Assembly (NCBI GenBank): GCA_016181885.1
Contig: JACOYJ010000027.1
Span: 1-48,629 of the forward strand
Source of the DNA: Candidatus Pacearchaeota archaeon
GTDB lineage: Archaea; Nanobdellota; Nanobdellia; Pacearchaeales; GW2011-AR1
Direction: 5' to 3'
DNA: 48,629 nt
In this document: in pieces, positions 1 through 48,629 of the stretch
Layout of the letters: each line of letters begins with the position of its first letter
Numbering within the stretch: the first letter of the stretch is position 1
Translations under genes and position numbers: made by a program
Notes under the pieces: model-generated
What the model was told of the DNA's origin: nothing
Seen by the model: only the letters and a program-made list of their open reading frames with translations
Database searches by the model: none

Positions 1-1
1 A

Positions 2-133
2 AGAAACGGGGTTAAAGACCCAAAATTTTTAAGAATAGTTGAAAATGTGGTCATTCTGCTCTTCATTGCTATCCTTATCTTAATAGTTGCGGCAATTATT
101 GAGGTTTATTTTACCCCATTACTATTCAGTTAA
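2..133 (+). CDS. C-terminal end of a SpoIIM/DUF95-like membrane protein (partial)
   Basis: The window opens inside this reading frame, so only 43 codons and a TAA stop are visible. They encode a basic stretch followed by one strongly hydrophobic helix of about 20 residues rich in Ile, Leu and Ala, then a short tail with the motif AAIIEVYFTP. An Ala/Ile-rich last helix followed by IE and TP near the C terminus is typical of archaeal stage II sporulation protein M (SpoIIM/DUF95) membrane proteins. That assignment rests on this short tail only and is tentative. The stop lies 64 bases before the next gene, which has its own TATA-like box, so it is probably a separate transcription unit. Confidence 0.45.
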   Translation, partial: RNGVKDPKFLRIVENVVILLFIAILILIVAAIIEVYFTPLLFS

Positions 134-156
134 AGTTGTATTGAAAATAAGAAATC

Positions 157-164
157 TTTAAATA
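157..164 (+). promoter_or_regulatory. TATA box of the zinc ribbon-aglB operon
   Basis: TTTAAATA lies about 38 bases upstream of the ATG at 198, in the only gap before a four-gene plus-strand operon. Transcription starting about 25 bases downstream would leave a leader of roughly a dozen bases. Confidence 0.45.
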
Positions 165-197
165 CGAAGCTTTCTCCACATAAATAAGGAAATTAAA

Positions 198-335
198 ATG
201 ACTTCATTTGTATGCAAAGAGTGCGGCTACAGATTTGAATCCGGCCTTGAAAACCGAAAAAGGAAGTGTCCTTACTGTGGAAAAGAGGGTATTTCCAGAG
301 AATTATCTGCAACAGAATTGCTGGAAGAAGAATGA
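198..335 (+). CDS. small zinc-ribbon protein, 45 aa
   Basis: This is a 45-residue protein with two CxxC knuckles (C6/C9 and C24/C27) separated by 14 residues, the spacing of a rubredoxin-like zinc ribbon. The tail is acidic and ends in three Glu. It starts with ATG behind a TATA-like box and ends 16 bases before aglB, so it is the first gene of that operon. Such tiny zinc ribbons are common in archaea and are usually annotated only by fold; a nucleic-acid or protein-binding role is possible but not shown. Confidence 0.75.
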   Translation: MTSFVCKECGYRFESGLENRKRKCPYCGKEGISRELSATELLEEE

Positions 336-351
336 TTCTTAATCTTGTCAA

Positions 352-3174
352 ATGGAAGAAGAAAAATTAAAACCAACAGAAGATTTGCACAGTGTGCAGA
401 GCGAAATTCATAGCAAGGAAGCTCCAAAAACAGATGAAATTGAAAAAAGGAAGGAAAATATCCTGAATTTCGCCAAAAAAAAGGCAAGTTGGATTTATTA
501 TTTAATTCTTGCAGGCATAATTTACGTTGCTGTCTACATAAGAACACTAAATATGCCTAGGCTGAGGGACATAACCACCAACACATGGACTTTAGGCCCT
601 GACTTAGACCCTTTTCTATTTTTAAGATGGGCTAAGGAAATCGTGGCAAACGGCAGTTTAGCATCAATAGATATGATGAGATATTTCCCTTTAGGTTATT
701 CAAGCGCAAATGAAATGAAACTCTTAGCTTATTTAATTGCAGGCTTCCATAAACTTATCTCCATTATTTATGAAGAGGCTACTGTAACATATTCTGCAGT
801 CTTGTTTCCGGCAGTGATGTTCGGGCTCACGGCAATTGCGTTTTTCCTTTTCGCGAGAAAAGTCGTGCACAAACAAAAACCAAACACCAGAAATATAATA
901 GCTTTGCTGGCAACTGCATTTTTTGTATTAGTGCCGTCGCTGCTCCCAAGAACAATCGCGGGAATTCCAGAAAAAGAATCTGTTGGTTTTTTATTTATGT
1001 TTTTAACGCTTTATTTCTTCCTCGAAGCCTTCACCTCAGAAAAATTAAATAAAGGAATTATATTTGGAGTCCTTTCTGGAATAAGCACAGCGCTTATGGC
1101 ATTAACCTGGGGCGGAATGGTTATGCTGTTCCTGTCCATTCCAATAGCAACCTTAACAGCATTCATAATTGGAAAAGTTAAATGGAAGGAATTTTGCATT
1201 TATTTGGCATGGTTCTTTTCAGCGTACATATTCATGATGCCTTACCTAAAATCCGGGATAATCTATGAAATTTTTGCATCTACAAGATATGAGGTAAGCG
1301 ACATAGTTTTCTCAGTCTCTACAAGCATTGCGGTGGCTATGATTTTCTTGATAGGAGCCAGCCTCTTCCTAATAAAAAAAGATAATAAAAAAATAGCTGA
1401 GCTGGAAAAACGAAGCAAGCTTCCAAAAGAATTATTCTATGTTTTATTTTTAACTGTTGTTCTTGGCATAATCGTGACTTTTGCTGTCGGCCCTGCTTTT
1501 ATAATGGGATCGCTCGCCGAGATTAAAAACTCTCTTGTATCCCCATTAGTATCGAGATTCGGGCTAACTGTTGCAGAGAATAAACAGCCGTATTTCACAG
1601 ATTGGGAAGGCAGTTTCGGCCCAATAAAACTAAAAATTCCATTGTTCTTTTGGATGTTCTTCATAGGAGCAGTAACAATGTTTAGTTATTTGGTAAGTTC
1701 TATTGATAAAAGATATAAAAGATTTTTAATTATTGGATATTTAATCTTCCTAATTTCCCTTATATTCAGCAGAAGCTCTGCCGGCGGAACTTTTAACGGG
1801 GATAACGGAATAAGCATCTTGCTTTATTTTGGGGGCGCTATTTTATTTTTTGCGATAATTGTCTACTGTTATAAAAAATTAATAGAAATTGGGGAACTCG
1901 ACAAACTAAAGGAAATAGATTTCGGATATGTTTTGTATTTAGTAGTGTTCACACTTGGACTGATTATTGCTAGAGGAGGAATAAGATTCATAATGGTCCT
2001 TGGAGCAATTGCGCCAGTAGCTATTGCATTTTTAGTTATAAAAACTGCAGAAAGATCGCTAACGGAAAAAGGAGAAATGAAAAAATTGTTTTTAGGCGGG
2101 CTTGCAATAGCTCTTATACTAGCTTCTATTTTTACTCTTTGGGCTTATTATAAAGAAGACTCTGCGAGCGCGAGAGGCTTTGCTCCAGGACCTTATCAAT
2201 GGCAATGGCAAAAAGCCATGGAGTGGGTAAGAGAAAATACTCCAGAAAGCTCAGTGTTCATCCACTGGTGGGATTATGGTTACTGGGTTCAGTCAATAGG
2301 TGAAAGGGCTACGGCTTTGGATGGGGGAAATGCTATTGGATACTGGAACCATTTAATGGGGAGATACGGTTTGACAGGGCCAAACGAAACAGAAGCATTG
2401 GAATTTTTTTATCCTCATAAGGTAACCCATTTATTGATAGATTCTACAGATATCGGCAAGTATACAGCATTTTCAAGCATCGGCTCTGACGATAGTTATG
2501 ACAGATTTGCTTGGATTTCAAACTTTGGACGGGATGACAGACAGACACGGGAAACCCAGAATGAGACGTTTTACATGTACACTGGCGGAGCAAGCCTCGA
2601 CGACGATATAATGATAAATGGAAGTGATGGCAGGGAAATTTTATTGCCTAGAAGGGCGGCGGGCATTGCTGCAATAATTGTCGGCGAGGATAAAGATAAA
2701 AAAATAAAGCAGCCAGAAGCGATATTTGTGTACAATAATCAGCAATACTCGGGAAAGCTTAGATATGCTTATTCTGACAATGAATTCTATGATTTTGGTT
2801 CTGGCATCGACGCTGGAGTATTCCTCTTCCCGAGATTAGACCAAACGTCTGATGGAAGAGTCAGCCTCGTCAGAAATGGCGTGTTGATGTATTTGGGCTC
2901 TAGAACGGTCCACAGCCAATTAGCAAGATTATACTTATTCGAGCAGGAATCAGATTACTTTAAATTAGCTTACAGCCAAGACGGCTACATTGTTGAAAAT
3001 CTTAAAAGCCAAGGACTGACTGGAATTGATGAATTTGTCTGGTATCAGGGGCTTCAAGGCCCGATTAAAATATGGGAAGTAACTTATCCTAAAGATATTC
3101 AAGTAAAGGAGGATTTCCTTAGGAAAGATTTCCCTAATCCTGAATTTGATCAAGCAAAGCCCGGGGAGTATTAA
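352..3174 (+). CDS. aglB: AglB/STT3-type oligosaccharyltransferase
   Basis: This is the catalytic subunit that transfers a lipid-linked glycan to Asn in N-X-S/T sequons on the outer face of the membrane. The 940-residue length suits archaeal AglB. After a charged cytosolic N terminus of about 45 residues comes a polytopic membrane domain of roughly 13 helices to about residue 610, then a soluble C-terminal domain. Catalytic signatures are present in order: the acidic pair of the first outer loop (D84, D86 in GPDLDP), the TIXE-type motif TVAE (406-409), WWDYG (639-643) that recognises the sequon, and a DK motif DxxKx6I (D700, K703, I710). It sits in an operon between a zinc ribbon and an AglH-like transferase, so lipid-sugar priming and final transfer are genetically linked. 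Identification is firm; the glycan it transfers is inferred from the neighbouring sugar genes. Confidence 0.97.
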   Translation: MEEEKLKPTEDLHSVQSEIHSKEAPKTDEIEKRKENILNFAKKKASWIYYLILAGIIYVAVYIRTLNMPRLRDITTNTWTLGPDLDPFLFLRWAKEIVANGSLASIDMMRYFPLGYSSANEMKLLAYLIAGFHKLISIIYEEATVTYSAVLFPAVMFGLTAIAFFLFARKVVHKQKPNTRNIIALLATAFFVLVPSLLPRTIAGIPEKESVGFLFMFLTLYFFLEAFTSEKLNKGIIFGVLSGISTALMALTWGGMVMLFLSIPIATLTAFIIGKVKWKEFCIYLAWFFSAYIFMMPYLKSGIIYEIFASTRYEVSDIVFSVSTSIAVAMIFLIGASLFLIKKDNKKIAELEKRSKLPKELFYVLFLTVVLGIIVTFAVGPAFIMGSLAEIKNSLVSPLVSRFGLTVAENKQPYFTDWEGSFGPIKLKIPLFFWMFFIGAVTMFSYLVSSIDKRYKRFLIIGYLIFLISLIFSRSSAGGTFNGDNGISILLYFGGAILFFAIIVYCYKKLIEIGELDKLKEIDFGYVLYLVVFTLGLIIARGGIRFIMVLGAIAPVAIAFLVIKTAERSLTEKGEMKKLFLGGLAIALILASIFTLWAYYKEDSASARGFAPGPYQWQWQKAMEWVRENTPESSVFIHWWDYGYWVQSIGERATALDGGNAIGYWNHLMGRYGLTGPNETEALEFFYPHKVTHLLIDSTDIGKYTAFSSIGSDDSYDRFAWISNFGRDDRQTRETQNETFYMYTGGASLDDDIMINGSDGREILLPRRAAGIAAIIVGEDKDKKIKQPEAIFVYNNQQYSGKLRYAYSDNEFYDFGSGIDAGVFLFPRLDQTSDGRVSLVRNGVLMYLGSRTVHSQLARLYLFEQESDYFKLAYSQDGYIVENLKSQGLTGIDEFVWYQGLQGPIKIWEVTYPKDIQVKEDFLRKDFPNPEFDQAKPGEY

Positions 3175-3175
3175 G

Positions 3176-4171
3176 ATGGAACCCCTATTAGTCATCTCTA
3201 TATTAATTAGTTTTTTTTTAACTCTTTTTTTTACGCCTTTTTGGATAAGGGGGGCAAAAAGATCCGGTCTCGTCGGAAAAGATGTGCATAAGCTGGAAAA
3301 GGCTGATGTTGCTGAATCCGGCGGGGTTGGTGTTTTATTTGGATTTGTCCTTGGAGTTTTGTCTTATGTAGCAATAAAAACTTTCTACTTTTACAGCACG
3401 GAAAATTTAATATCCATATTTGCGTTATTGAGCTCTATACTCATTGTCGGATTTATCGGCTTGATTGACGATATTTTAGGCTGGAAAATAGGATTAAATA
3501 AAAGGACAAGAATTTTATTCTTAATTTTTGCATCAATCCCGCTGATAGTAATTAATGCCGGCGAATCTGGCATTTTCGGAATAGATTTTGGACTCGTTTA
3601 TCCTTTGCTTTTTATTCCAATAGGGATAATAGCAACATCAACGACCTTCAATACCCTAGCCGGATATAATGGGCTGGAAACAAGCCAGGGAATAATAATT
3701 TTATCTGCATTAGCATTGGTTGCTTACAGAACAGAAAATTCCTGGATAAGCGTTATTCTTTTATGCATGGTTGCGTCGATGGCTGCGTTTTATTTTTTTA
3801 ATAAAAATCCGGCAAAAGTATTTCCAGGAGATACTTTGACTTATCCGATAGGGGCGTTGATAGCCATAACGGCTGTCCTTGGAAATATAGAAAAGATAGC
3901 GATATTCTTTTTTATTCCCTATATTTTTGAGGCTGTTTTAAAGATTAGGGGAAAATTAAAAAAAGAAAGTTTTTCCAAGCTAAATGCCGACGGCAGTTTA
4001 GATGAGCCTTATGACAAGATTTACGGGCTGGAGCATCTTGCTGTCAGAATTCTAAAAAAAATAAAAAGAGAAAGAAAGGCTTATGAGTGGGAAGTTGTAA
4101 TCTCGATTAATTTATTTCAGTTAACAATAATATTTATTGGATTTTTATTATTCAGTATAAAACTTATTTAA
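3176..4171 (+). CDS. aglH: GlcNAc-1-P:dolichyl-phosphate transferase-like (GT4/PNPT family)
   Basis: This is a polyprenol/dolichyl-phosphate N-acetylhexosamine-1-phosphate transferase, the membrane enzyme that begins a lipid-linked oligosaccharide. I start it at the ATG one base after the aglB stop (331 aa) rather than at the upstream in-frame ATG at 3146, which lies inside aglB. About ten hydrophobic segments are visible. Family motifs are the aspartate pair in GLIDDILGW (D98, D99), the Asn-rich FNTLAGYNGLE (N159, N165) and the KVFPGDT loop (D219). These match the Alg7/AglH branch better than bacterial MraY. Translation is probably coupled to aglB. The sugar specificity (GlcNAc or a related HexNAc) cannot be read from sequence. 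Confidence 0.9.
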   Translation: MEPLLVISILISFFLTLFFTPFWIRGAKRSGLVGKDVHKLEKADVAESGGVGVLFGFVLGVLSYVAIKTFYFYSTENLISIFALLSSILIVGFIGLIDDILGWKIGLNKRTRILFLIFASIPLIVINAGESGIFGIDFGLVYPLLFIPIGIIATSTTFNTLAGYNGLETSQGIIILSALALVAYRTENSWISVILLCMVASMAAFYFFNKNPAKVFPGDTLTYPIGALIAITAVLGNIEKIAIFFFIPYIFEAVLKIRGKLKKESFSKLNADGSLDEPYDKIYGLEHLAVRILKKIKRERKAYEWEVVISINLFQLTIIFIGFLLFSIKLI

Positions 4172-4176
4172 TTAAA

Positions 4177-4968
4177 ATGATTGCAATAACTATTGACTGC
4201 GAGCAATGGAACGCCCCTGCATTAAGAGGAAAGAAAGACCCTTCAAATGACAACACTTCTTACAGCCTTGACGGCAACGAGAAACTGTTAAAAATTCTCG
4301 ACAATAACAAAGTCATGGCAACATTTTTTGTTACTGGTTTTTTTGCTGAAAAAGAGGGAGAACAAATAAGGAAAATAGCCAAAAAACATGAAATAGCGTG
4401 TCACGGATATAATCACTTTTACAGAGGGAATGAAAATTTAAACCTATTAAATGATATATCCAAAGCTAAAAAAATTTTGGAAAAAACCATTAAGCGCGGC
4501 ATAATCGGCTTCAGGGCTCCGCAGGTTCAATTTTCAAAAGAGTTAATTAAGATTCTGGAGAAATTAAATTTTAAATATGATTCGTCAATTCATTCTGCCT
4601 GGCTTCCTGGATTTTATAATCATAGAGACAAGCCCCTAAAACCTTTTAAAATTGGCAAAATTTTAGAGATACCAGCGTCGGCAAGTTCAAAATTAAGGCT
4701 GCCATTTAGCTGGATATTTATAAGAAACCTTCCTTTGATATACAGCGTGAATATAGTTAAAAGACTTTTAAAGAACGGAATAATCCCGGTAATTTATTTA
4801 CACTCATGGGAGTTTTATCCTGTAAAAAATAAAAGCGTTGCCGGCTACATTACAAGAAATACCGGAGATAAATTTTGCAGGAAATTTGACAAGTTCTTGA
4901 GAGCATTCAAAAACGAGAAGTTTGTGACTATGGTGGGGATTTATAGAGATTTTAAAGACAACCAGTAG
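4177..4968 (+). CDS. polysaccharide deacetylase family protein (NodB/CE4-like)
   Basis: This 263-residue protein has the NodB fold: a first-strand TIDCEQW (D7, E9), a metal-site CHGYNH (H76, H80) and the GFRAPQ motif. CE4 enzymes are metal-dependent hydrolases that remove N-acetyl groups from sugar polymers or lipid-linked sugars. No signal peptide is present, so it probably acts in the cytoplasm on a lipid-linked or nucleotide-linked intermediate. It begins six bases after the AglH-like gene and closes that operon, which suggests it trims an early sugar of the N-glycan. Its 3' end overlaps the end of the convergent PHP gene by 17 bases. Substrate is unknown. Confidence 0.85.
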   Translation: MIAITIDCEQWNAPALRGKKDPSNDNTSYSLDGNEKLLKILDNNKVMATFFVTGFFAEKEGEQIRKIAKKHEIACHGYNHFYRGNENLNLLNDISKAKKILEKTIKRGIIGFRAPQVQFSKELIKILEKLNFKYDSSIHSAWLPGFYNHRDKPLKPFKIGKILEIPASASSKLRLPFSWIFIRNLPLIYSVNIVKRLLKNGIIPVIYLHSWEFYPVKNKSVAGYITRNTGDKFCRKFDKFLRAFKNEKFVTMVGIYRDFKDNQ

Positions 4969-5785
4969 GAAAAATTTTTGTTTTTCTAGCGACTTTTAAA
5001 TAAACCCATTTAGCAATATGATCAACTGCTCCATCATAAGAGTTGTGTCTTTTGCACGGCAAATTTTCATTTGCTGCATAAACCATTCCATTTCTTAAAG
5101 ACGAAACTATAGAATCTCTATTTCGCAAACTTATAGACGGCAAAGACATATTACTTCTTCCAATTTCATAAATCGAGTGTCCGTCGCTTGAAACTAATTT
5201 TCCTAAGGTGTTGCAAAGAGCAGGGTTTTGTGTTCTAACATGATTAAAAAATTCCAGAGCCTTCTCATTTGCCTTGGCATATCCTGGTAACCATAAAGCA
5301 CACTCGCCATTATGAACTTCTAAAAAATCAAATTTCCCAAGATATCCCTTATGAATTTCTAAAAATGGACCTATTCCATCTTTATGGAAAGGATGATCCG
5401 CCCCAAGAATTCCTCCCATTTCTTTAATCTCTTTTAAACGATCGTCTAAAGTTCTGCGGGGTTTTGGATGCTGTCCTTTATTCATGCCTAAGGCAAGAAG
5501 GTCTACCTGCTCTCCACTAGGGAGAATTGTTTCCATCTCTTCTCCTTTCACAACAATTATATCTTGATTGGGAAAATAAAGAGCATTCCCAAAATCCTGT
5601 CTCTCATAGCCTGGAAAGCTTGCAAAATCTTCATATCTTCTTGTTGGAGAAAAATTGACTACACCTAAAACTCCCCCACTCCCTAGCCTCTTCCTAGCTT
5701 TATCAATAACTTCGTTAACATTAATTCTAGAAAACCATCCTCCAGTCTTTAGGTGATTATGCAAATCTGCTTTTACTAAGTCCAT
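4952..5785 (-). CDS. PHP-domain metal-dependent phosphoesterase
   Basis: This 277-residue protein has PHP metal-site motifs: DLHNH near residues 7-11, KGEEM, GADHPFH, EVHNGE and SSDGH. These His/Asp/Glu ligands usually bind two or three metal ions and hydrolyse phosphoester bonds. No polymerase or histidinol-phosphatase-specific extension is visible, so it is a stand-alone PHP protein of unknown substrate. It is monocistronic on the minus strand, starts with ATG 27 bases from a TATA-like box, and its 3' end overlaps the convergent deacetylase gene. Confidence 0.85.
   Translation of the reverse strand: MDLVKADLHNHLKTGGWFSRINVNEVIDKARKRLGSGGVLGVVNFSPTRRYEDFASFPGYERQDFGNALYFPNQDIIVVKGEEMETILPSGEQVDLLALGMNKGQHPKPRRTLDDRLKEIKEMGGILGADHPFHKDGIGPFLEIHKGYLGKFDFLEVHNGECALWLPGYAKANEKALEFFNHVRTQNPALCNTLGKLVSSDGHSIYEIGRSNMSLPSISLRNRDSIVSSLRNGMVYAANENLPCKRHNSYDGAVDHIAKWVYLKVARKTKIFPTGCL
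4974..4986 (+). terminator. oligo-T terminator after the aglB operon
   Basis: Five T, G, five T follow the deacetylase stop within about 6-18 bases, the form of an archaeal intrinsic terminator. It lies inside the 3' end of the convergent PHP gene, so the T-rich run may also simply be coding sequence. Confidence 0.3.
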
Positions 5786-5806
5786 TAAAAAACTGAATTG
5801 AAGTCG

Positions 5807-5817
5807 TTTTTAAATAT
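5807..5817 (-). promoter_or_regulatory. TATA box of the PHP gene
   Basis: On the minus strand the sequence reads ATATTTAAAAA, centred about 27 bases upstream of the ATG at 5785, the spacing expected for a leaderless archaeal transcript. Confidence 0.5.
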
Positions 5818-5844
5818 TGTGTAACTAAGTCAAAAATATAAATG

Positions 5845-5852
5845 TTTAAAAA
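5845..5852 (+). promoter_or_regulatory. TATA box of the 108-aa orphan gene
   Basis: TTTAAAAA is centred about 26 bases upstream of the ATG at 5874. It and the box at 5807-5817 form two separate divergent promoters in an 88-base gap. Confidence 0.5.
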
Positions 5853-5873
5853 GGACATTAGCTAGCTTGAAAG

Positions 5874-6200
5874 ATGGAAATTAGTGCAGTTAATTTAGCT
5901 TATGATTCGAGAAAAATTTCCAAACTTGATGAAGGATTAGTTGGAGAAATTAAAAATATTGGGGTTGAATCTTTTATTAATCCAAGGAGGAGAAATACTT
6001 ATGAAGTCCATATCTATGGGGAAAGTGAGGGAGTAATGTTAGCAACAAAAACCATTATTGACTCACTTGGAATTCCAAAATTTGTCTTTGACCCTACTCA
6101 TTTCGAGATTGTGGATAATGCTCTCAATCCTTATGGGAAAGAAACGAGGCGTAAATTTCGCGGGTTTGCAGTCGGAAGGCAAGTTATAGATATTAATTAA
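5874..6200 (+). CDS. uncharacterised 108-aa protein
   Basis: I do not recognise this family. The protein is soluble, with no membrane segment, no Cys and no signal peptide. It alternates short beta-like segments (YEVHIYGE, FVFDP) with charged helices and ends in a basic region rich in Arg and Lys (about residues 90-103). Coding status is supported by a TATA-like box 26 bases upstream of the ATG, clean use of the available space and a stop immediately before the convergent gene. The basic C terminus could contact nucleic acid, but that is a guess. Confidence 0.7.
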   Translation: MEISAVNLAYDSRKISKLDEGLVGEIKNIGVESFINPRRRNTYEVHIYGESEGVMLATKTIIDSLGIPKFVFDPTHFEIVDNALNPYGKETRRKFRGFAVGRQVIDIN

Positions 6201-6201
6201 T

Positions 6202-6720
6202 TCATATAAAGTCACTTATTTTATGCTTTAATTCTAAGTAAGCCAACCATATTATAAAAAACGATCCATCAAGTATTGCCATTAAATTATCTTGATTCAC
6301 TAGAGATAAATTCTTAACAATATTTAATCCAAACTCAAAACTAAAGAAAGGGGAAAATATTTGAGATGGCGCCCAAATCATGGAATCGAGAAAAATATGA
6401 ATAAAAGTTCCTATAGAAAACATTAAGAATATCAAGCTTAGTTTAAGTTTGTGTCTTCCAATGTTGCATATTTTAGCCTTAATGTCTGCTTTCCTAAATA
6501 TAAAAAACAAGAATAAGAAAATAATTGGAATTAAAAGGATATGAGTATAACCTTGTAGTTGACGGATAATAATATCTATATCTGGAGTTATACCCGCAAG
6601 CCCCGCTATCAAAACATAATGTAGTGAAAAATCTTTTTTACTTCTCTTTTTAATGTAAAAATCTCTAAAAACTGAGACTAATAATAGCGGGACTAAAATA
6701 TGAGTAATGGCATGGGGCAT
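6202..6720 (-). CDS. YdjM/DUF457-like membrane-bound metal-dependent hydrolase
   Basis: This 172-residue protein has four to five hydrophobic segments and the family signatures: an N-terminal HAITH motif, GITPDID in a loop, and a later FIHIFLDS. The His and Asp residues match the putative metal site of the YdjM (LexA-binding membrane hydrolase) family. The biochemical role of that family is poorly known; lipid or membrane phosphoester hydrolysis is the usual suggestion. It is convergent with the orphan 108-aa gene (one-base gap) and divergent from the LPG-synthase-like gene. Confidence 0.8.
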   Translation of the reverse strand: MPHAITHILVPLLLVSVFRDFYIKKRSKKDFSLHYVLIAGLAGITPDIDIIIRQLQGYTHILLIPIIFLFLFFIFRKADIKAKICNIGRHKLKLSLIFLMFSIGTFIHIFLDSMIWAPSQIFSPFFSFEFGLNIVKNLSLVNQDNLMAILDGSFFIIWLAYLELKHKISDFI

Positions 6721-6764
6721 AAGCTAAATAGTTTATATAGAGTATTAAATCTTTCCTAAGATAA

Positions 6765-6773
6765 ATTTAAAAG
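6765..6773 (+). promoter_or_regulatory. TATA box of the LPG-synthase-like gene
   Basis: ATTTAAAAG is centred about 26 bases before the ATG at 6795, which fits a leaderless transcript. Confidence 0.45.
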
Positions 6774-6794
6774 CAATTTAAATTAATTTATAAT

Positions 6795-7772
6795 ATGCGC
6801 TTTAAGCCTAGTTATCTTGGAATTATTGGCATTGGGATTCTGGCATATTTAATTTACAAAGCTGGAGTAAATAATTTATTAAAAGCAATTAAGGATATTA
6901 ACCTGATTTGGATGATTCCGGTTTTAGTATTCTCTGTGATAACCATTCTCATAAACGCTATGAGGTGGAGGTATATAACCAATACTATGGGAATTTCGCT
7001 ATCGACTAAAGATGCCTTTAGCATGACGTTCAAAGCTATGTTTGCGGAAAACAGCCCGGGAAAAATGGGGGAAATATTTGTAAGGGCGAATTATCTTCAG
7101 AAAAAAACTGGAATTGGCTTCGGCAAAGCATTATTCTCGACCACATTTAGCAGATTTGTTGATTTGTGGGTGACGGCGATGGAAGCTGTTATTGCTTTGC
7201 TAATTGTGATTTTCTTGTTTGGCATAAAGGTTTCCGTAGTAATCCCCTCCCTAATTTTTCTAATTGCGATAATTCTGTTTTTTATAATTTTGAAAAATGA
7301 AAAGACGGTAAAAAGCATTTTAAAGCCGATATATAATTTCGTTTTGCCTAAAAGCAAGCAAGAAAAAGCAAGCCAAACTTTCGAAGAATTTTATGCTGGG
7401 GTAAAGAGCATTGGGGCACGGGTGATTATTGTATCATTTATTTATGACTTGATTGCTTTAGCAACTGCTGCATTCGGGTTGTATTTCACTGCTCTTGCTT
7501 TGGGAATAAACTTCCCCCTTTATTTAGCAATCTTGGCTGAACCCCTAATGACTGTCGCGGTATCCCTGCCAATTTCTTTCTCAGGCCTTGGAGCAAGAGA
7601 AGGGGTGTTTGCTTACTTATTTTCATTAGTTAATATGCCTCTTGAAAAAGCAATAGTTTTTTCATTAACAGTTTTTATACTTAGAAATATTCTTTCTTTA
7701 TTTGGAGTCATAATGATTTTCTTCGATAAAGAAAAATCAAAGAAGACAGATCAAAAATCTGTTCCAGTATAA
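6795..7772 (+). CDS. LPG-synthase TM / flippase-like integral membrane protein
   Basis: This 325-residue protein consists mostly of about eight hydrophobic helices and matches the lysylphosphatidylglycerol synthase TM-region family (UPF0104, PF03706). The signatures are an early MRWRY after the second helix, ENSPGKMGE, and the late SGLGAREG loop. Related domains occur in MprF flippases and, in archaea, attached to or near dolichyl-phosphate glycosyltransferases such as AglD. A lipid-translocation or lipid-linked-sugar role fits the locus but is inference. Its end overlaps the end of the convergent glycosyltransferase by 22 bases. Confidence 0.85.
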   Translation: MRFKPSYLGIIGIGILAYLIYKAGVNNLLKAIKDINLIWMIPVLVFSVITILINAMRWRYITNTMGISLSTKDAFSMTFKAMFAENSPGKMGEIFVRANYLQKKTGIGFGKALFSTTFSRFVDLWVTAMEAVIALLIVIFLFGIKVSVVIPSLIFLIAIILFFIILKNEKTVKSILKPIYNFVLPKSKQEKASQTFEEFYAGVKSIGARVIIVSFIYDLIALATAAFGLYFTALALGINFPLYLAILAEPLMTVAVSLPISFSGLGAREGVFAYLFSLVNMPLEKAIVFSLTVFILRNILSLFGVIMIFFDKEKSKKTDQKSVPV

Positions 7773-9343
7773 TTAAACTGGTAAATTACCAAGGCTGGCT
7801 GTTGATCATTAATCATGTAAGCTTGAACCGGAGTTACTAAATTCGGGTTATTTTGCGGGAACGAGTAAGCCCACGGCGGATGATTCTCAAAAATTGACAA
7901 AACCAGATATTTTGGGCGCGAGCTGGTTATATTTTTAATAAAATCAGTTTCGTTTTGATATGGTGATAGCGGGAACACACTTTTCTCGGCGTAATATACT
8001 AATTGGGGCTGGGACTGCGCAAAAATAATGTCTCCGGCATTAGAATTATCTTCAATCCATAACCCTGCATCTTTAACTTGAGCGTAACTTGTAAGCTTTT
8101 GTTCTATAAGGCTATCTGCTCTTTGAAAATGTGGGTAGAATATGAAAAAAAGAACAACAATAATCAGCAGCCATGCTAATATTTTACTTATTTTTTTTGA
8201 GGCGTATTCTTTAATATTGTAAAGCGCATAACCAGCGACGGCATAAACTGCCGGGTAAATTATTAAAATATATCTCTCATCGTAAAGTTTTATTTGAAAG
8301 GCTATATAGGCGAAGGGAATTATTATCCAAAGCAAAAGCAAAAAGAGATGATCCATATCTGTTTTTTTATTTTTGAATATTAAATCTAACCCTAAAACAA
8401 CCTTGCTTAAGTAAATCAGCCCTGTTAATAGTAAAATTATTATTATCCAGCCGAAGTAGTCTGGCATATATCTAAAATATGTGGAAGTTCCCCAAGGAAC
8501 TCCTTCGTCAGCTGCAGCCTCCGGGGTATTAAATTCTAAGGCAGAAAACCTATACGTCCAATTCTCTATTGGATTTCCAAACATATTATAATAATAAAGA
8601 AAAAATGGAACTGCGGCAAGAAGAGTTATTCCGATTAATATGTAAACTTCTTTTTTCTTGAACAACGAGAACTTTTCTTTAGCAAACATGTAAATAAAGA
8701 TAATTCCGACAAACATAAGGTTCATTTCTCGAGCGTAACTTGCAGCGACGAAAACCGGGCCAATCCAGTAGAAATATTTTGGAATTACTCGTGATTCTTC
8801 CGCATATCCTTTCCAAAAAAGAAAAATCATGAGAAGCCATAAAAATAATCCTGTAGTGTCTGGGAAAAATCTTGTTGTCGCATATGCAACAACCCAGCAA
8901 ACTGCCAGAGAAAACCCTGAGAAAAATGCCACAAACTTGTTTTTTGTTATTGAATGCATGATTTTGTAAACCAAACCAACAGATACGACTGAGAGAATTG
9001 TCTGTATTATCCTAAACGCGTGTTCCGTCAACCCTATCTTGAATAATCCGGCCCATAAAAATGAATTAAACAAAGCCCTGCCCCTGTTAACGCCTACGTC
9101 CGGGGTTCCGAAAGCTATGGCCTTAGACTTAAGCAGATAAACAGCTTCATCCCACCATAATGGCTGATTAAATGTTTTTAACAGAAAATAAACTTGAATA
9201 ATTATTGCCAGCCCAAGAACAAACAACAAAGGATAATTTTCTTTAGAAAAAAAGCGGGCTGAAAATTTTCTCAGGACCTCCTTTCTATCCCTAATTATTT
9301 CTTTATCTTTATTTTCTTCAATTACCTCTTTATTTTCTTCCAT
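7751..9343 (-). CDS. GT39/ArnT-like dolichyl-phosphate-sugar-dependent membrane glycosyltransferase
   Basis: This 530-residue GT-C protein has a charged cytosolic tail (residues 1-37), then about eleven membrane helices and a soluble C-terminal part. The first outer loop carries WWDEAVY with the catalytic acidic pair D65/E66, the hallmark of PMT/ArnT-type enzymes (PMT_2) that use polyprenyl-phosphate-linked sugars outside the membrane. It lies downstream of a methyltransferase on the same strand with a 37-base gap that contains a TATA-like box. It could add a sugar to a glycan or lipid after translocation; donor and acceptor are unknown. Confidence 0.88.
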   Translation of the reverse strand: MEENKEVIEENKDKEIIRDRKEVLRKFSARFFSKENYPLLFVLGLAIIIQVYFLLKTFNQPLWWDEAVYLLKSKAIAFGTPDVGVNRGRALFNSFLWAGLFKIGLTEHAFRIIQTILSVVSVGLVYKIMHSITKNKFVAFFSGFSLAVCWVVAYATTRFFPDTTGLFLWLLMIFLFWKGYAEESRVIPKYFYWIGPVFVAASYAREMNLMFVGIIFIYMFAKEKFSLFKKKEVYILIGITLLAAVPFFLYYYNMFGNPIENWTYRFSALEFNTPEAAADEGVPWGTSTYFRYMPDYFGWIIIILLLTGLIYLSKVVLGLDLIFKNKKTDMDHLFLLLLWIIIPFAYIAFQIKLYDERYILIIYPAVYAVAGYALYNIKEYASKKISKILAWLLIIVVLFFIFYPHFQRADSLIEQKLTSYAQVKDAGLWIEDNSNAGDIIFAQSQPQLVYYAEKSVFPLSPYQNETDFIKNITSSRPKYLVLSIFENHPPWAYSFPQNNPNLVTPVQAYMINDQQPALVIYQFNYTGTDF

Positions 9344-9370
9344 TTAATATGCTTAATGCATGAGTGTAAA

Positions 9371-9381
9371 ATTTATAAAAC
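9371..9381 (-). promoter_or_regulatory. TATA box of the GT39 gene
   Basis: On the minus strand the sequence reads GTTTTATAAAT, about 33 bases before the ATG at 9343. It overlaps the stop of the upstream methyltransferase, so the glycosyltransferase may be transcribed from its own start as well as by read-through. Confidence 0.4.
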
Positions 9382-10109
9382 TATTTACTGGTTGTTGGTG
9401 GTTCTTTTTGCGGTTTTCTGGCAGTAGCTATCAGGCTTTTTGATAAAATTATGTTTATTAGAAATATTTTTCCAAGCAGTTTTAAAGGAAATCCGCATAT
9501 TTTTTGAGCGAACCATGCAATTGTGCCTTTAAAAGAAAAAGCGAGAGAGTCTGGAAAAACCCTGATTATTTTAAAATCAGCGCAATGCAGGACTTGAAAA
9601 AGCGATTCCGGCGTAAACCCCACTTCATGGGTAAAATCTGAATATCTGGACCTTAACATTAATGGATTGGACATATTTGGAACTTTAATTATAATGATCC
9701 CGTTTTCTTTCAGCGAATCTTTAATTAAGCTAAGCAGTTTATTAGTATCTTTTTTCGGAATATGCTCCAGTACTTCTATCATGACTATTGCATCAAATCT
9801 ATTTTTGTTCTTGCTTAAGAATTTAAATGTGTCTGCAACAAGCAAAACCTTATCTGTAATGTGTTTTTTTGTGAATTCATATTGTGTTTTTCCAGGTTCA
9901 ATGCCCAAAAAGTTATTGTAGCCGGCATTCATCATGGTTTTTAAAAAGAATCCGTTGCCAAAGCCAATTTCCAAAACTCTTGAGTTTTTGTCTTTAGGGA
10001 GCAAGGGTATGAAGTTTTTCCTAAAATATTTCAAATAATCTTTCATCTGTTTTATTTCTTTGTCGAAATCATAATGTCCGCCAACATAATCATCCCAAAA
10101 TTCTTGCAT
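9381..10109 (-). CDS. class I SAM-dependent methyltransferase
   Basis: This is a Methyltransf_11/23-type enzyme of 242 residues. SAM motif I is VLEIGFGNGFFL, followed by GIEPG for the ribose-binding acidic loop and MIEVLEHIP as the post-motif. I start it at the ATG at 10109 (MQEFWDD). The longer frame up to 10202 would cross the divergent promoter and run into the neighbouring gene, whereas 10109 lies 25 bases from the centre of a TATA box. The C terminus is hydrophobic and basic, perhaps a membrane-associating helix, which would suit a lipid-linked glycan substrate. The methylated group is unknown. Confidence 0.85.
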   Translation of the reverse strand: MQEFWDDYVGGHYDFDKEIKQMKDYLKYFRKNFIPLLPKDKNSRVLEIGFGNGFFLKTMMNAGYNNFLGIEPGKTQYEFTKKHITDKVLLVADTFKFLSKNKNRFDAIVMIEVLEHIPKKDTNKLLSLIKDSLKENGIIIIKVPNMSNPLMLRSRYSDFTHEVGFTPESLFQVLHCADFKIIRVFPDSLAFSFKGTIAWFAQKICGFPLKLLGKIFLINIILSKSLIATARKPQKEPPTTSK

Positions 10110-10131
10110 GAAAACTTCAAATAGATAAGGT

Positions 10132-10137
10132 TTATAA
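10132..10137. promoter_or_regulatory. palindromic TATA box shared by divergent genes
   Basis: TTATAA reads the same on both strands. Its centre is about 25 bases from the ATG at 10109 (minus) and about 26 bases from the ATG at 10161 (plus), the expected TATA-to-start distance in both directions. No other TATA-like element lies in the 51-base gap. Confidence 0.55.
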
Positions 10138-10160
10138 GATTTATTGCGCTGAAATGCGAC

Positions 10161-11231
10161 ATGGAAATAATCTATAAGGTAGAAAGAGAAATCAATAAAC
10201 AATTGGATATTTTTTTGGAACAGAATGGGGACTATACAAAAAAACTTTACAGCTCTCCGAAAATGCTTGAGCTTGTGCAGGAAATGTATTCTTATCCTTT
10301 TTTCAATGTTCTTTTTTATAATAAAAAAGAAGAGTTAATTGGATTTATCCCATTCTTTTCTGTAAAAAGCTCGCTTTTTGGGAACAGACTCATGTCGCTG
10401 CCGTTCAGCGGGCACGGGGGAGGACTATGCCTAAAAAAAGATCTTGCAAAAGAAGAAATTAAAAAGATAATAAAGGAGATGTGCAATGCAATAAAAGAAA
10501 TAAGCAATAAAGAAAGAATAGACAGCGTAATATTAAGGCAGATAAATAATTTCCCTGAAGCTTATTTGAATGAGGGATTCGTATTTGGAGAAAAAGAGCA
10601 TACCTTCCTTATTGAGTTAACCAATGAAAAAGAAATGTGGGGCAATTTGGACAAGAAAGTTAGGAATGGCATACGAAAAGCGGGAAAAGAAGGCCTGAAG
10701 CTCATCGTTGAAGATTCTGTATATGAATGGCACAAACTGCATCAAAAAACAATGAAAAGGCTTGGAACTCCGCCAGTAGCAAAAAAACATTTCAAGCGCA
10801 TAAAGGAAAAATTTGGGGGTGACTTTTTGATTTTCTTTGCCGAATATAACGGAAAGAAAATAGGAGATATTTCTTTTTTTGTAAATAATGGCTGCATCTT
10901 TTGGAGCACTAATGATTGTTTAGAAGAGTACAGGCATTTGAACGTAAGCAGTTTTCTTCTTTTTGAGTGCATAAAATACGGAATAGAAAAAAAATGCAAA
11001 TTTTTAGACATGGGTGTCAGCAGAGATAACTCAAACAATTTTTCCTTTAAAATCAAATGGAAGCCTAAGTTATTTGACACGAGCAAGATGTATTATTTTT
11101 TTGGAAAAGAAAATTTCATTTCCCCTAATGAGAAAAAATACGCTTTGGTCAGCAATGTTTGGAAAAGATTTATGCCTGAAAGCGTGGCTAATTTGATAGG
11201 GCCGCGAATAAGAAAAGGACTTGGATCTTAA
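10161..11231 (+). CDS. FemAB-like GNAT acyltransferase
   Basis: This 356-residue protein has the double-GNAT layout of FemAB/FemX proteins. The first half ends in SGHGGGL. The second half begins with the diagnostic KVRNGIRKAGKEG (Lys/Arg-x3-IRKA) and continues with GDISFFV and a DMGVSRD segment before the C-terminal strand. Bacterial FemAB enzymes add amino acids to peptidoglycan bridges, and relatives occur in exopolysaccharide loci (FemAB_PEPCTERM group). Since archaea lack murein, transfer of an acyl or aminoacyl group to a surface sugar is more likely here. It shares a TATA box with the divergent methyltransferase, and its last four bases overlap the convergent GT4 gene. Confidence 0.8.
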   Translation: MEIIYKVEREINKQLDIFLEQNGDYTKKLYSSPKMLELVQEMYSYPFFNVLFYNKKEELIGFIPFFSVKSSLFGNRLMSLPFSGHGGGLCLKKDLAKEEIKKIIKEMCNAIKEISNKERIDSVILRQINNFPEAYLNEGFVFGEKEHTFLIELTNEKEMWGNLDKKVRNGIRKAGKEGLKLIVEDSVYEWHKLHQKTMKRLGTPPVAKKHFKRIKEKFGGDFLIFFAEYNGKKIGDISFFVNNGCIFWSTNDCLEEYRHLNVSSFLLFECIKYGIEKKCKFLDMGVSRDNSNNFSFKIKWKPKLFDTSKMYYFFGKENFISPNEKKYALVSNVWKRFMPESVANLIGPRIRKGLGS

Positions 11232-12412
11232 AATAGATGTTGCTTTAAAATTGAGGACAGCCACTCAGTTCTTTTTTTAAAATTAGAAATCTCCTTAAAC
11301 CTTTTTTGTGAATTTAATAAGATTTTATTGCATTTCTTTTTATCATGCAAAAGTTCAATTATTTTTTTTGCCATATCTAAAGAATCTTCTTTTTTAGCAT
11401 AAATCCCGCATTCTCCTAAAATTTCTCTATTTGCTGGATAATCAAATACAACTGCAGGAAGTCCTATAGCCATATAATTAAGAAGTTTGCTGTTTCCTTC
11501 TTTCATAACTTTTTTTTTTTTTTTTTCAACATCGGCTAAACTTAAATAATCGTAAAGTTGAAAATAACTAATGCCGCCGGTTAAAATTACTTTTCCATTT
11601 TCAATGTGAGTTTTTATTTTATCTGTAAAAGATTTTTCTATGGGATAACCGGAGATTACAAAAACTGTATCTTTCTCTTTTGACAAGATATACTCAATTA
11701 TTTTTGGGATGTGATTTATCCCCTGTATTTCAGTCAATAAACCTAAAAAATAAATTACTTTTTTTCCTTCAAGATTAAACTTTCTTATTAAATTTTCAGC
11801 ATTCTCTTTATTTATCGGGAATTCGCTTACTCCATCCGGAAAAGCAAATATTTTATGATTAAGGCAAGGATAAATTTCTTTCATTCTATTGGCTATAGCT
11901 TCTGAGGTGGTAATTATTAAATCTGACTTCGGAACAAAAAACATTTCTAAACCCTCGATTAAATCATATAACATTCCTTTTTCATTTATTTTTGCTGATG
12001 CGACCATTTCCTCGGCAAGAGAAGAATCTTGATTATCAAATACAAGTCTTGTTGAATTTAATCCTTTCAGAGATTTTATTAGATGTCCTATCCACAGCCC
12101 TTCGTGCATAAAAGCATAAATCATATCAAATTCGTTCTTTTTTATTTTAAGAAGAGCTGAAAAAAACAGAAAAAAATCCAGGTAAATTTTCTTGAAGCTA
12201 AAACCTGGTTTTGGCGATTGTTTCAAACCCCCAGAAAAACTTCTTATTATCTTAAGATTATCTGCTTTCACGTCTTTTCCCAATGGAAAACAAAAAAGCG
12301 TGATTTTGTGGCCGTTCGCTAAAAGCAGTCTTGACATTTCATAAACCCTTATATTAGCGCCTCTATCTTCAAGATAATTTAAAGGCGCGATCATCGCTAT
12401 GTTCATTGGCAT
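11228..12412 (-). CDS. GT4-type GT-B glycosyltransferase
   Basis: This 394-residue (or 392 from the second ATG at 12406) retaining-type glycosyltransferase starts with the typical MNIAMIAPLNY strand and has the GT4 donor-site region with EGNSKLLNYMAIGLP. Just before that motif the protein reads LADVEKKKKKVMKEG. The five Lys come from a run of 17 A on the coding strand, at the place where relatives usually carry a VSP-like loop. The frame is intact across the run. The gene follows rmlA on the minus strand after 84 bases, so it may add the deoxysugar made by the RmlA/B/C/D enzymes upstream. Donor and acceptor are not known. Confidence 0.85.
   Translation of the reverse strand: MPMNIAMIAPLNYLEDRGANIRVYEMSRLLLANGHKITLFCFPLGKDVKADNLKIIRSFSGGLKQSPKPGFSFKKIYLDFFLFFSALLKIKKNEFDMIYAFMHEGLWIGHLIKSLKGLNSTRLVFDNQDSSLAEEMVASAKINEKGMLYDLIEGLEMFFVPKSDLIITTSEAIANRMKEIYPCLNHKIFAFPDGVSEFPINKENAENLIRKFNLEGKKVIYFLGLLTEIQGINHIPKIIEYILSKEKDTVFVISGYPIEKSFTDKIKTHIENGKVILTGGISYFQLYDYLSLADVEKKKKKVMKEGNSKLLNYMAIGLPAVVFDYPANREILGECGIYAKKEDSLDMAKKIIELLHDKKKCNKILLNSQKRFKEISNFKKRTEWLSSILKQHLF
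11510..11526 (-). repeat. 17-base A homopolymer inside a glycosyltransferase
   Basis: Seventeen consecutive T on the plus strand are read as A17 in the coding strand, encoding the end of a Glu codon and five Lys codons. It is the longest mononucleotide run I noticed in the window and lies at the nucleotide-sugar binding region of the enzyme. Confidence 0.95.
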
Positions 12413-12496
12413 GACTAAACCTAAAATTAATTGTTAATAAAGATTGTTATAATGTGTTTTCCATATGACACGATAATTAAATTAACTGTTAGTTTG

Positions 12497-13291
12497 TCAA
12501 GGCTTAAAATTAGCCCCAAAAGATTCAATTAACATCTTCCCTATTTCAACATTTGCCGAAAGAGAACGCAAAACATTACTTTCAAGCCCTTTTTTCACAA
12601 ATTCTTCGCAAGATTTTCTGCTGTCCATTGTTCCTGCATCACTCCAAAATCCATTAACCAAATAATATCCCGCTTTTCCTTCTGCAATATACTCATTATT
12701 TGCATCAGTTATTTCATACTCGCCTCTCCAGGATGGCTTGAGTTTGGAAATTTTATCGAACACAGTGGAATCAAAAAAATAAATTCCGGTAACTGCCAAG
12801 TCAGTTTTAGGCTGTTTTGGTTTTTCTTCTATGCCTATTATCTTAACGCCATCGATTTCAGCAACTCCAAATCTTCCTGGATTTAAAACTCGTTTTAAAA
12901 AGAACATTGCCCCAAAAGACGAATTCTCAAAATTTTTTGCGGCCTGCAAAAAATCATCCTCGAATATATTATCCCCCAAAATTACAACAATCATCTCATT
13001 TCCGACAACATGCTTGACTAAGGCAAGAGCTTGCGCAATCCCTCCTGCTTCTGGCTGATAGTGAAAAGAAAAATTAATGTCTGGGTGCAATTGCCCAAGG
13101 TATCTGGCAATGTCTGAGAAATGCTCCCCGCCTGTAACCACACTAATTTCTTTTATCCCCATCTTCGTTAAGGTATGTAGAGGATATTCTATCATGGGCA
13201 GAGAACCAACTGGGGCAAGATGCTTGTTTATGACTGCAGTTAATGGAAAAAGCCTTGTTCCTTTTCCTCCAGCTAAAATTACGCCCCTCAT
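12497..13291 (-). CDS. rmlA: glucose-1-phosphate thymidylyltransferase (RmlA-like)
   Basis: This enzyme makes dTDP-glucose from Glc-1-P and dTTP, the first step towards dTDP-deoxysugars. The 264-residue protein has the NTP-transferase signature LAGGKGTRLFPLT at 6-18, the substrate segment VINKHLAPVG, the metal-binding LGDNIFEDD, and GEYEITDANN with WSDAGT near the end. It is shorter than bacterial RmlA (about 290 aa), as expected for the compact archaeal form. It lies 57 bases downstream of the RmlB-RmlC-RmlD-methyltransferase fusion on the same strand. The identification rests on both motif content and context; UTP use cannot be excluded. Confidence 0.93.
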   Translation of the reverse strand: MRGVILAGGKGTRLFPLTAVINKHLAPVGSLPMIEYPLHTLTKMGIKEISVVTGGEHFSDIARYLGQLHPDINFSFHYQPEAGGIAQALALVKHVVGNEMIVVILGDNIFEDDFLQAAKNFENSSFGAMFFLKRVLNPGRFGVAEIDGVKIIGIEEKPKQPKTDLAVTGIYFFDSTVFDKISKLKPSWRGEYEITDANNEYIAEGKAGYYLVNGFWSDAGTMDSRKSCEEFVKKGLESNVLRSLSANVEIGKMLIESFGANFKP

Positions 13292-13348
13292 TTGAGATAA
13301 CCGCCCAGTGTGCCCATAATGATTGAAAATTTTATATTTAGTCTCATA

Positions 13349-16300
13349 TTAAACTATTTTTGGATAAGGTATGGGAATAATATACTTTCCCCCTTTTTCT
13401 TTATAAGCTTTTGTTTTGTCCATTATCTCTTTTGCAAAATTCCACGCTGTAATAAGCAAATAGTCCGGCATTTTTTCAACCAGGCTATCTGGATGAATTA
13501 TTGGAATATTTGTTCCGGGAGTTAATTTGCCCTGTTTCTCCGGGGTGTGATCAAAAACCCAGTCAATATGATTTTTATTTAAATCGCAGTAGTTTAGGAG
13601 AATATTCCCCTTAGCAGACGCGCCAAAACCAGATACAGATTTTCTGTCATTTTTGATTCTTTTAACAATTGAGGATAGGCCTATCTTTATTAACTCGACA
13701 TTTTCTTTAAACTGCTCGTAATATTTTAAACTATAAACCCCTAATTTTTCTTCAGCCTCCAAAAATTGATCAACAGAGCCGTTTGACCTATTGTTGTTTC
13801 CATGTTCGATGTAAACCCTTATTGAGCCTCCATGAATTTCGTGCTTCTCGGCTCTAGCAACTCTTAATCCATGACTCTCAGCAACAAGTTTTATTGGCTT
13901 AAGCGACAAATAAGACAAATGTTCATGATAGATTGTATCAAATTCTGTTTTGTCTATCAAATCGTAAATATGCGGAGATTCAAAGATAAAAAATCCGCCA
14001 TCGTCCAAGAGTATTTTTATTCCTTCAAGAAAAGAATGAACATCATCAACATGGGCAAAAACATTAAAGGCGGTTATCAATTTTGCCTTCCCATATTTTT
14101 GCATAATTTCGTTAGCTAATTTCTCGCTCCAAAACTCTGAAAGGGTTTCTATGCCAGATTCATTTGCTATTTTTGCCAGATTTACTGCCGGATCTACGCC
14201 TAAAACTCTGTTGCCTCTTTCTTTAAACGGCATCAATAAACATCCGTCGTTGCTTGCGATATCAACAACCAAGTCGTTTTTTCCTAGAAGACGGGAATTT
14301 AGATCTGAGGCCAATTCATTGCAATGTTCCTTAAATAAGTTAGACACAGATGAACGATAAACATAATTTCTAAACATCAAAGATGGATCAACGACAACGC
14401 TTAACTGAGATAAGTAACAGTTTTTGCATAAAACAACTTCTAAAGGGAAAAATTTTTCATTATAAGACTGGCTTGGAATAAGAAGTTCATTAACCAAAGG
14501 CATTTTTCCTAAATTTAAATATTTAAAGAAGTCCTTACTTCCGCAAAATCGGCATTTATCCAAATGGCGATATTCTCTTTTTAAAAAATAATCTTTGATT
14601 GAAATTAATACATCGGAGAAAGGCCTGACCTTAATCCCGATTCTGGCAGCCTTATCAGTATTAAGGACGACAGAAACTCGGTTGACCTTTGAATCAAAAT
14701 AAGTTTTATCAACTTTTTCAACCAGGGATTTATCAAATCCATAGATCTCTGCAATTTTATTGGCAGCGTCATAAAAAGAGTATGAATCGCCGGCTAAATG
14801 GTATATCCCTGATTTTCCCGAATTTACTAAAGATAAAACTGCATTTGATAAATCGTCTATAAAAGTTAAATTTCCCTTAGTATCTGCCGGGGATTTAACT
14901 TGCCTTCCTTCAATTAGATTATTAATAATAGTGTTGACGAATTTTTGACCAGAAACTCCGTAGAGCCGCGAAGTTCTGATAATTAAATGATTATTAATTG
15001 AAGCGACTATCTTCTCAGCTTCTGATTTTGTTCGGCCATAAAAATTAACTGGATTCAGCAAATCGTCCTCAAAATACTCTCTCTTCTCACCATCAAACAC
15101 TGCATCAGTCGAGAAAAAAATTATTTTTTTTGGCCTCTGGAGAATAATGTTTCTAATTCCGCCGACATTAATTCTTTTAGCTAAATCTGGGCTCAATTCG
15201 CACTCTTCGACATTGGTCATAGCAGAACAGATTATTGCTATATCTGGCTTATGAGCATTAAAAAAATCAGAAACTTCTAACTCATTGGTAATATCTAAAT
15301 GAAATAATCCTTCTTTTTCATTTGAATTGTAAGTGCCTACAACTTCAAAATCTTTAGAAAAGTCCTCTGCTAATTTCCTGCCAAGAGAACCGCTTGCCCC
15401 AATTATTGCCACTTTTTGCTTTTCATAAGACTTGTTCCAATCAAAACCTATAGATTTATCATCGTATGGAACTCTCTGCTCGTCTGGATCAGAAACATCG
15501 TAAGTATTGTTCGTCAAATAAAGAACCTCAGCTGTGTCTTTTCCAAGAACTTTATATCCATGCAATACTCCTCTTGGAATCAAAACAGCTTTTTCTCCAG
15601 AATCTTCACTTAAGATAATTTCTTGTGTCTGACCCTTTGTCTGAGAATCCTGCCTCAAATCGTATAAAACTACTAAAATTTTTCCTTTGATGAGATAAAA
15701 AACGTCATCTTGATTTTTATGCCAGTGAAACGCTTTGATTGTTTCTGGCGGAGTTTTTCCAAAAGATACTTGTTCTATTTTGTCTAAAAAGCCTTCATTA
15801 AATCTTAAAATCTCTCTAAAATTACCTAATTCCCCATGCGCCAATTCCGCTCCAAGTGAGTCTCTATCTGGCTTATCTTGGTGAATTTTTATCTCCTTTA
15901 TTTTAACGCCAACTATATTCTTCCTCAAAGGCTCCCACCAACTCTTATTATTTTTATACCAATCGACCAGAAATTCAAGCTCTTTTTTAAAATCTCTTGT
16001 TTTGTAATAAAACCCGAGAGTTTTTAGTTTAGCCCCGTCTATTGAATACCGGAAATCATGGCCCAGACGATGGGGGATTTTTTCAATCATATCTTCTTTT
16101 TTTCCAAAAATACCCAGAAGCAGCATTGTAATCTCCATATTGGTTAATTCATTATTTCCGGGAATATTGTATACTTCTCCTAATTTTCCTTTTTGAGAGA
16201 TGAGCCAAATTGCCCTGCAATTATCTTCTACATGAAGCCAATCTCGGACATTCAACCCAGGATTTTGTTCAGACCACATTAAAGGAACTTTTTTCCCATC

Positions 16301-16930
16301 AATCAGGTTTGTTATGAATAAAGGAAGAATTTTCTCTGGAAATTGAAATGGACCATAATTATTTGAACTTCTGGTGATTATAACTGGCAGGTTATGAGTA
16401 GCAAAAGCTGCCAAGGCCAAATCTTCAGCTCCAGATTTTGTAGCTGAATAAAAGCTGCGCGGATTTTTCGCATCTGTCTCCTTAGAGCTTGAAGAATGCG
16501 AAGATAAACTTCCATAGACCTCATCGGTAGAAATTTGAATGAACTTTATTTTTCCGTGCCGCATTGCAGAATCAATAAGAACGCCTGTGCCTTCTAAATT
16601 TGTTTTTCTGAATGCATCAGCATCGACAATGCTTCTATCAACGTGGCTTTCTGCAGCAAAATTAAAGATAATTTCCGGCTTTTCTTCAGATAATACCTTA
16701 TCAACTAAAATTTTATCTGAGATGTCTCCGTGGATAAACTTATAATTTTTATGCTCACCCAGCCTGAGATATTCTATATTTCTTCCGCTGGCAGCATATG
16801 TTAATTTATCTAAATTTATAACATTTATCCCTATTTGGTTAGAAACTTCCATCGCCTCTTTATCTTCCAGCAGATATTTTATGAAATTTGCTCCAATAAA
16901 ACCGCTGCCTCCTGTTACAAGAACTTTCAT
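13349..16930 (-). CDS. rmlB: four-domain fusion: RmlB, RmlC-like cupin, RmlD, C-methyltransferase
   Basis: One uninterrupted 1193-residue frame contains four enzymes. Residues 1-336 are dTDP-glucose 4,6-dehydratase (GGSGFIG at 7-13, STDEVYG at 134-140, Y161/K165). Residues 366-495 are an RmlC-like cupin (FHWHK at 401-405, PRGVLHGY at 452-459). Residues 505-785 are an RmlD-type 4-reductase (GASGSLG at 511-517, STDAVF at 607-612, Y631/K635). Residues 793-1193 are a sugar C-methyltransferase of the TylCIII/NovU/TcaB9 type, with a zinc knuckle (C793, C796, C835, C838), a SAM site at 888-898, catalytic YHEH at 1001-1004 and a C-terminal domain beginning GFGASAKG at 1101. No Met lies at the domain junctions, so internal starts are unlikely. 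With RmlA downstream it would make a dTDP-6-deoxyhexose with a C-methyl branch. Order of steps and final sugar are inferred. Confidence 0.93.
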   Translation of the reverse strand: MKVLVTGGSGFIGANFIKYLLEDKEAMEVSNQIGINVINLDKLTYAASGRNIEYLRLGEHKNYKFIHGDISDKILVDKVLSEEKPEIIFNFAAESHVDRSIVDADAFRKTNLEGTGVLIDSAMRHGKIKFIQISTDEVYGSLSSHSSSSKETDAKNPRSFYSATKSGAEDLALAAFATHNLPVIITRSSNNYGPFQFPEKILPLFITNLIDGKKVPLMWSEQNPGLNVRDWLHVEDNCRAIWLISQKGKLGEVYNIPGNNELTNMEITMLLLGIFGKKEDMIEKIPHRLGHDFRYSIDGAKLKTLGFYYKTRDFKKELEFLVDWYKNNKSWWEPLRKNIVGVKIKEIKIHQDKPDRDSLGAELAHGELGNFREILRFNEGFLDKIEQVSFGKTPPETIKAFHWHKNQDDVFYLIKGKILVVLYDLRQDSQTKGQTQEIILSEDSGEKAVLIPRGVLHGYKVLGKDTAEVLYLTNNTYDVSDPDEQRVPYDDKSIGFDWNKSYEKQKVAIIGASGSLGRKLAEDFSKDFEVVGTYNSNEKEGLFHLDITNELEVSDFFNAHKPDIAIICSAMTNVEECELSPDLAKRINVGGIRNIILQRPKKIIFFSTDAVFDGEKREYFEDDLLNPVNFYGRTKSEAEKIVASINNHLIIRTSRLYGVSGQKFVNTIINNLIEGRQVKSPADTKGNLTFIDDLSNAVLSLVNSGKSGIYHLAGDSYSFYDAANKIAEIYGFDKSLVEKVDKTYFDSKVNRVSVVLNTDKAARIGIKVRPFSDVLISIKDYFLKREYRHLDKCRFCGSKDFFKYLNLGKMPLVNELLIPSQSYNEKFFPLEVVLCKNCYLSQLSVVVDPSLMFRNYVYRSSVSNLFKEHCNELASDLNSRLLGKNDLVVDIASNDGCLLMPFKERGNRVLGVDPAVNLAKIANESGIETLSEFWSEKLANEIMQKYGKAKLITAFNVFAHVDDVHSFLEGIKILLDDGGFFIFESPHIYDLIDKTEFDTIYHEHLSYLSLKPIKLVAESHGLRVARAEKHEIHGGSIRVYIEHGNNNRSNGSVDQFLEAEEKLGVYSLKYYEQFKENVELIKIGLSSIVKRIKNDRKSVSGFGASAKGNILLNYCDLNKNHIDWVFDHTPEKQGKLTPGTNIPIIHPDSLVEKMPDYLLITAWNFAKEIMDKTKAYKEKGGKYIIPIPYPKIV

Positions 16931-16951
16931 TTTAAATGAAGACTTTTAAAG

Positions 16952-16963
16952 GTATTTAAGAAT
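16952..16963 (-). promoter_or_regulatory. TATA box of the rml fusion gene
   Basis: On the minus strand the sequence reads TTCTTAAATACC, centred about 28 bases before the ATG at 16930. A second A/T box (ACCTTTAAAAGT) lies closer to the start, at 16943-16954. Confidence 0.5.
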
Positions 16964-17003
16964 TATCAAGTTATAATAGATATTTCATCTTCGAACAACT
17001 ATC

Positions 17004-17013
17004 TTTATAAATA
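17004..17013 (+). promoter_or_regulatory. TATA box of the DUF354-wecB operon
   Basis: TTTATAAATA is centred about 25 bases before the ATG at 17033. It drives the longest operon of the window (six genes). Confidence 0.6.
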
Positions 17014-17032
17014 AAACTAATCCAGTTAGTGC

Positions 17033-18040
17033 ATGAAGATTTTAATAGATATGTCAAACTCTCCGCATGTACTTTTCTTCAGGCCAATTATTAAAGAACT
17101 AGAAAAAAGAGGGCATAATGTTATAATAACTGCAAGGGAACATGCTCAAACAAAACAGCTCCTGGACCTTTTTGGCATGAAATATTGCTTAATCGGAAAA
17201 CATGCCGGAAAAAGCATTTTCAAGAAGCTCCTCAATGCAGTATTAAGGGTTTTTGAACTATCGAGGTATGTTTCAAAGGAAAATCCTAATGTGTGTTTAA
17301 GCCACCAATCCCCTTACATTATCTATGCAGCCTTCTTAAATGGAAAGAGAAGTATTTACATATTTGACAATGACCAAGCAAAACTTCAAAATTACCTAAC
17401 TTTTCCTTTGGCAACAAAGATTATGCACCCAGAATCTTTATCGTATAATAAAAACAAATTTATAATGTATCCTGGACTTAAAGAATCTGTTTATTTAAGT
17501 TCATGGCCAGATAATGAAATTGGTCTTGAGAAGATTAAAAAGATTAAAAAAAAGAAGATTTTGATTAGAACAGAAATAAGCGGTTCAGCATACCATTCCG
17601 GAGATTCTTTAGTCCATGTTGTAAAGAGGCTTGCTTCCAAATATCAAATTATAATCTCTCCTAGAAATGAGGAGCAAAAAAAAAGTTATGAAGAAATAAA
17701 GGGAGTTATTATCTTAGAAGCTCCTGTTGACGGACCAACTCTCATAAAAAATGTGGACCTTGTAATGGGGGGGGGCGGAACAATGAACAGGGAGGCTGCT
17801 GTTCTTGGAAAACCGGTTATTTCTTTATATTCTGGAAAACTTCTTGCTTCGGACAATTATCTTATTGAAAGGGGTTTAATGGTGCATAATCCAAACCCAT
17901 CCTTCGAATTAATAGAGGAAATCATAAATAAAAGAGGAAGAAAAATTAACTTTGCTAAAATGGGAAAAGAGGCTGTTAAAAAGAAAATTAAAGAAATTGA
18001 AAGTTTGCAATATTTTTCCTCCCGCATACTTAAAAATTAA
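17033..18040 (+). CDS. DUF354 family protein (UDP-GlcNAc 2-epimerase/GT-B fold)
   Basis: This 335-residue protein opens with MKILIDMSNSPHVLFFRPI, the signature of DUF354, a family related in fold to non-hydrolysing UDP-GlcNAc 2-epimerase and MurG-like GT-B enzymes. Further markers are ISPRNEEQ and the glycine-rich VMGGGGTMNREAA, where the second domain binds nucleotide-sugar phosphate in relatives. Codons for that motif contain a run of nine G. It is first in a six-gene operon and stands 19 bases before a true WecB. Whether it is an epimerase or a glycosyltransferase is open; I favour a GT-B transferase because WecB is already present. Confidence 0.8.
   Translation: MKILIDMSNSPHVLFFRPIIKELEKRGHNVIITAREHAQTKQLLDLFGMKYCLIGKHAGKSIFKKLLNAVLRVFELSRYVSKENPNVCLSHQSPYIIYAAFLNGKRSIYIFDNDQAKLQNYLTFPLATKIMHPESLSYNKNKFIMYPGLKESVYLSSWPDNEIGLEKIKKIKKKKILIRTEISGSAYHSGDSLVHVVKRLASKYQIIISPRNEEQKKSYEEIKGVIILEAPVDGPTLIKNVDLVMGGGGTMNREAAVLGKPVISLYSGKLLASDNYLIERGLMVHNPNPSFELIEEIINKRGRKINFAKMGKEAVKKKIKEIESLQYFSSRILKN
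17767..17775 (+). repeat. G9 homopolymer tract in the DUF354 gene
   Basis: Nine consecutive G encode the end of Met and most of three Gly codons in the motif MGGGGT. It is the longest G run I noticed; several G6-G7 runs occur in neighbouring glycan genes (for example 43004-43010 and 44117-44123). Confidence 0.9.
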
Positions 18041-18059
18041 CAAAAACCTTGGAATATAA

Positions 18060-19169
18060 ATGAAAAAAATCATGTTCGTTGTTGCAAGCAGGCCAAATTT
18101 TATGAAAGTGGCTCCGTTAGTTAAAGAAGAAAAAAAAAGAAACATTAATTTTTCAATTCTTTACACAGAACAGCATAGAAGCGAAGCCATGACTGGAATG
18201 ATAGCAGAAGATTTAGAAATGCCCAATGCAGATTACAGCCTTGATTTAAGGAATAGTGTAAAAAGCAACTCCAAAATAAAAAAAGGATTGGTTTTTATTA
18301 AAAGATTTATTGAGGCTAGAAATATTATAAAAAAAGATAATCCAAACATCGTGGTGGTTGTCGGAGATGTTTTTTCTTCAGTTTACGCAACATTGATCGC
18401 AAAAACGCTTAAAATAAAAGTGGCCCATGTTGAAGCTGGATTAAGGTCATTTAACAATAAAATGCCTGAAGAAAGATCAAGAAAAATAATAGATAGATAT
18501 GCTGACTTTCTGTTTACAACAGAGGAGGAAGCCAATGCAAACCTTATAAAAGAGGGGAAGGATAAATTAAAGATTTTTCTGGTAGGAAATATAATGATAG
18601 ATTCTTTAATTAAAAACGTTGGAGCCGCCAAAAAGATTCATGCTTACAAAAAATTTGGATTAAAAAAGAGAGATTATGCTGTATTAACTTTCCATAGGCA
18701 TGAGAACATAACTAACAAAGAGAGGATAACCTCAATAATCTATTCTTTAAATGAAATAGTCAAACGCATCAAGGTAATTTTTCCTTTACACCCTGCAACT
18801 AAGAAACAGTTAATTAAATATGGGTTACTTGACAGTCTAACTAATATTAAAGGACTTAAAATAGCAAACCCGCTTGGTTACTTGGATATGATAAATCTTG
18901 TTATGAATTCTTCTTTTGTAATAACTGATTCTGGGGGTTTACAAGAAGAAACCACTTATTTAAGAGTGCCATGTTTAACAATAAGAACAGAAACAGAAAG
19001 ACCGATAACTGTAAAGGTTGGAACTAACACTATTGTCGGATTATCAGAAGAAAAAATTCTTTTTAATGTTGATAATATATTAAATAAAAGAGATAAGAGC
19101 GGGAAAATTCCTTATTTATGGGACGGAAAAACTGCCAGCCGCATAATTGAAATATTAAAAAATAATTAA
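18060..19169 (+). CDS. wecB: UDP-N-acetylglucosamine 2-epimerase (non-hydrolysing)
   Basis: This enzyme interconverts UDP-GlcNAc and UDP-ManNAc. The 369-residue protein matches WecB/MnaA along its length. It has an N-terminal RPNFMKVAPL in place of the usual RPE(A/T)IK, the acidic residues VVGDVFSS (D103), HVEAGLRS (E125) and PEERSR (E137/E138), the histidine in TFHRHENI, and the nucleotide-binding TDSGGLQEE with the late RTETERP. UDP-ManNAc could feed a ManNAc-containing glycan. It is the second gene of the operon, followed after 9 bases by a deacetylase. Confidence 0.93.
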   Translation: MKKIMFVVASRPNFMKVAPLVKEEKKRNINFSILYTEQHRSEAMTGMIAEDLEMPNADYSLDLRNSVKSNSKIKKGLVFIKRFIEARNIIKKDNPNIVVVVGDVFSSVYATLIAKTLKIKVAHVEAGLRSFNNKMPEERSRKIIDRYADFLFTTEEEANANLIKEGKDKLKIFLVGNIMIDSLIKNVGAAKKIHAYKKFGLKKRDYAVLTFHRHENITNKERITSIIYSLNEIVKRIKVIFPLHPATKKQLIKYGLLDSLTNIKGLKIANPLGYLDMINLVMNSSFVITDSGGLQEETTYLRVPCLTIRTETERPITVKVGTNTIVGLSEEKILFNVDNILNKRDKSGKIPYLWDGKTASRIIEILKNN

Positions 19170-19178
19170 TTAAGAAAG

Positions 19179-20045
19179 ATGAAGATAATATTAACAAGTG
19201 ATGTTGAGCTTTGGAGCTGGAATAAGAATTTTGAGCGAGATGTTAGAATCGGAGTTTTAAAACTAGTTGAATTGGCTGAAAACGAAAAAATCCCGGTAAC
19301 TTTATTTATCTCCTTGAGCGACAAGGGTTATGCGCAAGCGGATTATCTTGAAAACATCAGCAAACTAATAAACCTCCTAAAATCAAAATACGTTTCTTTT
19401 GGCATCCACACTCATTGCAAAAATCTGCCAATTGACTATTCTAATAAATCAGACAATTTGATTGATTATTCTGAAGAAGAGACTGTAAAAATATTGGGGT
19501 GGTATAAGAAAGAGCTTGAGAAAATCGCGGGCAAGAAAATATATGTCCATCGGGCTGGCGGTTATCATATCCCTAAACTGGAGGTTCTCAACGAGTGTTT
19601 TAAGAAAACCAAAATAAAAATTGACAGCTCTTTATTATTTCGGGAATATAGCCGGCCATTTAATTTAAAAAACATGAGAGAAATTCCACCGGCAACAAAT
19701 ATGAAATACTCAAAAAAGAGAATTGTTTGGAGCCCGGAACAAATGTCCTTTAAAGAAATTATTGGCTTTTATAAAGATGCAAAAAGCAAAACAGATGTTT
19801 TAGTGATTAACTTTCATAGCTTTTCCGTTTATGGAGACTTAGGTTTCAAAAAAAAGATATGGTATTCAATGCCGAAATTAGTTAGATTACTTTTAAGGCC
19901 CATAATAAATTTGCAAAAGAATAAGATGAAAAAAGGCAAAGTAATCTCGAAAACCAGCAAACCCAGCAACAATTTTGTAAATCTCAAGAGAATGATTAAG
20001 TTTTTAAAAGAGGATGGGTGTGTTTTTACTGGTTTTAATGCATGA
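19179..20045 (+). CDS. polysaccharide deacetylase-like protein
   Basis: This 288-residue protein resembles the second group of NodB-like proteins found in glycan loci. It has an early DVE motif (D8, E10), a metal-type HTH (H77, H79), and a later VHRAGGYHIP loop that replaces the usual RAP motif. No signal peptide or membrane segment is visible, so it would act in the cytoplasm, perhaps on an N-acetylated sugar of the lipid-linked glycan. Its stop overlaps the ATG of the following methyltransferase (ATGA), showing translational coupling. It is only distantly similar to the deacetylase at 4177, so the two are unlikely to be recent duplicates. Confidence 0.78.
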   Translation: MKIILTSDVELWSWNKNFERDVRIGVLKLVELAENEKIPVTLFISLSDKGYAQADYLENISKLINLLKSKYVSFGIHTHCKNLPIDYSNKSDNLIDYSEEETVKILGWYKKELEKIAGKKIYVHRAGGYHIPKLEVLNECFKKTKIKIDSSLLFREYSRPFNLKNMREIPPATNMKYSKKRIVWSPEQMSFKEIIGFYKDAKSKTDVLVINFHSFSVYGDLGFKKKIWYSMPKLVRLLLRPIINLQKNKMKKGKVISKTSKPSNNFVNLKRMIKFLKEDGCVFTGFNA

Positions 20046-20545
20046 AAATGAAAAAAATATTGAATATTGGATGTGGAGACAAGCCCATTAAGGGAGCAAT
20101 TAATCTGGATTGGATTAAACAAAAAGGGGTGGATGTTGTCCATAATATAGAAAAAACTCCGTGGCCTTTTAAAAAAAATGAATTTGATGAGGTTTATGCA
20201 TATAATATACTGGAACACGTTGACAATTTCATGCCTATAATGGAGGAAATACATAGAATACTCAAGCCAAACGGGCTGTTGATTGTTTCTGGACCATACT
20301 ATATGCATAAGGATACTTTCACAGATCCAACTCATAGAAGAGGCTTTACAACAAAAAGCTTTCAGTATTTTGAAAAAGAATGCAACTTAAACTTTTACAC
20401 CAAAGCCAGATTCAGGGTAGAAAAGATAAGCTTATTCGAGAACGATAAATCCTTATATAAATTTGTGCCATTCAAAAAATATCTAGGGTATCTACTGTGG
20501 AATTTGATACAAGGCATAGAATTTAAATTGAGGGCAATAAAATGA
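20042..20545 (+). CDS. small SAM-dependent methyltransferase
   Basis: This 167-residue class I methyltransferase has motif I KILNIGCGDKP at about residues 4-14, an acidic LDW, and the post-motif NILEHVDN with a following EIHRILKPNG. This arrangement is typical of Methyltransf_11 proteins in polysaccharide loci. An alternative start two codons downstream (MKKIL) is equally good. The gene overlaps both neighbours by four bases, so it is made as part of the operon. It probably O-methylates a sugar, but the target is unknown. Confidence 0.85.
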   Translation: MKMKKILNIGCGDKPIKGAINLDWIKQKGVDVVHNIEKTPWPFKKNEFDEVYAYNILEHVDNFMPIMEEIHRILKPNGLLIVSGPYYMHKDTFTDPTHRRGFTTKSFQYFEKECNLNFYTKARFRVEKISLFENDKSLYKFVPFKKYLGYLLWNLIQGIEFKLRAIK

Positions 20546-21717
20546 AGATCGCATTTATAACAATTTATTTTCCTCCAATTGCTGGAGGGGAGGGAAATAA
20601 TGCATATTTCTTAGCAAGAGAGTTGGCAAAAAAACACGAAGTGCATATTTACACTGCAGATAGAAGGGGAGATAGTATTTTAAAAAAAGAAGAAAATTTA
20701 AATGGGATAAAGATTCATAGATATACTCCGGATATCCACAAAGGATATCACTTTCTTTTTTCAATAAAAATGATTCGAGATTTAAACAAAGAATCTTTTG
20801 ACGTAATGCATTTTTGTTCTTTTGGCGTTATACAAAATGATCTTATTTTATTGAAAAAATTAAAAAAGGGGGGCAGAACTGTTTTTATAAACACCCCAGC
20901 ACATCCCTCTTTCTCTTTTGATTATCCATTTCCAAAAAATCTGATAGTTAATTATATAAAAAAAATTGAAAGAGAAAAAATCAATCCAAGATACGATAAA
21001 ATAATTGCTATAAGTGAAAATCAGGATAAGTGGATGAAGGAGTGGGGAGTTAAAAAAGAAAAAATAGCTCTTGTTCCCCCAGGAATAAACAAAGAAAATT
21101 TTAGAAGAACGAATAAAAAAAGGATAGGGGAGAAACTAGGAATTTTAAATCATAAAATTATTGGGTATGTTGGAAGAATTCAGGAATATAAAGGATTATC
21201 TCAAATAATAGAAGCCTTGCCTAGAATAAAAAAAGAGGTCAGAAATGTTAAAGTGTTATTTATCGGCAGTGATTCTTATTATAAAGAAGAATTAATAAAA
21301 TTAGCCAAAAAGCTTGACTTGGAAAAAGACGTAGTTTTCACGGGTGAAGTCAGTGAAAAAGAAAAAATTGACCTCCTATCCATAATGGACGTGTTTGTAC
21401 TTCCTAGCAAAATAGAGGGTTTTGGAATTGTAATGCTCGAAGCAATGGCACAACAAGTTCCAATAATAAGCACAAAAACTGACGGGGGAAATTTCTTAAT
21501 TAAAAATAATGAAAACGGATTTTTATACGATTTCGGAAAAATTAAAGATCTTGAAAGAGACATAATTAAATTATTAACTGATGAAAAATTAAGGAAGAAA
21601 ATTATTAAAAATAATCTAAAAAAGGCCGGGAATTTCCTATGGAGCAACCAAGCTAAAAAATTAGAAGAAATATACAAAGAAGAACTAAGGAAGATTAAAG
21701 ATGATAAGGCACTATGA
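20542..21717 (+). CDS. GT4 family glycosyltransferase
   Basis: This 391-residue GT-B enzyme has an N-terminal acceptor domain beginning MKIAFITIYFPPIAGGEGNN, the classic glycine-rich loop of GT4 enzymes. The donor domain has GYVGRIQEYKG, FTGEVSEKEK and the E-x7-E region LPSKIEGFGIVMLEAMA. It retains both catalytic Glu of the EGFGIVMLE motif and so should be an active retaining transferase using a nucleotide sugar in the cytoplasm. It is coupled to the methyltransferase by ATGA and overlaps the next gene by 17 bases. Sugar specificity is unknown. Confidence 0.93.
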   Translation: MKIAFITIYFPPIAGGEGNNAYFLARELAKKHEVHIYTADRRGDSILKKEENLNGIKIHRYTPDIHKGYHFLFSIKMIRDLNKESFDVMHFCSFGVIQNDLILLKKLKKGGRTVFINTPAHPSFSFDYPFPKNLIVNYIKKIEREKINPRYDKIIAISENQDKWMKEWGVKKEKIALVPPGINKENFRRTNKKRIGEKLGILNHKIIGYVGRIQEYKGLSQIIEALPRIKKEVRNVKVLFIGSDSYYKEELIKLAKKLDLEKDVVFTGEVSEKEKIDLLSIMDVFVLPSKIEGFGIVMLEAMAQQVPIISTKTDGGNFLIKNNENGFLYDFGKIKDLERDIIKLLTDEKLRKKIIKNNLKKAGNFLWSNQAKKLEEIYKEELRKIKDDKAL

Positions 21718-22768
21718 AACCAATTTTTCTGCGAAGACGCTTTTTAGTGCTTTATTTAAAGAAAAAACTTCGGAAATAACAGATTTTTTTCGCAAAAAAT
21801 TTGGAAAGGAAGTTATTTTAACTTCCTCCGGAAGCTCTGCAATTTATATTGCCTTAAAGGATATAGAAGAAAAATCCGGTTCTGGGCAAGTAATTACTTC
21901 AAATTACAGTTGTAAGGCAATACCTCGAGCAATAATAAAAGCTGGATTTAGGCCAATCTTTGTTGACATAGACTTAAACCTGTCAATGAATAAAAAATTG
22001 CTCTTAAAAGCCATTAAAGAAAATAAAGATGTGAAAGCGATTATTGCATGGCATCCAGAAGGATTTGTTTTCGATAGGAGAATATTCAAAATCGCAAAAA
22101 GATATAAAATTCCATTAATTGAGGACTGCGCTTCGTCACTAGCAAAGGTTAATGGAAAGCTTGTTGGCGGGCGGGGGGACTATGCAGTATTTAGTTTCAG
22201 AACAGGAAAACTTATCCACGGTGGAGGCGGAGCCTTAATAAGCAAAGATAGGATAGATATTAGCTTAAAAAACAAAAACTATCTTCTTGTTTTTATAAAC
22301 CTACTAGATCTTTTTTTAAGGAAGTTTTTGAATATTAAAAAAGTTAAAGCTGTATTTGATCATTTTTTTGATCATCCGGGGAATGAGAAAATGTCCAAAG
22401 CCGAGAGTTACATAGTTTATTCTCAACTCGAAAACATGGACAGAATTAGGACAAAAAGGATAGAAAATTATAATCTTATTTCTAAAAATAAAATAAAAAA
22501 TCTTATGAAACTAAATAAAATTGGGGTTGTGCCATGTCCAACCTCCATAATCTTATTAAAAAATAATAGGAAGGATTTTGTCAACCATCTTAAAAAAAAT
22601 GGGATATTAATCTCAACCGATCATTCTCATGTTAATTCTGATGTTTTGGATGAAAAATTTTATGGGGATAAAAACTCAAGATTTATTGCCAGCAGAATAT
22701 GCCATTTGCCAGTTCACGAATTCTTATCCAATGAAGATGTAGGAAAGATAAAAAGGTTTGCAAAATAG
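21701..22768 (+). CDS. DegT/DnrJ/EryC1 family PLP-dependent aminotransferase
   Basis: This 355-residue sugar aminotransferase has the phosphate-cup TSSGSSA (41-47), the PLP-ring aspartate in IEDCASS (D142) and the Schiff-base lysine in FRTGKLIHGGGG (K170). The fold type I domain is complete, although the N terminus is shorter than in most family members. It would move an amino group from Glu to a keto-sugar nucleotide. It is last in the six-gene operon and starts 17 bases inside the preceding glycosyltransferase. The SFH motif common in sugar aminotransferases reads SFR here, so it is a divergent branch. Confidence 0.87.
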   Translation: MIRHYETNFSAKTLFSALFKEKTSEITDFFRKKFGKEVILTSSGSSAIYIALKDIEEKSGSGQVITSNYSCKAIPRAIIKAGFRPIFVDIDLNLSMNKKLLLKAIKENKDVKAIIAWHPEGFVFDRRIFKIAKRYKIPLIEDCASSLAKVNGKLVGGRGDYAVFSFRTGKLIHGGGGALISKDRIDISLKNKNYLLVFINLLDLFLRKFLNIKKVKAVFDHFFDHPGNEKMSKAESYIVYSQLENMDRIRTKRIENYNLISKNKIKNLMKLNKIGVVPCPTSIILLKNNRKDFVNHLKKNGILISTDHSHVNSDVLDEKFYGDKNSRFIASRICHLPVHEFLSNEDVGKIKRFAK

Positions 22769-22804
22769 TGAGGATGCAAAAATATATCTTCTAAATACAT
22801 AAAC

Positions 22805-22813
22805 ATTATAAAC
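22805..22813 (+). promoter_or_regulatory. TATA box of the gmd operon
   Basis: ATTATAAAC is centred about 25 bases before the ATG at 22834, consistent with a leaderless transcript of gmd, a FemAB-like gene and a GT4 gene. Confidence 0.6.
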
Positions 22814-22833
22814 TTTCGGAAAATCCTGCAAAC

Positions 22834-23973
22834 ATGAAAAGAGCGTTAATTACGGGGGTGACTGGGCAAGATGGAAGTTATCTAGCTGAATTATTGCTGG
22901 AGAAAGGATATGAAGTTTATGGGATTGTGAGGAGAACTTCCGCATTTAACAGAGAAAGAGTGGAACATTTAACCAATAATCCTAACTTTCATTTAGTCTA
23001 TGGGGATATGGCTGACACTTCTTCATTAAGTAAAGCCATAAATGAGATACTTCCGGACGAAATTTATAATTTAGCAGCCCAAAGTCATGTTAGGATAAGC
23101 TTTGATATGCCAGAGTATACTGGAGAAGTTAACGGGCTCGGGGTTTTAAGGATATTGCATTTAATAAAAGAAATTCAGGAAAAAACTCCGGGAAAAATTA
23201 AATTTTATCAGGCTTCAACGTCTGAATTATTTGGAAAAGCACAAGAGTTTCCGCAAACAGAAAAAACTCCTTTTCATCCACGAAGCCCTTATGCGATATC
23301 CAAATTATATGCATACTGGAATACTGTTAATTATAGGGAAAGTTATGGTATTTTTGCTTGCAATGGAATATTATTCAACCATGAATCTCCCAGGCGGGGG
23401 GAGAATTTTGTTACAATGAAAATTGCAAGAGGTGTGGCTGAAATAAAAAAAGGAATAACTAAAACTATTGAACTCGGGAATTTAGACGCTAAAAGAGACT
23501 GGGGGCATGCAAAGGATCATGTAAAGGCTATGTGGTTAATACTACAACAAAAAGAGCCAAAAGATTACGTAATTGCATCTGGAGAAAACCATTCAGTAAG
23601 AGAGTTTCTTGAAGAAGCTTTCAAAGTTGTTGGAATAGAAGTAATGAGCAACAATAAACCTGGGATAGGAGAAGAGTATATTAGAAAAGACACTGGAGAA
23701 GTTGTGGTTAAAATAGATCCAGCTTTTTTTAGACCCGCCGAAGTTGATAATCTTTGTGGAGATGCTTCAATGGCTTACAAAGATTTTGGGTGGAAAGCAG
23801 AAATTTCCTTCAAAGAATTAGTCAAAGAGATGGTTATTTCCCAAATAAACAGAATTGAAAAAGATGAAAAAGCTTACATCAGAGATATAATAAGAGGGAT
23901 GGTAATGGAGGAAATTGAAAAATCCTTAAAATCCGGATTAAAGGCTGACTTCAATATTATTGGAAAGATTTAA
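22834..23973 (+). CDS. gmd: GDP-mannose 4,6-dehydratase (or GDP-heptose dehydratase)
   Basis: The enzyme converts GDP-mannose to GDP-4-keto-6-deoxymannose, the precursor of GDP-rhamnose, fucose, perosamine and others. The 379-residue protein has [12 protein letters not shown] at 8-19, the catalytic T129/E131 of STSELFG, Y153/K157 of YAISK, and [13 protein letters not shown]. These closely follow the Gmd family. The last 50 residues form a charged helical tail. Because a complete GDP-heptose pathway lies at 39305-45319, it could also be a Dmh/WcbK-type GDP-heptose 4,6-dehydratase, which belongs to the same family. No dedicated partner (Fcl or Rmd) follows it. Confidence 0.92.
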
Positions 23974-23997
23974 AATCTATCATTTTAACATTAAAAA

Positions 23998-24942
23998 ATG
24001 TTCAGAGTTTATTTTTCGCTCCCAGAATATTGGAATAACAAAATATTGGAGGCTTCAGAAACTGCAGAATTTGCAAATGCAAGCAAATACGAAGGAGAGG
24101 TATTATTTTTTGAAGATGAAGAAAACACTGCGGTAGTTATTGTCAAAAAAAAATTCTCGAATGTCTTTTCTCGCGCTCAGATATTTAGCAATTCTACAAA
24201 CGAGAATTTCTTAATAGGAATATTTGAAAATTTAAGAAAAAAAGGCGTGGCATACGCAAGAGTCGGGAATACCATGTTTGGATTGGAAAAAGAGGTAAAA
24301 ATTGATGGCGCTGATTTAATAGAGAGGCATACTTTTACCCTGGATCTAAATCAAAACTTGGAAGACATATGGGCAAAATTTGACAAAAAATTAAGAAACT
24401 CCATAAGAAAAGCGGAAAAAGAAAAAGTAATTATCCAAGAAATATCCGATGAAAAAGAGATTAGGGAATATTATAAAATTGCTTTGGAAACTGAAGAAAA
24501 TATAAAAAACAAGAAAGGCAGAAAGACTTTCTCTCTCCAGAGATACGACTTCTTCAGAGAGCTGTTTGCTAATAAGTTAGGCAGATTCTTTATAGCTAAA
24601 TCTGGCGATAAAATAATCGCTGGAGCGCTTTTTTTAGTTTTGGGGGAAAAATCAGTCTATTTTCACAGCTGTTTATCCCGGAAGCATGTAGAAAAGCAGG
24701 CTCCAAGCTTGATACACTGGGAAGCAATAAAAAAATTTAAGAAAGAGAGCATAAAAAAATACGATTTAGGCGGGGTTACAATTGGACTTGATAAGAATGA
24801 TTCCAGATTTTTTGTTTACGAATTTAAAAGGAAGTTTAACGGAGAATTAGTTAAATTTTACAATGTTGAAATTGCTTTGTCAAAATTTAAGAAAAAAATA
24901 CAGGATTTAGCAATGAAAATAATCTACGGAGAAGGCTTATGA
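23998..24942 (+). CDS. FemAB-like GNAT acyltransferase (second copy)
   Basis: This 314-residue protein has the FemAB layout. The inter-domain signature is KLRNSIRKAEKEKV, with IIAGALFLV and the terminal YDLGGV in the second GNAT domain. It shares the arrangement of the protein at 10161 but is shorter and clearly diverged. It stands between gmd (24-base gap) and a GT4 gene (four-base overlap), so it probably modifies the sugar or lipid intermediate made by them. In bacteria the family transfers aminoacyl groups from tRNA or other acyl donors. The donor here is unknown. Confidence 0.8.
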   Translation: MFRVYFSLPEYWNNKILEASETAEFANASKYEGEVLFFEDEENTAVVIVKKKFSNVFSRAQIFSNSTNENFLIGIFENLRKKGVAYARVGNTMFGLEKEVKIDGADLIERHTFTLDLNQNLEDIWAKFDKKLRNSIRKAEKEKVIIQEISDEKEIREYYKIALETEENIKNKKGRKTFSLQRYDFFRELFANKLGRFFIAKSGDKIIAGALFLVLGEKSVYFHSCLSRKHVEKQAPSLIHWEAIKKFKKESIKKYDLGGVTIGLDKNDSRFFVYEFKRKFNGELVKFYNVEIALSKFKKKIQDLAMKIIYGEGL

Positions 24943-26060
24943 AAAAAATAAAGCTTGCGGTGATAAGCCCTTTTTGGCCTTATGGAGGCATTAGCAATCA
25001 TTTAGAAAATGTTTATCCTAGATTGGCAAGACACAATAATTTTGACATAACTCTTTATACTAACTATCAGAACCAAAACGAAAAAAAAGAACTTGGAGAA
25101 AAGTTTGGTGGAGTCAATATCTTTGCTTATTACACCCTGAACAAGAGATACTTTAGAGGGGTTGGCTATGCTATTGCGACCTACTTGAAGAACCTGTCAG
25201 ACTATGACCTTCTAAAAGTCCATAATACCAGTTATGCTATCTGTTTGCTTCCGAAATTATTATCGACGGGAAAGAAGTTTATTGTACACACACATGGGAG
25301 AGATGTAAACGAATTATTAAACAAGATGGTTTATAGATTTTTGGCTAAAATTGTTTACAATAGAGCATCTTTAATAATCTGCCCCTCTGAAAGAGAAAAA
25401 AAGAAAATAATTGCCCTGGGAATTCCTTCAAGAAAAATCAAGATTATTCGTGATGGTATTAACTTAAAAATAGTTGCTAAAAAAAGGACTGGCTTTTTAA
25501 GAAAAGAACTTAAGATAAAAAATAAAAAAATATTGGTTTTTGTTGGCCACATTTCTTACACGAAGGGTGTTGATGTCCTGTTAAAAGCTGTGCCAAAGCT
25601 AATGAAAAATGATCTGGCAGTTGTTCTTGTTGGAAACATAGGCGGCGGAGGATTGAGTTTAGTTCCTAAAATAAAAATTATTGAAAAAATATACCCTGGA
25701 AGATTTTTCTGGATTGGAGAAAGAAGAGATATTATAAAAATTCTTAACTCAACTGATTTTTTTCTGTTGCCATCATTATCTGAAGCTTCTACTTCAATAG
25801 CATTATTAGAAGCTATGTCTGCAGAAAACTGCTGTATCGCAACAGATGTTGGTGACGTGAAGAAACATTTGAGAGGGGGGTGTTATATTATCAAACCTAA
25901 AGACCCAAACGAGATAGCTAAAGCTATAAATTATTTAATCAAAGAAAAAAGCGTGGCGAAAGCAATCAAAAAGAACGCAGACAAAATTATCAAAAACTTT
26001 TCGTGGGATGCCATAGCTAAAGAGCATATAAACCAATACAAAGAGGTAATTAAAGTATAG
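24939..26060 (+). CDS. GT4 family glycosyltransferase
   Basis: This 373-residue GT-B enzyme begins with KLAVISPFWPYGGISNH, a typical acceptor-domain start. The donor domain has FVGHISYTKGVD, WIGERRD and the terminal LPSLSEASTSIALLEAMS, which holds the two Glu of the GT4 E-x7-E motif in variant form. It is translated from an ATG overlapping the FemAB-like stop by four bases, the third gene of the gmd operon. A cytoplasmic transferase using a GDP- or UDP-sugar is likely; linkage and sugar are unknown. Confidence 0.92.
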   Translation: MKKIKLAVISPFWPYGGISNHLENVYPRLARHNNFDITLYTNYQNQNEKKELGEKFGGVNIFAYYTLNKRYFRGVGYAIATYLKNLSDYDLLKVHNTSYAICLLPKLLSTGKKFIVHTHGRDVNELLNKMVYRFLAKIVYNRASLIICPSEREKKKIIALGIPSRKIKIIRDGINLKIVAKKRTGFLRKELKIKNKKILVFVGHISYTKGVDVLLKAVPKLMKNDLAVVLVGNIGGGGLSLVPKIKIIEKIYPGRFFWIGERRDIIKILNSTDFFLLPSLSEASTSIALLEAMSAENCCIATDVGDVKKHLRGGCYIIKPKDPNEIAKAINYLIKEKSVAKAIKKNADKIIKNFSWDAIAKEHINQYKEVIKV

Positions 26061-26077
26061 ATGAGTGGTAAGGAATA

Positions 26078-26086
26078 TTTTTAAAT
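26078..26086 (+). promoter_or_regulatory. TATA box of the CBS-SDR gene
   Basis: TTTTTAAAT lies about 40 bases upstream of the ATG at 26122, leaving a leader of about 14 bases that contains a purine-rich GAGAA just before the start. Confidence 0.4.
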
Positions 26087-26121
26087 TCTAAACTGCAAAA
26101 ACTATCAAATAAAAAGAGAAA

Positions 26122-27525
26122 ATGATGCTTGAAGATTTAAAAATTGATGGGGATAAAAAAATTATAGAAGCTATGAGAAAGATAGATGTCTCTGGAGCAG
26201 GCATTGTAATAGTTGTAAATTATAATGGAGGGGTTATGGGAACTGTCAGCGATGGAGATATAAGGAGGGCTATTTTGCGTGGAATTGATGTTAACGAAGA
26301 ACTTGTTAAAAATGTCGTTAGAAACGATCCAATTTTACTCCACCAAAGAGATTTACTTGATAAAAATATCATAAATATGGCTGCACTAGCATTATTCAGC
26401 AGATCTCCGGCTGGCGGCTTTGTTCCAGTGTTAGACGAGAAAGATGTTCTTATTGATTTAATTAAATTTACAGAGCTTGAAAAAAAAGAATATAAGCCGG
26501 TGAATAAATTTAACGGGACAATCACTTCAAAAACCAATGTTAAAAAGATACTTATTGTTGGAGGCGGGGGATATTTAGGAACTGTTTTAACTAAAAAACT
26601 CCTGCAAAAAGGTTATGGTGTTAAAGTGCTGGATATTTTCTTGTTTGGAAAGGGTCCGTTAAAAGAAATGGAAAACCATCCTGGATTAGAGATAATAGAA
26701 GGAGATATTAGAAACATAATGACTGTTTCAGAAGCCCTTCATGGTGTTGATGCAGTGATACATCTAGCAGCAATTGTTGGAGACCCTGCATGTAAAACAA
26801 ATCCGATAGACGCCATAGAAACTAATTATCTTGCAACAAAAACTCTTGCAGAAGCATGTAAATATAGGCAGATTAATAGATTTTTGTTTGCATCGACTTG
26901 CAGTGTTTACGGACGGGGTGATTCTGCATTAACTGAAGAAGCGCCTTTAAAACCCCTCTCACTGTATGCAAAATCAAAAATAACATCGGAAGAAGGAATC
27001 CTGGGATTAGGGAACGATAATTTCGCTCCGTGCTCATTAAGAATGGCAACTTTATATGGCCTTTCTCCAAGAATGAGATTCGATTTAGTAATTAATACTT
27101 TAACTATGAAGGCTGTGACTGAAGGAAAAATAACCATTTTCGGCGGGAATCAATGGAGACCGCTGCTTCATGTAGCTGACGCTGCAGAAGCTTATATAAA
27201 ATGTATTGAAAGCCCTATAGAAAATGTGAGAAGGCAAGTTTTTAACGTTGGGTCTAATGATAACAACTATCAAATTATCGATCTTGGAAATATTGTAAAA
27301 AAATTAGTCCCTGGAACAGAGATGGAAATTGTAGATAATAAAACAATTGACGGAAAAGACGATAAGAGAGATTATAATGTATCTTTTGACAAAATAAGAA
27401 AAACATTCGGATTTTTACCTCAAAATAAGATAGAAAATGGGATTATTGAGATGAAAACAGCTATTGAGGGGGGCAACTTTGGAAACGTCAAAGATCCCAG
27501 ATATTATAATTTAATGCAAGAATAA
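26122..27525 (+). CDS. CBS-pair fused to an NAD-dependent epimerase/dehydratase (SDR)
   Basis: This 467-residue protein joins two domains. Residues 1-120 form a tandem CBS pair, recognised by TVSDGDIRRAILRG, the hallmark of the CBS pair that usually precedes sugar nucleotidyltransferases. After a short linker, residues 141-467 form an extended SDR with the Rossmann motif GGGGYLG (147-153), HLAAIVGDPA, ASTCSVYG, and the catalytic Y282/K286 of YAKSK. It should use NAD(P) to epimerise, dehydrate or reduce a nucleotide sugar, possibly under allosteric control by an adenine nucleotide bound to the CBS pair. It opens the nonulosonate region and is convergent with the acetamidino triad. The exact reaction is unknown. 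Confidence 0.88.
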   Translation: MMLEDLKIDGDKKIIEAMRKIDVSGAGIVIVVNYNGGVMGTVSDGDIRRAILRGIDVNEELVKNVVRNDPILLHQRDLLDKNIINMAALALFSRSPAGGFVPVLDEKDVLIDLIKFTELEKKEYKPVNKFNGTITSKTNVKKILIVGGGGYLGTVLTKKLLQKGYGVKVLDIFLFGKGPLKEMENHPGLEIIEGDIRNIMTVSEALHGVDAVIHLAAIVGDPACKTNPIDAIETNYLATKTLAEACKYRQINRFLFASTCSVYGRGDSALTEEAPLKPLSLYAKSKITSEEGILGLGNDNFAPCSLRMATLYGLSPRMRFDLVINTLTMKAVTEGKITIFGGNQWRPLLHVADAAEAYIKCIESPIENVRRQVFNVGSNDNNYQIIDLGNIVKKLVPGTEMEIVDNKTIDGKDDKRDYNVSFDKIRKTFGFLPQNKIENGIIEMKTAIEGGNFGNVKDPRYYNLMQE

Positions 27526-27546
27526 TTATTAACAAAAAAGAAAAAC

Positions 27547-28314
27547 TCAGCGGTCAACTAGTCTAACTGGAATTCCGTGTTTGCTCATCTCTATTTTAAC
27601 ATCTAAAGGAGTGTATTGGGTATAGTGAAAAATACTGGCTGCAGAAACAGCGCTTGCTCCTGCTTCTAAAACTGGCTTGATAAAATCTTTAGGAGTATCT
27701 GCACCACCTGCCGCTATTACTGGGATTTTCACTCTAGAAGTCACGCTTTTTATTAATTCTAAGTCAAAACCTCTATGGGAGCCGTCTCTTTCTATAGAAG
27801 TCAGAAGAATTTCTCCAGCTCCTGCTTTTTCAACTCTCTCAGCCCATTCGGCAGCAGATATGCCTCTTGGAACTTTTCCGCTGTTGCTATAACATTCATA
27901 ATCTCCACTATAATTTTTCTTTGCATCAATACTAGCCACGACGCATTGGGCCCCAAAAGCATTGGAAATTTCAGTAACTAAATTAATATTATTATAAGCA
28001 GCAGTGTTTATGCAAACCTTGTCTGCTCCCGCACGCAGTAATTCTCTAACATCACTTAAACTAGTTATTCCTCCACCTACGGTGAGGGGAACGAAGCAAT
28101 CGGCTGAAAAATCTCTAACAGAATCAAAATCTGGACGACGTTTTTCATTTGTTGCCAAGATATCTACTATAATTAGTTCATCAACCTGCCTAGTATTATA
28201 CACTTTAATGGCCGGTAAAATTGGACCAACCCTTCTCCAGCTGTCAAAACCGATTCCCTTAACTAAGCCAACATCTTTCCACAACAAAGTTGGAATAACT
28301 CTTACTTTTAACAT
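27547..28314 (-). CDS. hisF: HisF-like subunit of a sugar amidination system
   Basis: This 255-residue TIM barrel is clearly HisF-related, but it is not the histidine enzyme. In canonical HisF the N terminus reads IPCLDVKDG with catalytic D11; here it reads IPTLLWKDVG, with Leu at position 11. D130 of SID is retained. The LL variant is typical of HisF proteins in O-antigen and pseudaminic acid loci (HisF2 in P. aeruginosa O-antigen clusters), where the glutaminase pair supplies ammonia for forming an acetamidino group on a sugar. It follows hisH with a one-base TAATG overlap, and both follow the WbpG/PseA-like gene, completing the triad. In Methanococcus maripaludis related genes (AglX, AglY, AglZ) act in N-glycan acetamidino formation. 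Confidence 0.9.
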   Translation of the reverse strand: MLKVRVIPTLLWKDVGLVKGIGFDSWRRVGPILPAIKVYNTRQVDELIIVDILATNEKRRPDFDSVRDFSADCFVPLTVGGGITSLSDVRELLRAGADKVCINTAAYNNINLVTEISNAFGAQCVVASIDAKKNYSGDYECYSNSGKVPRGISAAEWAERVEKAGAGEILLTSIERDGSHRGFDLELIKSVTSRVKIPVIAAGGADTPKDFIKPVLEAGASAVSAASIFHYTQYTPLDVKIEMSKHGIPVRLVDR

Positions 28315-28928
28315 TATACCCTAAGAAAATTTTTAAGTAATAAAAAACCATTTGAAGAACTTTTTTCTGGATGAAATTGAACCCCATAAACTTTATCTTT
28401 TTTAACTATCGAAACGAAACTTCCACAATGGGGAGTTTCTGCCAATATGCAATAATTATCTTTAGGGTTTAAAGAATAGCTATGCACGAAATAAAAATCT
28501 GAATTGTCGGAAATTCCGTCAAGTAGTTTATCATGCCTTACTTTTTTTATTTCATTCCAGCCTATGTGGGGAATTCTTTCACTTTCATTTTTTTTATTTA
28601 AAATAGAAACCTCTCCTGGAATTAAACCAAGCCCTTCTGTTTCTCCACCTTCGTATCCTTTATCTGCCAATAACTGCATCCCTAAACAAACCCCGAGCAA
28701 CGGAATTTTATTAGTGAGAACTTCTTCTTTTATTGCCCCCGTCCATCCTCTGTTATTAAGATTCATCATTCCGTCGGCGAATGCTCCAACTCCCGGAAGA
28801 ACTACCCGCTCAGCTTTCTTTATGTCTTTCGGATTATCTGAAATAAAAACATCTGCACCGCATTCCTCTAGTGCTCTTTTTATAGAGCTTAAATTGCTCA
28901 TACCATAATCAATTATCAGGACAGCCAT
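28314..28928 (-). CDS. hisH: HisH-like glutaminase subunit of a sugar amidination system
   Basis: This 204-residue class I glutamine amidotransferase has the catalytic triad: nucleophile C81 in LGVCLGMQ, H186 and E188 in VQFHPEKS. It also has the N-terminal DYGMSNL and LPGVGAFADG expected of HisH. It would hydrolyse glutamine and channel ammonia through the HisF-like partner. It lies between the amidotransferase gene (three-base gap) and hisF (one-base overlap). Because no other histidine genes are present and the partner is the LPS-type HisF, its job is sugar amidination rather than histidine synthesis. Confidence 0.92.
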   Translation of the reverse strand: MAVLIIDYGMSNLSSIKRALEECGADVFISDNPKDIKKAERVVLPGVGAFADGMMNLNNRGWTGAIKEEVLTNKIPLLGVCLGMQLLADKGYEGGETEGLGLIPGEVSILNKKNESERIPHIGWNEIKKVRHDKLLDGISDNSDFYFVHSYSLNPKDNYCILAETPHCGSFVSIVKKDKVYGVQFHPEKSSSNGFLLLKNFLRV

Positions 28929-28931
28929 GTA

Positions 28932-30074
28932 TTATTCTGGATATTTTATTTTTGTGAGATTGCCGTATTTGTCTTTAATTAGATTTCCTCTTGCATCTAA
29001 TTGAAAAATTTTCTTGTTAGTAAACCTATCACATATTTTAATAAATTCCTCAACACTTAGCTCTAAGGGAGTTAGAATATCTCCTAGAGGGATTCCTTGG
29101 TTTGCCCATGGAAATTTACCGTCAAGTCTCCTAACTATATCTATTGCATCTTCTCTTTTCAGTCTGCCCCGACGTAAATGCAGGCAGGCGTGGTCTGTTG
29201 CTCGGCCAAAACCAAATTTTAAGAACTTGAAATAATCGTGGACATTTTGCTGCAAGTTATCTAAATTTTCATAATTAACCATTGATCCATCAGTAACTGT
29301 TTCGCTTGTACGAAATCCATGTGCTTGGGCGAATAAGGCATTAGAGTATCCGTCCCAAGGAATATAGTACCCTAAAAATAATCCAGTAACTCCTATTCTC
29401 TTAAGTTCTTCGTCTTTCGGATAAGTGTAAGGAAGCATATCTTCTTCTTTAATGCCTTCTAACCCAATCATATCGCTGACTCTTAATCCAAGAAGTCCGG
29501 CAAATTCCTCAAGCCATCGCCTATCAAGCACATTATTCTCGCTTGCTCCGGCAGGGCCCCCATACTCGTTCTGGCTATTTTCCCCCCAAATTATTAATGG
29601 AATATTGTATTGAACAGCGACTCTTACTGGAATTGTAAAAATAGATACGTGTTCTGGCCAGGAGAGGTCTCCAACTTGCATCAACCCGATTCTATTTAGT
29701 TTGGCACGGACTTTAGGATTTGGGCTAAATTCGATATAATCTACACCTAAACTTTTAATATTCTCGATATTTTTCCTTCCTATGGCAGATAGGTTGCATG
29801 TAGTTGCTGTTACGCAGAGAGGCCGCATTCCCAACCTTAACATCCTGACAACTTGAGTAGTGCTATCTTTTCCTCCGCTAACCGGAATAACACAATCCCA
29901 CCATTTTCCGTTTTTCCTATACCTTACAAGAATTTTTTCAAGCTCTCTTCGACGCTCTTCCCAGTTTATTTCCTTTCTTCTCTCGTAACTTCGACAAGCA
30001 TTGCATATTCCTTCATTATCTAAAAAAAGATCTGGTTTGGTATCGGGCATGACACATCTTTTGCAATAGTCCAT
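28932..30074 (-). CDS. wbpG: N-acetyl sugar amidotransferase (WbpG/PseA-like)
   Basis: This 380-residue ATP-dependent enzyme converts an N-acetyl group on a nucleotide-linked sugar to an acetamidino group. An N-terminal zinc knuckle (C4, C7, C24, C27) precedes a PP-loop ATP pyrophosphatase domain with SGGKDS at 66-71. Conserved family segments follow: WGENSQNEYGGP, DGSMVNYENLD and TDHACLHLRRG. These match the WbpG/PseA/LegA family. Ammonia would come from the HisH-HisF-like pair directly downstream. A TATA-like box lies 27 bases before the ATG, giving a three-gene minus-strand operon. Known acetamidino sugars in other organisms include Pse5Ac7Am and ManNAc3NAmA; which applies here is not shown. 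Confidence 0.95.
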   Translation of the reverse strand: MDYCKRCVMPDTKPDLFLDNEGICNACRSYERRKEINWEERRRELEKILVRYRKNGKWWDCVIPVSGGKDSTTQVVRMLRLGMRPLCVTATTCNLSAIGRKNIENIKSLGVDYIEFSPNPKVRAKLNRIGLMQVGDLSWPEHVSIFTIPVRVAVQYNIPLIIWGENSQNEYGGPAGASENNVLDRRWLEEFAGLLGLRVSDMIGLEGIKEEDMLPYTYPKDEELKRIGVTGLFLGYYIPWDGYSNALFAQAHGFRTSETVTDGSMVNYENLDNLQQNVHDYFKFLKFGFGRATDHACLHLRRGRLKREDAIDIVRRLDGKFPWANQGIPLGDILTPLELSVEEFIKICDRFTNKKIFQLDARGNLIKDKYGNLTKIKYPE

Positions 30075-30094
30075 ACGAGAAAAATCCAGAAATC

Positions 30095-30106
30095 ATTTAA
30101 ATAATT
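30095..30106 (-). promoter_or_regulatory. TATA box of the acetamidino operon
   Basis: On the minus strand the sequence reads ATTATTTAAATG, about 27 bases before the ATG at 30074. Confidence 0.5.
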
Positions 30107-30200
30107 TATGTTGCTTTGATATATCTGGCTAATATCTATCTGCCAATAAAGTGCCTAGCTATATCTCCAGACACTTGAACCAATCAAGATAGGAGTTAGA

Positions 30201-30210
30201 TATATAAACC
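30201..30210 (+). promoter_or_regulatory. TATA box of the Capsule_synth-like gene
   Basis: TATATAAACC lies about 33 bases before the ATG at 30238, in the divergent gap shared with the acetamidino operon. Confidence 0.45.
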
Positions 30211-30237
30211 AGATTATTTATTTGGGCATATAACAAA

Positions 30238-31641
30238 ATGGAAAAGAAGAATTTATTATTTTCTGGGATGAGTGTCTCAAATGACTTAATAATTATCAAA
30301 GACTTTGCTCCAGAATTTAAAAAATATTTTAATATATCTTTAATTACCTTCTCCAATTCAAAAAAGGTTAAAGAGGAGGCGGATAAGATAGGTGCTTCAG
30401 TTTATCAGATACCTTTTTACGACAAAGAAAAAAGGCTCGTTGAGGAAGAAATCTGCAGAGCTTTGAGTGAAATAGAGAAAAAAATAGATTATCCTGTTGA
30501 AAAAGTTATTTTTGGAGATCCCGAATTTTATAAAATTTATAAAGAAGACAGAATATCGGCGCTTAGCTGGTTTATTAAGATTTTCTTTTTTTGCGAGAGG
30601 ATAATAAAAGAAAAAAAGATAGATGTGCACTATGTTAACGGAAATGATCATATTTTTAATTTTCTCCCTTATTTAATAATGAAAAGCATGAATAGAAAAT
30701 CCTATAATCTTGTTCTTATTCCTTACCACGGGATATCTTTAACAAGATCTTTTTTAACTGATGACCTTGAAAGTTCCTCAGCGATTCAAAAAACAGACTA
30801 CCAAAAGCATGTTGAGTCCTTAAAAAAGGAATCCGTATCTTATTTAGACTATTTTCATTTAAATAAGCATCTAAGCATGAATGGATTAAAAAGACTATTT
30901 AAAGTGCCTGCTGAAGACCTAGCTGAATCAAGAAATATTTACAAATCTTTAGGAAGAATAACTCTTTGGAAAATACTCTTATTTTTTCCGCGAAAGATTA
31001 AATTAATTTTAAAATTAATGTTATTGAATCTATTAGTTTATAGAAAAATAGATCCTCGGACAGAGTATGTTTATTATCCTCTGCATTATATTGAAGATGG
31101 GCAAGTTAGGATAAAATATCCGGAAGGGTATAACCAATATGAATTAGTAAGGAACATTGCAAAGAATATTCCTGCAAGATATAATTTAATCATAAAAGAG
31201 CATCCTGGATTTAGGGGACAATATTCAATGAGAGAGTTATTGGAATTAGCAAAAAATCCAAAAATAGTGGTTGTGAACTCGAAAACCTCTTCTAAAGAGA
31301 TATTTCCTCGCTCGATTTGCACGATTACAGTTAACTCAACGGTTGGATATGAGGCTCTTTTCTTTAACAACATAGTTCTTATTTTTGGCGGATCTTTTTA
31401 CAAAAATCTTCCGGGAGTAACAAAAATAGACACGCCTGAAAATATATTCAATATCCTTAATGATGATGAGTTAATCAAAAAGAAGAGAGAAGAAATAAAA
31501 AACAATCTTGAAACGGCAGTTAAAAAACTATTGGACTCTTCGTTAAAGATGGATTATGGGCATCTTTTACGTGGAGAAAAAGTTGACAGAGAAATAGGGG
31601 AGTTAGCAAATTTTCTACAAAGATTAGTTTACAAAAAATAA
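30238..31641 (+). CDS. Capsule_synth-like (KpsC/KpsS-type) glycosyltransferase candidate
   Basis: This 467-residue protein has little N-terminal similarity that I recognise, but its C-terminal third carries the features of the Capsule_synth family (KpsC/KpsS, Kdo transferases). They are a YYPLHYIEDG segment around residue 280, KEHPG with H322, and TVNSTVGYEAL at about 366-376, followed by a FGGSFY segment. Those elements bind the nucleotide-sugar phosphate in this family. Since Kdo and nonulosonates are both CMP-activated 2-keto acids, a CMP-sugar transferase role beside nonulosonate genes is attractive, but that is inference. It is a single gene with its own TATA box. No signal peptide or membrane segment is clear. 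Confidence 0.65.
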   Translation: MEKKNLLFSGMSVSNDLIIIKDFAPEFKKYFNISLITFSNSKKVKEEADKIGASVYQIPFYDKEKRLVEEEICRALSEIEKKIDYPVEKVIFGDPEFYKIYKEDRISALSWFIKIFFFCERIIKEKKIDVHYVNGNDHIFNFLPYLIMKSMNRKSYNLVLIPYHGISLTRSFLTDDLESSSAIQKTDYQKHVESLKKESVSYLDYFHLNKHLSMNGLKRLFKVPAEDLAESRNIYKSLGRITLWKILLFFPRKIKLILKLMLLNLLVYRKIDPRTEYVYYPLHYIEDGQVRIKYPEGYNQYELVRNIAKNIPARYNLIIKEHPGFRGQYSMRELLELAKNPKIVVVNSKTSSKEIFPRSICTITVNSTVGYEALFFNNIVLIFGGSFYKNLPGVTKIDTPENIFNILNDDELIKKKREEIKNNLETAVKKLLDSSLKMDYGHLLRGEKVDREIGELANFLQRLVYKK

Positions 31642-31660
31642 TATAATTAGCCTACTATAT

Positions 31661-31670
31661 CTTTTTAAAC
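31661..31670 (+). promoter_or_regulatory. TATA box of the RmlC-like cupin gene
   Basis: CTTTTTAAAC is centred about 27 bases before the ATG at 31693. GAGGAT between the two is purine-rich and could be a weak ribosome binding site. Confidence 0.5.
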
Positions 31671-31692
31671 AAAGCATTTTTATGAGGATAAA

Positions 31693-32130
31693 ATGAAAAA
31701 ACCAGAGGTCATAGATGTTAAAACTCATGCGGATGACAGGGGGTATTTTATCCCCATAACAAATCTATTAAACGAGGAGCTAAGAAAAAGAATAAAAAGA
31801 ATTTACGTAGTTGGAAATTTTGGGAGGGGGGTGGTTCGGGGGTTTCATTACCATAAAAAAGAGATAAAAATATTTTTTATAGCAAGGGGAGCGGCAAAAT
31901 TTATAGCCATTAACAAAGACAATCCTGAGGAGAAATACATTTTTGTTACCAGCGACAAAAATTCTCAGCTCGTAATTATCCCTCCGGGATATGCTAACGG
32001 GTGGATGTCTTTAGAAGAAGGGACAATTTTGATAGGAATATCAAATGCCACCCTGGAAGAAAGTTTAAAAGATGATATAAGATTTGACCCTTATAAATGG
32101 GGGGATGTCTGGGAAATAAAATCAAGGTAG
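31693..32130 (+). CDS. RmlC-like dTDP-sugar epimerase family cupin
   Basis: This 145-residue cupin has the RmlC signature DDRGYF near the start, GVVRGFHYH in the active-site strand (the His of GLHYQ in RmlC), PPGYANGWMS, and the C-terminal WGDVWEI. It is shorter than true RmlC (about 185 aa) and resembles the single-cupin epimerase/isomerase proteins of polysaccharide loci. It may act on a keto-sugar nucleotide. The RmlC-like domain of the fusion at 13349 shows that another copy serves the dTDP pathway, so this one probably belongs to the nonulosonate or heptose set. Substrate unknown. Confidence 0.82.
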   Translation: MKKPEVIDVKTHADDRGYFIPITNLLNEELRKRIKRIYVVGNFGRGVVRGFHYHKKEIKIFFIARGAAKFIAINKDNPEEKYIFVTSDKNSQLVIIPPGYANGWMSLEEGTILIGISNATLEESLKDDIRFDPYKWGDVWEIKSR

Positions 32131-32160
32131 TTTGTTTATAGAGGATTAATCCTAAAACTA

Positions 32161-32170
32161 TTTAAAAAAT
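32161..32170 (+). promoter_or_regulatory. TATA box of the PseC-like aminotransferase
   Basis: TTTAAAAAAT, preceded by CTA, is centred about 24 bases before the ATG at 32188. This spacing favours that ATG over the in-frame TTG at 32182. Confidence 0.45.
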
Positions 32171-32187
32171 AATAAAGATGCTTGACA

Positions 32188-33219
32188 ATGGAAGACTTCA
32201 TTCCTTATGGAACGCAAAAAATTGATGACAATGAAATTGAAGAAGTTGTAAAAACATTAAAATCAGGCTGGTTAACTAGCGGCCCAAAGGTTAAGGAATT
32301 CGAAGATGCGCTCTGCGGTTACATTGGGTGCAAATATGCTGTTGCCGTGAATAGCGGAACGTCAGCCTTAGATATGGCTGTAAAATCCCTGGATTTACCC
32401 GCTGGTTCAGAGGTTATAACAACCCCATTTACATTTGTGGCAGACTCAAATTTAACTGAAAAAACCAAAGCAATAATTTATGTTGACTACGCAGGTCAGC
32501 CATGCAGGATAAATGAAATAAAAAAAATAGCAGAAGAACATTGTTTATTTTTGATAGAAGATGCTTGCCATGCGGTCGGGGCAGAATATAACGGGAAGAA
32601 AATAGGAAATTTTGCTGATATGACTGTTTTAAGTTTTCATCCTGTGAAGCACATTACGACTGGCGAAGGCGGGGCAATATTATCAGACAACGAAGATTTA
32701 GCGAAAAAATTAAGGATGTTGAGAAATCATGGCATTGATAAAGCTCCGGCTGATAGGGATAGTTGGGTTTATGATATGAAAGACCTTGGCAGAAATTATA
32801 GAATTACAGACATACAATGCACTCTCGGCGTGACTCAACTAAAAAAAATAGAATGGTCTATCGAGAGAAGGCAGACAATAGCAAAAAGATATAATGAAGA
32901 ACTTTCAAAACTAAACTGGGTTAAAATCCCATCGACAAGTGATAGTGTTAGGCACGCGTGGCATCTTTACACCATTTTGATTGAAAACGGGAATAGAGAA
33001 GATTTTTTTTATTACATGAAGAAGAATAATATAGGGGTTAATCTGCATTATATTCCTTCATATAGATTCAGCTACTATAGAAAAAAATTTAATTTCTTCC
33101 CAAAAGATTATCCTGTAACAGAAAAAGTTTTCAGTGAGATAATCACTCTACCCATGTATCCAAGCATGACTGAAGAGCAAGTTGAGAGAGTGATAAATCT
33201 CGTAAAAAGATATAAATAG
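32188..33219 (+). CDS. pseC: PseC-like sugar aminotransferase with apparent internal deletion
   Basis: This DegT-type aminotransferase is closest to PseC/LegC-type UDP-4-keto-6-deoxy-HexNAc aminotransferases: WLTSGPKVKEFE, NSGTSAL, FTFVADSN, YVDYAGQP, EDACHAVGA, and the PLP lysine K154 in SFHPVKHITTGEGG. The protein has 343 residues where relatives have about 375-390. The missing part lies between N88 and L89: FTFVADSN is followed directly by LTEKTKAII, while relatives have about 29-33 residues there (the strand ending in a PVF-D segment and the following helix). The frame is intact. It may be inactive, a real variant, or an assembly collapse. I chose the ATG at 32188 from its TATA spacing. 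Confidence 0.88.
   Translation: MEDFIPYGTQKIDDNEIEEVVKTLKSGWLTSGPKVKEFEDALCGYIGCKYAVAVNSGTSALDMAVKSLDLPAGSEVITTPFTFVADSNLTEKTKAIIYVDYAGQPCRINEIKKIAEEHCLFLIEDACHAVGAEYNGKKIGNFADMTVLSFHPVKHITTGEGGAILSDNEDLAKKLRMLRNHGIDKAPADRDSWVYDMKDLGRNYRITDIQCTLGVTQLKKIEWSIERRQTIAKRYNEELSKLNWVKIPSTSDSVRHAWHLYTILIENGNREDFFYYMKKNNIGVNLHYIPSYRFSYYRKKFNFFPKDYPVTEKVFSEIITLPMYPSMTEEQVERVINLVKRYK
33211..33218 (+). promoter_or_regulatory. TATA box of the GT-B-like gene
   Basis: TATAAATA at the end of the preceding gene is about 31 bases before the ATG at 33245. The alternative TTG at 33221 is too close to it to be translated from this promoter, so I use the ATG. Confidence 0.45.
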
Positions 33220-33244
33220 TTTGGAGACAATTGTTCTTCAACAA

Positions 33245-34381
33245 ATGAGAAAAAAGAAGAAGATTCTTGCAACTTCCTGGCATACGGGCGGAGCAAACGC
33301 CATCACTCCTGTAATCAATGAACTGAACATGGGGAAAAAGATTGAATTGGTAATTATTGGCCATCAATATTCTAAAAGTGTATTTGATAATTTTGGGATA
33401 AGGTATAAAACCATAGAATCTTATGGGCTCAAAGATGTTTCTTTGAATTCAATGGGGGTAATCTTAGACGAAGAGAAGCCTGACTTAATATTTACAGGCA
33501 GCAGCCCACAAGATAGGAATAACAAAGATGTTATTGAACAAAATATGACGCTTGCTGCAAGATTTAGAAAAATTCCTTCCCTGGCTGTTTTAGATTATTG
33601 GGCAAATTATTGGCAAAGGGTCTCTGATATTAACTCTGGAGAAAGATTTAAGTTTTTACCAGATAAATTAGCCATCATGGATCATTATGCTAAGGAAGCT
33701 ATGTTAAGAGAAAATTTCCCGGAAGAAAAATTAATAATAACTGGCAACCCTTATTTTGACAATTTAAGAAAAATTGCAAAAAACTTCGATCAATCAAAGA
33801 AGAATTATATTAGAAAAAAATTTAATTTCGATATTCTTATTTTTTATGCCGGGGGGCCTTTCAAAATAGACTTAAATAAATACGGATATTGGTATTTAGA
33901 TAATGTCATGCTAATAAACGAGGTCATTAAAGAACTTTCCAATATCTTAAACTGCGGACTGGTTGTTAATTTTCATCCAAGATTATCCCCTAATGAACGG
34001 GAAGAAATAAATAAATACATCTTAAATAATGGAAACGGGAGAATAATTGTCGAAAATGACATCCGATCTCAAGAGCTTATTTTATCCTCGGATATTTTTG
34101 CTACTGCATTCTCAACATTGGCTGTTGAAGCTATTTTGATGAAAAAACCGTGCATAAGTTTACAGCCAAACTTGAAATTTACCGACGAAATAAACGTCCT
34201 TACGGGAAGGGGAATAATTCCAGTAGCGTACACTCGTGAGAATTGTGTAAATCTTGTAAAGAAGGCCATTACTAATTCTAAATACCTAAATAATACCTTG
34301 ATAAAAAAGGCTTCTTCATTTAGGGTAGAGCCAAATGCAACAACGAGTGTAGTAAATTTGATATATGATACACTCAAATGA
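33245..34381 (+). CDS. uncharacterised GT-B/2-epimerase-like protein in the nonulosonate region
   Basis: This 378-residue protein is soluble and has the features of a GT-B or UDP-sugar 2-epimerase fold. The N-terminal strand is KKILATSWHTGGANA, a domain linker segment ITGNPYFDNL follows, and a second domain has NFHPRLSPNE and the C-terminal STLAVEAILMKKP, where such proteins bind the nucleotide-sugar phosphate. I cannot name the family. Its position between PseC-like and SpsF/PseI genes fits either a nonulosonate glycosyltransferase or a sugar-nucleotide hydrolase standing in for PseG, which I do not find elsewhere in the window. Confidence 0.7.
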   Translation: MRKKKKILATSWHTGGANAITPVINELNMGKKIELVIIGHQYSKSVFDNFGIRYKTIESYGLKDVSLNSMGVILDEEKPDLIFTGSSPQDRNNKDVIEQNMTLAARFRKIPSLAVLDYWANYWQRVSDINSGERFKFLPDKLAIMDHYAKEAMLRENFPEEKLIITGNPYFDNLRKIAKNFDQSKKNYIRKKFNFDILIFYAGGPFKIDLNKYGYWYLDNVMLINEVIKELSNILNCGLVVNFHPRLSPNEREEINKYILNNGNGRIIVENDIRSQELILSSDIFATAFSTLAVEAILMKKPCISLQPNLKFTDEINVLTGRGIIPVAYTRENCVNLVKKAITNSKYLNNTLIKKASSFRVEPNATTSVVNLIYDTLK

Positions 34382-34437
34382 TTTAGATTACTTGTTTTGA
34401 CCATATACTCCACCTACAATAATTTTAAAAATGATTG

Positions 34438-36243
34438 ATGGCTTTGAAAGTTAAGAATTGTGTCAATAAGCAGATTTTAGAAAATCCTGCATATAAAATG
34501 ATTAATAAATTAGAAAAGAGATTATCTGACGAGTTTTACATTAATGGAATAGCGGCGCCAAGCAGATTTTATGAGAGATTTGAACAGGGAAGTATCAAAT
34601 ATTCAAAGTGGCCAAGAATCACGACAAAAAACTCGGAAGAGCAATTTCGGGTGAGAGAGGATGGATTAAAAATACTTTTTATAAACCCTCCAATTAGAGA
34701 GTGGTCTTATCCAAACATTATGCCTATAGGTCAGGGGTATGTGGCTTCTGTGGCTGCTATGGACGGGCATCGGGTCGATGTTTTGGATTTAAATGCACTG
34801 CGCGGGGCTCCTGTAAAAATTTCAGCGGAAGAATATTCTAAAATGGTTAAAAGCCAGATAATAAAAAAGCTAGAAGAAGGAAGGCCGGATGTTATAGGTA
34901 TTGGGGGAATAATCACCCAGTATGGAAGAATTAGAGATACTGCTAGAATATGCAAGGAGATTTATCCAAAAACTCCTATTATCTTGGGAGGGGGAATCGC
35001 TTCATGTATGCCGGAATTTATGGTAAAAAGACTGCCCATAGATATTGCCGTCAATAAAGAAGGAGAGGTTATTATCTCAGAACTTTTATATAGAATCGAG
35101 GAAGGCATTTCTCTTGAAGGCTTAAGGGGGATATCTTATAGGCATGAAAGAAGACCCGGAGAATATGAAGTGAGAAACAATGGCTTGCGTGACTCTGTAA
35201 ACGCTAGGAATGAAGGACTAGATCACTTGCCATGGCCCCTTAGATCAAAATGGCCTGTTGATGGAGTATATAAAAAAAATCCTGTAGGTCATTTAAATTG
35301 GAAAACTAAATGGATAGACGGCTCTCCAACAGCCGAGATGAATTCTGTTGAAATGATTGCTTCAAGAGGCTGTCCATACGCTGAAAAAGCGTGTGATTAT
35401 TGTTATGTTTCATACTTAGGGAAGACTTATAGATTAAGAAGCCCGAAAGAGGTTGTTGATGAGATGGAGTATATAAGCAAAGAACATAATGCGGGTTACA
35501 TTCATTTTCTCGATGATCTTTTAATGACGGATTACAAATGGGCTATTGAGTTCCATGGTGAGTTAGATAAAAGGCGTAAAGAATCTGGGTTTGGAGTTTT
35601 ATGGGGAGGAACTTGCAGAACAAATATAATCGCCAGTGATGTAATGAGAGCTAAGAGGGATGGTAGAAAAAATATTCTTGAACTTGGTTACGAAGTTGGA
35701 ATGAGACAAGCTGGCTACGGAGTTGAAACTGGTTCTCCAACAGTTTTAAAGGCGATAGATAAAAGCGGTCAGACTCCCGAGACAATAGAAATTGCAATTA
35801 AGGAAACTCAGAGAGTTATGGGATATGCTGACTGTTCTTTTATGGTTGGCTCACCTGGAGAAACTAAAGAGACAGTTCGGGAAACAGTGGATTTGTGCAA
35901 GAAAATTGGATTAAAACCAGAGGTATTTTTTTTCACAACGGCATATCCAGATACTCCTTTTTGGGATTTGGCTCAAAAAAAGGGGCTGATTAAAAAAGCC
36001 GTTACGGGAGAAAAAGGCTGGGCTGATGAAGATATGATTGAGCAGTATTTTCTGCGTTTGGGGGAGCAGGGAGAAGCTATAAGAACTAATTTCAGCGACC
36101 TTCCCGACGAAGAAATCATAGAATTGTCTTGGAGAGCGATTAAAGAACTGGGAGCGCAAAATGTTGTGAGGCACCCTCACACGGGCGACGAGCAACCAAT
36201 AGAAAGACCACGCGTCATTGGAGCGTCAAGAGCTGATTTGTAG
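34438..36243 (+). CDS. B12-binding radical SAM protein with atypical Cys spacing
   Basis: This is a 601-residue protein. Residues 80-250 form a cobalamin-binding Rossmann-type domain (ILFINPPIREW, IGIGGIITQYG, LGGGIASC). The radical SAM core follows, and its cluster motif is C312-x6-C319-x2-C322 (CPYAEKACDYC) instead of the usual C-x3-C-x2-C. FLDDLLM, a GGTC element and YGVETGSPTVLKAI are the further radical SAM landmarks. Such B12 enzymes often methylate or rearrange unactivated carbons. It stands alone between the GT-B-like gene and spsF/pseI, so it could modify a nonulosonic or other sugar, or a lipid. I start it at ATG 34438, three bases after an in-frame TTG. Confidence 0.88.
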   Translation: MALKVKNCVNKQILENPAYKMINKLEKRLSDEFYINGIAAPSRFYERFEQGSIKYSKWPRITTKNSEEQFRVREDGLKILFINPPIREWSYPNIMPIGQGYVASVAAMDGHRVDVLDLNALRGAPVKISAEEYSKMVKSQIIKKLEEGRPDVIGIGGIITQYGRIRDTARICKEIYPKTPIILGGGIASCMPEFMVKRLPIDIAVNKEGEVIISELLYRIEEGISLEGLRGISYRHERRPGEYEVRNNGLRDSVNARNEGLDHLPWPLRSKWPVDGVYKKNPVGHLNWKTKWIDGSPTAEMNSVEMIASRGCPYAEKACDYCYVSYLGKTYRLRSPKEVVDEMEYISKEHNAGYIHFLDDLLMTDYKWAIEFHGELDKRRKESGFGVLWGGTCRTNIIASDVMRAKRDGRKNILELGYEVGMRQAGYGVETGSPTVLKAIDKSGQTPETIEIAIKETQRVMGYADCSFMVGSPGETKETVRETVDLCKKIGLKPEVFFFTTAYPDTPFWDLAQKKGLIKKAVTGEKGWADEDMIEQYFLRLGEQGEAIRTNFSDLPDEEIIELSWRAIKELGAQNVVRHPHTGDEQPIERPRVIGASRADL

Positions 36244-36277
36244 AGATATTTTTAATATATAATACGAATTAATAATC

Positions 36278-36287
36278 CTTTTAAACT
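36278..36287 (+). promoter_or_regulatory. TATA box of the spsF-pseI operon
   Basis: CCTTTTAAAC-type sequence is centred 21 bases before the ATG at 36303 and 27 before the ATG at 36309. Confidence 0.45.
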
Positions 36288-36302
36288 GAACATAGTCATT
36301 CT

Positions 36303-37130
36303 ATGAATATGATTGCAGCAATAATACAATGCAGGCTTGGATCTACAAGACTTCCAAATAAAATCTTTATGAAAATTGAAGGAAAAACAATTTTAGACCA
36401 CCTTATTGAAAGAGTTAAAAAGTCAAAATATATAGAAAGAATAATAATAGCTACAACCACAAAAAAAATTGATGATAGGGTTGTTGAATTCTCTAGAAAA
36501 AACAGTTTTGATTATTATAGAGGCAGTGAGAGCGATGTTTTAGATAGATTTTACCAGACCGCAAAAAAATTTAACGTAGACACGATAGTAAGAGTGACAC
36601 CAGATAATCCTATGATTGATCCAAAAGTCATGGATTTTGTTATAAAGAAATTTCTTGAATACAAATACCTAGATTATGCGAGCAATGTTTATCCTACTCA
36701 AACCTTTCCTAACGGTCTTGACACTGAAGTTTTTAGTTTTAAGGCTCTTAAGTATTTGTGGGGAAAAACCAAGGATAGAGTAGACCGAGAGCATGTAACT
36801 TTTTATATAAAAAATCATCCAACTGAGTTTAAAACTTATTGCATTAAAAGCAAGGTTAATTTGTCTTCTATAAAAGTAAGTGTTGACAGAAATAAGGATT
36901 TAATATTTGTGAAAAAAATTTTTAAGGAACTGTACAAAAATGGTGAAATATTTTACTTAGAGGATATAACTAAGCTTTTAAGAAAAAGGGGGGAATTATT
37001 AAAGATAAATATGGATGAGATTGTTAATGAGGGGCTGATGATCTCGCTAAAAAGGGAAAAAAGAACTGGAGATATAAACAATCTCAAAAAAGAATTGGTA
37101 ATAAGAAAAACAAAAGCTAGTCTATTTTAA
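36303..37130 (+). CDS. SpsF-like acylneuraminate/nonulosonate cytidylyltransferase family protein
   Basis: This 275-residue protein belongs to the CTP_transf_3/SpsF family that contains CMP-sialic acid synthetases. The signature IIQCRLGSTRLPNKIF is followed by ATTTKKIDD, YRGSESDVLDRF, and RVTPDNPMID, where the metal-binding Asp lies. It would activate the nonulosonate made by the next gene as a CMP sugar, although SpsF proteins are more divergent than PseF/NeuA. The second ATG at 36309 has better spacing (27 bases) from the TTTTAAAC box and may be the true start. Residues 225-275 form a charged tail without similarity that I recognise. Confidence 0.85.
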   Translation: MNMIAAIIQCRLGSTRLPNKIFMKIEGKTILDHLIERVKKSKYIERIIIATTTKKIDDRVVEFSRKNSFDYYRGSESDVLDRFYQTAKKFNVDTIVRVTPDNPMIDPKVMDFVIKKFLEYKYLDYASNVYPTQTFPNGLDTEVFSFKALKYLWGKTKDRVDREHVTFYIKNHPTEFKTYCIKSKVNLSSIKVSVDRNKDLIFVKKIFKELYKNGEIFYLEDITKLLRKRGELLKINMDEIVNEGLMISLKREKRTGDINNLKKELVIRKTKASLF

Positions 37131-37165
37131 CTATCTGTTCATTAAATTGGCTAAAATTAGGACTT

Positions 37166-38701
37166 ATGAAAAAAATAAAAATAGGCAATAAATTTGTTGG
37201 AGAGGGGGAGCCATGTTTTATAGTCGCTGAGGTGTCCTGTAATCATCAACAAAAATTTGAACAGGCTGTTGAAATTATAAAGGCAGCGGCCTATGCTGGA
37301 GCTGATGCTGTAAAACTGCAAACTTATACTCCAGACACCATGACTCTTAATTCTAATAAGCCCTGGTTCATAGTCGGCGGAAAAGACAATCCTGAAACAT
37401 GGCAGAAAAAAACTTTTTATGATTTATACAAAGAAGGCTACACTCCGTGGGAATGGCACGAACCTTTAAAAAAACTTGCGGAAGAATTAGGGCTTATTTT
37501 GTTTTCAACCCCATTTGATGAGACTGCCGTTGATTTCCTGGAAAAATTGAATGTGCCTTGTTATAAGATTGCTTCTTATGAGGCTACAGACATCCCTTTG
37601 CTAAAAAAAATTGCTTCAAATAGCAAGCCAATTATAATCTCAACGGGATTTGCGACGCTGGAGGAGATAGATTACTCAGTAAATACTCTTAAGACAGCCG
37701 GTGCCACGGATATTGTAGTCTTACAATGCCCGAGCTCTTATAGCGAAAAAGAAGATGATGCTAACACAAATTTAAACACTATGTTAGACATTGGAAGGCG
37801 ATATGGAGTATTGTATGGATTATCTGACAATATGGGCGGAATAGAAATTCCAGCCTTAGCTGCGGCGATAGGAGCATCGGTAATAGAAAAGCATATTGTT
37901 GTAAAGCATGATTCTTCTATTTTTGATGACAGATTTTCCCTAGATAAAGATGAATTCAGAAGGATGGTTGATAAAATAAGATGGCAGGAAGAAGTTGCCG
38001 GAAAAATTATTTATGGACCGCAAACTCCAGCAGAAAAGTATAATAGAAACTTTAGAAGATCGATTTTTGCTTCCAAAGAAATTAAGGTTGGAGAGATTTT
38101 TAGTGAAAATAATATTAAGAGAATTAGGCCTGCCTACGGATTATCTCCGAGGTATTATGAGGAAATTCTTGGAAAAAAAGCAAAGGTTAATATAGAGATG
38201 GGAACACCATTATCTGCTGAGATGATAGAAGGAAAAATAAGCGGGGATGGGATTAATTTTAGATTTGGAGAAGAGAAAGACTGCTTAAATATTTACCAAT
38301 GGAGAAATGAACCTAATGTAAGAGCCATATCTTTTAATTCTGATGAAATATCTTTCGAAGACCATCAGAAGTGGTTCAATAATATGATAAATGATCCAAA
38401 AAGAACGCTTTTCATCGTCATGAATGAGGATAATAAAGACATAGGGAACATAAGATTTGATAGAGATGGTGACCACGCACTTGTCAATATTATTATTGGG
38501 GGAGAACATATCAGAAAGGGTTATGGGACAGAGGCGATATGTAAAGCAACAAAACTTTATATGCAAAACTCCGAGGCCAACTATGTAATTGCGGAAATAA
38601 AAAAAGACAATATTGCGTCTGTAAAATCGTTCAGTAAAGCTGGATATAACTTGCATGCCGAACATTCTGATAGATATGAGTATAGGGCTTATAGGAGTTA
38701 A
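37166..38701 (+). CDS. pseI: pseudaminic acid synthase PseI fused to a GNAT acetyltransferase
   Basis: This 511-residue protein has a NeuB/PseI catalytic barrel (residues 1-275), a SAF/antifreeze-like domain (285-352) and an extra GNAT domain (363-505). PseI-type markers include TPDTMTLNS, YTPWEWH, STPFDETAVDFLE, ISTGFATLEEI and EKHIVV; the SAF part has FRRSIFA and RPAYGL. These favour pseudaminic over sialic or legionaminic synthases. The GNAT domain shows the acetyl-CoA loop HIRKGYGTE near residue 450 and resembles the C-terminal acetyltransferase attached to some PseG proteins or PseH. The enzyme condenses PEP with a 2,4-diacetamido hexose. Fusing acetylation to condensation is unusual. 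It follows spsF by 35 bases. Confidence 0.93.
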   Translation: MKKIKIGNKFVGEGEPCFIVAEVSCNHQQKFEQAVEIIKAAAYAGADAVKLQTYTPDTMTLNSNKPWFIVGGKDNPETWQKKTFYDLYKEGYTPWEWHEPLKKLAEELGLILFSTPFDETAVDFLEKLNVPCYKIASYEATDIPLLKKIASNSKPIIISTGFATLEEIDYSVNTLKTAGATDIVVLQCPSSYSEKEDDANTNLNTMLDIGRRYGVLYGLSDNMGGIEIPALAAAIGASVIEKHIVVKHDSSIFDDRFSLDKDEFRRMVDKIRWQEEVAGKIIYGPQTPAEKYNRNFRRSIFASKEIKVGEIFSENNIKRIRPAYGLSPRYYEEILGKKAKVNIEMGTPLSAEMIEGKISGDGINFRFGEEKDCLNIYQWRNEPNVRAISFNSDEISFEDHQKWFNNMINDPKRTLFIVMNEDNKDIGNIRFDRDGDHALVNIIIGGEHIRKGYGTEAICKATKLYMQNSEANYVIAEIKKDNIASVKSFSKAGYNLHAEHSDRYEYRAYRS

Positions 38702-38705
38702 GAAA

Positions 38706-39308
38706 ATGGCTGAAAGTTATGGGTTGGTTCTTTGTCATGATATAAAAAAAACTGATTCAGGATATGAATTAAATGAGCAGACAAGGGAAAGAACAGATAC
38801 GGGAATTAACTTATTAAAAGAAAGACGGGTGGGAAAATTGATTATGTCTGGGGGGTGCGAACATTTATATGGGATAACTATTGCAAGTTTGATGAAGAAG
38901 TACGCAATTGAGATGGGGGTTAATTCTGAAGATATTATAGAAGAGGGTTTATCAAGAGATACTGCCGGGCAATTAATTTTCTCTAAAATTGGAATAATTG
39001 ACGCGGTCGGGGTAAAAAAAATAATAATCATAAGCCATGAATATCATCTTCCTCGGATTAAGTCAGAAGCTAATTTTATATTTGGAAATGAGTATGAATT
39101 ATCTTTTTTGGGAGTTGCTGGACCAGATGAAAGAAATGGGGGTGCGGAATTGGAGAGAAAAAGTTTAGAAGCTTTCATAAGGACATTTAAAGGAATAAAA
39201 TGCGGCGACAGCGAAAAGATTTTAAGCCGGCTTTTAGAGCAACATAATTTTTATAAGGCAGAAAGAAAAGAATTCTTAGAAAGATTGGAAATATTAAAAG
39301 ACTCCTAG
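38706..39308 (+). CDS. YdcF/SanA/ElyC family (DUF218) protein
   Basis: This 200-residue protein has the DUF218 motif pair: a starting strand YGLVLCHDI, MSGGCEH with a following basic/aromatic turn, SRDTAGQ, and ISHEYHLPRI near residue 115. Bacterial YdcF binds SAM, and SanA/ElyC affect envelope synthesis, but no reaction is firmly known. I start at the ATG at 38706, four bases after the pseI stop; the upstream frame to 38655 lies inside pseI. No signal peptide or membrane helix is present in this copy. The stop overlaps the convergent gmhA gene by four bases. Confidence 0.85.
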   Translation: MAESYGLVLCHDIKKTDSGYELNEQTRERTDTGINLLKERRVGKLIMSGGCEHLYGITIASLMKKYAIEMGVNSEDIIEEGLSRDTAGQLIFSKIGIIDAVGVKKIIIISHEYHLPRIKSEANFIFGNEYELSFLGVAGPDERNGGAELERKSLEAFIRTFKGIKCGDSEKILSRLLEQHNFYKAERKEFLERLEILKDS

Positions 39309-39889
39309 TTGTTAATTGACTCTTTATTAACTGACCATTTTTCTATTATTTCACAAATTATATGTATAATAAGAATATGGCTTTCTTGAACTCTTGGTGT
39401 GTTGGCTGAATGGACTATAATCTCTAAATTGCATTTGCCTTTCATTTTCCCGCCTTTATCCCCCATAAGACCAATAACAAACATTCTTTTTTCTTTGGCG
39501 GCATCAATAGCCTTAATGACATTCTCTGAGTTTCCAGAAGTGCTTATTGCGATTAGAACATCGCCCTCTTGGCCTATAGCTTTGACTTGTTTTTCGAAAA
39601 TATACTCATAACCAAAATCGTTTCCGATTGAAGTTAGTATAGAACTGTCTGTAGTTAAAGCCACGCATGGCAATGGGTCTCTATTTAATTTAAACTTATT
39701 CATTAATTCTGCGGCCATGTGTTGAGAATCCGCAGCGCTCCCGCCATTACCGCAAATAAGGACTTTTCTCCCATTTTTGTAACATTCAATTAAGATATTG
39801 CATGCGTCTTCAATTAAATTAATTGGAAGTGATTTCTTTGTATTCATGGATTCTTCAATTAGAGAGATTATTTGTTTTTCCATTAACAT
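39305..39889 (-). CDS. gmhA: sedoheptulose-7-phosphate isomerase (GmhA)
   Basis: This is the first step of ADP/GDP-heptose synthesis: sedoheptulose-7-P to D-glycero-manno-heptose-7-P. The 194-residue SIS protein has GNGGSAADSQHMAAEL (H57, E61) and a C-terminal Q168/H176 that repeat the four metal ligands of E. coli GmhA (H61, E65, Q172, H180) with the same spacing. The SIS phosphate loop STSGNSEN is intact. It may start at 39889 or at the ATG two codons on (39883). It is the only minus-strand member of the heptose set; the other enzymes are on the plus strand beginning at 41775. Confidence 0.93.
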   Translation of the reverse strand: MLMEKQIISLIEESMNTKKSLPINLIEDACNILIECYKNGRKVLICGNGGSAADSQHMAAELMNKFKLNRDPLPCVALTTDSSILTSIGNDFGYEYIFEKQVKAIGQEGDVLIAISTSGNSENVIKAIDAAKEKRMFVIGLMGDKGGKMKGKCNLEIIVHSANTPRVQESHILIIHIICEIIEKWSVNKESINN

Positions 39890-39910
39890 AAATGATTTAA
39901 TGAATTAGCA

Positions 39911-39920
39911 TTAATAAATC
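39911..39920 (-). promoter_or_regulatory. TATA box of gmhA
   Basis: Minus strand GATTTATTAA, centred about 27 bases before the ATG at 39889. Confidence 0.4.
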
Positions 39921-39956
39921 TAATTGCACAAAAATCTATATTCTAATTGCATAATG

Positions 39957-39966
39957 CTTATAAAAG
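39957..39966 (+). promoter_or_regulatory. TATA box of the CgeB-like glycosyltransferase
   Basis: CTTATAAAAG is centred about 30 bases before the ATG at 39991, giving divergent promoters with gmhA. Confidence 0.5.
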
Positions 39967-39990
39967 AGCTATAGTCTGCTAAAGGTATCG

Positions 39991-41694
39991 ATGGTGCAAA
40001 AATTGGTGAAGATGAAATTATCTCTTAACGCGAGAAATGTTGAAAAGATATTGAAAGAGAAAAAATTATTATTTGCTATGTGGGGGTGTGAAAGCAATGA
40101 ACACCAGCCCCATTGCAATTACGAACCTCTTAAAAAAATTTTGGGCGATGTAATCGTCTTCGATCCAAGAAAGAAGAAGTATGAATATGGGCCGGAAAAA
40201 TCAAAGGAAATGCTTTTAAAGATAATTACAGAACAAAAACCAGATTATATCTTATTAACATTGAGCAGCTTAGCAGATTTCGACATAGATACTTTAATGA
40301 ATATCTATAAGATATCTCCAAAAACAAAAACAATTGTGTTCTTAACAGACGACGATACGAGGTTTGATAATTGGACAAGATACCATATGTTATTTATAGA
40401 TTATGGGTTGGTTGTACAGACGCACTATCTCCCTAAGTTCAAAGAGGATGGATTAGGGGGGGTTTTTCCTGCAATAGAGGTTATTGGAATAGACACTAAC
40501 TATTATAAACCTTTGAATTTGAAAAAAGAATATGATGTAACTTTCATAGGCGGCCCTAACAAAAGCAGAGTAGAATTAATGAGACTCTTAGTTAAAAACA
40601 AGATTAACCTGAAAATTTGGGGCCATGGATGGACTGAATATGGTGATTTAAGGAAAAATTATATGGGGCCTGCAAGCGCTGAAAATTACGTTAAAATAAT
40701 AAATAAAAGCAAAATAAGCTTGGGTTTTAGCAGAAACGGGGAAGGAGAGCTCCATATTAAGGGGAGGATTTTTGAGGTGGCGGCCTGCAAATCATTTAAT
40801 CTAGTTGATTATTTTCTTGAGTATCTTAAAATCTTCAAAGAAGGAAAAGAAATGGTTATGTTTAAAGATAGCGGAGATTTGCTTGAAAAAATAGCCTATT
40901 ATCTAAAACATGAAAAAGAAAGGGAGATGGTCGCTGAAAATGCTTATAAAAAAGTCATCAGGAAATGTAATTTGATAAATGGATACAAAAATATTTTCCG
41001 AAAGATATTAAATGAGGAAAGTAAATTTTCAAGAACCTTGCCAAAAATTAATGGGAAAATTGCTGAATTGTCTAACGACGACTTCAAGCTTGGAATAACC
41101 TCAATTAAAGAAAAAGTCAACAAAGCCGACTATATTTGTTTTAGAGCTAAAGATTCTAGATTTCATAAATATAAAAATTACCTGCAGGCCTATTCTTTAG
41201 AAAAAACAAAGAAAGAAATCTCTTGCTGCAGTTATTCTGTTTATTCAAAAGGCCTTGGAGATTTGTTGTTGCTTGATTTGGAAGAACAACTCCGTAGCTT
41301 CAACATTGGAAAATTTGAAGAAGCGCTAAAAATAGACCAACTATTAGTTTCAAGGGGATATTTCTTAAAAAACATTTTTAATTTTAAAGAGTTTTTCAAC
41401 GGAAAAAGAATAGATATAATAAACAAAGAAAACACCTCCTTTATCTTCATTCCATTAGTAAGAATTAGAAAGGTCAATGCCATAAAATATGGGGATATGA
41501 AAAAGGCATTTCAAATGAACTTCGCAATAAAACTTTATTCACTTGCATATCAAAAAAAACTTCTAATAGACGGATATCTTTACAGGTTATTTATTAGATC
41601 TTTTATGGACATTGGCCTGTTTCCAATTAAGCATGTAATAAATTATAAGCTAAAAAAAGACAAGATTAATGACTTGTTTGATGTTTTAAAGTAA
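39991..41694 (+). CDS. CgeB-like glycosyltransferase with an extra C-terminal domain
   Basis: This is a 567-residue protein. The first 345 residues resemble CgeB/Glyco_trans_1_2 GT-B proteins: MWGCESNEHQPH, TIVFLTDDDTRFD, VTFIGGPNKSR, ISLGFSRNGEGE and KGRIFEVAACKSF, the last being the donor-site helix. The last 220 residues are a separate domain that I cannot name. It contains a DYICFRAKDSRFHKYKNYL segment and a later IDQLLVSRGYF, weakly suggestive of a degenerate GT-A (GT2-like) half in which the catalytic Asp pair is not evident. It is a single gene between gmhA and the heptose pathway, so a heptosyltransferase role is plausible but unproved. Confidence 0.72.
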   Translation: MVQKLVKMKLSLNARNVEKILKEKKLLFAMWGCESNEHQPHCNYEPLKKILGDVIVFDPRKKKYEYGPEKSKEMLLKIITEQKPDYILLTLSSLADFDIDTLMNIYKISPKTKTIVFLTDDDTRFDNWTRYHMLFIDYGLVVQTHYLPKFKEDGLGGVFPAIEVIGIDTNYYKPLNLKKEYDVTFIGGPNKSRVELMRLLVKNKINLKIWGHGWTEYGDLRKNYMGPASAENYVKIINKSKISLGFSRNGEGELHIKGRIFEVAACKSFNLVDYFLEYLKIFKEGKEMVMFKDSGDLLEKIAYYLKHEKEREMVAENAYKKVIRKCNLINGYKNIFRKILNEESKFSRTLPKINGKIAELSNDDFKLGITSIKEKVNKADYICFRAKDSRFHKYKNYLQAYSLEKTKKEISCCSYSVYSKGLGDLLLLDLEEQLRSFNIGKFEEALKIDQLLVSRGYFLKNIFNFKEFFNGKRIDIINKENTSFIFIPLVRIRKVNAIKYGDMKKAFQMNFAIKLYSLAYQKKLLIDGYLYRLFIRSFMDIGLFPIKHVINYKLKKDKINDLFDVLK

Positions 41695-41745
41695 ATATAA
41701 ATTTTCTGGATAGGTATTATAAGTATATATTATAAGATAATAAAT

Positions 41746-41754
41746 CTTTAAAAG
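41746..41754 (+). promoter_or_regulatory. TATA box of the heptose operon
   Basis: CTTTAAAAG is centred about 25 bases before the ATG at 41775 and supports that start over the upstream GTG at 41757. Confidence 0.5.
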
Positions 41755-41774
41755 CGGTGATTAAAGATATAAAT

Positions 41775-42722
41775 ATGAAAAGAGAGAGTGTGCTTATAAC
41801 TGGGGGGGCTGGATATATTGGAAGTGTTCTTACCGGACATTTGCTGGATAATGGTTTTAAAGTTACATGTTTGGACGATTTAAGGTATGGGCAAAAATCT
41901 TTAATTCATTATGCGGGAAACCCTGCCTTTGATTTTGTTTACGGTGATTGCAGAAATAAAAATCTTCTGGAGGAGATAATTGGAAAATTTGATTTTATTA
42001 TACCATTAGCAGCTTTAGTTGGGGCGCCAATTTGTGATTCTAAGCCAGTAGAAGCCGAAACTATAAACAGAGATGCCGTAATTTTAATAGATAATTTAAG
42101 AAGCAGAAATCAACAAATTATTTTTCCTACAACCAATAGTGGCTACGGCACGACTACTGGAGAAACCTTCTGCACAGAAGAAACCCCTTTAAATCCAATT
42201 ACACTTTATGGCAGGACAAAAGTAGAGGCTGAGAAATCTCTTTTAGACTCGGAAAAAGGCGCAATAACCATGAGGCTTGCAACGGTTTTTGGAGCTTCTC
42301 CAAGAATGAGAACCGACTTGCTTGTAAACGATTTTGTTTTAAAGGCTGTAACTGATAGATATATTGTAATTTATGAGAAGGATTTCAAAAGAAATTATAT
42401 TCATATAAAAGATGTTGCAAGAGCATTTGAGCATTGTATTAATAATTTTGATGTAATGAAAAACCAAGCCTATAATTTGGGATTAAGTGACGCTAACTTA
42501 TCAAAAATTGAGCTTGCTGAAAAGATAAAAGAGCATATTCCAGACTTCGAAATAATAAACGGCGAAATTGGGAGCGACCCGGATAAAAGAAACTATATTG
42601 TCTCTAACGAAAAAATTGAAAAAACCGGATTCAAAACCGAATTTTCGCTAGATTATGGCATTAAGGAATTAGTCAAAACGTATAAAATACTGTTAAAAGG
42701 CAATCAGGACAGGAATTATTAA
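41775..42722 (+). CDS. NAD(P)-dependent epimerase/reductase of the heptose region (SDR)
   Basis: This 315-residue extended SDR has the Rossmann motif GGAGYIG near the start, PLAALVGAPICDSKP, a TTNSGYGTTTG segment in the position of the catalytic Ser/Thr, and YGRTK as the catalytic Tyr/Lys. It is closest to the 4-epimerase or 4-reductase branch. It is the first gene of a plus-strand unit with gmhB (three-base gap) and the HddC-CBS-HddA fusion. A role on a GDP-heptose or its 4-keto-6-deoxy derivative is likely, with Gmd as a possible dehydratase partner. The exact reaction is not determinable. Confidence 0.85.
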   Translation: MKRESVLITGGAGYIGSVLTGHLLDNGFKVTCLDDLRYGQKSLIHYAGNPAFDFVYGDCRNKNLLEEIIGKFDFIIPLAALVGAPICDSKPVEAETINRDAVILIDNLRSRNQQIIFPTTNSGYGTTTGETFCTEETPLNPITLYGRTKVEAEKSLLDSEKGAITMRLATVFGASPRMRTDLLVNDFVLKAVTDRYIVIYEKDFKRNYIHIKDVARAFEHCINNFDVMKNQAYNLGLSDANLSKIELAEKIKEHIPDFEIINGEIGSDPDKRNYIVSNEKIEKTGFKTEFSLDYGIKELVKTYKILLKGNQDRNY

Positions 42723-42725
42723 AAA

Positions 42726-43283
42726 ATGGTAAGAGGTGTTTTCTTAGATAGAGACGGGGTTGTATGTTTTGAAAAAAATCATTTGGTCAAAGCTGAAGAG
42801 ATATCTCTAATCCATAATTCTGGAAAGGGAATTAAAATGCTTAATGATGCTGGATATAAAACCATAATCGTCTCTAACCAAGCTGCTATTGCAAATGGGA
42901 TGTGTAAAATTGAGGATGTTAGATTAGTAAATAAATGTATAGAAGATATTTTAGAATACGATGGAGCCATAATAGATAAATTCTACTTTTGCCCGCACCA
43001 TCCGGGGGGGATTGTGCCTGAATATTCTGTGGCCTGCAACTGCAGAAAACCTGCTATTGGAATGTTACTTCAAGCCGCACGGGATTTTTCAATAAACTTA
43101 AATGAAAGTTGGATGATTGGAGATAAAACAATAGACGTAGCTGCTGGAAAAAGCGCTGGGTGTAGAACAATACTTGTAGAAACTGGCTATGGCGGAAAAG
43201 ATGAAATAATAAATGTTCAACCGACATTCCTGGCAAAAAATCTTTATGAAGCAGTAAGTAAAATAATTTTAAAGGAAAAATGA
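42726..43283 (+). CDS. gmhB: D-glycero-D-manno-heptose-1,7-bisphosphate 7-phosphatase (GmhB)
   Basis: This 185-residue HAD-superfamily phosphatase removes the 7-phosphate from heptose-1,7-bisphosphate. The nucleophile motif is FLDRDGVV (D8, D10). SNQAAIANG is motif II, CRKPAIGML gives motif III Lys, and MIGDKTIDV is motif IV. A zinc loop with CPHHPGG and CNCRKP is typical of GmhB and absent from ordinary histidinol phosphatases. It overlaps the next gene by four bases (ATGA), so the phosphatase and the kinase/nucleotidyltransferase are co-translated. Confidence 0.94.
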   Translation: MVRGVFLDRDGVVCFEKNHLVKAEEISLIHNSGKGIKMLNDAGYKTIIVSNQAAIANGMCKIEDVRLVNKCIEDILEYDGAIIDKFYFCPHHPGGIVPEYSVACNCRKPAIGMLLQAARDFSINLNESWMIGDKTIDVAAGKSAGCRTILVETGYGGKDEIINVQPTFLAKNLYEAVSKIILKEK

Positions 43284-45319
43284 AGGCACTGATTTTAGCT
43301 GGCGGATTTGGAACTAGACTTAAAAGCATTACTGGAGAAGAAATCCCAAAACCAATGGCGGCAATAGCCGGAAAGCCATTTTTAGAGCACCAAATAAATT
43401 TCTTGAAAAACAACGGCATAAATGAAATAGTTCTTGCTATTCATTATAAGGCAAATAAAATAAAATCATATTTTGGAAGCGGACTAAGATGGGGAGTTAA
43501 CATAACCTATTGTGAAGAAGAAATTCCTTTGGGGACTGCCGGAGCCATAAAAAATGCGGAAAGATACATGGAAGATACTTTCATTATTATGAATGGGGAC
43601 TCATATGCTCCAATAAATCTCGACGAATTTATTAAATTTCATAAATCAAGGAATAGTTTCTGCACTTTGTGTCTGGCTAAAATCAATATAGAAACACTGG
43701 ACTACGGAAGCGTTATTGTAGACAATGATTATATAACAAAATTCTGCGAGAAAGAAGAAATTGGAAGTAATCTGATAAATGGCGGCATCTACATAGTTGA
43801 GCCGGGAATTTTTCAATATATACCTAAAGATAGAGAAATTTCTCTTGAAAAAGAAATATTCCCCAATCTATCAAGGATCAGGCTATTAAAGGGGTATATT
43901 CATGATGGTTATTTTATGGATATTGGAAAACCCGAGACATATAAAAAATTTAAGAGTGATGTTCTTTCAACAATCTTTTTAAAACAAGAGGCAAGCATTA
44001 TTGACGCAATAGAAAGAATGAACAAAAATGAAATAAATTTGATTCTTATTGTTGACGATGATAATAAACTATTGGGGGTCTTAACTGACAGGATAATAAA
44101 AAGATTTATTATAAATGGGGGGGATATAAGGGGAAAAATAACTCAGGCAATGATTACTGATCCAGTTATTGCTAATGTTAACGATGAGGACGGAATAAAC
44201 AAGCTGCTTTCAAGCGGAATAAACAGCCTGCCAGTCGTTGACGAAAATAAAAGGGTTGTGGATATAAGATTTAGGCTTGAGAAAATGTATGAGGAGAGCT
44301 ATCCAATAATAAGGGGAAAGAGCCCGCTAAGGATAAGCTTTGGCGGCGGGGGAACAGACCTGCCTTATTTTTTTGAAAAATATGGCGGGGCGGTAATAAA
44401 CGCAACAATAGATAAATATTGTTATGCTACGATTGTAAAAAGGGCTGATAAAAAAATAATCATCGACTCTGACCTTACGCCTGAGGAAGATATTTTTGTA
44501 AGCTCTATAGAAGAGCTGGTTTATGACAATAGATTTGACCTTGTTAAGGCGATAATAAAAATAATTAGGCCATCATTCGGCTTCGAATTATACTTGCATA
44601 ACGATGTTCCTCCTGGAAGGGGGCTTGGATCTTCCGCAAGCTTGGCTGTTCTCCTAATAAACATGCTGGGAAATATTCAGGGGGTAAACTACAGCGACGA
44701 AAAAATTGCGGAAATTGCGTACAGAGCAGAGAGAGAGGAACTAAAAATAAGGGGCGGATGGCAGGACCAGTATGCAGCGATTGGCGGAGGCTTTAACTTT
44801 ATGGAATTTGATCAGGATAAAAGAATAATTTATCCATTAAGATTAAAAGAAGATGTCATTCACGAATTAAATAGCCGTCTTATTTTATGTTATATCGGAA
44901 AAGACCATAATTCTGGAGAGGTGCATGGTGATAATTGGGAGAAAACGTTTAAAGAAAACGAGGAAGAGGTAAGTATGAGGCTAAGAATCATAAAAGAAAA
45001 CGCATTAAAAATAAAAGATGCTTTATTGACAAACAGGCTGGATGAAATTGGAAAGCTACTGCATGAATCCTGGGAAAACAAAAAGAAACTTGGAAGAAAT
45101 ATATCTAATCTCCATATTGACGAAATGTATGAAATTGGCTTAAATAGCGGAGCAATTGGCGGAAAGTTATTGGGTGCTGGAAGCGGGGGATATTTACTAT
45201 TTTTTCATCAGCCACAAAGAAGAAATCAATTAATAAACTCCATTAAAAAAAATAGCGGGGAGATATTGAACTTTAATTTTGAATCTCTTGGAACTAGAAT
45301 TTGGAATGTTAAGCAGTAA
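43280..45319 (+). CDS. hddC/hddA: HddC-CBS-HddA fusion: heptose-1-P guanylyltransferase and heptose-7-P kinase
   Basis: A single 679-residue protein holds three parts. Residues 1-225 are a sugar-1-P nucleotidyltransferase (GGFGTRL at 8-14, MNGDSY with D107, DIGKPETY). Residues 233-330 are a CBS pair (VDDDNKLLGVLTD, NSLPVVDENKR). Residues 343-679 are a GHMP kinase with RISFGGGGTDLP, the ATP loop PPGRGLGSSASL (444-455) and GAGSGGYLLFF. The kinase adds a 1-phosphate to heptose-7-P, GmhB removes the 7-phosphate, and the nucleotidyltransferase makes the GDP (or other NDP) heptose. So the first and last of the three activation steps are on one chain, perhaps controlled by nucleotide binding to the CBS pair. 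Confidence 0.92.
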   Translation: MKALILAGGFGTRLKSITGEEIPKPMAAIAGKPFLEHQINFLKNNGINEIVLAIHYKANKIKSYFGSGLRWGVNITYCEEEIPLGTAGAIKNAERYMEDTFIIMNGDSYAPINLDEFIKFHKSRNSFCTLCLAKINIETLDYGSVIVDNDYITKFCEKEEIGSNLINGGIYIVEPGIFQYIPKDREISLEKEIFPNLSRIRLLKGYIHDGYFMDIGKPETYKKFKSDVLSTIFLKQEASIIDAIERMNKNEINLILIVDDDNKLLGVLTDRIIKRFIINGGDIRGKITQAMITDPVIANVNDEDGINKLLSSGINSLPVVDENKRVVDIRFRLEKMYEESYPIIRGKSPLRISFGGGGTDLPYFFEKYGGAVINATIDKYCYATIVKRADKKIIIDSDLTPEEDIFVSSIEELVYDNRFDLVKAIIKIIRPSFGFELYLHNDVPPGRGLGSSASLAVLLINMLGNIQGVNYSDEKIAEIAYRAEREELKIRGGWQDQYAAIGGGFNFMEFDQDKRIIYPLRLKEDVIHELNSRLILCYIGKDHNSGEVHGDNWEKTFKENEEEVSMRLRIIKENALKIKDALLTNRLDEIGKLLHESWENKKKLGRNISNLHIDEMYEIGLNSGAIGGKLLGAGSGGYLLFFHQPQRRNQLINSIKKNSGEILNFNFESLGTRIWNVKQ

Positions 45320-45345
45320 CTCTAATTTGCCAACAATTCTCAAAA

Positions 45346-46128
45346 TTATTTATTCAGGATATCTATGAGTTTCTCATGCAAGATGGAATTCGAGACGAGA
45401 ATTGACTTATCTAAAATATTCCACTCTTTCCCATGTATATTCGTTACTTTTGCTCCAGCTTCCATATTTATGACGACGGCTGCAGCCATATCCCATGGCT
45501 CTAAACTAAGTGCCATATAAGCATGTAATTTTCCACTAGCCACAAGGCAAAGAGGAACAGAAGCACAACCGGAGCAGACAGCACAACTAATTCCTTTTGG
45601 CGAATAAACCTTTTCCATATATCTTCCAAGAACTGCTCTTTTAAAGTAGCTTGTTTCTTTACCAGGATCAAGTCCCATTATCGCGTGGCTAATGGTTTTC
45701 TCTAAAGATGTTTTTATTGGTTTATTATTGCAAAAAGCGCCTTTTCCTTTTTCCGCGTAGTATAACTCATCTCTTTTTGGAGCATAGATAACACCAACTA
45801 TCGGAATTTTATTTTTAACTAAAGCAATGCAAACACCAAAATGATCTGTAATTCCGTAAACATAAGGGATTGTTCCGTCTAAAGGATCAATAACCCAACT
45901 AAATTCATGGCCTTTATTCAAATCTGCATCTTCTTCTGAATAAATGTTGTGGTCTGGAAAGTTTTCTTTTATTCTTTTTCTTATTAATTCATCACTTTCT
46001 TGGTCTACTCTTGTTGTAAAATGTTGCCTGGTATTATACTCAAGATTTTTTATTTTTCCATAATTGTCTAAAAGAATTTTTCCTGCTTGTTTAGCTGTTT
46101 CGATTGCGAAATTTAAATAATCTGCCAT
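45346..46128 (-). CDS. inositol monophosphatase family phosphatase (SuhB/IMPase)
   Basis: This 260-residue Mg-dependent sugar/inositol phosphatase has the metal-site motifs YSEEDAD and IDPLDGT, followed by the late LEPWDMAAAVVI motif. All three motifs that define the IMPase/FBPase family are present, so it is likely active. In archaea these enzymes also remove phosphate from inositol-1-P (for lipid synthesis) or fructose-1,6-bisphosphate. It begins seven bases after the Nudix-like gene, so the two are co-transcribed on the minus strand. It is convergent with the HddC-HddA fusion. The physiological substrate is not identifiable. Confidence 0.92.
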   Translation of the reverse strand: MADYLNFAIETAKQAGKILLDNYGKIKNLEYNTRQHFTTRVDQESDELIRKRIKENFPDHNIYSEEDADLNKGHEFSWVIDPLDGTIPYVYGITDHFGVCIALVKNKIPIVGVIYAPKRDELYYAEKGKGAFCNNKPIKTSLEKTISHAIMGLDPGKETSYFKRAVLGRYMEKVYSPKGISCAVCSGCASVPLCLVASGKLHAYMALSLEPWDMAAAVVINMEAGAKVTNIHGKEWNILDKSILVSNSILHEKLIDILNK

Positions 46129-46135
46129 TATATCT

Positions 46136-46762
46136 TCATTTTCTCCTAGTTATCTCAAATTCAGCCAGATAATCTGAAAAAGATTTTCTTGGTTTGCCAA
46201 TATAATCTACACTTGTAAATTCTAGAGAAGGAATTTTCACCTGACTAAATTCCTCCATTATTTTTTGTGCTGTTGGAACAAGCAAGAATTTTCCAGAAAC
46301 CACCTCATCCAAATTAACTATACATGCGGTTCCTTCATTAACTATTCTTCTACCTGCATTTATATTTAACCTGGCTAATTCAAAGATATCGGGGCTTATT
46401 TTAGCCAAAAAAACGCTGCTGATTAATATGCTCTTTGGATAGACATTATCTCTAATTGTAATATAAAAATCCTTATATGGTGTTGTCTTTTTTAAGATCT
46501 CATTTCTTATAGAGTTTATTTCTTCTTCTGAAGCAAACGGTCCCTCTTTATGGGTAAGAAGCGAGAATTCTTCTGTTATTTCCCTACGAAATAAACCTTC
46601 TGGCGAATGGTCCTCTTCTCTATAATTTCCACCTAAAAAATTAATTCTTTTTCGGTATATCTCCTTTTTATATGTTCCATCATATCTCCCAAAAAGGAAT
46701 TCGTTATTTAAACCAGAAATGATTATCCCTACTGCGATATGTTTATTAAATGGCCTTTTCAT
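46136..46762 (-). CDS. Nudix-like hydrolase with a degenerate box
   Basis: The 208-residue protein contains a Nudix-box-like helix near residues 44-66: LGGNYREEDHSPEGLF followed by RREITEEF. The REITEE part is canonical, but the spacing to the upstream Gly and Glu differs by a residue or two from the usual G-x5-E-x7-REUxEE, and His replaces the Glu position. It may therefore be a diverged pyrophosphohydrolase or a Nudix-fold protein with weak activity. A TATA-like box lies 24 bases before the start, and the IMPase gene follows in the same unit. Confidence 0.65.
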   Translation of the reverse strand: MKRPFNKHIAVGIIISGLNNEFLFGRYDGTYKKEIYRKRINFLGGNYREEDHSPEGLFRREITEEFSLLTHKEGPFASEEEINSIRNEILKKTTPYKDFYITIRDNVYPKSILISSVFLAKISPDIFELARLNINAGRRIVNEGTACIVNLDEVVSGKFLLVPTAQKIMEEFSQVKIPSLEFTSVDYIGKPRKSFSDYLAEFEITRRK

Positions 46763-46780
46763 GAAAAAGCTAGAGTAAAT

Positions 46781-46790
46781 GTATTTAATA
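46781..46790 (-). promoter_or_regulatory. TATA box of the Nudix-IMPase operon
   Basis: Minus strand TATTAAATAC, centred about 24 bases before the ATG at 46762. Confidence 0.5.
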
Positions 46791-46838
46791 AATCGAGCAT
46801 CTTAAGTATTTTTATAACAAATATCTGTAAGCATAAAG

Positions 46839-48476
46839 TCAACTATAGGCTATTATTCTTCCTTGCTGATCTTTTATCTCCTTTAAAGGATCAGTGTCGC
46901 TATAAAGTCTTCTTATTGGTTTTTTTTCTAATAAATGATCGACAACCTTCTGTCCCTCTTCTTGCCCAAATCTTCTTCTTAAAAGATTATGATATTCTGG
47001 ATGTACAATCATTTCGTGATAAAACTTATCTCTAAACCTTAACACCTCTGCTGATGAAAGGGCTGCTGTCGGTAGTGGAAAGCTGTAAAATGAGTGGTGT
47101 GAATAAGCTGTCCAGCCCCCCTGAACTCCAGGATCTCCTGGGAGTAGAAATCCCATTTTTCTTGCCCATGTGTAATCTGGCGCTCCAGGATAAGCCATAG
47201 TTGCATAAACATTAAACCAAGAGGTCATTAATTCTTTGGCCATGTCAAATGTTTGCTTCATGCTTTCTAAAGTATCTCCCTTTAATCCAACCATATAATT
47301 TCCCAAAACATTGATTCCTACATCTTCAACTTGTCGAACATGTTTAAAGATATCCTCGTTCCCAAAACTCTTATCCGCACCATATCTTACATTAGAATTC
47401 GCAGACTCGATTCCAAGACAAAGCCAGTTAAACCCTGCTTTTTTCAGCTTTTCGAGAAGCCTTTTATCTTTAACCGTGTCAACTCTTGCATATGCCCAGA
47501 TATTTAAATGACTACCTAAATTTCTCTCTATAATCCTATCAGCGATTCCAGCCACGTGTTTTCTGTTAAGAACAAACATTTCATCAATTATTTTGATGTT
47601 TCTCACACCATTTTTAACCATATACTCGATATTTTTAATAACATTGTCTGGGTTCCAGTATCTAATTACTGGATCTACATCATCTAAAGCACTTAATCTT
47701 TCTAGTTCAGAATCGCTGTTTAATCGTGGATCGTTCTTATGATCAGTATCAGCAATAGATGACTTAAATTCTGCATTTATCATGCAAAAAGAACATTTGA
47801 ATGGGCAGCCAAGAGAAGTGTATAAAGAACCAAACGGGCTTCTTTTATCAATATCCTCAAAAGAATGCCAGTTGTGGGTCCTGTATTTGCTAAAGCTTGG
47901 CAAAAGATCCCAGGCCACTCCTGAAAGATCTTTATCTAAGTCTTCTATTAACTGGGCTGCTTGATTTATCATGAGTTTTCCTTCTTTAAGGTAACATAAT
48001 CCAGGAACTTTTGAAAGATTTTCTTCTTTAAGGTTAGATGCGACTAATCCTGTAAGGACTTCATACATTTCCCCTCTTGCAACAAAATCGCACGATTCTT
48101 CCCTTAATGTTCTTTCAGGAAGAGAAGATGGATGATTTCCTGTTAATAGAATTGGGGTATTACTAATTCCCTTTATTTCCTGACATAATTTACCAACAGC
48201 ACCCATTAGTTGGGAGGATGCAGATGGTTGGTGACCTTGAGCAACAATTGCTACTAATTTTGGATTCATGTCTTTTATTATTTCTGCAGTTGTTCTTTGG
48301 TCAAGCCCTTCAACATTCGCGTCAAGTAAACTAACACTATAGCCACGACTTCTTACATATCCTGCAGCAAGAGCAGCCAGAAACGGTGGCTCCAATGCCG
48401 CTTCTTTAGCAACAACACCATAAACTTCCTCATTGGTAGAAGGATTTACAAGCAACAAATCAAGACCTTTTGACAT
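46839..48476 (-). CDS. B12-binding domain radical SAM protein
   Basis: The 545-residue protein has an N-terminal cobalamin-binding-type domain (LLLVNPSTNEE, SLLDANVEGL, VAIVAQGHQPS, LLTGNHPSSLP) and a canonical radical SAM cluster motif C224-x3-C228-x2-C231 (GCPFKCSFC). Further landmarks are IIDEMF, CLGIESANSNVRYG and NYMVGLKGDT. It lacks an evident DxHxxG cobalamin ligand motif, as many such enzymes do. The substrate is unknown; family members methylate or rearrange lipids, cofactors and antibiotics. It is monocistronic on the minus strand, with a TATA-like box 26 bases before the ATG. It differs from the other B12 radical SAM gene at 34438 in its normal Cys spacing. Confidence 0.9.
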   Translation of the reverse strand: MSKGLDLLLVNPSTNEEVYGVVAKEAALEPPFLAALAAGYVRSRGYSVSLLDANVEGLDQRTTAEIIKDMNPKLVAIVAQGHQPSASSQLMGAVGKLCQEIKGISNTPILLTGNHPSSLPERTLREESCDFVARGEMYEVLTGLVASNLKEENLSKVPGLCYLKEGKLMINQAAQLIEDLDKDLSGVAWDLLPSFSKYRTHNWHSFEDIDKRSPFGSLYTSLGCPFKCSFCMINAEFKSSIADTDHKNDPRLNSDSELERLSALDDVDPVIRYWNPDNVIKNIEYMVKNGVRNIKIIDEMFVLNRKHVAGIADRIIERNLGSHLNIWAYARVDTVKDKRLLEKLKKAGFNWLCLGIESANSNVRYGADKSFGNEDIFKHVRQVEDVGINVLGNYMVGLKGDTLESMKQTFDMAKELMTSWFNVYATMAYPGAPDYTWARKMGFLLPGDPGVQGGWTAYSHHSFYSFPLPTAALSSAEVLRFRDKFYHEMIVHPEYHNLLRRRFGQEEGQKVVDHLLEKKPIRRLYSDTDPLKEIKDQQGRIIAYS

Positions 48477-48496
48477 GTTTTATCAAATAATAAAAT

Positions 48497-48509
48497 GGTT
48501 TATAAAGAT
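48497..48509 (-). promoter_or_regulatory. TATA box of the B12 radical SAM gene
   Basis: Minus strand ATCTTTATAAACC, centred about 26 bases before the ATG at 48476. Confidence 0.5.
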
Positions 48510-48562
48510 TATTAAGTTATGATACTATAATTGGTGATTGAGTACTTTTCGCACCAAAAAGG

Positions 48563-48570
48563 CTTAAATA
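48563..48570 (+). promoter_or_regulatory. TATA box before the truncated gene at the window end
   Basis: CTTAAATA is centred about 27 bases before the ATG at 48594, the spacing of the other promoters in the window. Confidence 0.4.
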
Positions 48571-48593
48571 ATTGCTAAACTACGACGATAGTG

Positions 48594-48629
48594 ATGATAA
48601 GGGGGTTTGCACGCAAGTATTTTGAAGGT
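48594..48629 (+). CDS. start of an unidentified gene (12 codons)
   Basis: An open frame begins MIRGFARKYFEG and runs off the window. It is supported by a TATA-like box at the usual distance and by divergent orientation to the radical SAM gene. A GTG one codon upstream (48591) is an alternative start. Twelve residues are too few to name the product. Confidence 0.45.
   Translation, partial: MIRGFARKYFEG

What the first reader, a model, noticed from the sequence alone, without database searches (positions are those of the whole stretch)
43280..45319. HddC-CBS-HddA fusion next to gmhB: most of the GDP-heptose pathway in two co-translated genes
Seen: nucleotidyltransferase, CBS pair and GHMP kinase in one frame, overlapping gmhB by four bases, with gmhA nearby. 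Known: HddA and HddC act before and after GmhB. The CBS pair sits exactly between the two enzymes, suggesting adenine-nucleotide control of both. Such a pathway in an archaeal glycan locus is uncommon.
Basis: partly seen in the sequence, partly recalled or inferred. Interest (0 to 1): 0.62.

Follow-up and report, generated by a model that had tools for sequence, protein, structure and literature searches.

The report
Fused archaeal GDP-heptose kinase and guanylyltransferase
A tiny archaeon makes two enzymes of the seven-carbon-sugar (GDP-heptose) pathway as one protein, with a sensor-like module between them whose usual nucleotide-binding signature is gone; it is a new arrangement of known parts and suggests that this archaeon coats itself with a sugar best known from bacteria.

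Summary
Window 43280-45319 encodes one 679-aa protein: HddC-like nucleotidyltransferase (1-228), CBS pair (229-341), HddA-like GHMP kinase (343-677). It overlaps a gmhB-like gene by ATGA, and a gmhA-like gene lies 3.4 kb upstream on the other strand. The genome is a DPANN archaeon (named relatives: Candidatus Pacearchaeota/Nanoarchaeota). The architecture is real: 11 complete copies plus one split by contig ends among 181 genomes of the family, none outside it in a phylum sample. The heptose reading gains support. Kinase and transferase do not fall with fucokinase or mannose-1-phosphate enzymes; HddA catalytic residues are intact in 11/11 copies; gmhA and gmhB co-occur with the fusion; the most conserved neighbour is a relative (54% identical) of what I take to be the Campylobacter GDP-heptose 4-dehydrogenase. 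Adenine-nucleotide control by the CBS pair is not supported: the usual (S/T)xxD motif is missing in both repeats of all copies, although the fold is kept. The gmhB overlap is peculiar to this genome, and heptose genes are not rare in this phylum. New variant of a known kind; product and CBS ligand untested.

The parts
43280..43963 (+). HddC-like nucleotidyltransferase domain (residues 1-228), with the GGFGTRL..PKPM and NGD signatures
   Evidence: Pfam PF00483; NCBIfam HddC NF049965; PDB 5xhw/6jq8, HddC of Yersinia pseudotuberculosis; tree places it with 6jq8
43964..44302 (+). CBS pair (residues 229-341); Bateman fold kept, (S/T)xxD ligand motif lost in both repeats
   Evidence: Pfam PF00571; PDB sequence matches; AF2 and Foldseek; motif table
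44306..45310 (+). HddA-like GHMP kinase domain (residues 343-677), with the WcbL catalytic residues conserved
   Evidence: NCBIfam HddA NF049969; PDB 4n3o, 4usk, 3k85; residues; Foldseek rank 1 WcbL
42726..43283 (+). GmhB-like HAD phosphatase (185 aa), overlapping the fusion by ATGA
   Evidence: NCBIfam GmhB family models; HAD aspartates and C-H-C-C residues invariant in alignment A4; overlap
41757..42722 (+). Cj1427-like NAD-dependent dehydrogenase; the neighbour most often conserved next to the fusion
   Evidence: 54% identity over 306 residues to PDB 6vo6; directly upstream of the fusion in 7 of the other 10 complete copies
39305..39889 (-). GmhA-like sedoheptulose-7-phosphate isomerase (194 aa)
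   Evidence: TIGR00441 above cut-off, 215.1 vs 209.45 bits
39991..41694 (+). Glycosyltransferase (567 aa, PF13524), found near the fusion in most copies; candidate user of the sugar
   Evidence: relatives in the loci of G021, G064, G066, G144, G150, G185, G198, G199

Best explanation
[quoted passage not shown] GmhA (39305-39889) would turn sedoheptulose 7-phosphate into heptose 7-phosphate; the C-terminal HddA part phosphorylates C1 with ATP; GmhB, made from the overlapping gene, removes the 7-phosphate; the N-terminal HddC part adds GMP from GTP. The product is then probably oxidised at C4 by the Cj1427-like enzyme encoded just upstream and used by a nearby glycosyltransferase. Fusion ties steps 2 and 4 together, with step 3 supplied in trans, perhaps to keep the two activities in equal amounts and the intermediates close. 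The CBS pair most likely serves as a folded spacer or oligomerisation module, or binds a ligand in a non-standard way, rather than acting as an AMP/ATP sensor. Shown by sequence: architecture, family membership, conserved catalytic residues, gene context. Inferred: substrate, product, order of steps, role of the CBS pair.
For: Best PDB sequence matches of the kinase are heptose kinases (4n3o, 4usm/4usk WcbL, 3k85; E 1e-60 to 1e-65) against 1e-16 for fucokinase; of the transferase, Yersinia HddC (identity of 5xhw/6jq8). Residues reported for ATP and sugar binding in WcbL (R13, D22, S118, S119, Q162, D163; PMC4691232) are identical in 11/11 copies. Transferase domains group with Yersinia HddC, apart from the GDP-mannose and UDP-glucose enzymes, support 98. 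Kinase domains form one clade, support 99, with no fucokinase inside. gmhA occurs in 8 of 12 fusion genomes against 30 of 169 others in the family (Fisher p 5e-4), gmhB in 7 of 12 against 1 of 20 chosen others (p 0.0016). gmhA abuts the fusion in G021 and G199; split transketolase genes lie directly upstream of it in G066. The dehydrogenase neighbour matches 6vo6 at 43-56% in 8 loci.
Against: NCBIfam scores are far below the curated cut-offs for HddA and HddC, and a mannose-1-phosphate guanylyltransferase model scores as well as HddC. In 4 of 12 fusion genomes (G006, G144, G150, G185) neither gmhA nor gmhB was found, perhaps through incompleteness (81-88%), perhaps not. The window's own genome (84.7% complete) shows no Transketolase_N or transaldolase-family gene, so the source of sedoheptulose 7-phosphate is unknown. 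In G199 the GGxGTRL loop of the transferase is destroyed, so that copy may lack one activity. G198 holds the fusion and also a separate heptose set, so the two may make different sugars. No activity has been measured.
Confidence: 0.8

Rival explanations
1. The CBS pair senses adenine nucleotides and tunes both enzymes.
For: CBS pairs are common nucleotide sensors (general knowledge), and this one keeps the fold, resembling MJ0100, IMPDH and OpuCA modules. It is retained in all 12 copies and some positions are invariant (A243, G266, G313, P318, D321, D328).
Against: The ribose-phosphate aspartate of (S/T)xxD is replaced in CBS1 of 11/11 copies, and CBS2 has DIRFR-like sequence in place of the motif. 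In the same window another CBS-enzyme fusion keeps SDGD. The stretch is only 34% identical on average, against 52% and 55% for the enzymes. Four sister fusions have no CBS.
Confidence: 0.15
2. The fusion makes a different GDP-sugar with the same chemistry (for example another heptose isomer, or a hexose taken up by salvage, as fucokinase/GDP-fucose pyrophosphorylase does).
For: Four fusion genomes show no gmhA or gmhB, G198 has a second HddA/HddC/GmhA set, and the genome lacks a known source of sedoheptulose 7-phosphate. Scores lie below curated cut-offs.
Against: Kinase and transferase are both nearest to heptose enzymes in sequence, and the transferase also in the tree. gmhA and gmhB are enriched in fusion genomes, and three kinds of heptose gene (gmhA, gmhB, transketolase) sit beside the fusion in different genomes.
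Confidence: 0.15
3. The three-part gene is decaying or only partly active, one domain being kept as scaffold.
For: The transferase loop is destroyed in G199, and the CBS motifs are gone in all copies.
Against: In the window copy, and in 10 of 11 transferases and 11 of 11 kinases, the catalytic signatures are intact with no stops.
Confidence: 0.05

Closest known systems
[quoted passage not shown] heptose 1-phosphate guanylyltransferase) of bacteria, e.g. WcbL (4usk), C. jejuni (4n3o), Yersinia HddC (5xhw)
   Same: Same domain families, conserved catalytic residues, gmhA and gmhB nearby, trees not with other sugar enzymes
   Different: In the bacteria seen here they are separate genes, or HddC is joined to a GmhB-like phosphatase (Shimia); here HddC and HddA are one chain with a CBS pair between them
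FKP, bifunctional L-fucokinase/GDP-fucose pyrophosphorylase (Bacteroides fragilis)
   Same: A nucleotidyltransferase N-terminal to a GHMP kinase in one chain that makes a GDP-sugar; a connecting region lies between them (PMC11982464)
   Different: Kinase sequence far less similar. FKP's two steps are consecutive; HddA and HddC are separated by the GmhB step. FKP has a beta-helix and a helical linker, not a CBS pair
CBS-free HddC-HddA fusion of the same archaeal family (G057, G067, G069, G118)
   Same: Same two enzymes, same order, gmhA or gmhB close by
   Different: About 600 aa with a 15-residue joint and no CBS pair; its kinase and transferase lie in other clades, so probably an independent fusion
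Cj1427-type GDP-heptose 4-dehydrogenase pathway of Campylobacter jejuni
   Same: The dehydrogenase next to the fusion is 54% identical to 6vo6, which I take from memory and its annotation to be Cj1427
   Different: Archaeal host; the later epimerase and reductase were not tested in this window

Membership tests
HddA (heptose 7-phosphate kinase) | GHMP kinase fold and catalytic residues reported for WcbL (R13, D22, S118/S119, Q162, D163) | tested here: met
   Identical in 11/11 fusion copies; Foldseek rank 1 is WcbL
HddA (heptose 7-phosphate kinase) | NCBIfam equivalog cut-off (600 bits) | tested here: not met
   270 bits; no match over the cut-off in the 14 control genomes either, and an archaeal kinase in a clear heptose operon scores only 166, so the cut-off says little here
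HddA (heptose 7-phosphate kinase) | Groups with characterised HddA and not with fucokinase | tested here: inconclusive
   Own clade, support 99, not with fucokinase; deeper forks weak (57-87)
HddA (heptose 7-phosphate kinase) | Phosphorylates heptose 7-phosphate at C1 | not testable with these tools
   needs an enzyme assay
HddC (heptose 1-phosphate guanylyltransferase) | Groups with characterised HddC, apart from other sugar-1-phosphate nucleotidyltransferases | tested here: met
   Starred set (98) holds the fusions and Yersinia HddC 6jq8, excluding 7x8j and 8x7s; few reference rows
HddC (heptose 1-phosphate guanylyltransferase) | NCBIfam equivalog cut-off (300 bits) | tested here: not met
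   174 bits; a mannose-1-phosphate guanylyltransferase model scores 177
HddC (heptose 1-phosphate guanylyltransferase) | Intact GGxGTRL...KP nucleotide loop | tested here: met
   Window and 10 of 11 copies; broken in G199
Ligand-binding CBS pair (Bateman module) | Bateman fold of two CBS repeats | tested here: met
   AF2 pLDDT 88.7; TM about 0.75 to CBS pairs
Ligand-binding CBS pair (Bateman module) | (S/T)xxD ribose-phosphate motif | tested here: not met
   Absent in both repeats of 11/11 copies
FKP (fucokinase/GDP-fucose pyrophosphorylase) | Kinase related to FKP; NCBIfam NF009948 cut-off | tested here: not met
   103 bits vs 721; E 1e-16 vs 1e-65 for heptose kinases

The most novel reading that the evidence does not exclude
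A lineage-specific enzyme that joins two non-consecutive steps of GDP-heptose synthesis through a CBS pair remodelled away from adenine nucleotides, acting as an assembly platform for the intervening phosphatase or as a sensor of a pathway metabolite, in symbiotic archaea that may obtain sedoheptulose 7-phosphate from a partner cell.
Probability: 0.15. Interest if true: 0.65.

Novelty: new variant of a known kind. Interest (0 to 1): 0.45.

Why it matters
It points to GDP-heptose, and probably its 4-keto derivative, in the surface sugars of reduced-genome archaea. A survey of 303 complete archaeal genomes reported most of its rare-group sugars absent from Archaea (PMC7725333). Repeated, differently arranged fusions of the same pathway genes within one archaeal family give a natural series for asking why enzymes fuse. 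The missing source of sedoheptulose 7-phosphate makes dependence on a host a testable idea.

Tried and rejected
Fucokinase/GDP-fucose and GDP-mannose readings: rejected by match strength and trees. A conserved gmhB-fusion pair: rejected, since gmhB is not adjacent in the other 10 complete copies. Split E1_dh/Transket_pyr genes near the fusion in G008, G064, G142 and G150 as a transketolase: those in G008 were checked and match pyruvate-dehydrogenase E1 models instead; the others are relatives of these by BLAST only. True Transketolase_N genes lie next to the fusion only in G066 and on the fusion contig of G198. A consensus promoter/terminator scan was no better than shuffles, and no Rfam family matched the window. 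The papers that would confirm 6vo6 as Cj1427 were not held. Literature searches found no description of an NTP_transferase-CBS-GHMP kinase fusion, but the library is partial. Plasmid tblastn rows showed split matches, not obviously this fusion; only three were opened.

Full report
What is there. The frame 43280-45319 is open and gives 679 residues. It reads as nucleotidyltransferase 1-228, CBS pair 229-341 and GHMP kinase 343-677. The gene starts inside the stop region of a gmhB-like gene (ATGA), which in turn starts 3 bases after the stop of a dehydrogenase gene, so three genes form a tight cassette. gmhA-like is at 39305-39889 on the other strand. All four steps of GDP-heptose synthesis thus lie within about 6 kb.

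Organism. The window is contig 65 of a 1.1-Mb, 84.7% complete genome. Named relatives that carry the fusion are Candidatus Pacearchaeota/Nanoarchaeota archaea, so the archaeal label holds.

Is it real and how widespread. Eleven complete copies (the window's included), one more split by contig ends (G201) and one cut copy (G142) occur among 181 genomes of the family. The 12 lie in 10 genera. In a sample of 371 genomes of the phylum no full-length copy was seen outside the family; hits elsewhere were separate kinase or transferase genes. The collection scan of named genomes gave the full fusion only in Pacearchaeota/Nanoarchaeota records and one record titled just 'uncultured archaeon'. Four other genomes of the family have HddC-HddA joined without CBS. 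Other heptose-gene joins seen in the family are HddC-GmhB (L012), a kinase-HAD protein (L085), HddC joined to a GDP-mannose-dehydratase-like part (L086) and an RfaE2-like-GmhB protein (L072).

Heptose assignment. Sequence: the kinase matches heptose kinases at E 1e-60 to 1e-65 and fucokinase at 1e-16; the transferase best matches Yersinia HddC in the PDB, though in NCBIfam a mannose-1-phosphate guanylyltransferase model scores as well as HddC. The residues that bind ATP and sugar in WcbL (PMC4691232) are identical in all 11 complete copies. Trees: transferase domains share a supported set (98) with Yersinia HddC (that row was labelled as from C. jejuni in my script, but 6jq8 is from Yersinia). 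Kinase domains form one clade (99) away from fucokinase, but deeper forks are weak, so I do not claim that the tree proves HddA membership.

Context. gmhA is in 8 of 12 fusion genomes and 30 of 169 others (p 5e-4). Of the 16 genomes that I listed as holding other HddA-like kinases, 15 have it; of the remaining 153, 15 do. gmhB is in 7 of 12 against 1 of 20 other genomes that I chose (p 0.0016). These tests do not correct for relatedness. gmhA abuts the fusion in G021 and G199, and transketolase genes sit directly upstream of it in G066. A related kinase in another archaeal family (G333) lies in a clean HddC-GmhB-HddA-GmhA operon. The most conserved neighbour is a dehydrogenase, directly upstream of the fusion in G006, G021, G064, G144, G185, G198 and G199, and 43-56% identical to PDB 6vo6 across eight loci, window included. 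I identify 6vo6 with Cj1427, the GDP-heptose 4-dehydrogenase described in PMC10680097, from memory and its annotation; no held paper gave the code.

The CBS pair. It keeps the Bateman fold. In CBS1 the motif position that should hold aspartate is I, L, V, A, F or S in every copy, and CBS2 has lost the motif. Another CBS-enzyme fusion in this window (26122-27525) keeps SDGD, so loss is not general. Mean pairwise identity is 34% in CBS, 52% in the transferase and 55% in the kinase. Six CBS positions are invariant, so it is not free to drift. The full AlphaFold model has confident domains but uncertain arrangement (pTM 0.54), with a low-confidence joint at 335-339 between CBS and kinase. I therefore favour a spacer or assembly role, without evidence for any ligand.

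Doubts. Four fusion genomes show neither gmhA nor gmhB. The window genome shows no transketolase or transaldolase. One copy has a broken transferase loop. Assemblies are incomplete, so absence is weak evidence.

Noticed in passing
window 26122-27525 (+): A second CBS-enzyme fusion: N-terminal CBS stretch with an intact SDGD motif joined to a Cj1427-like dehydrogenase (36% to 6vo6).
   Followed up: partly
window 37166-38701 (+): Pseudaminic acid synthase (PseI, above its cut-off) joined to a PseH-like acetyltransferase domain; suggests nonulosonic acid as well as heptose in the same locus.
   Followed up: no
window 22834-23973 (+): Strong GDP-mannose 4,6-dehydratase match (473 bits); could act on GDP-mannose or GDP-heptose.
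   Followed up: no
L072:361-1620 and L014:5530-6021: RfaE2-like (HldE C-terminal-like) nucleotidyltransferase, joined to GmhB in L072 and alone in L014; hints at an ADP-heptose-like branch in these archaea.
   Followed up: partly
L085:9083-10786: HddA-like kinase joined to a HAD_2 phosphatase in a genome (G183) with no gmhB hit; possible replacement for GmhB.
   Followed up: partly
L075:9506-11542: Fusion copy whose transferase GGxGTRL loop is replaced by KGYKTKF..., with the kinase residues intact.
   Followed up: partly
L016:2975-3913 and L016:6963-7511: Fcl-like reductase and RmlC-like epimerase, named by eye from the sequence, flank the dehydrogenase-fusion pair in G006, as in the Campylobacter heptose-modification set.
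   Followed up: no
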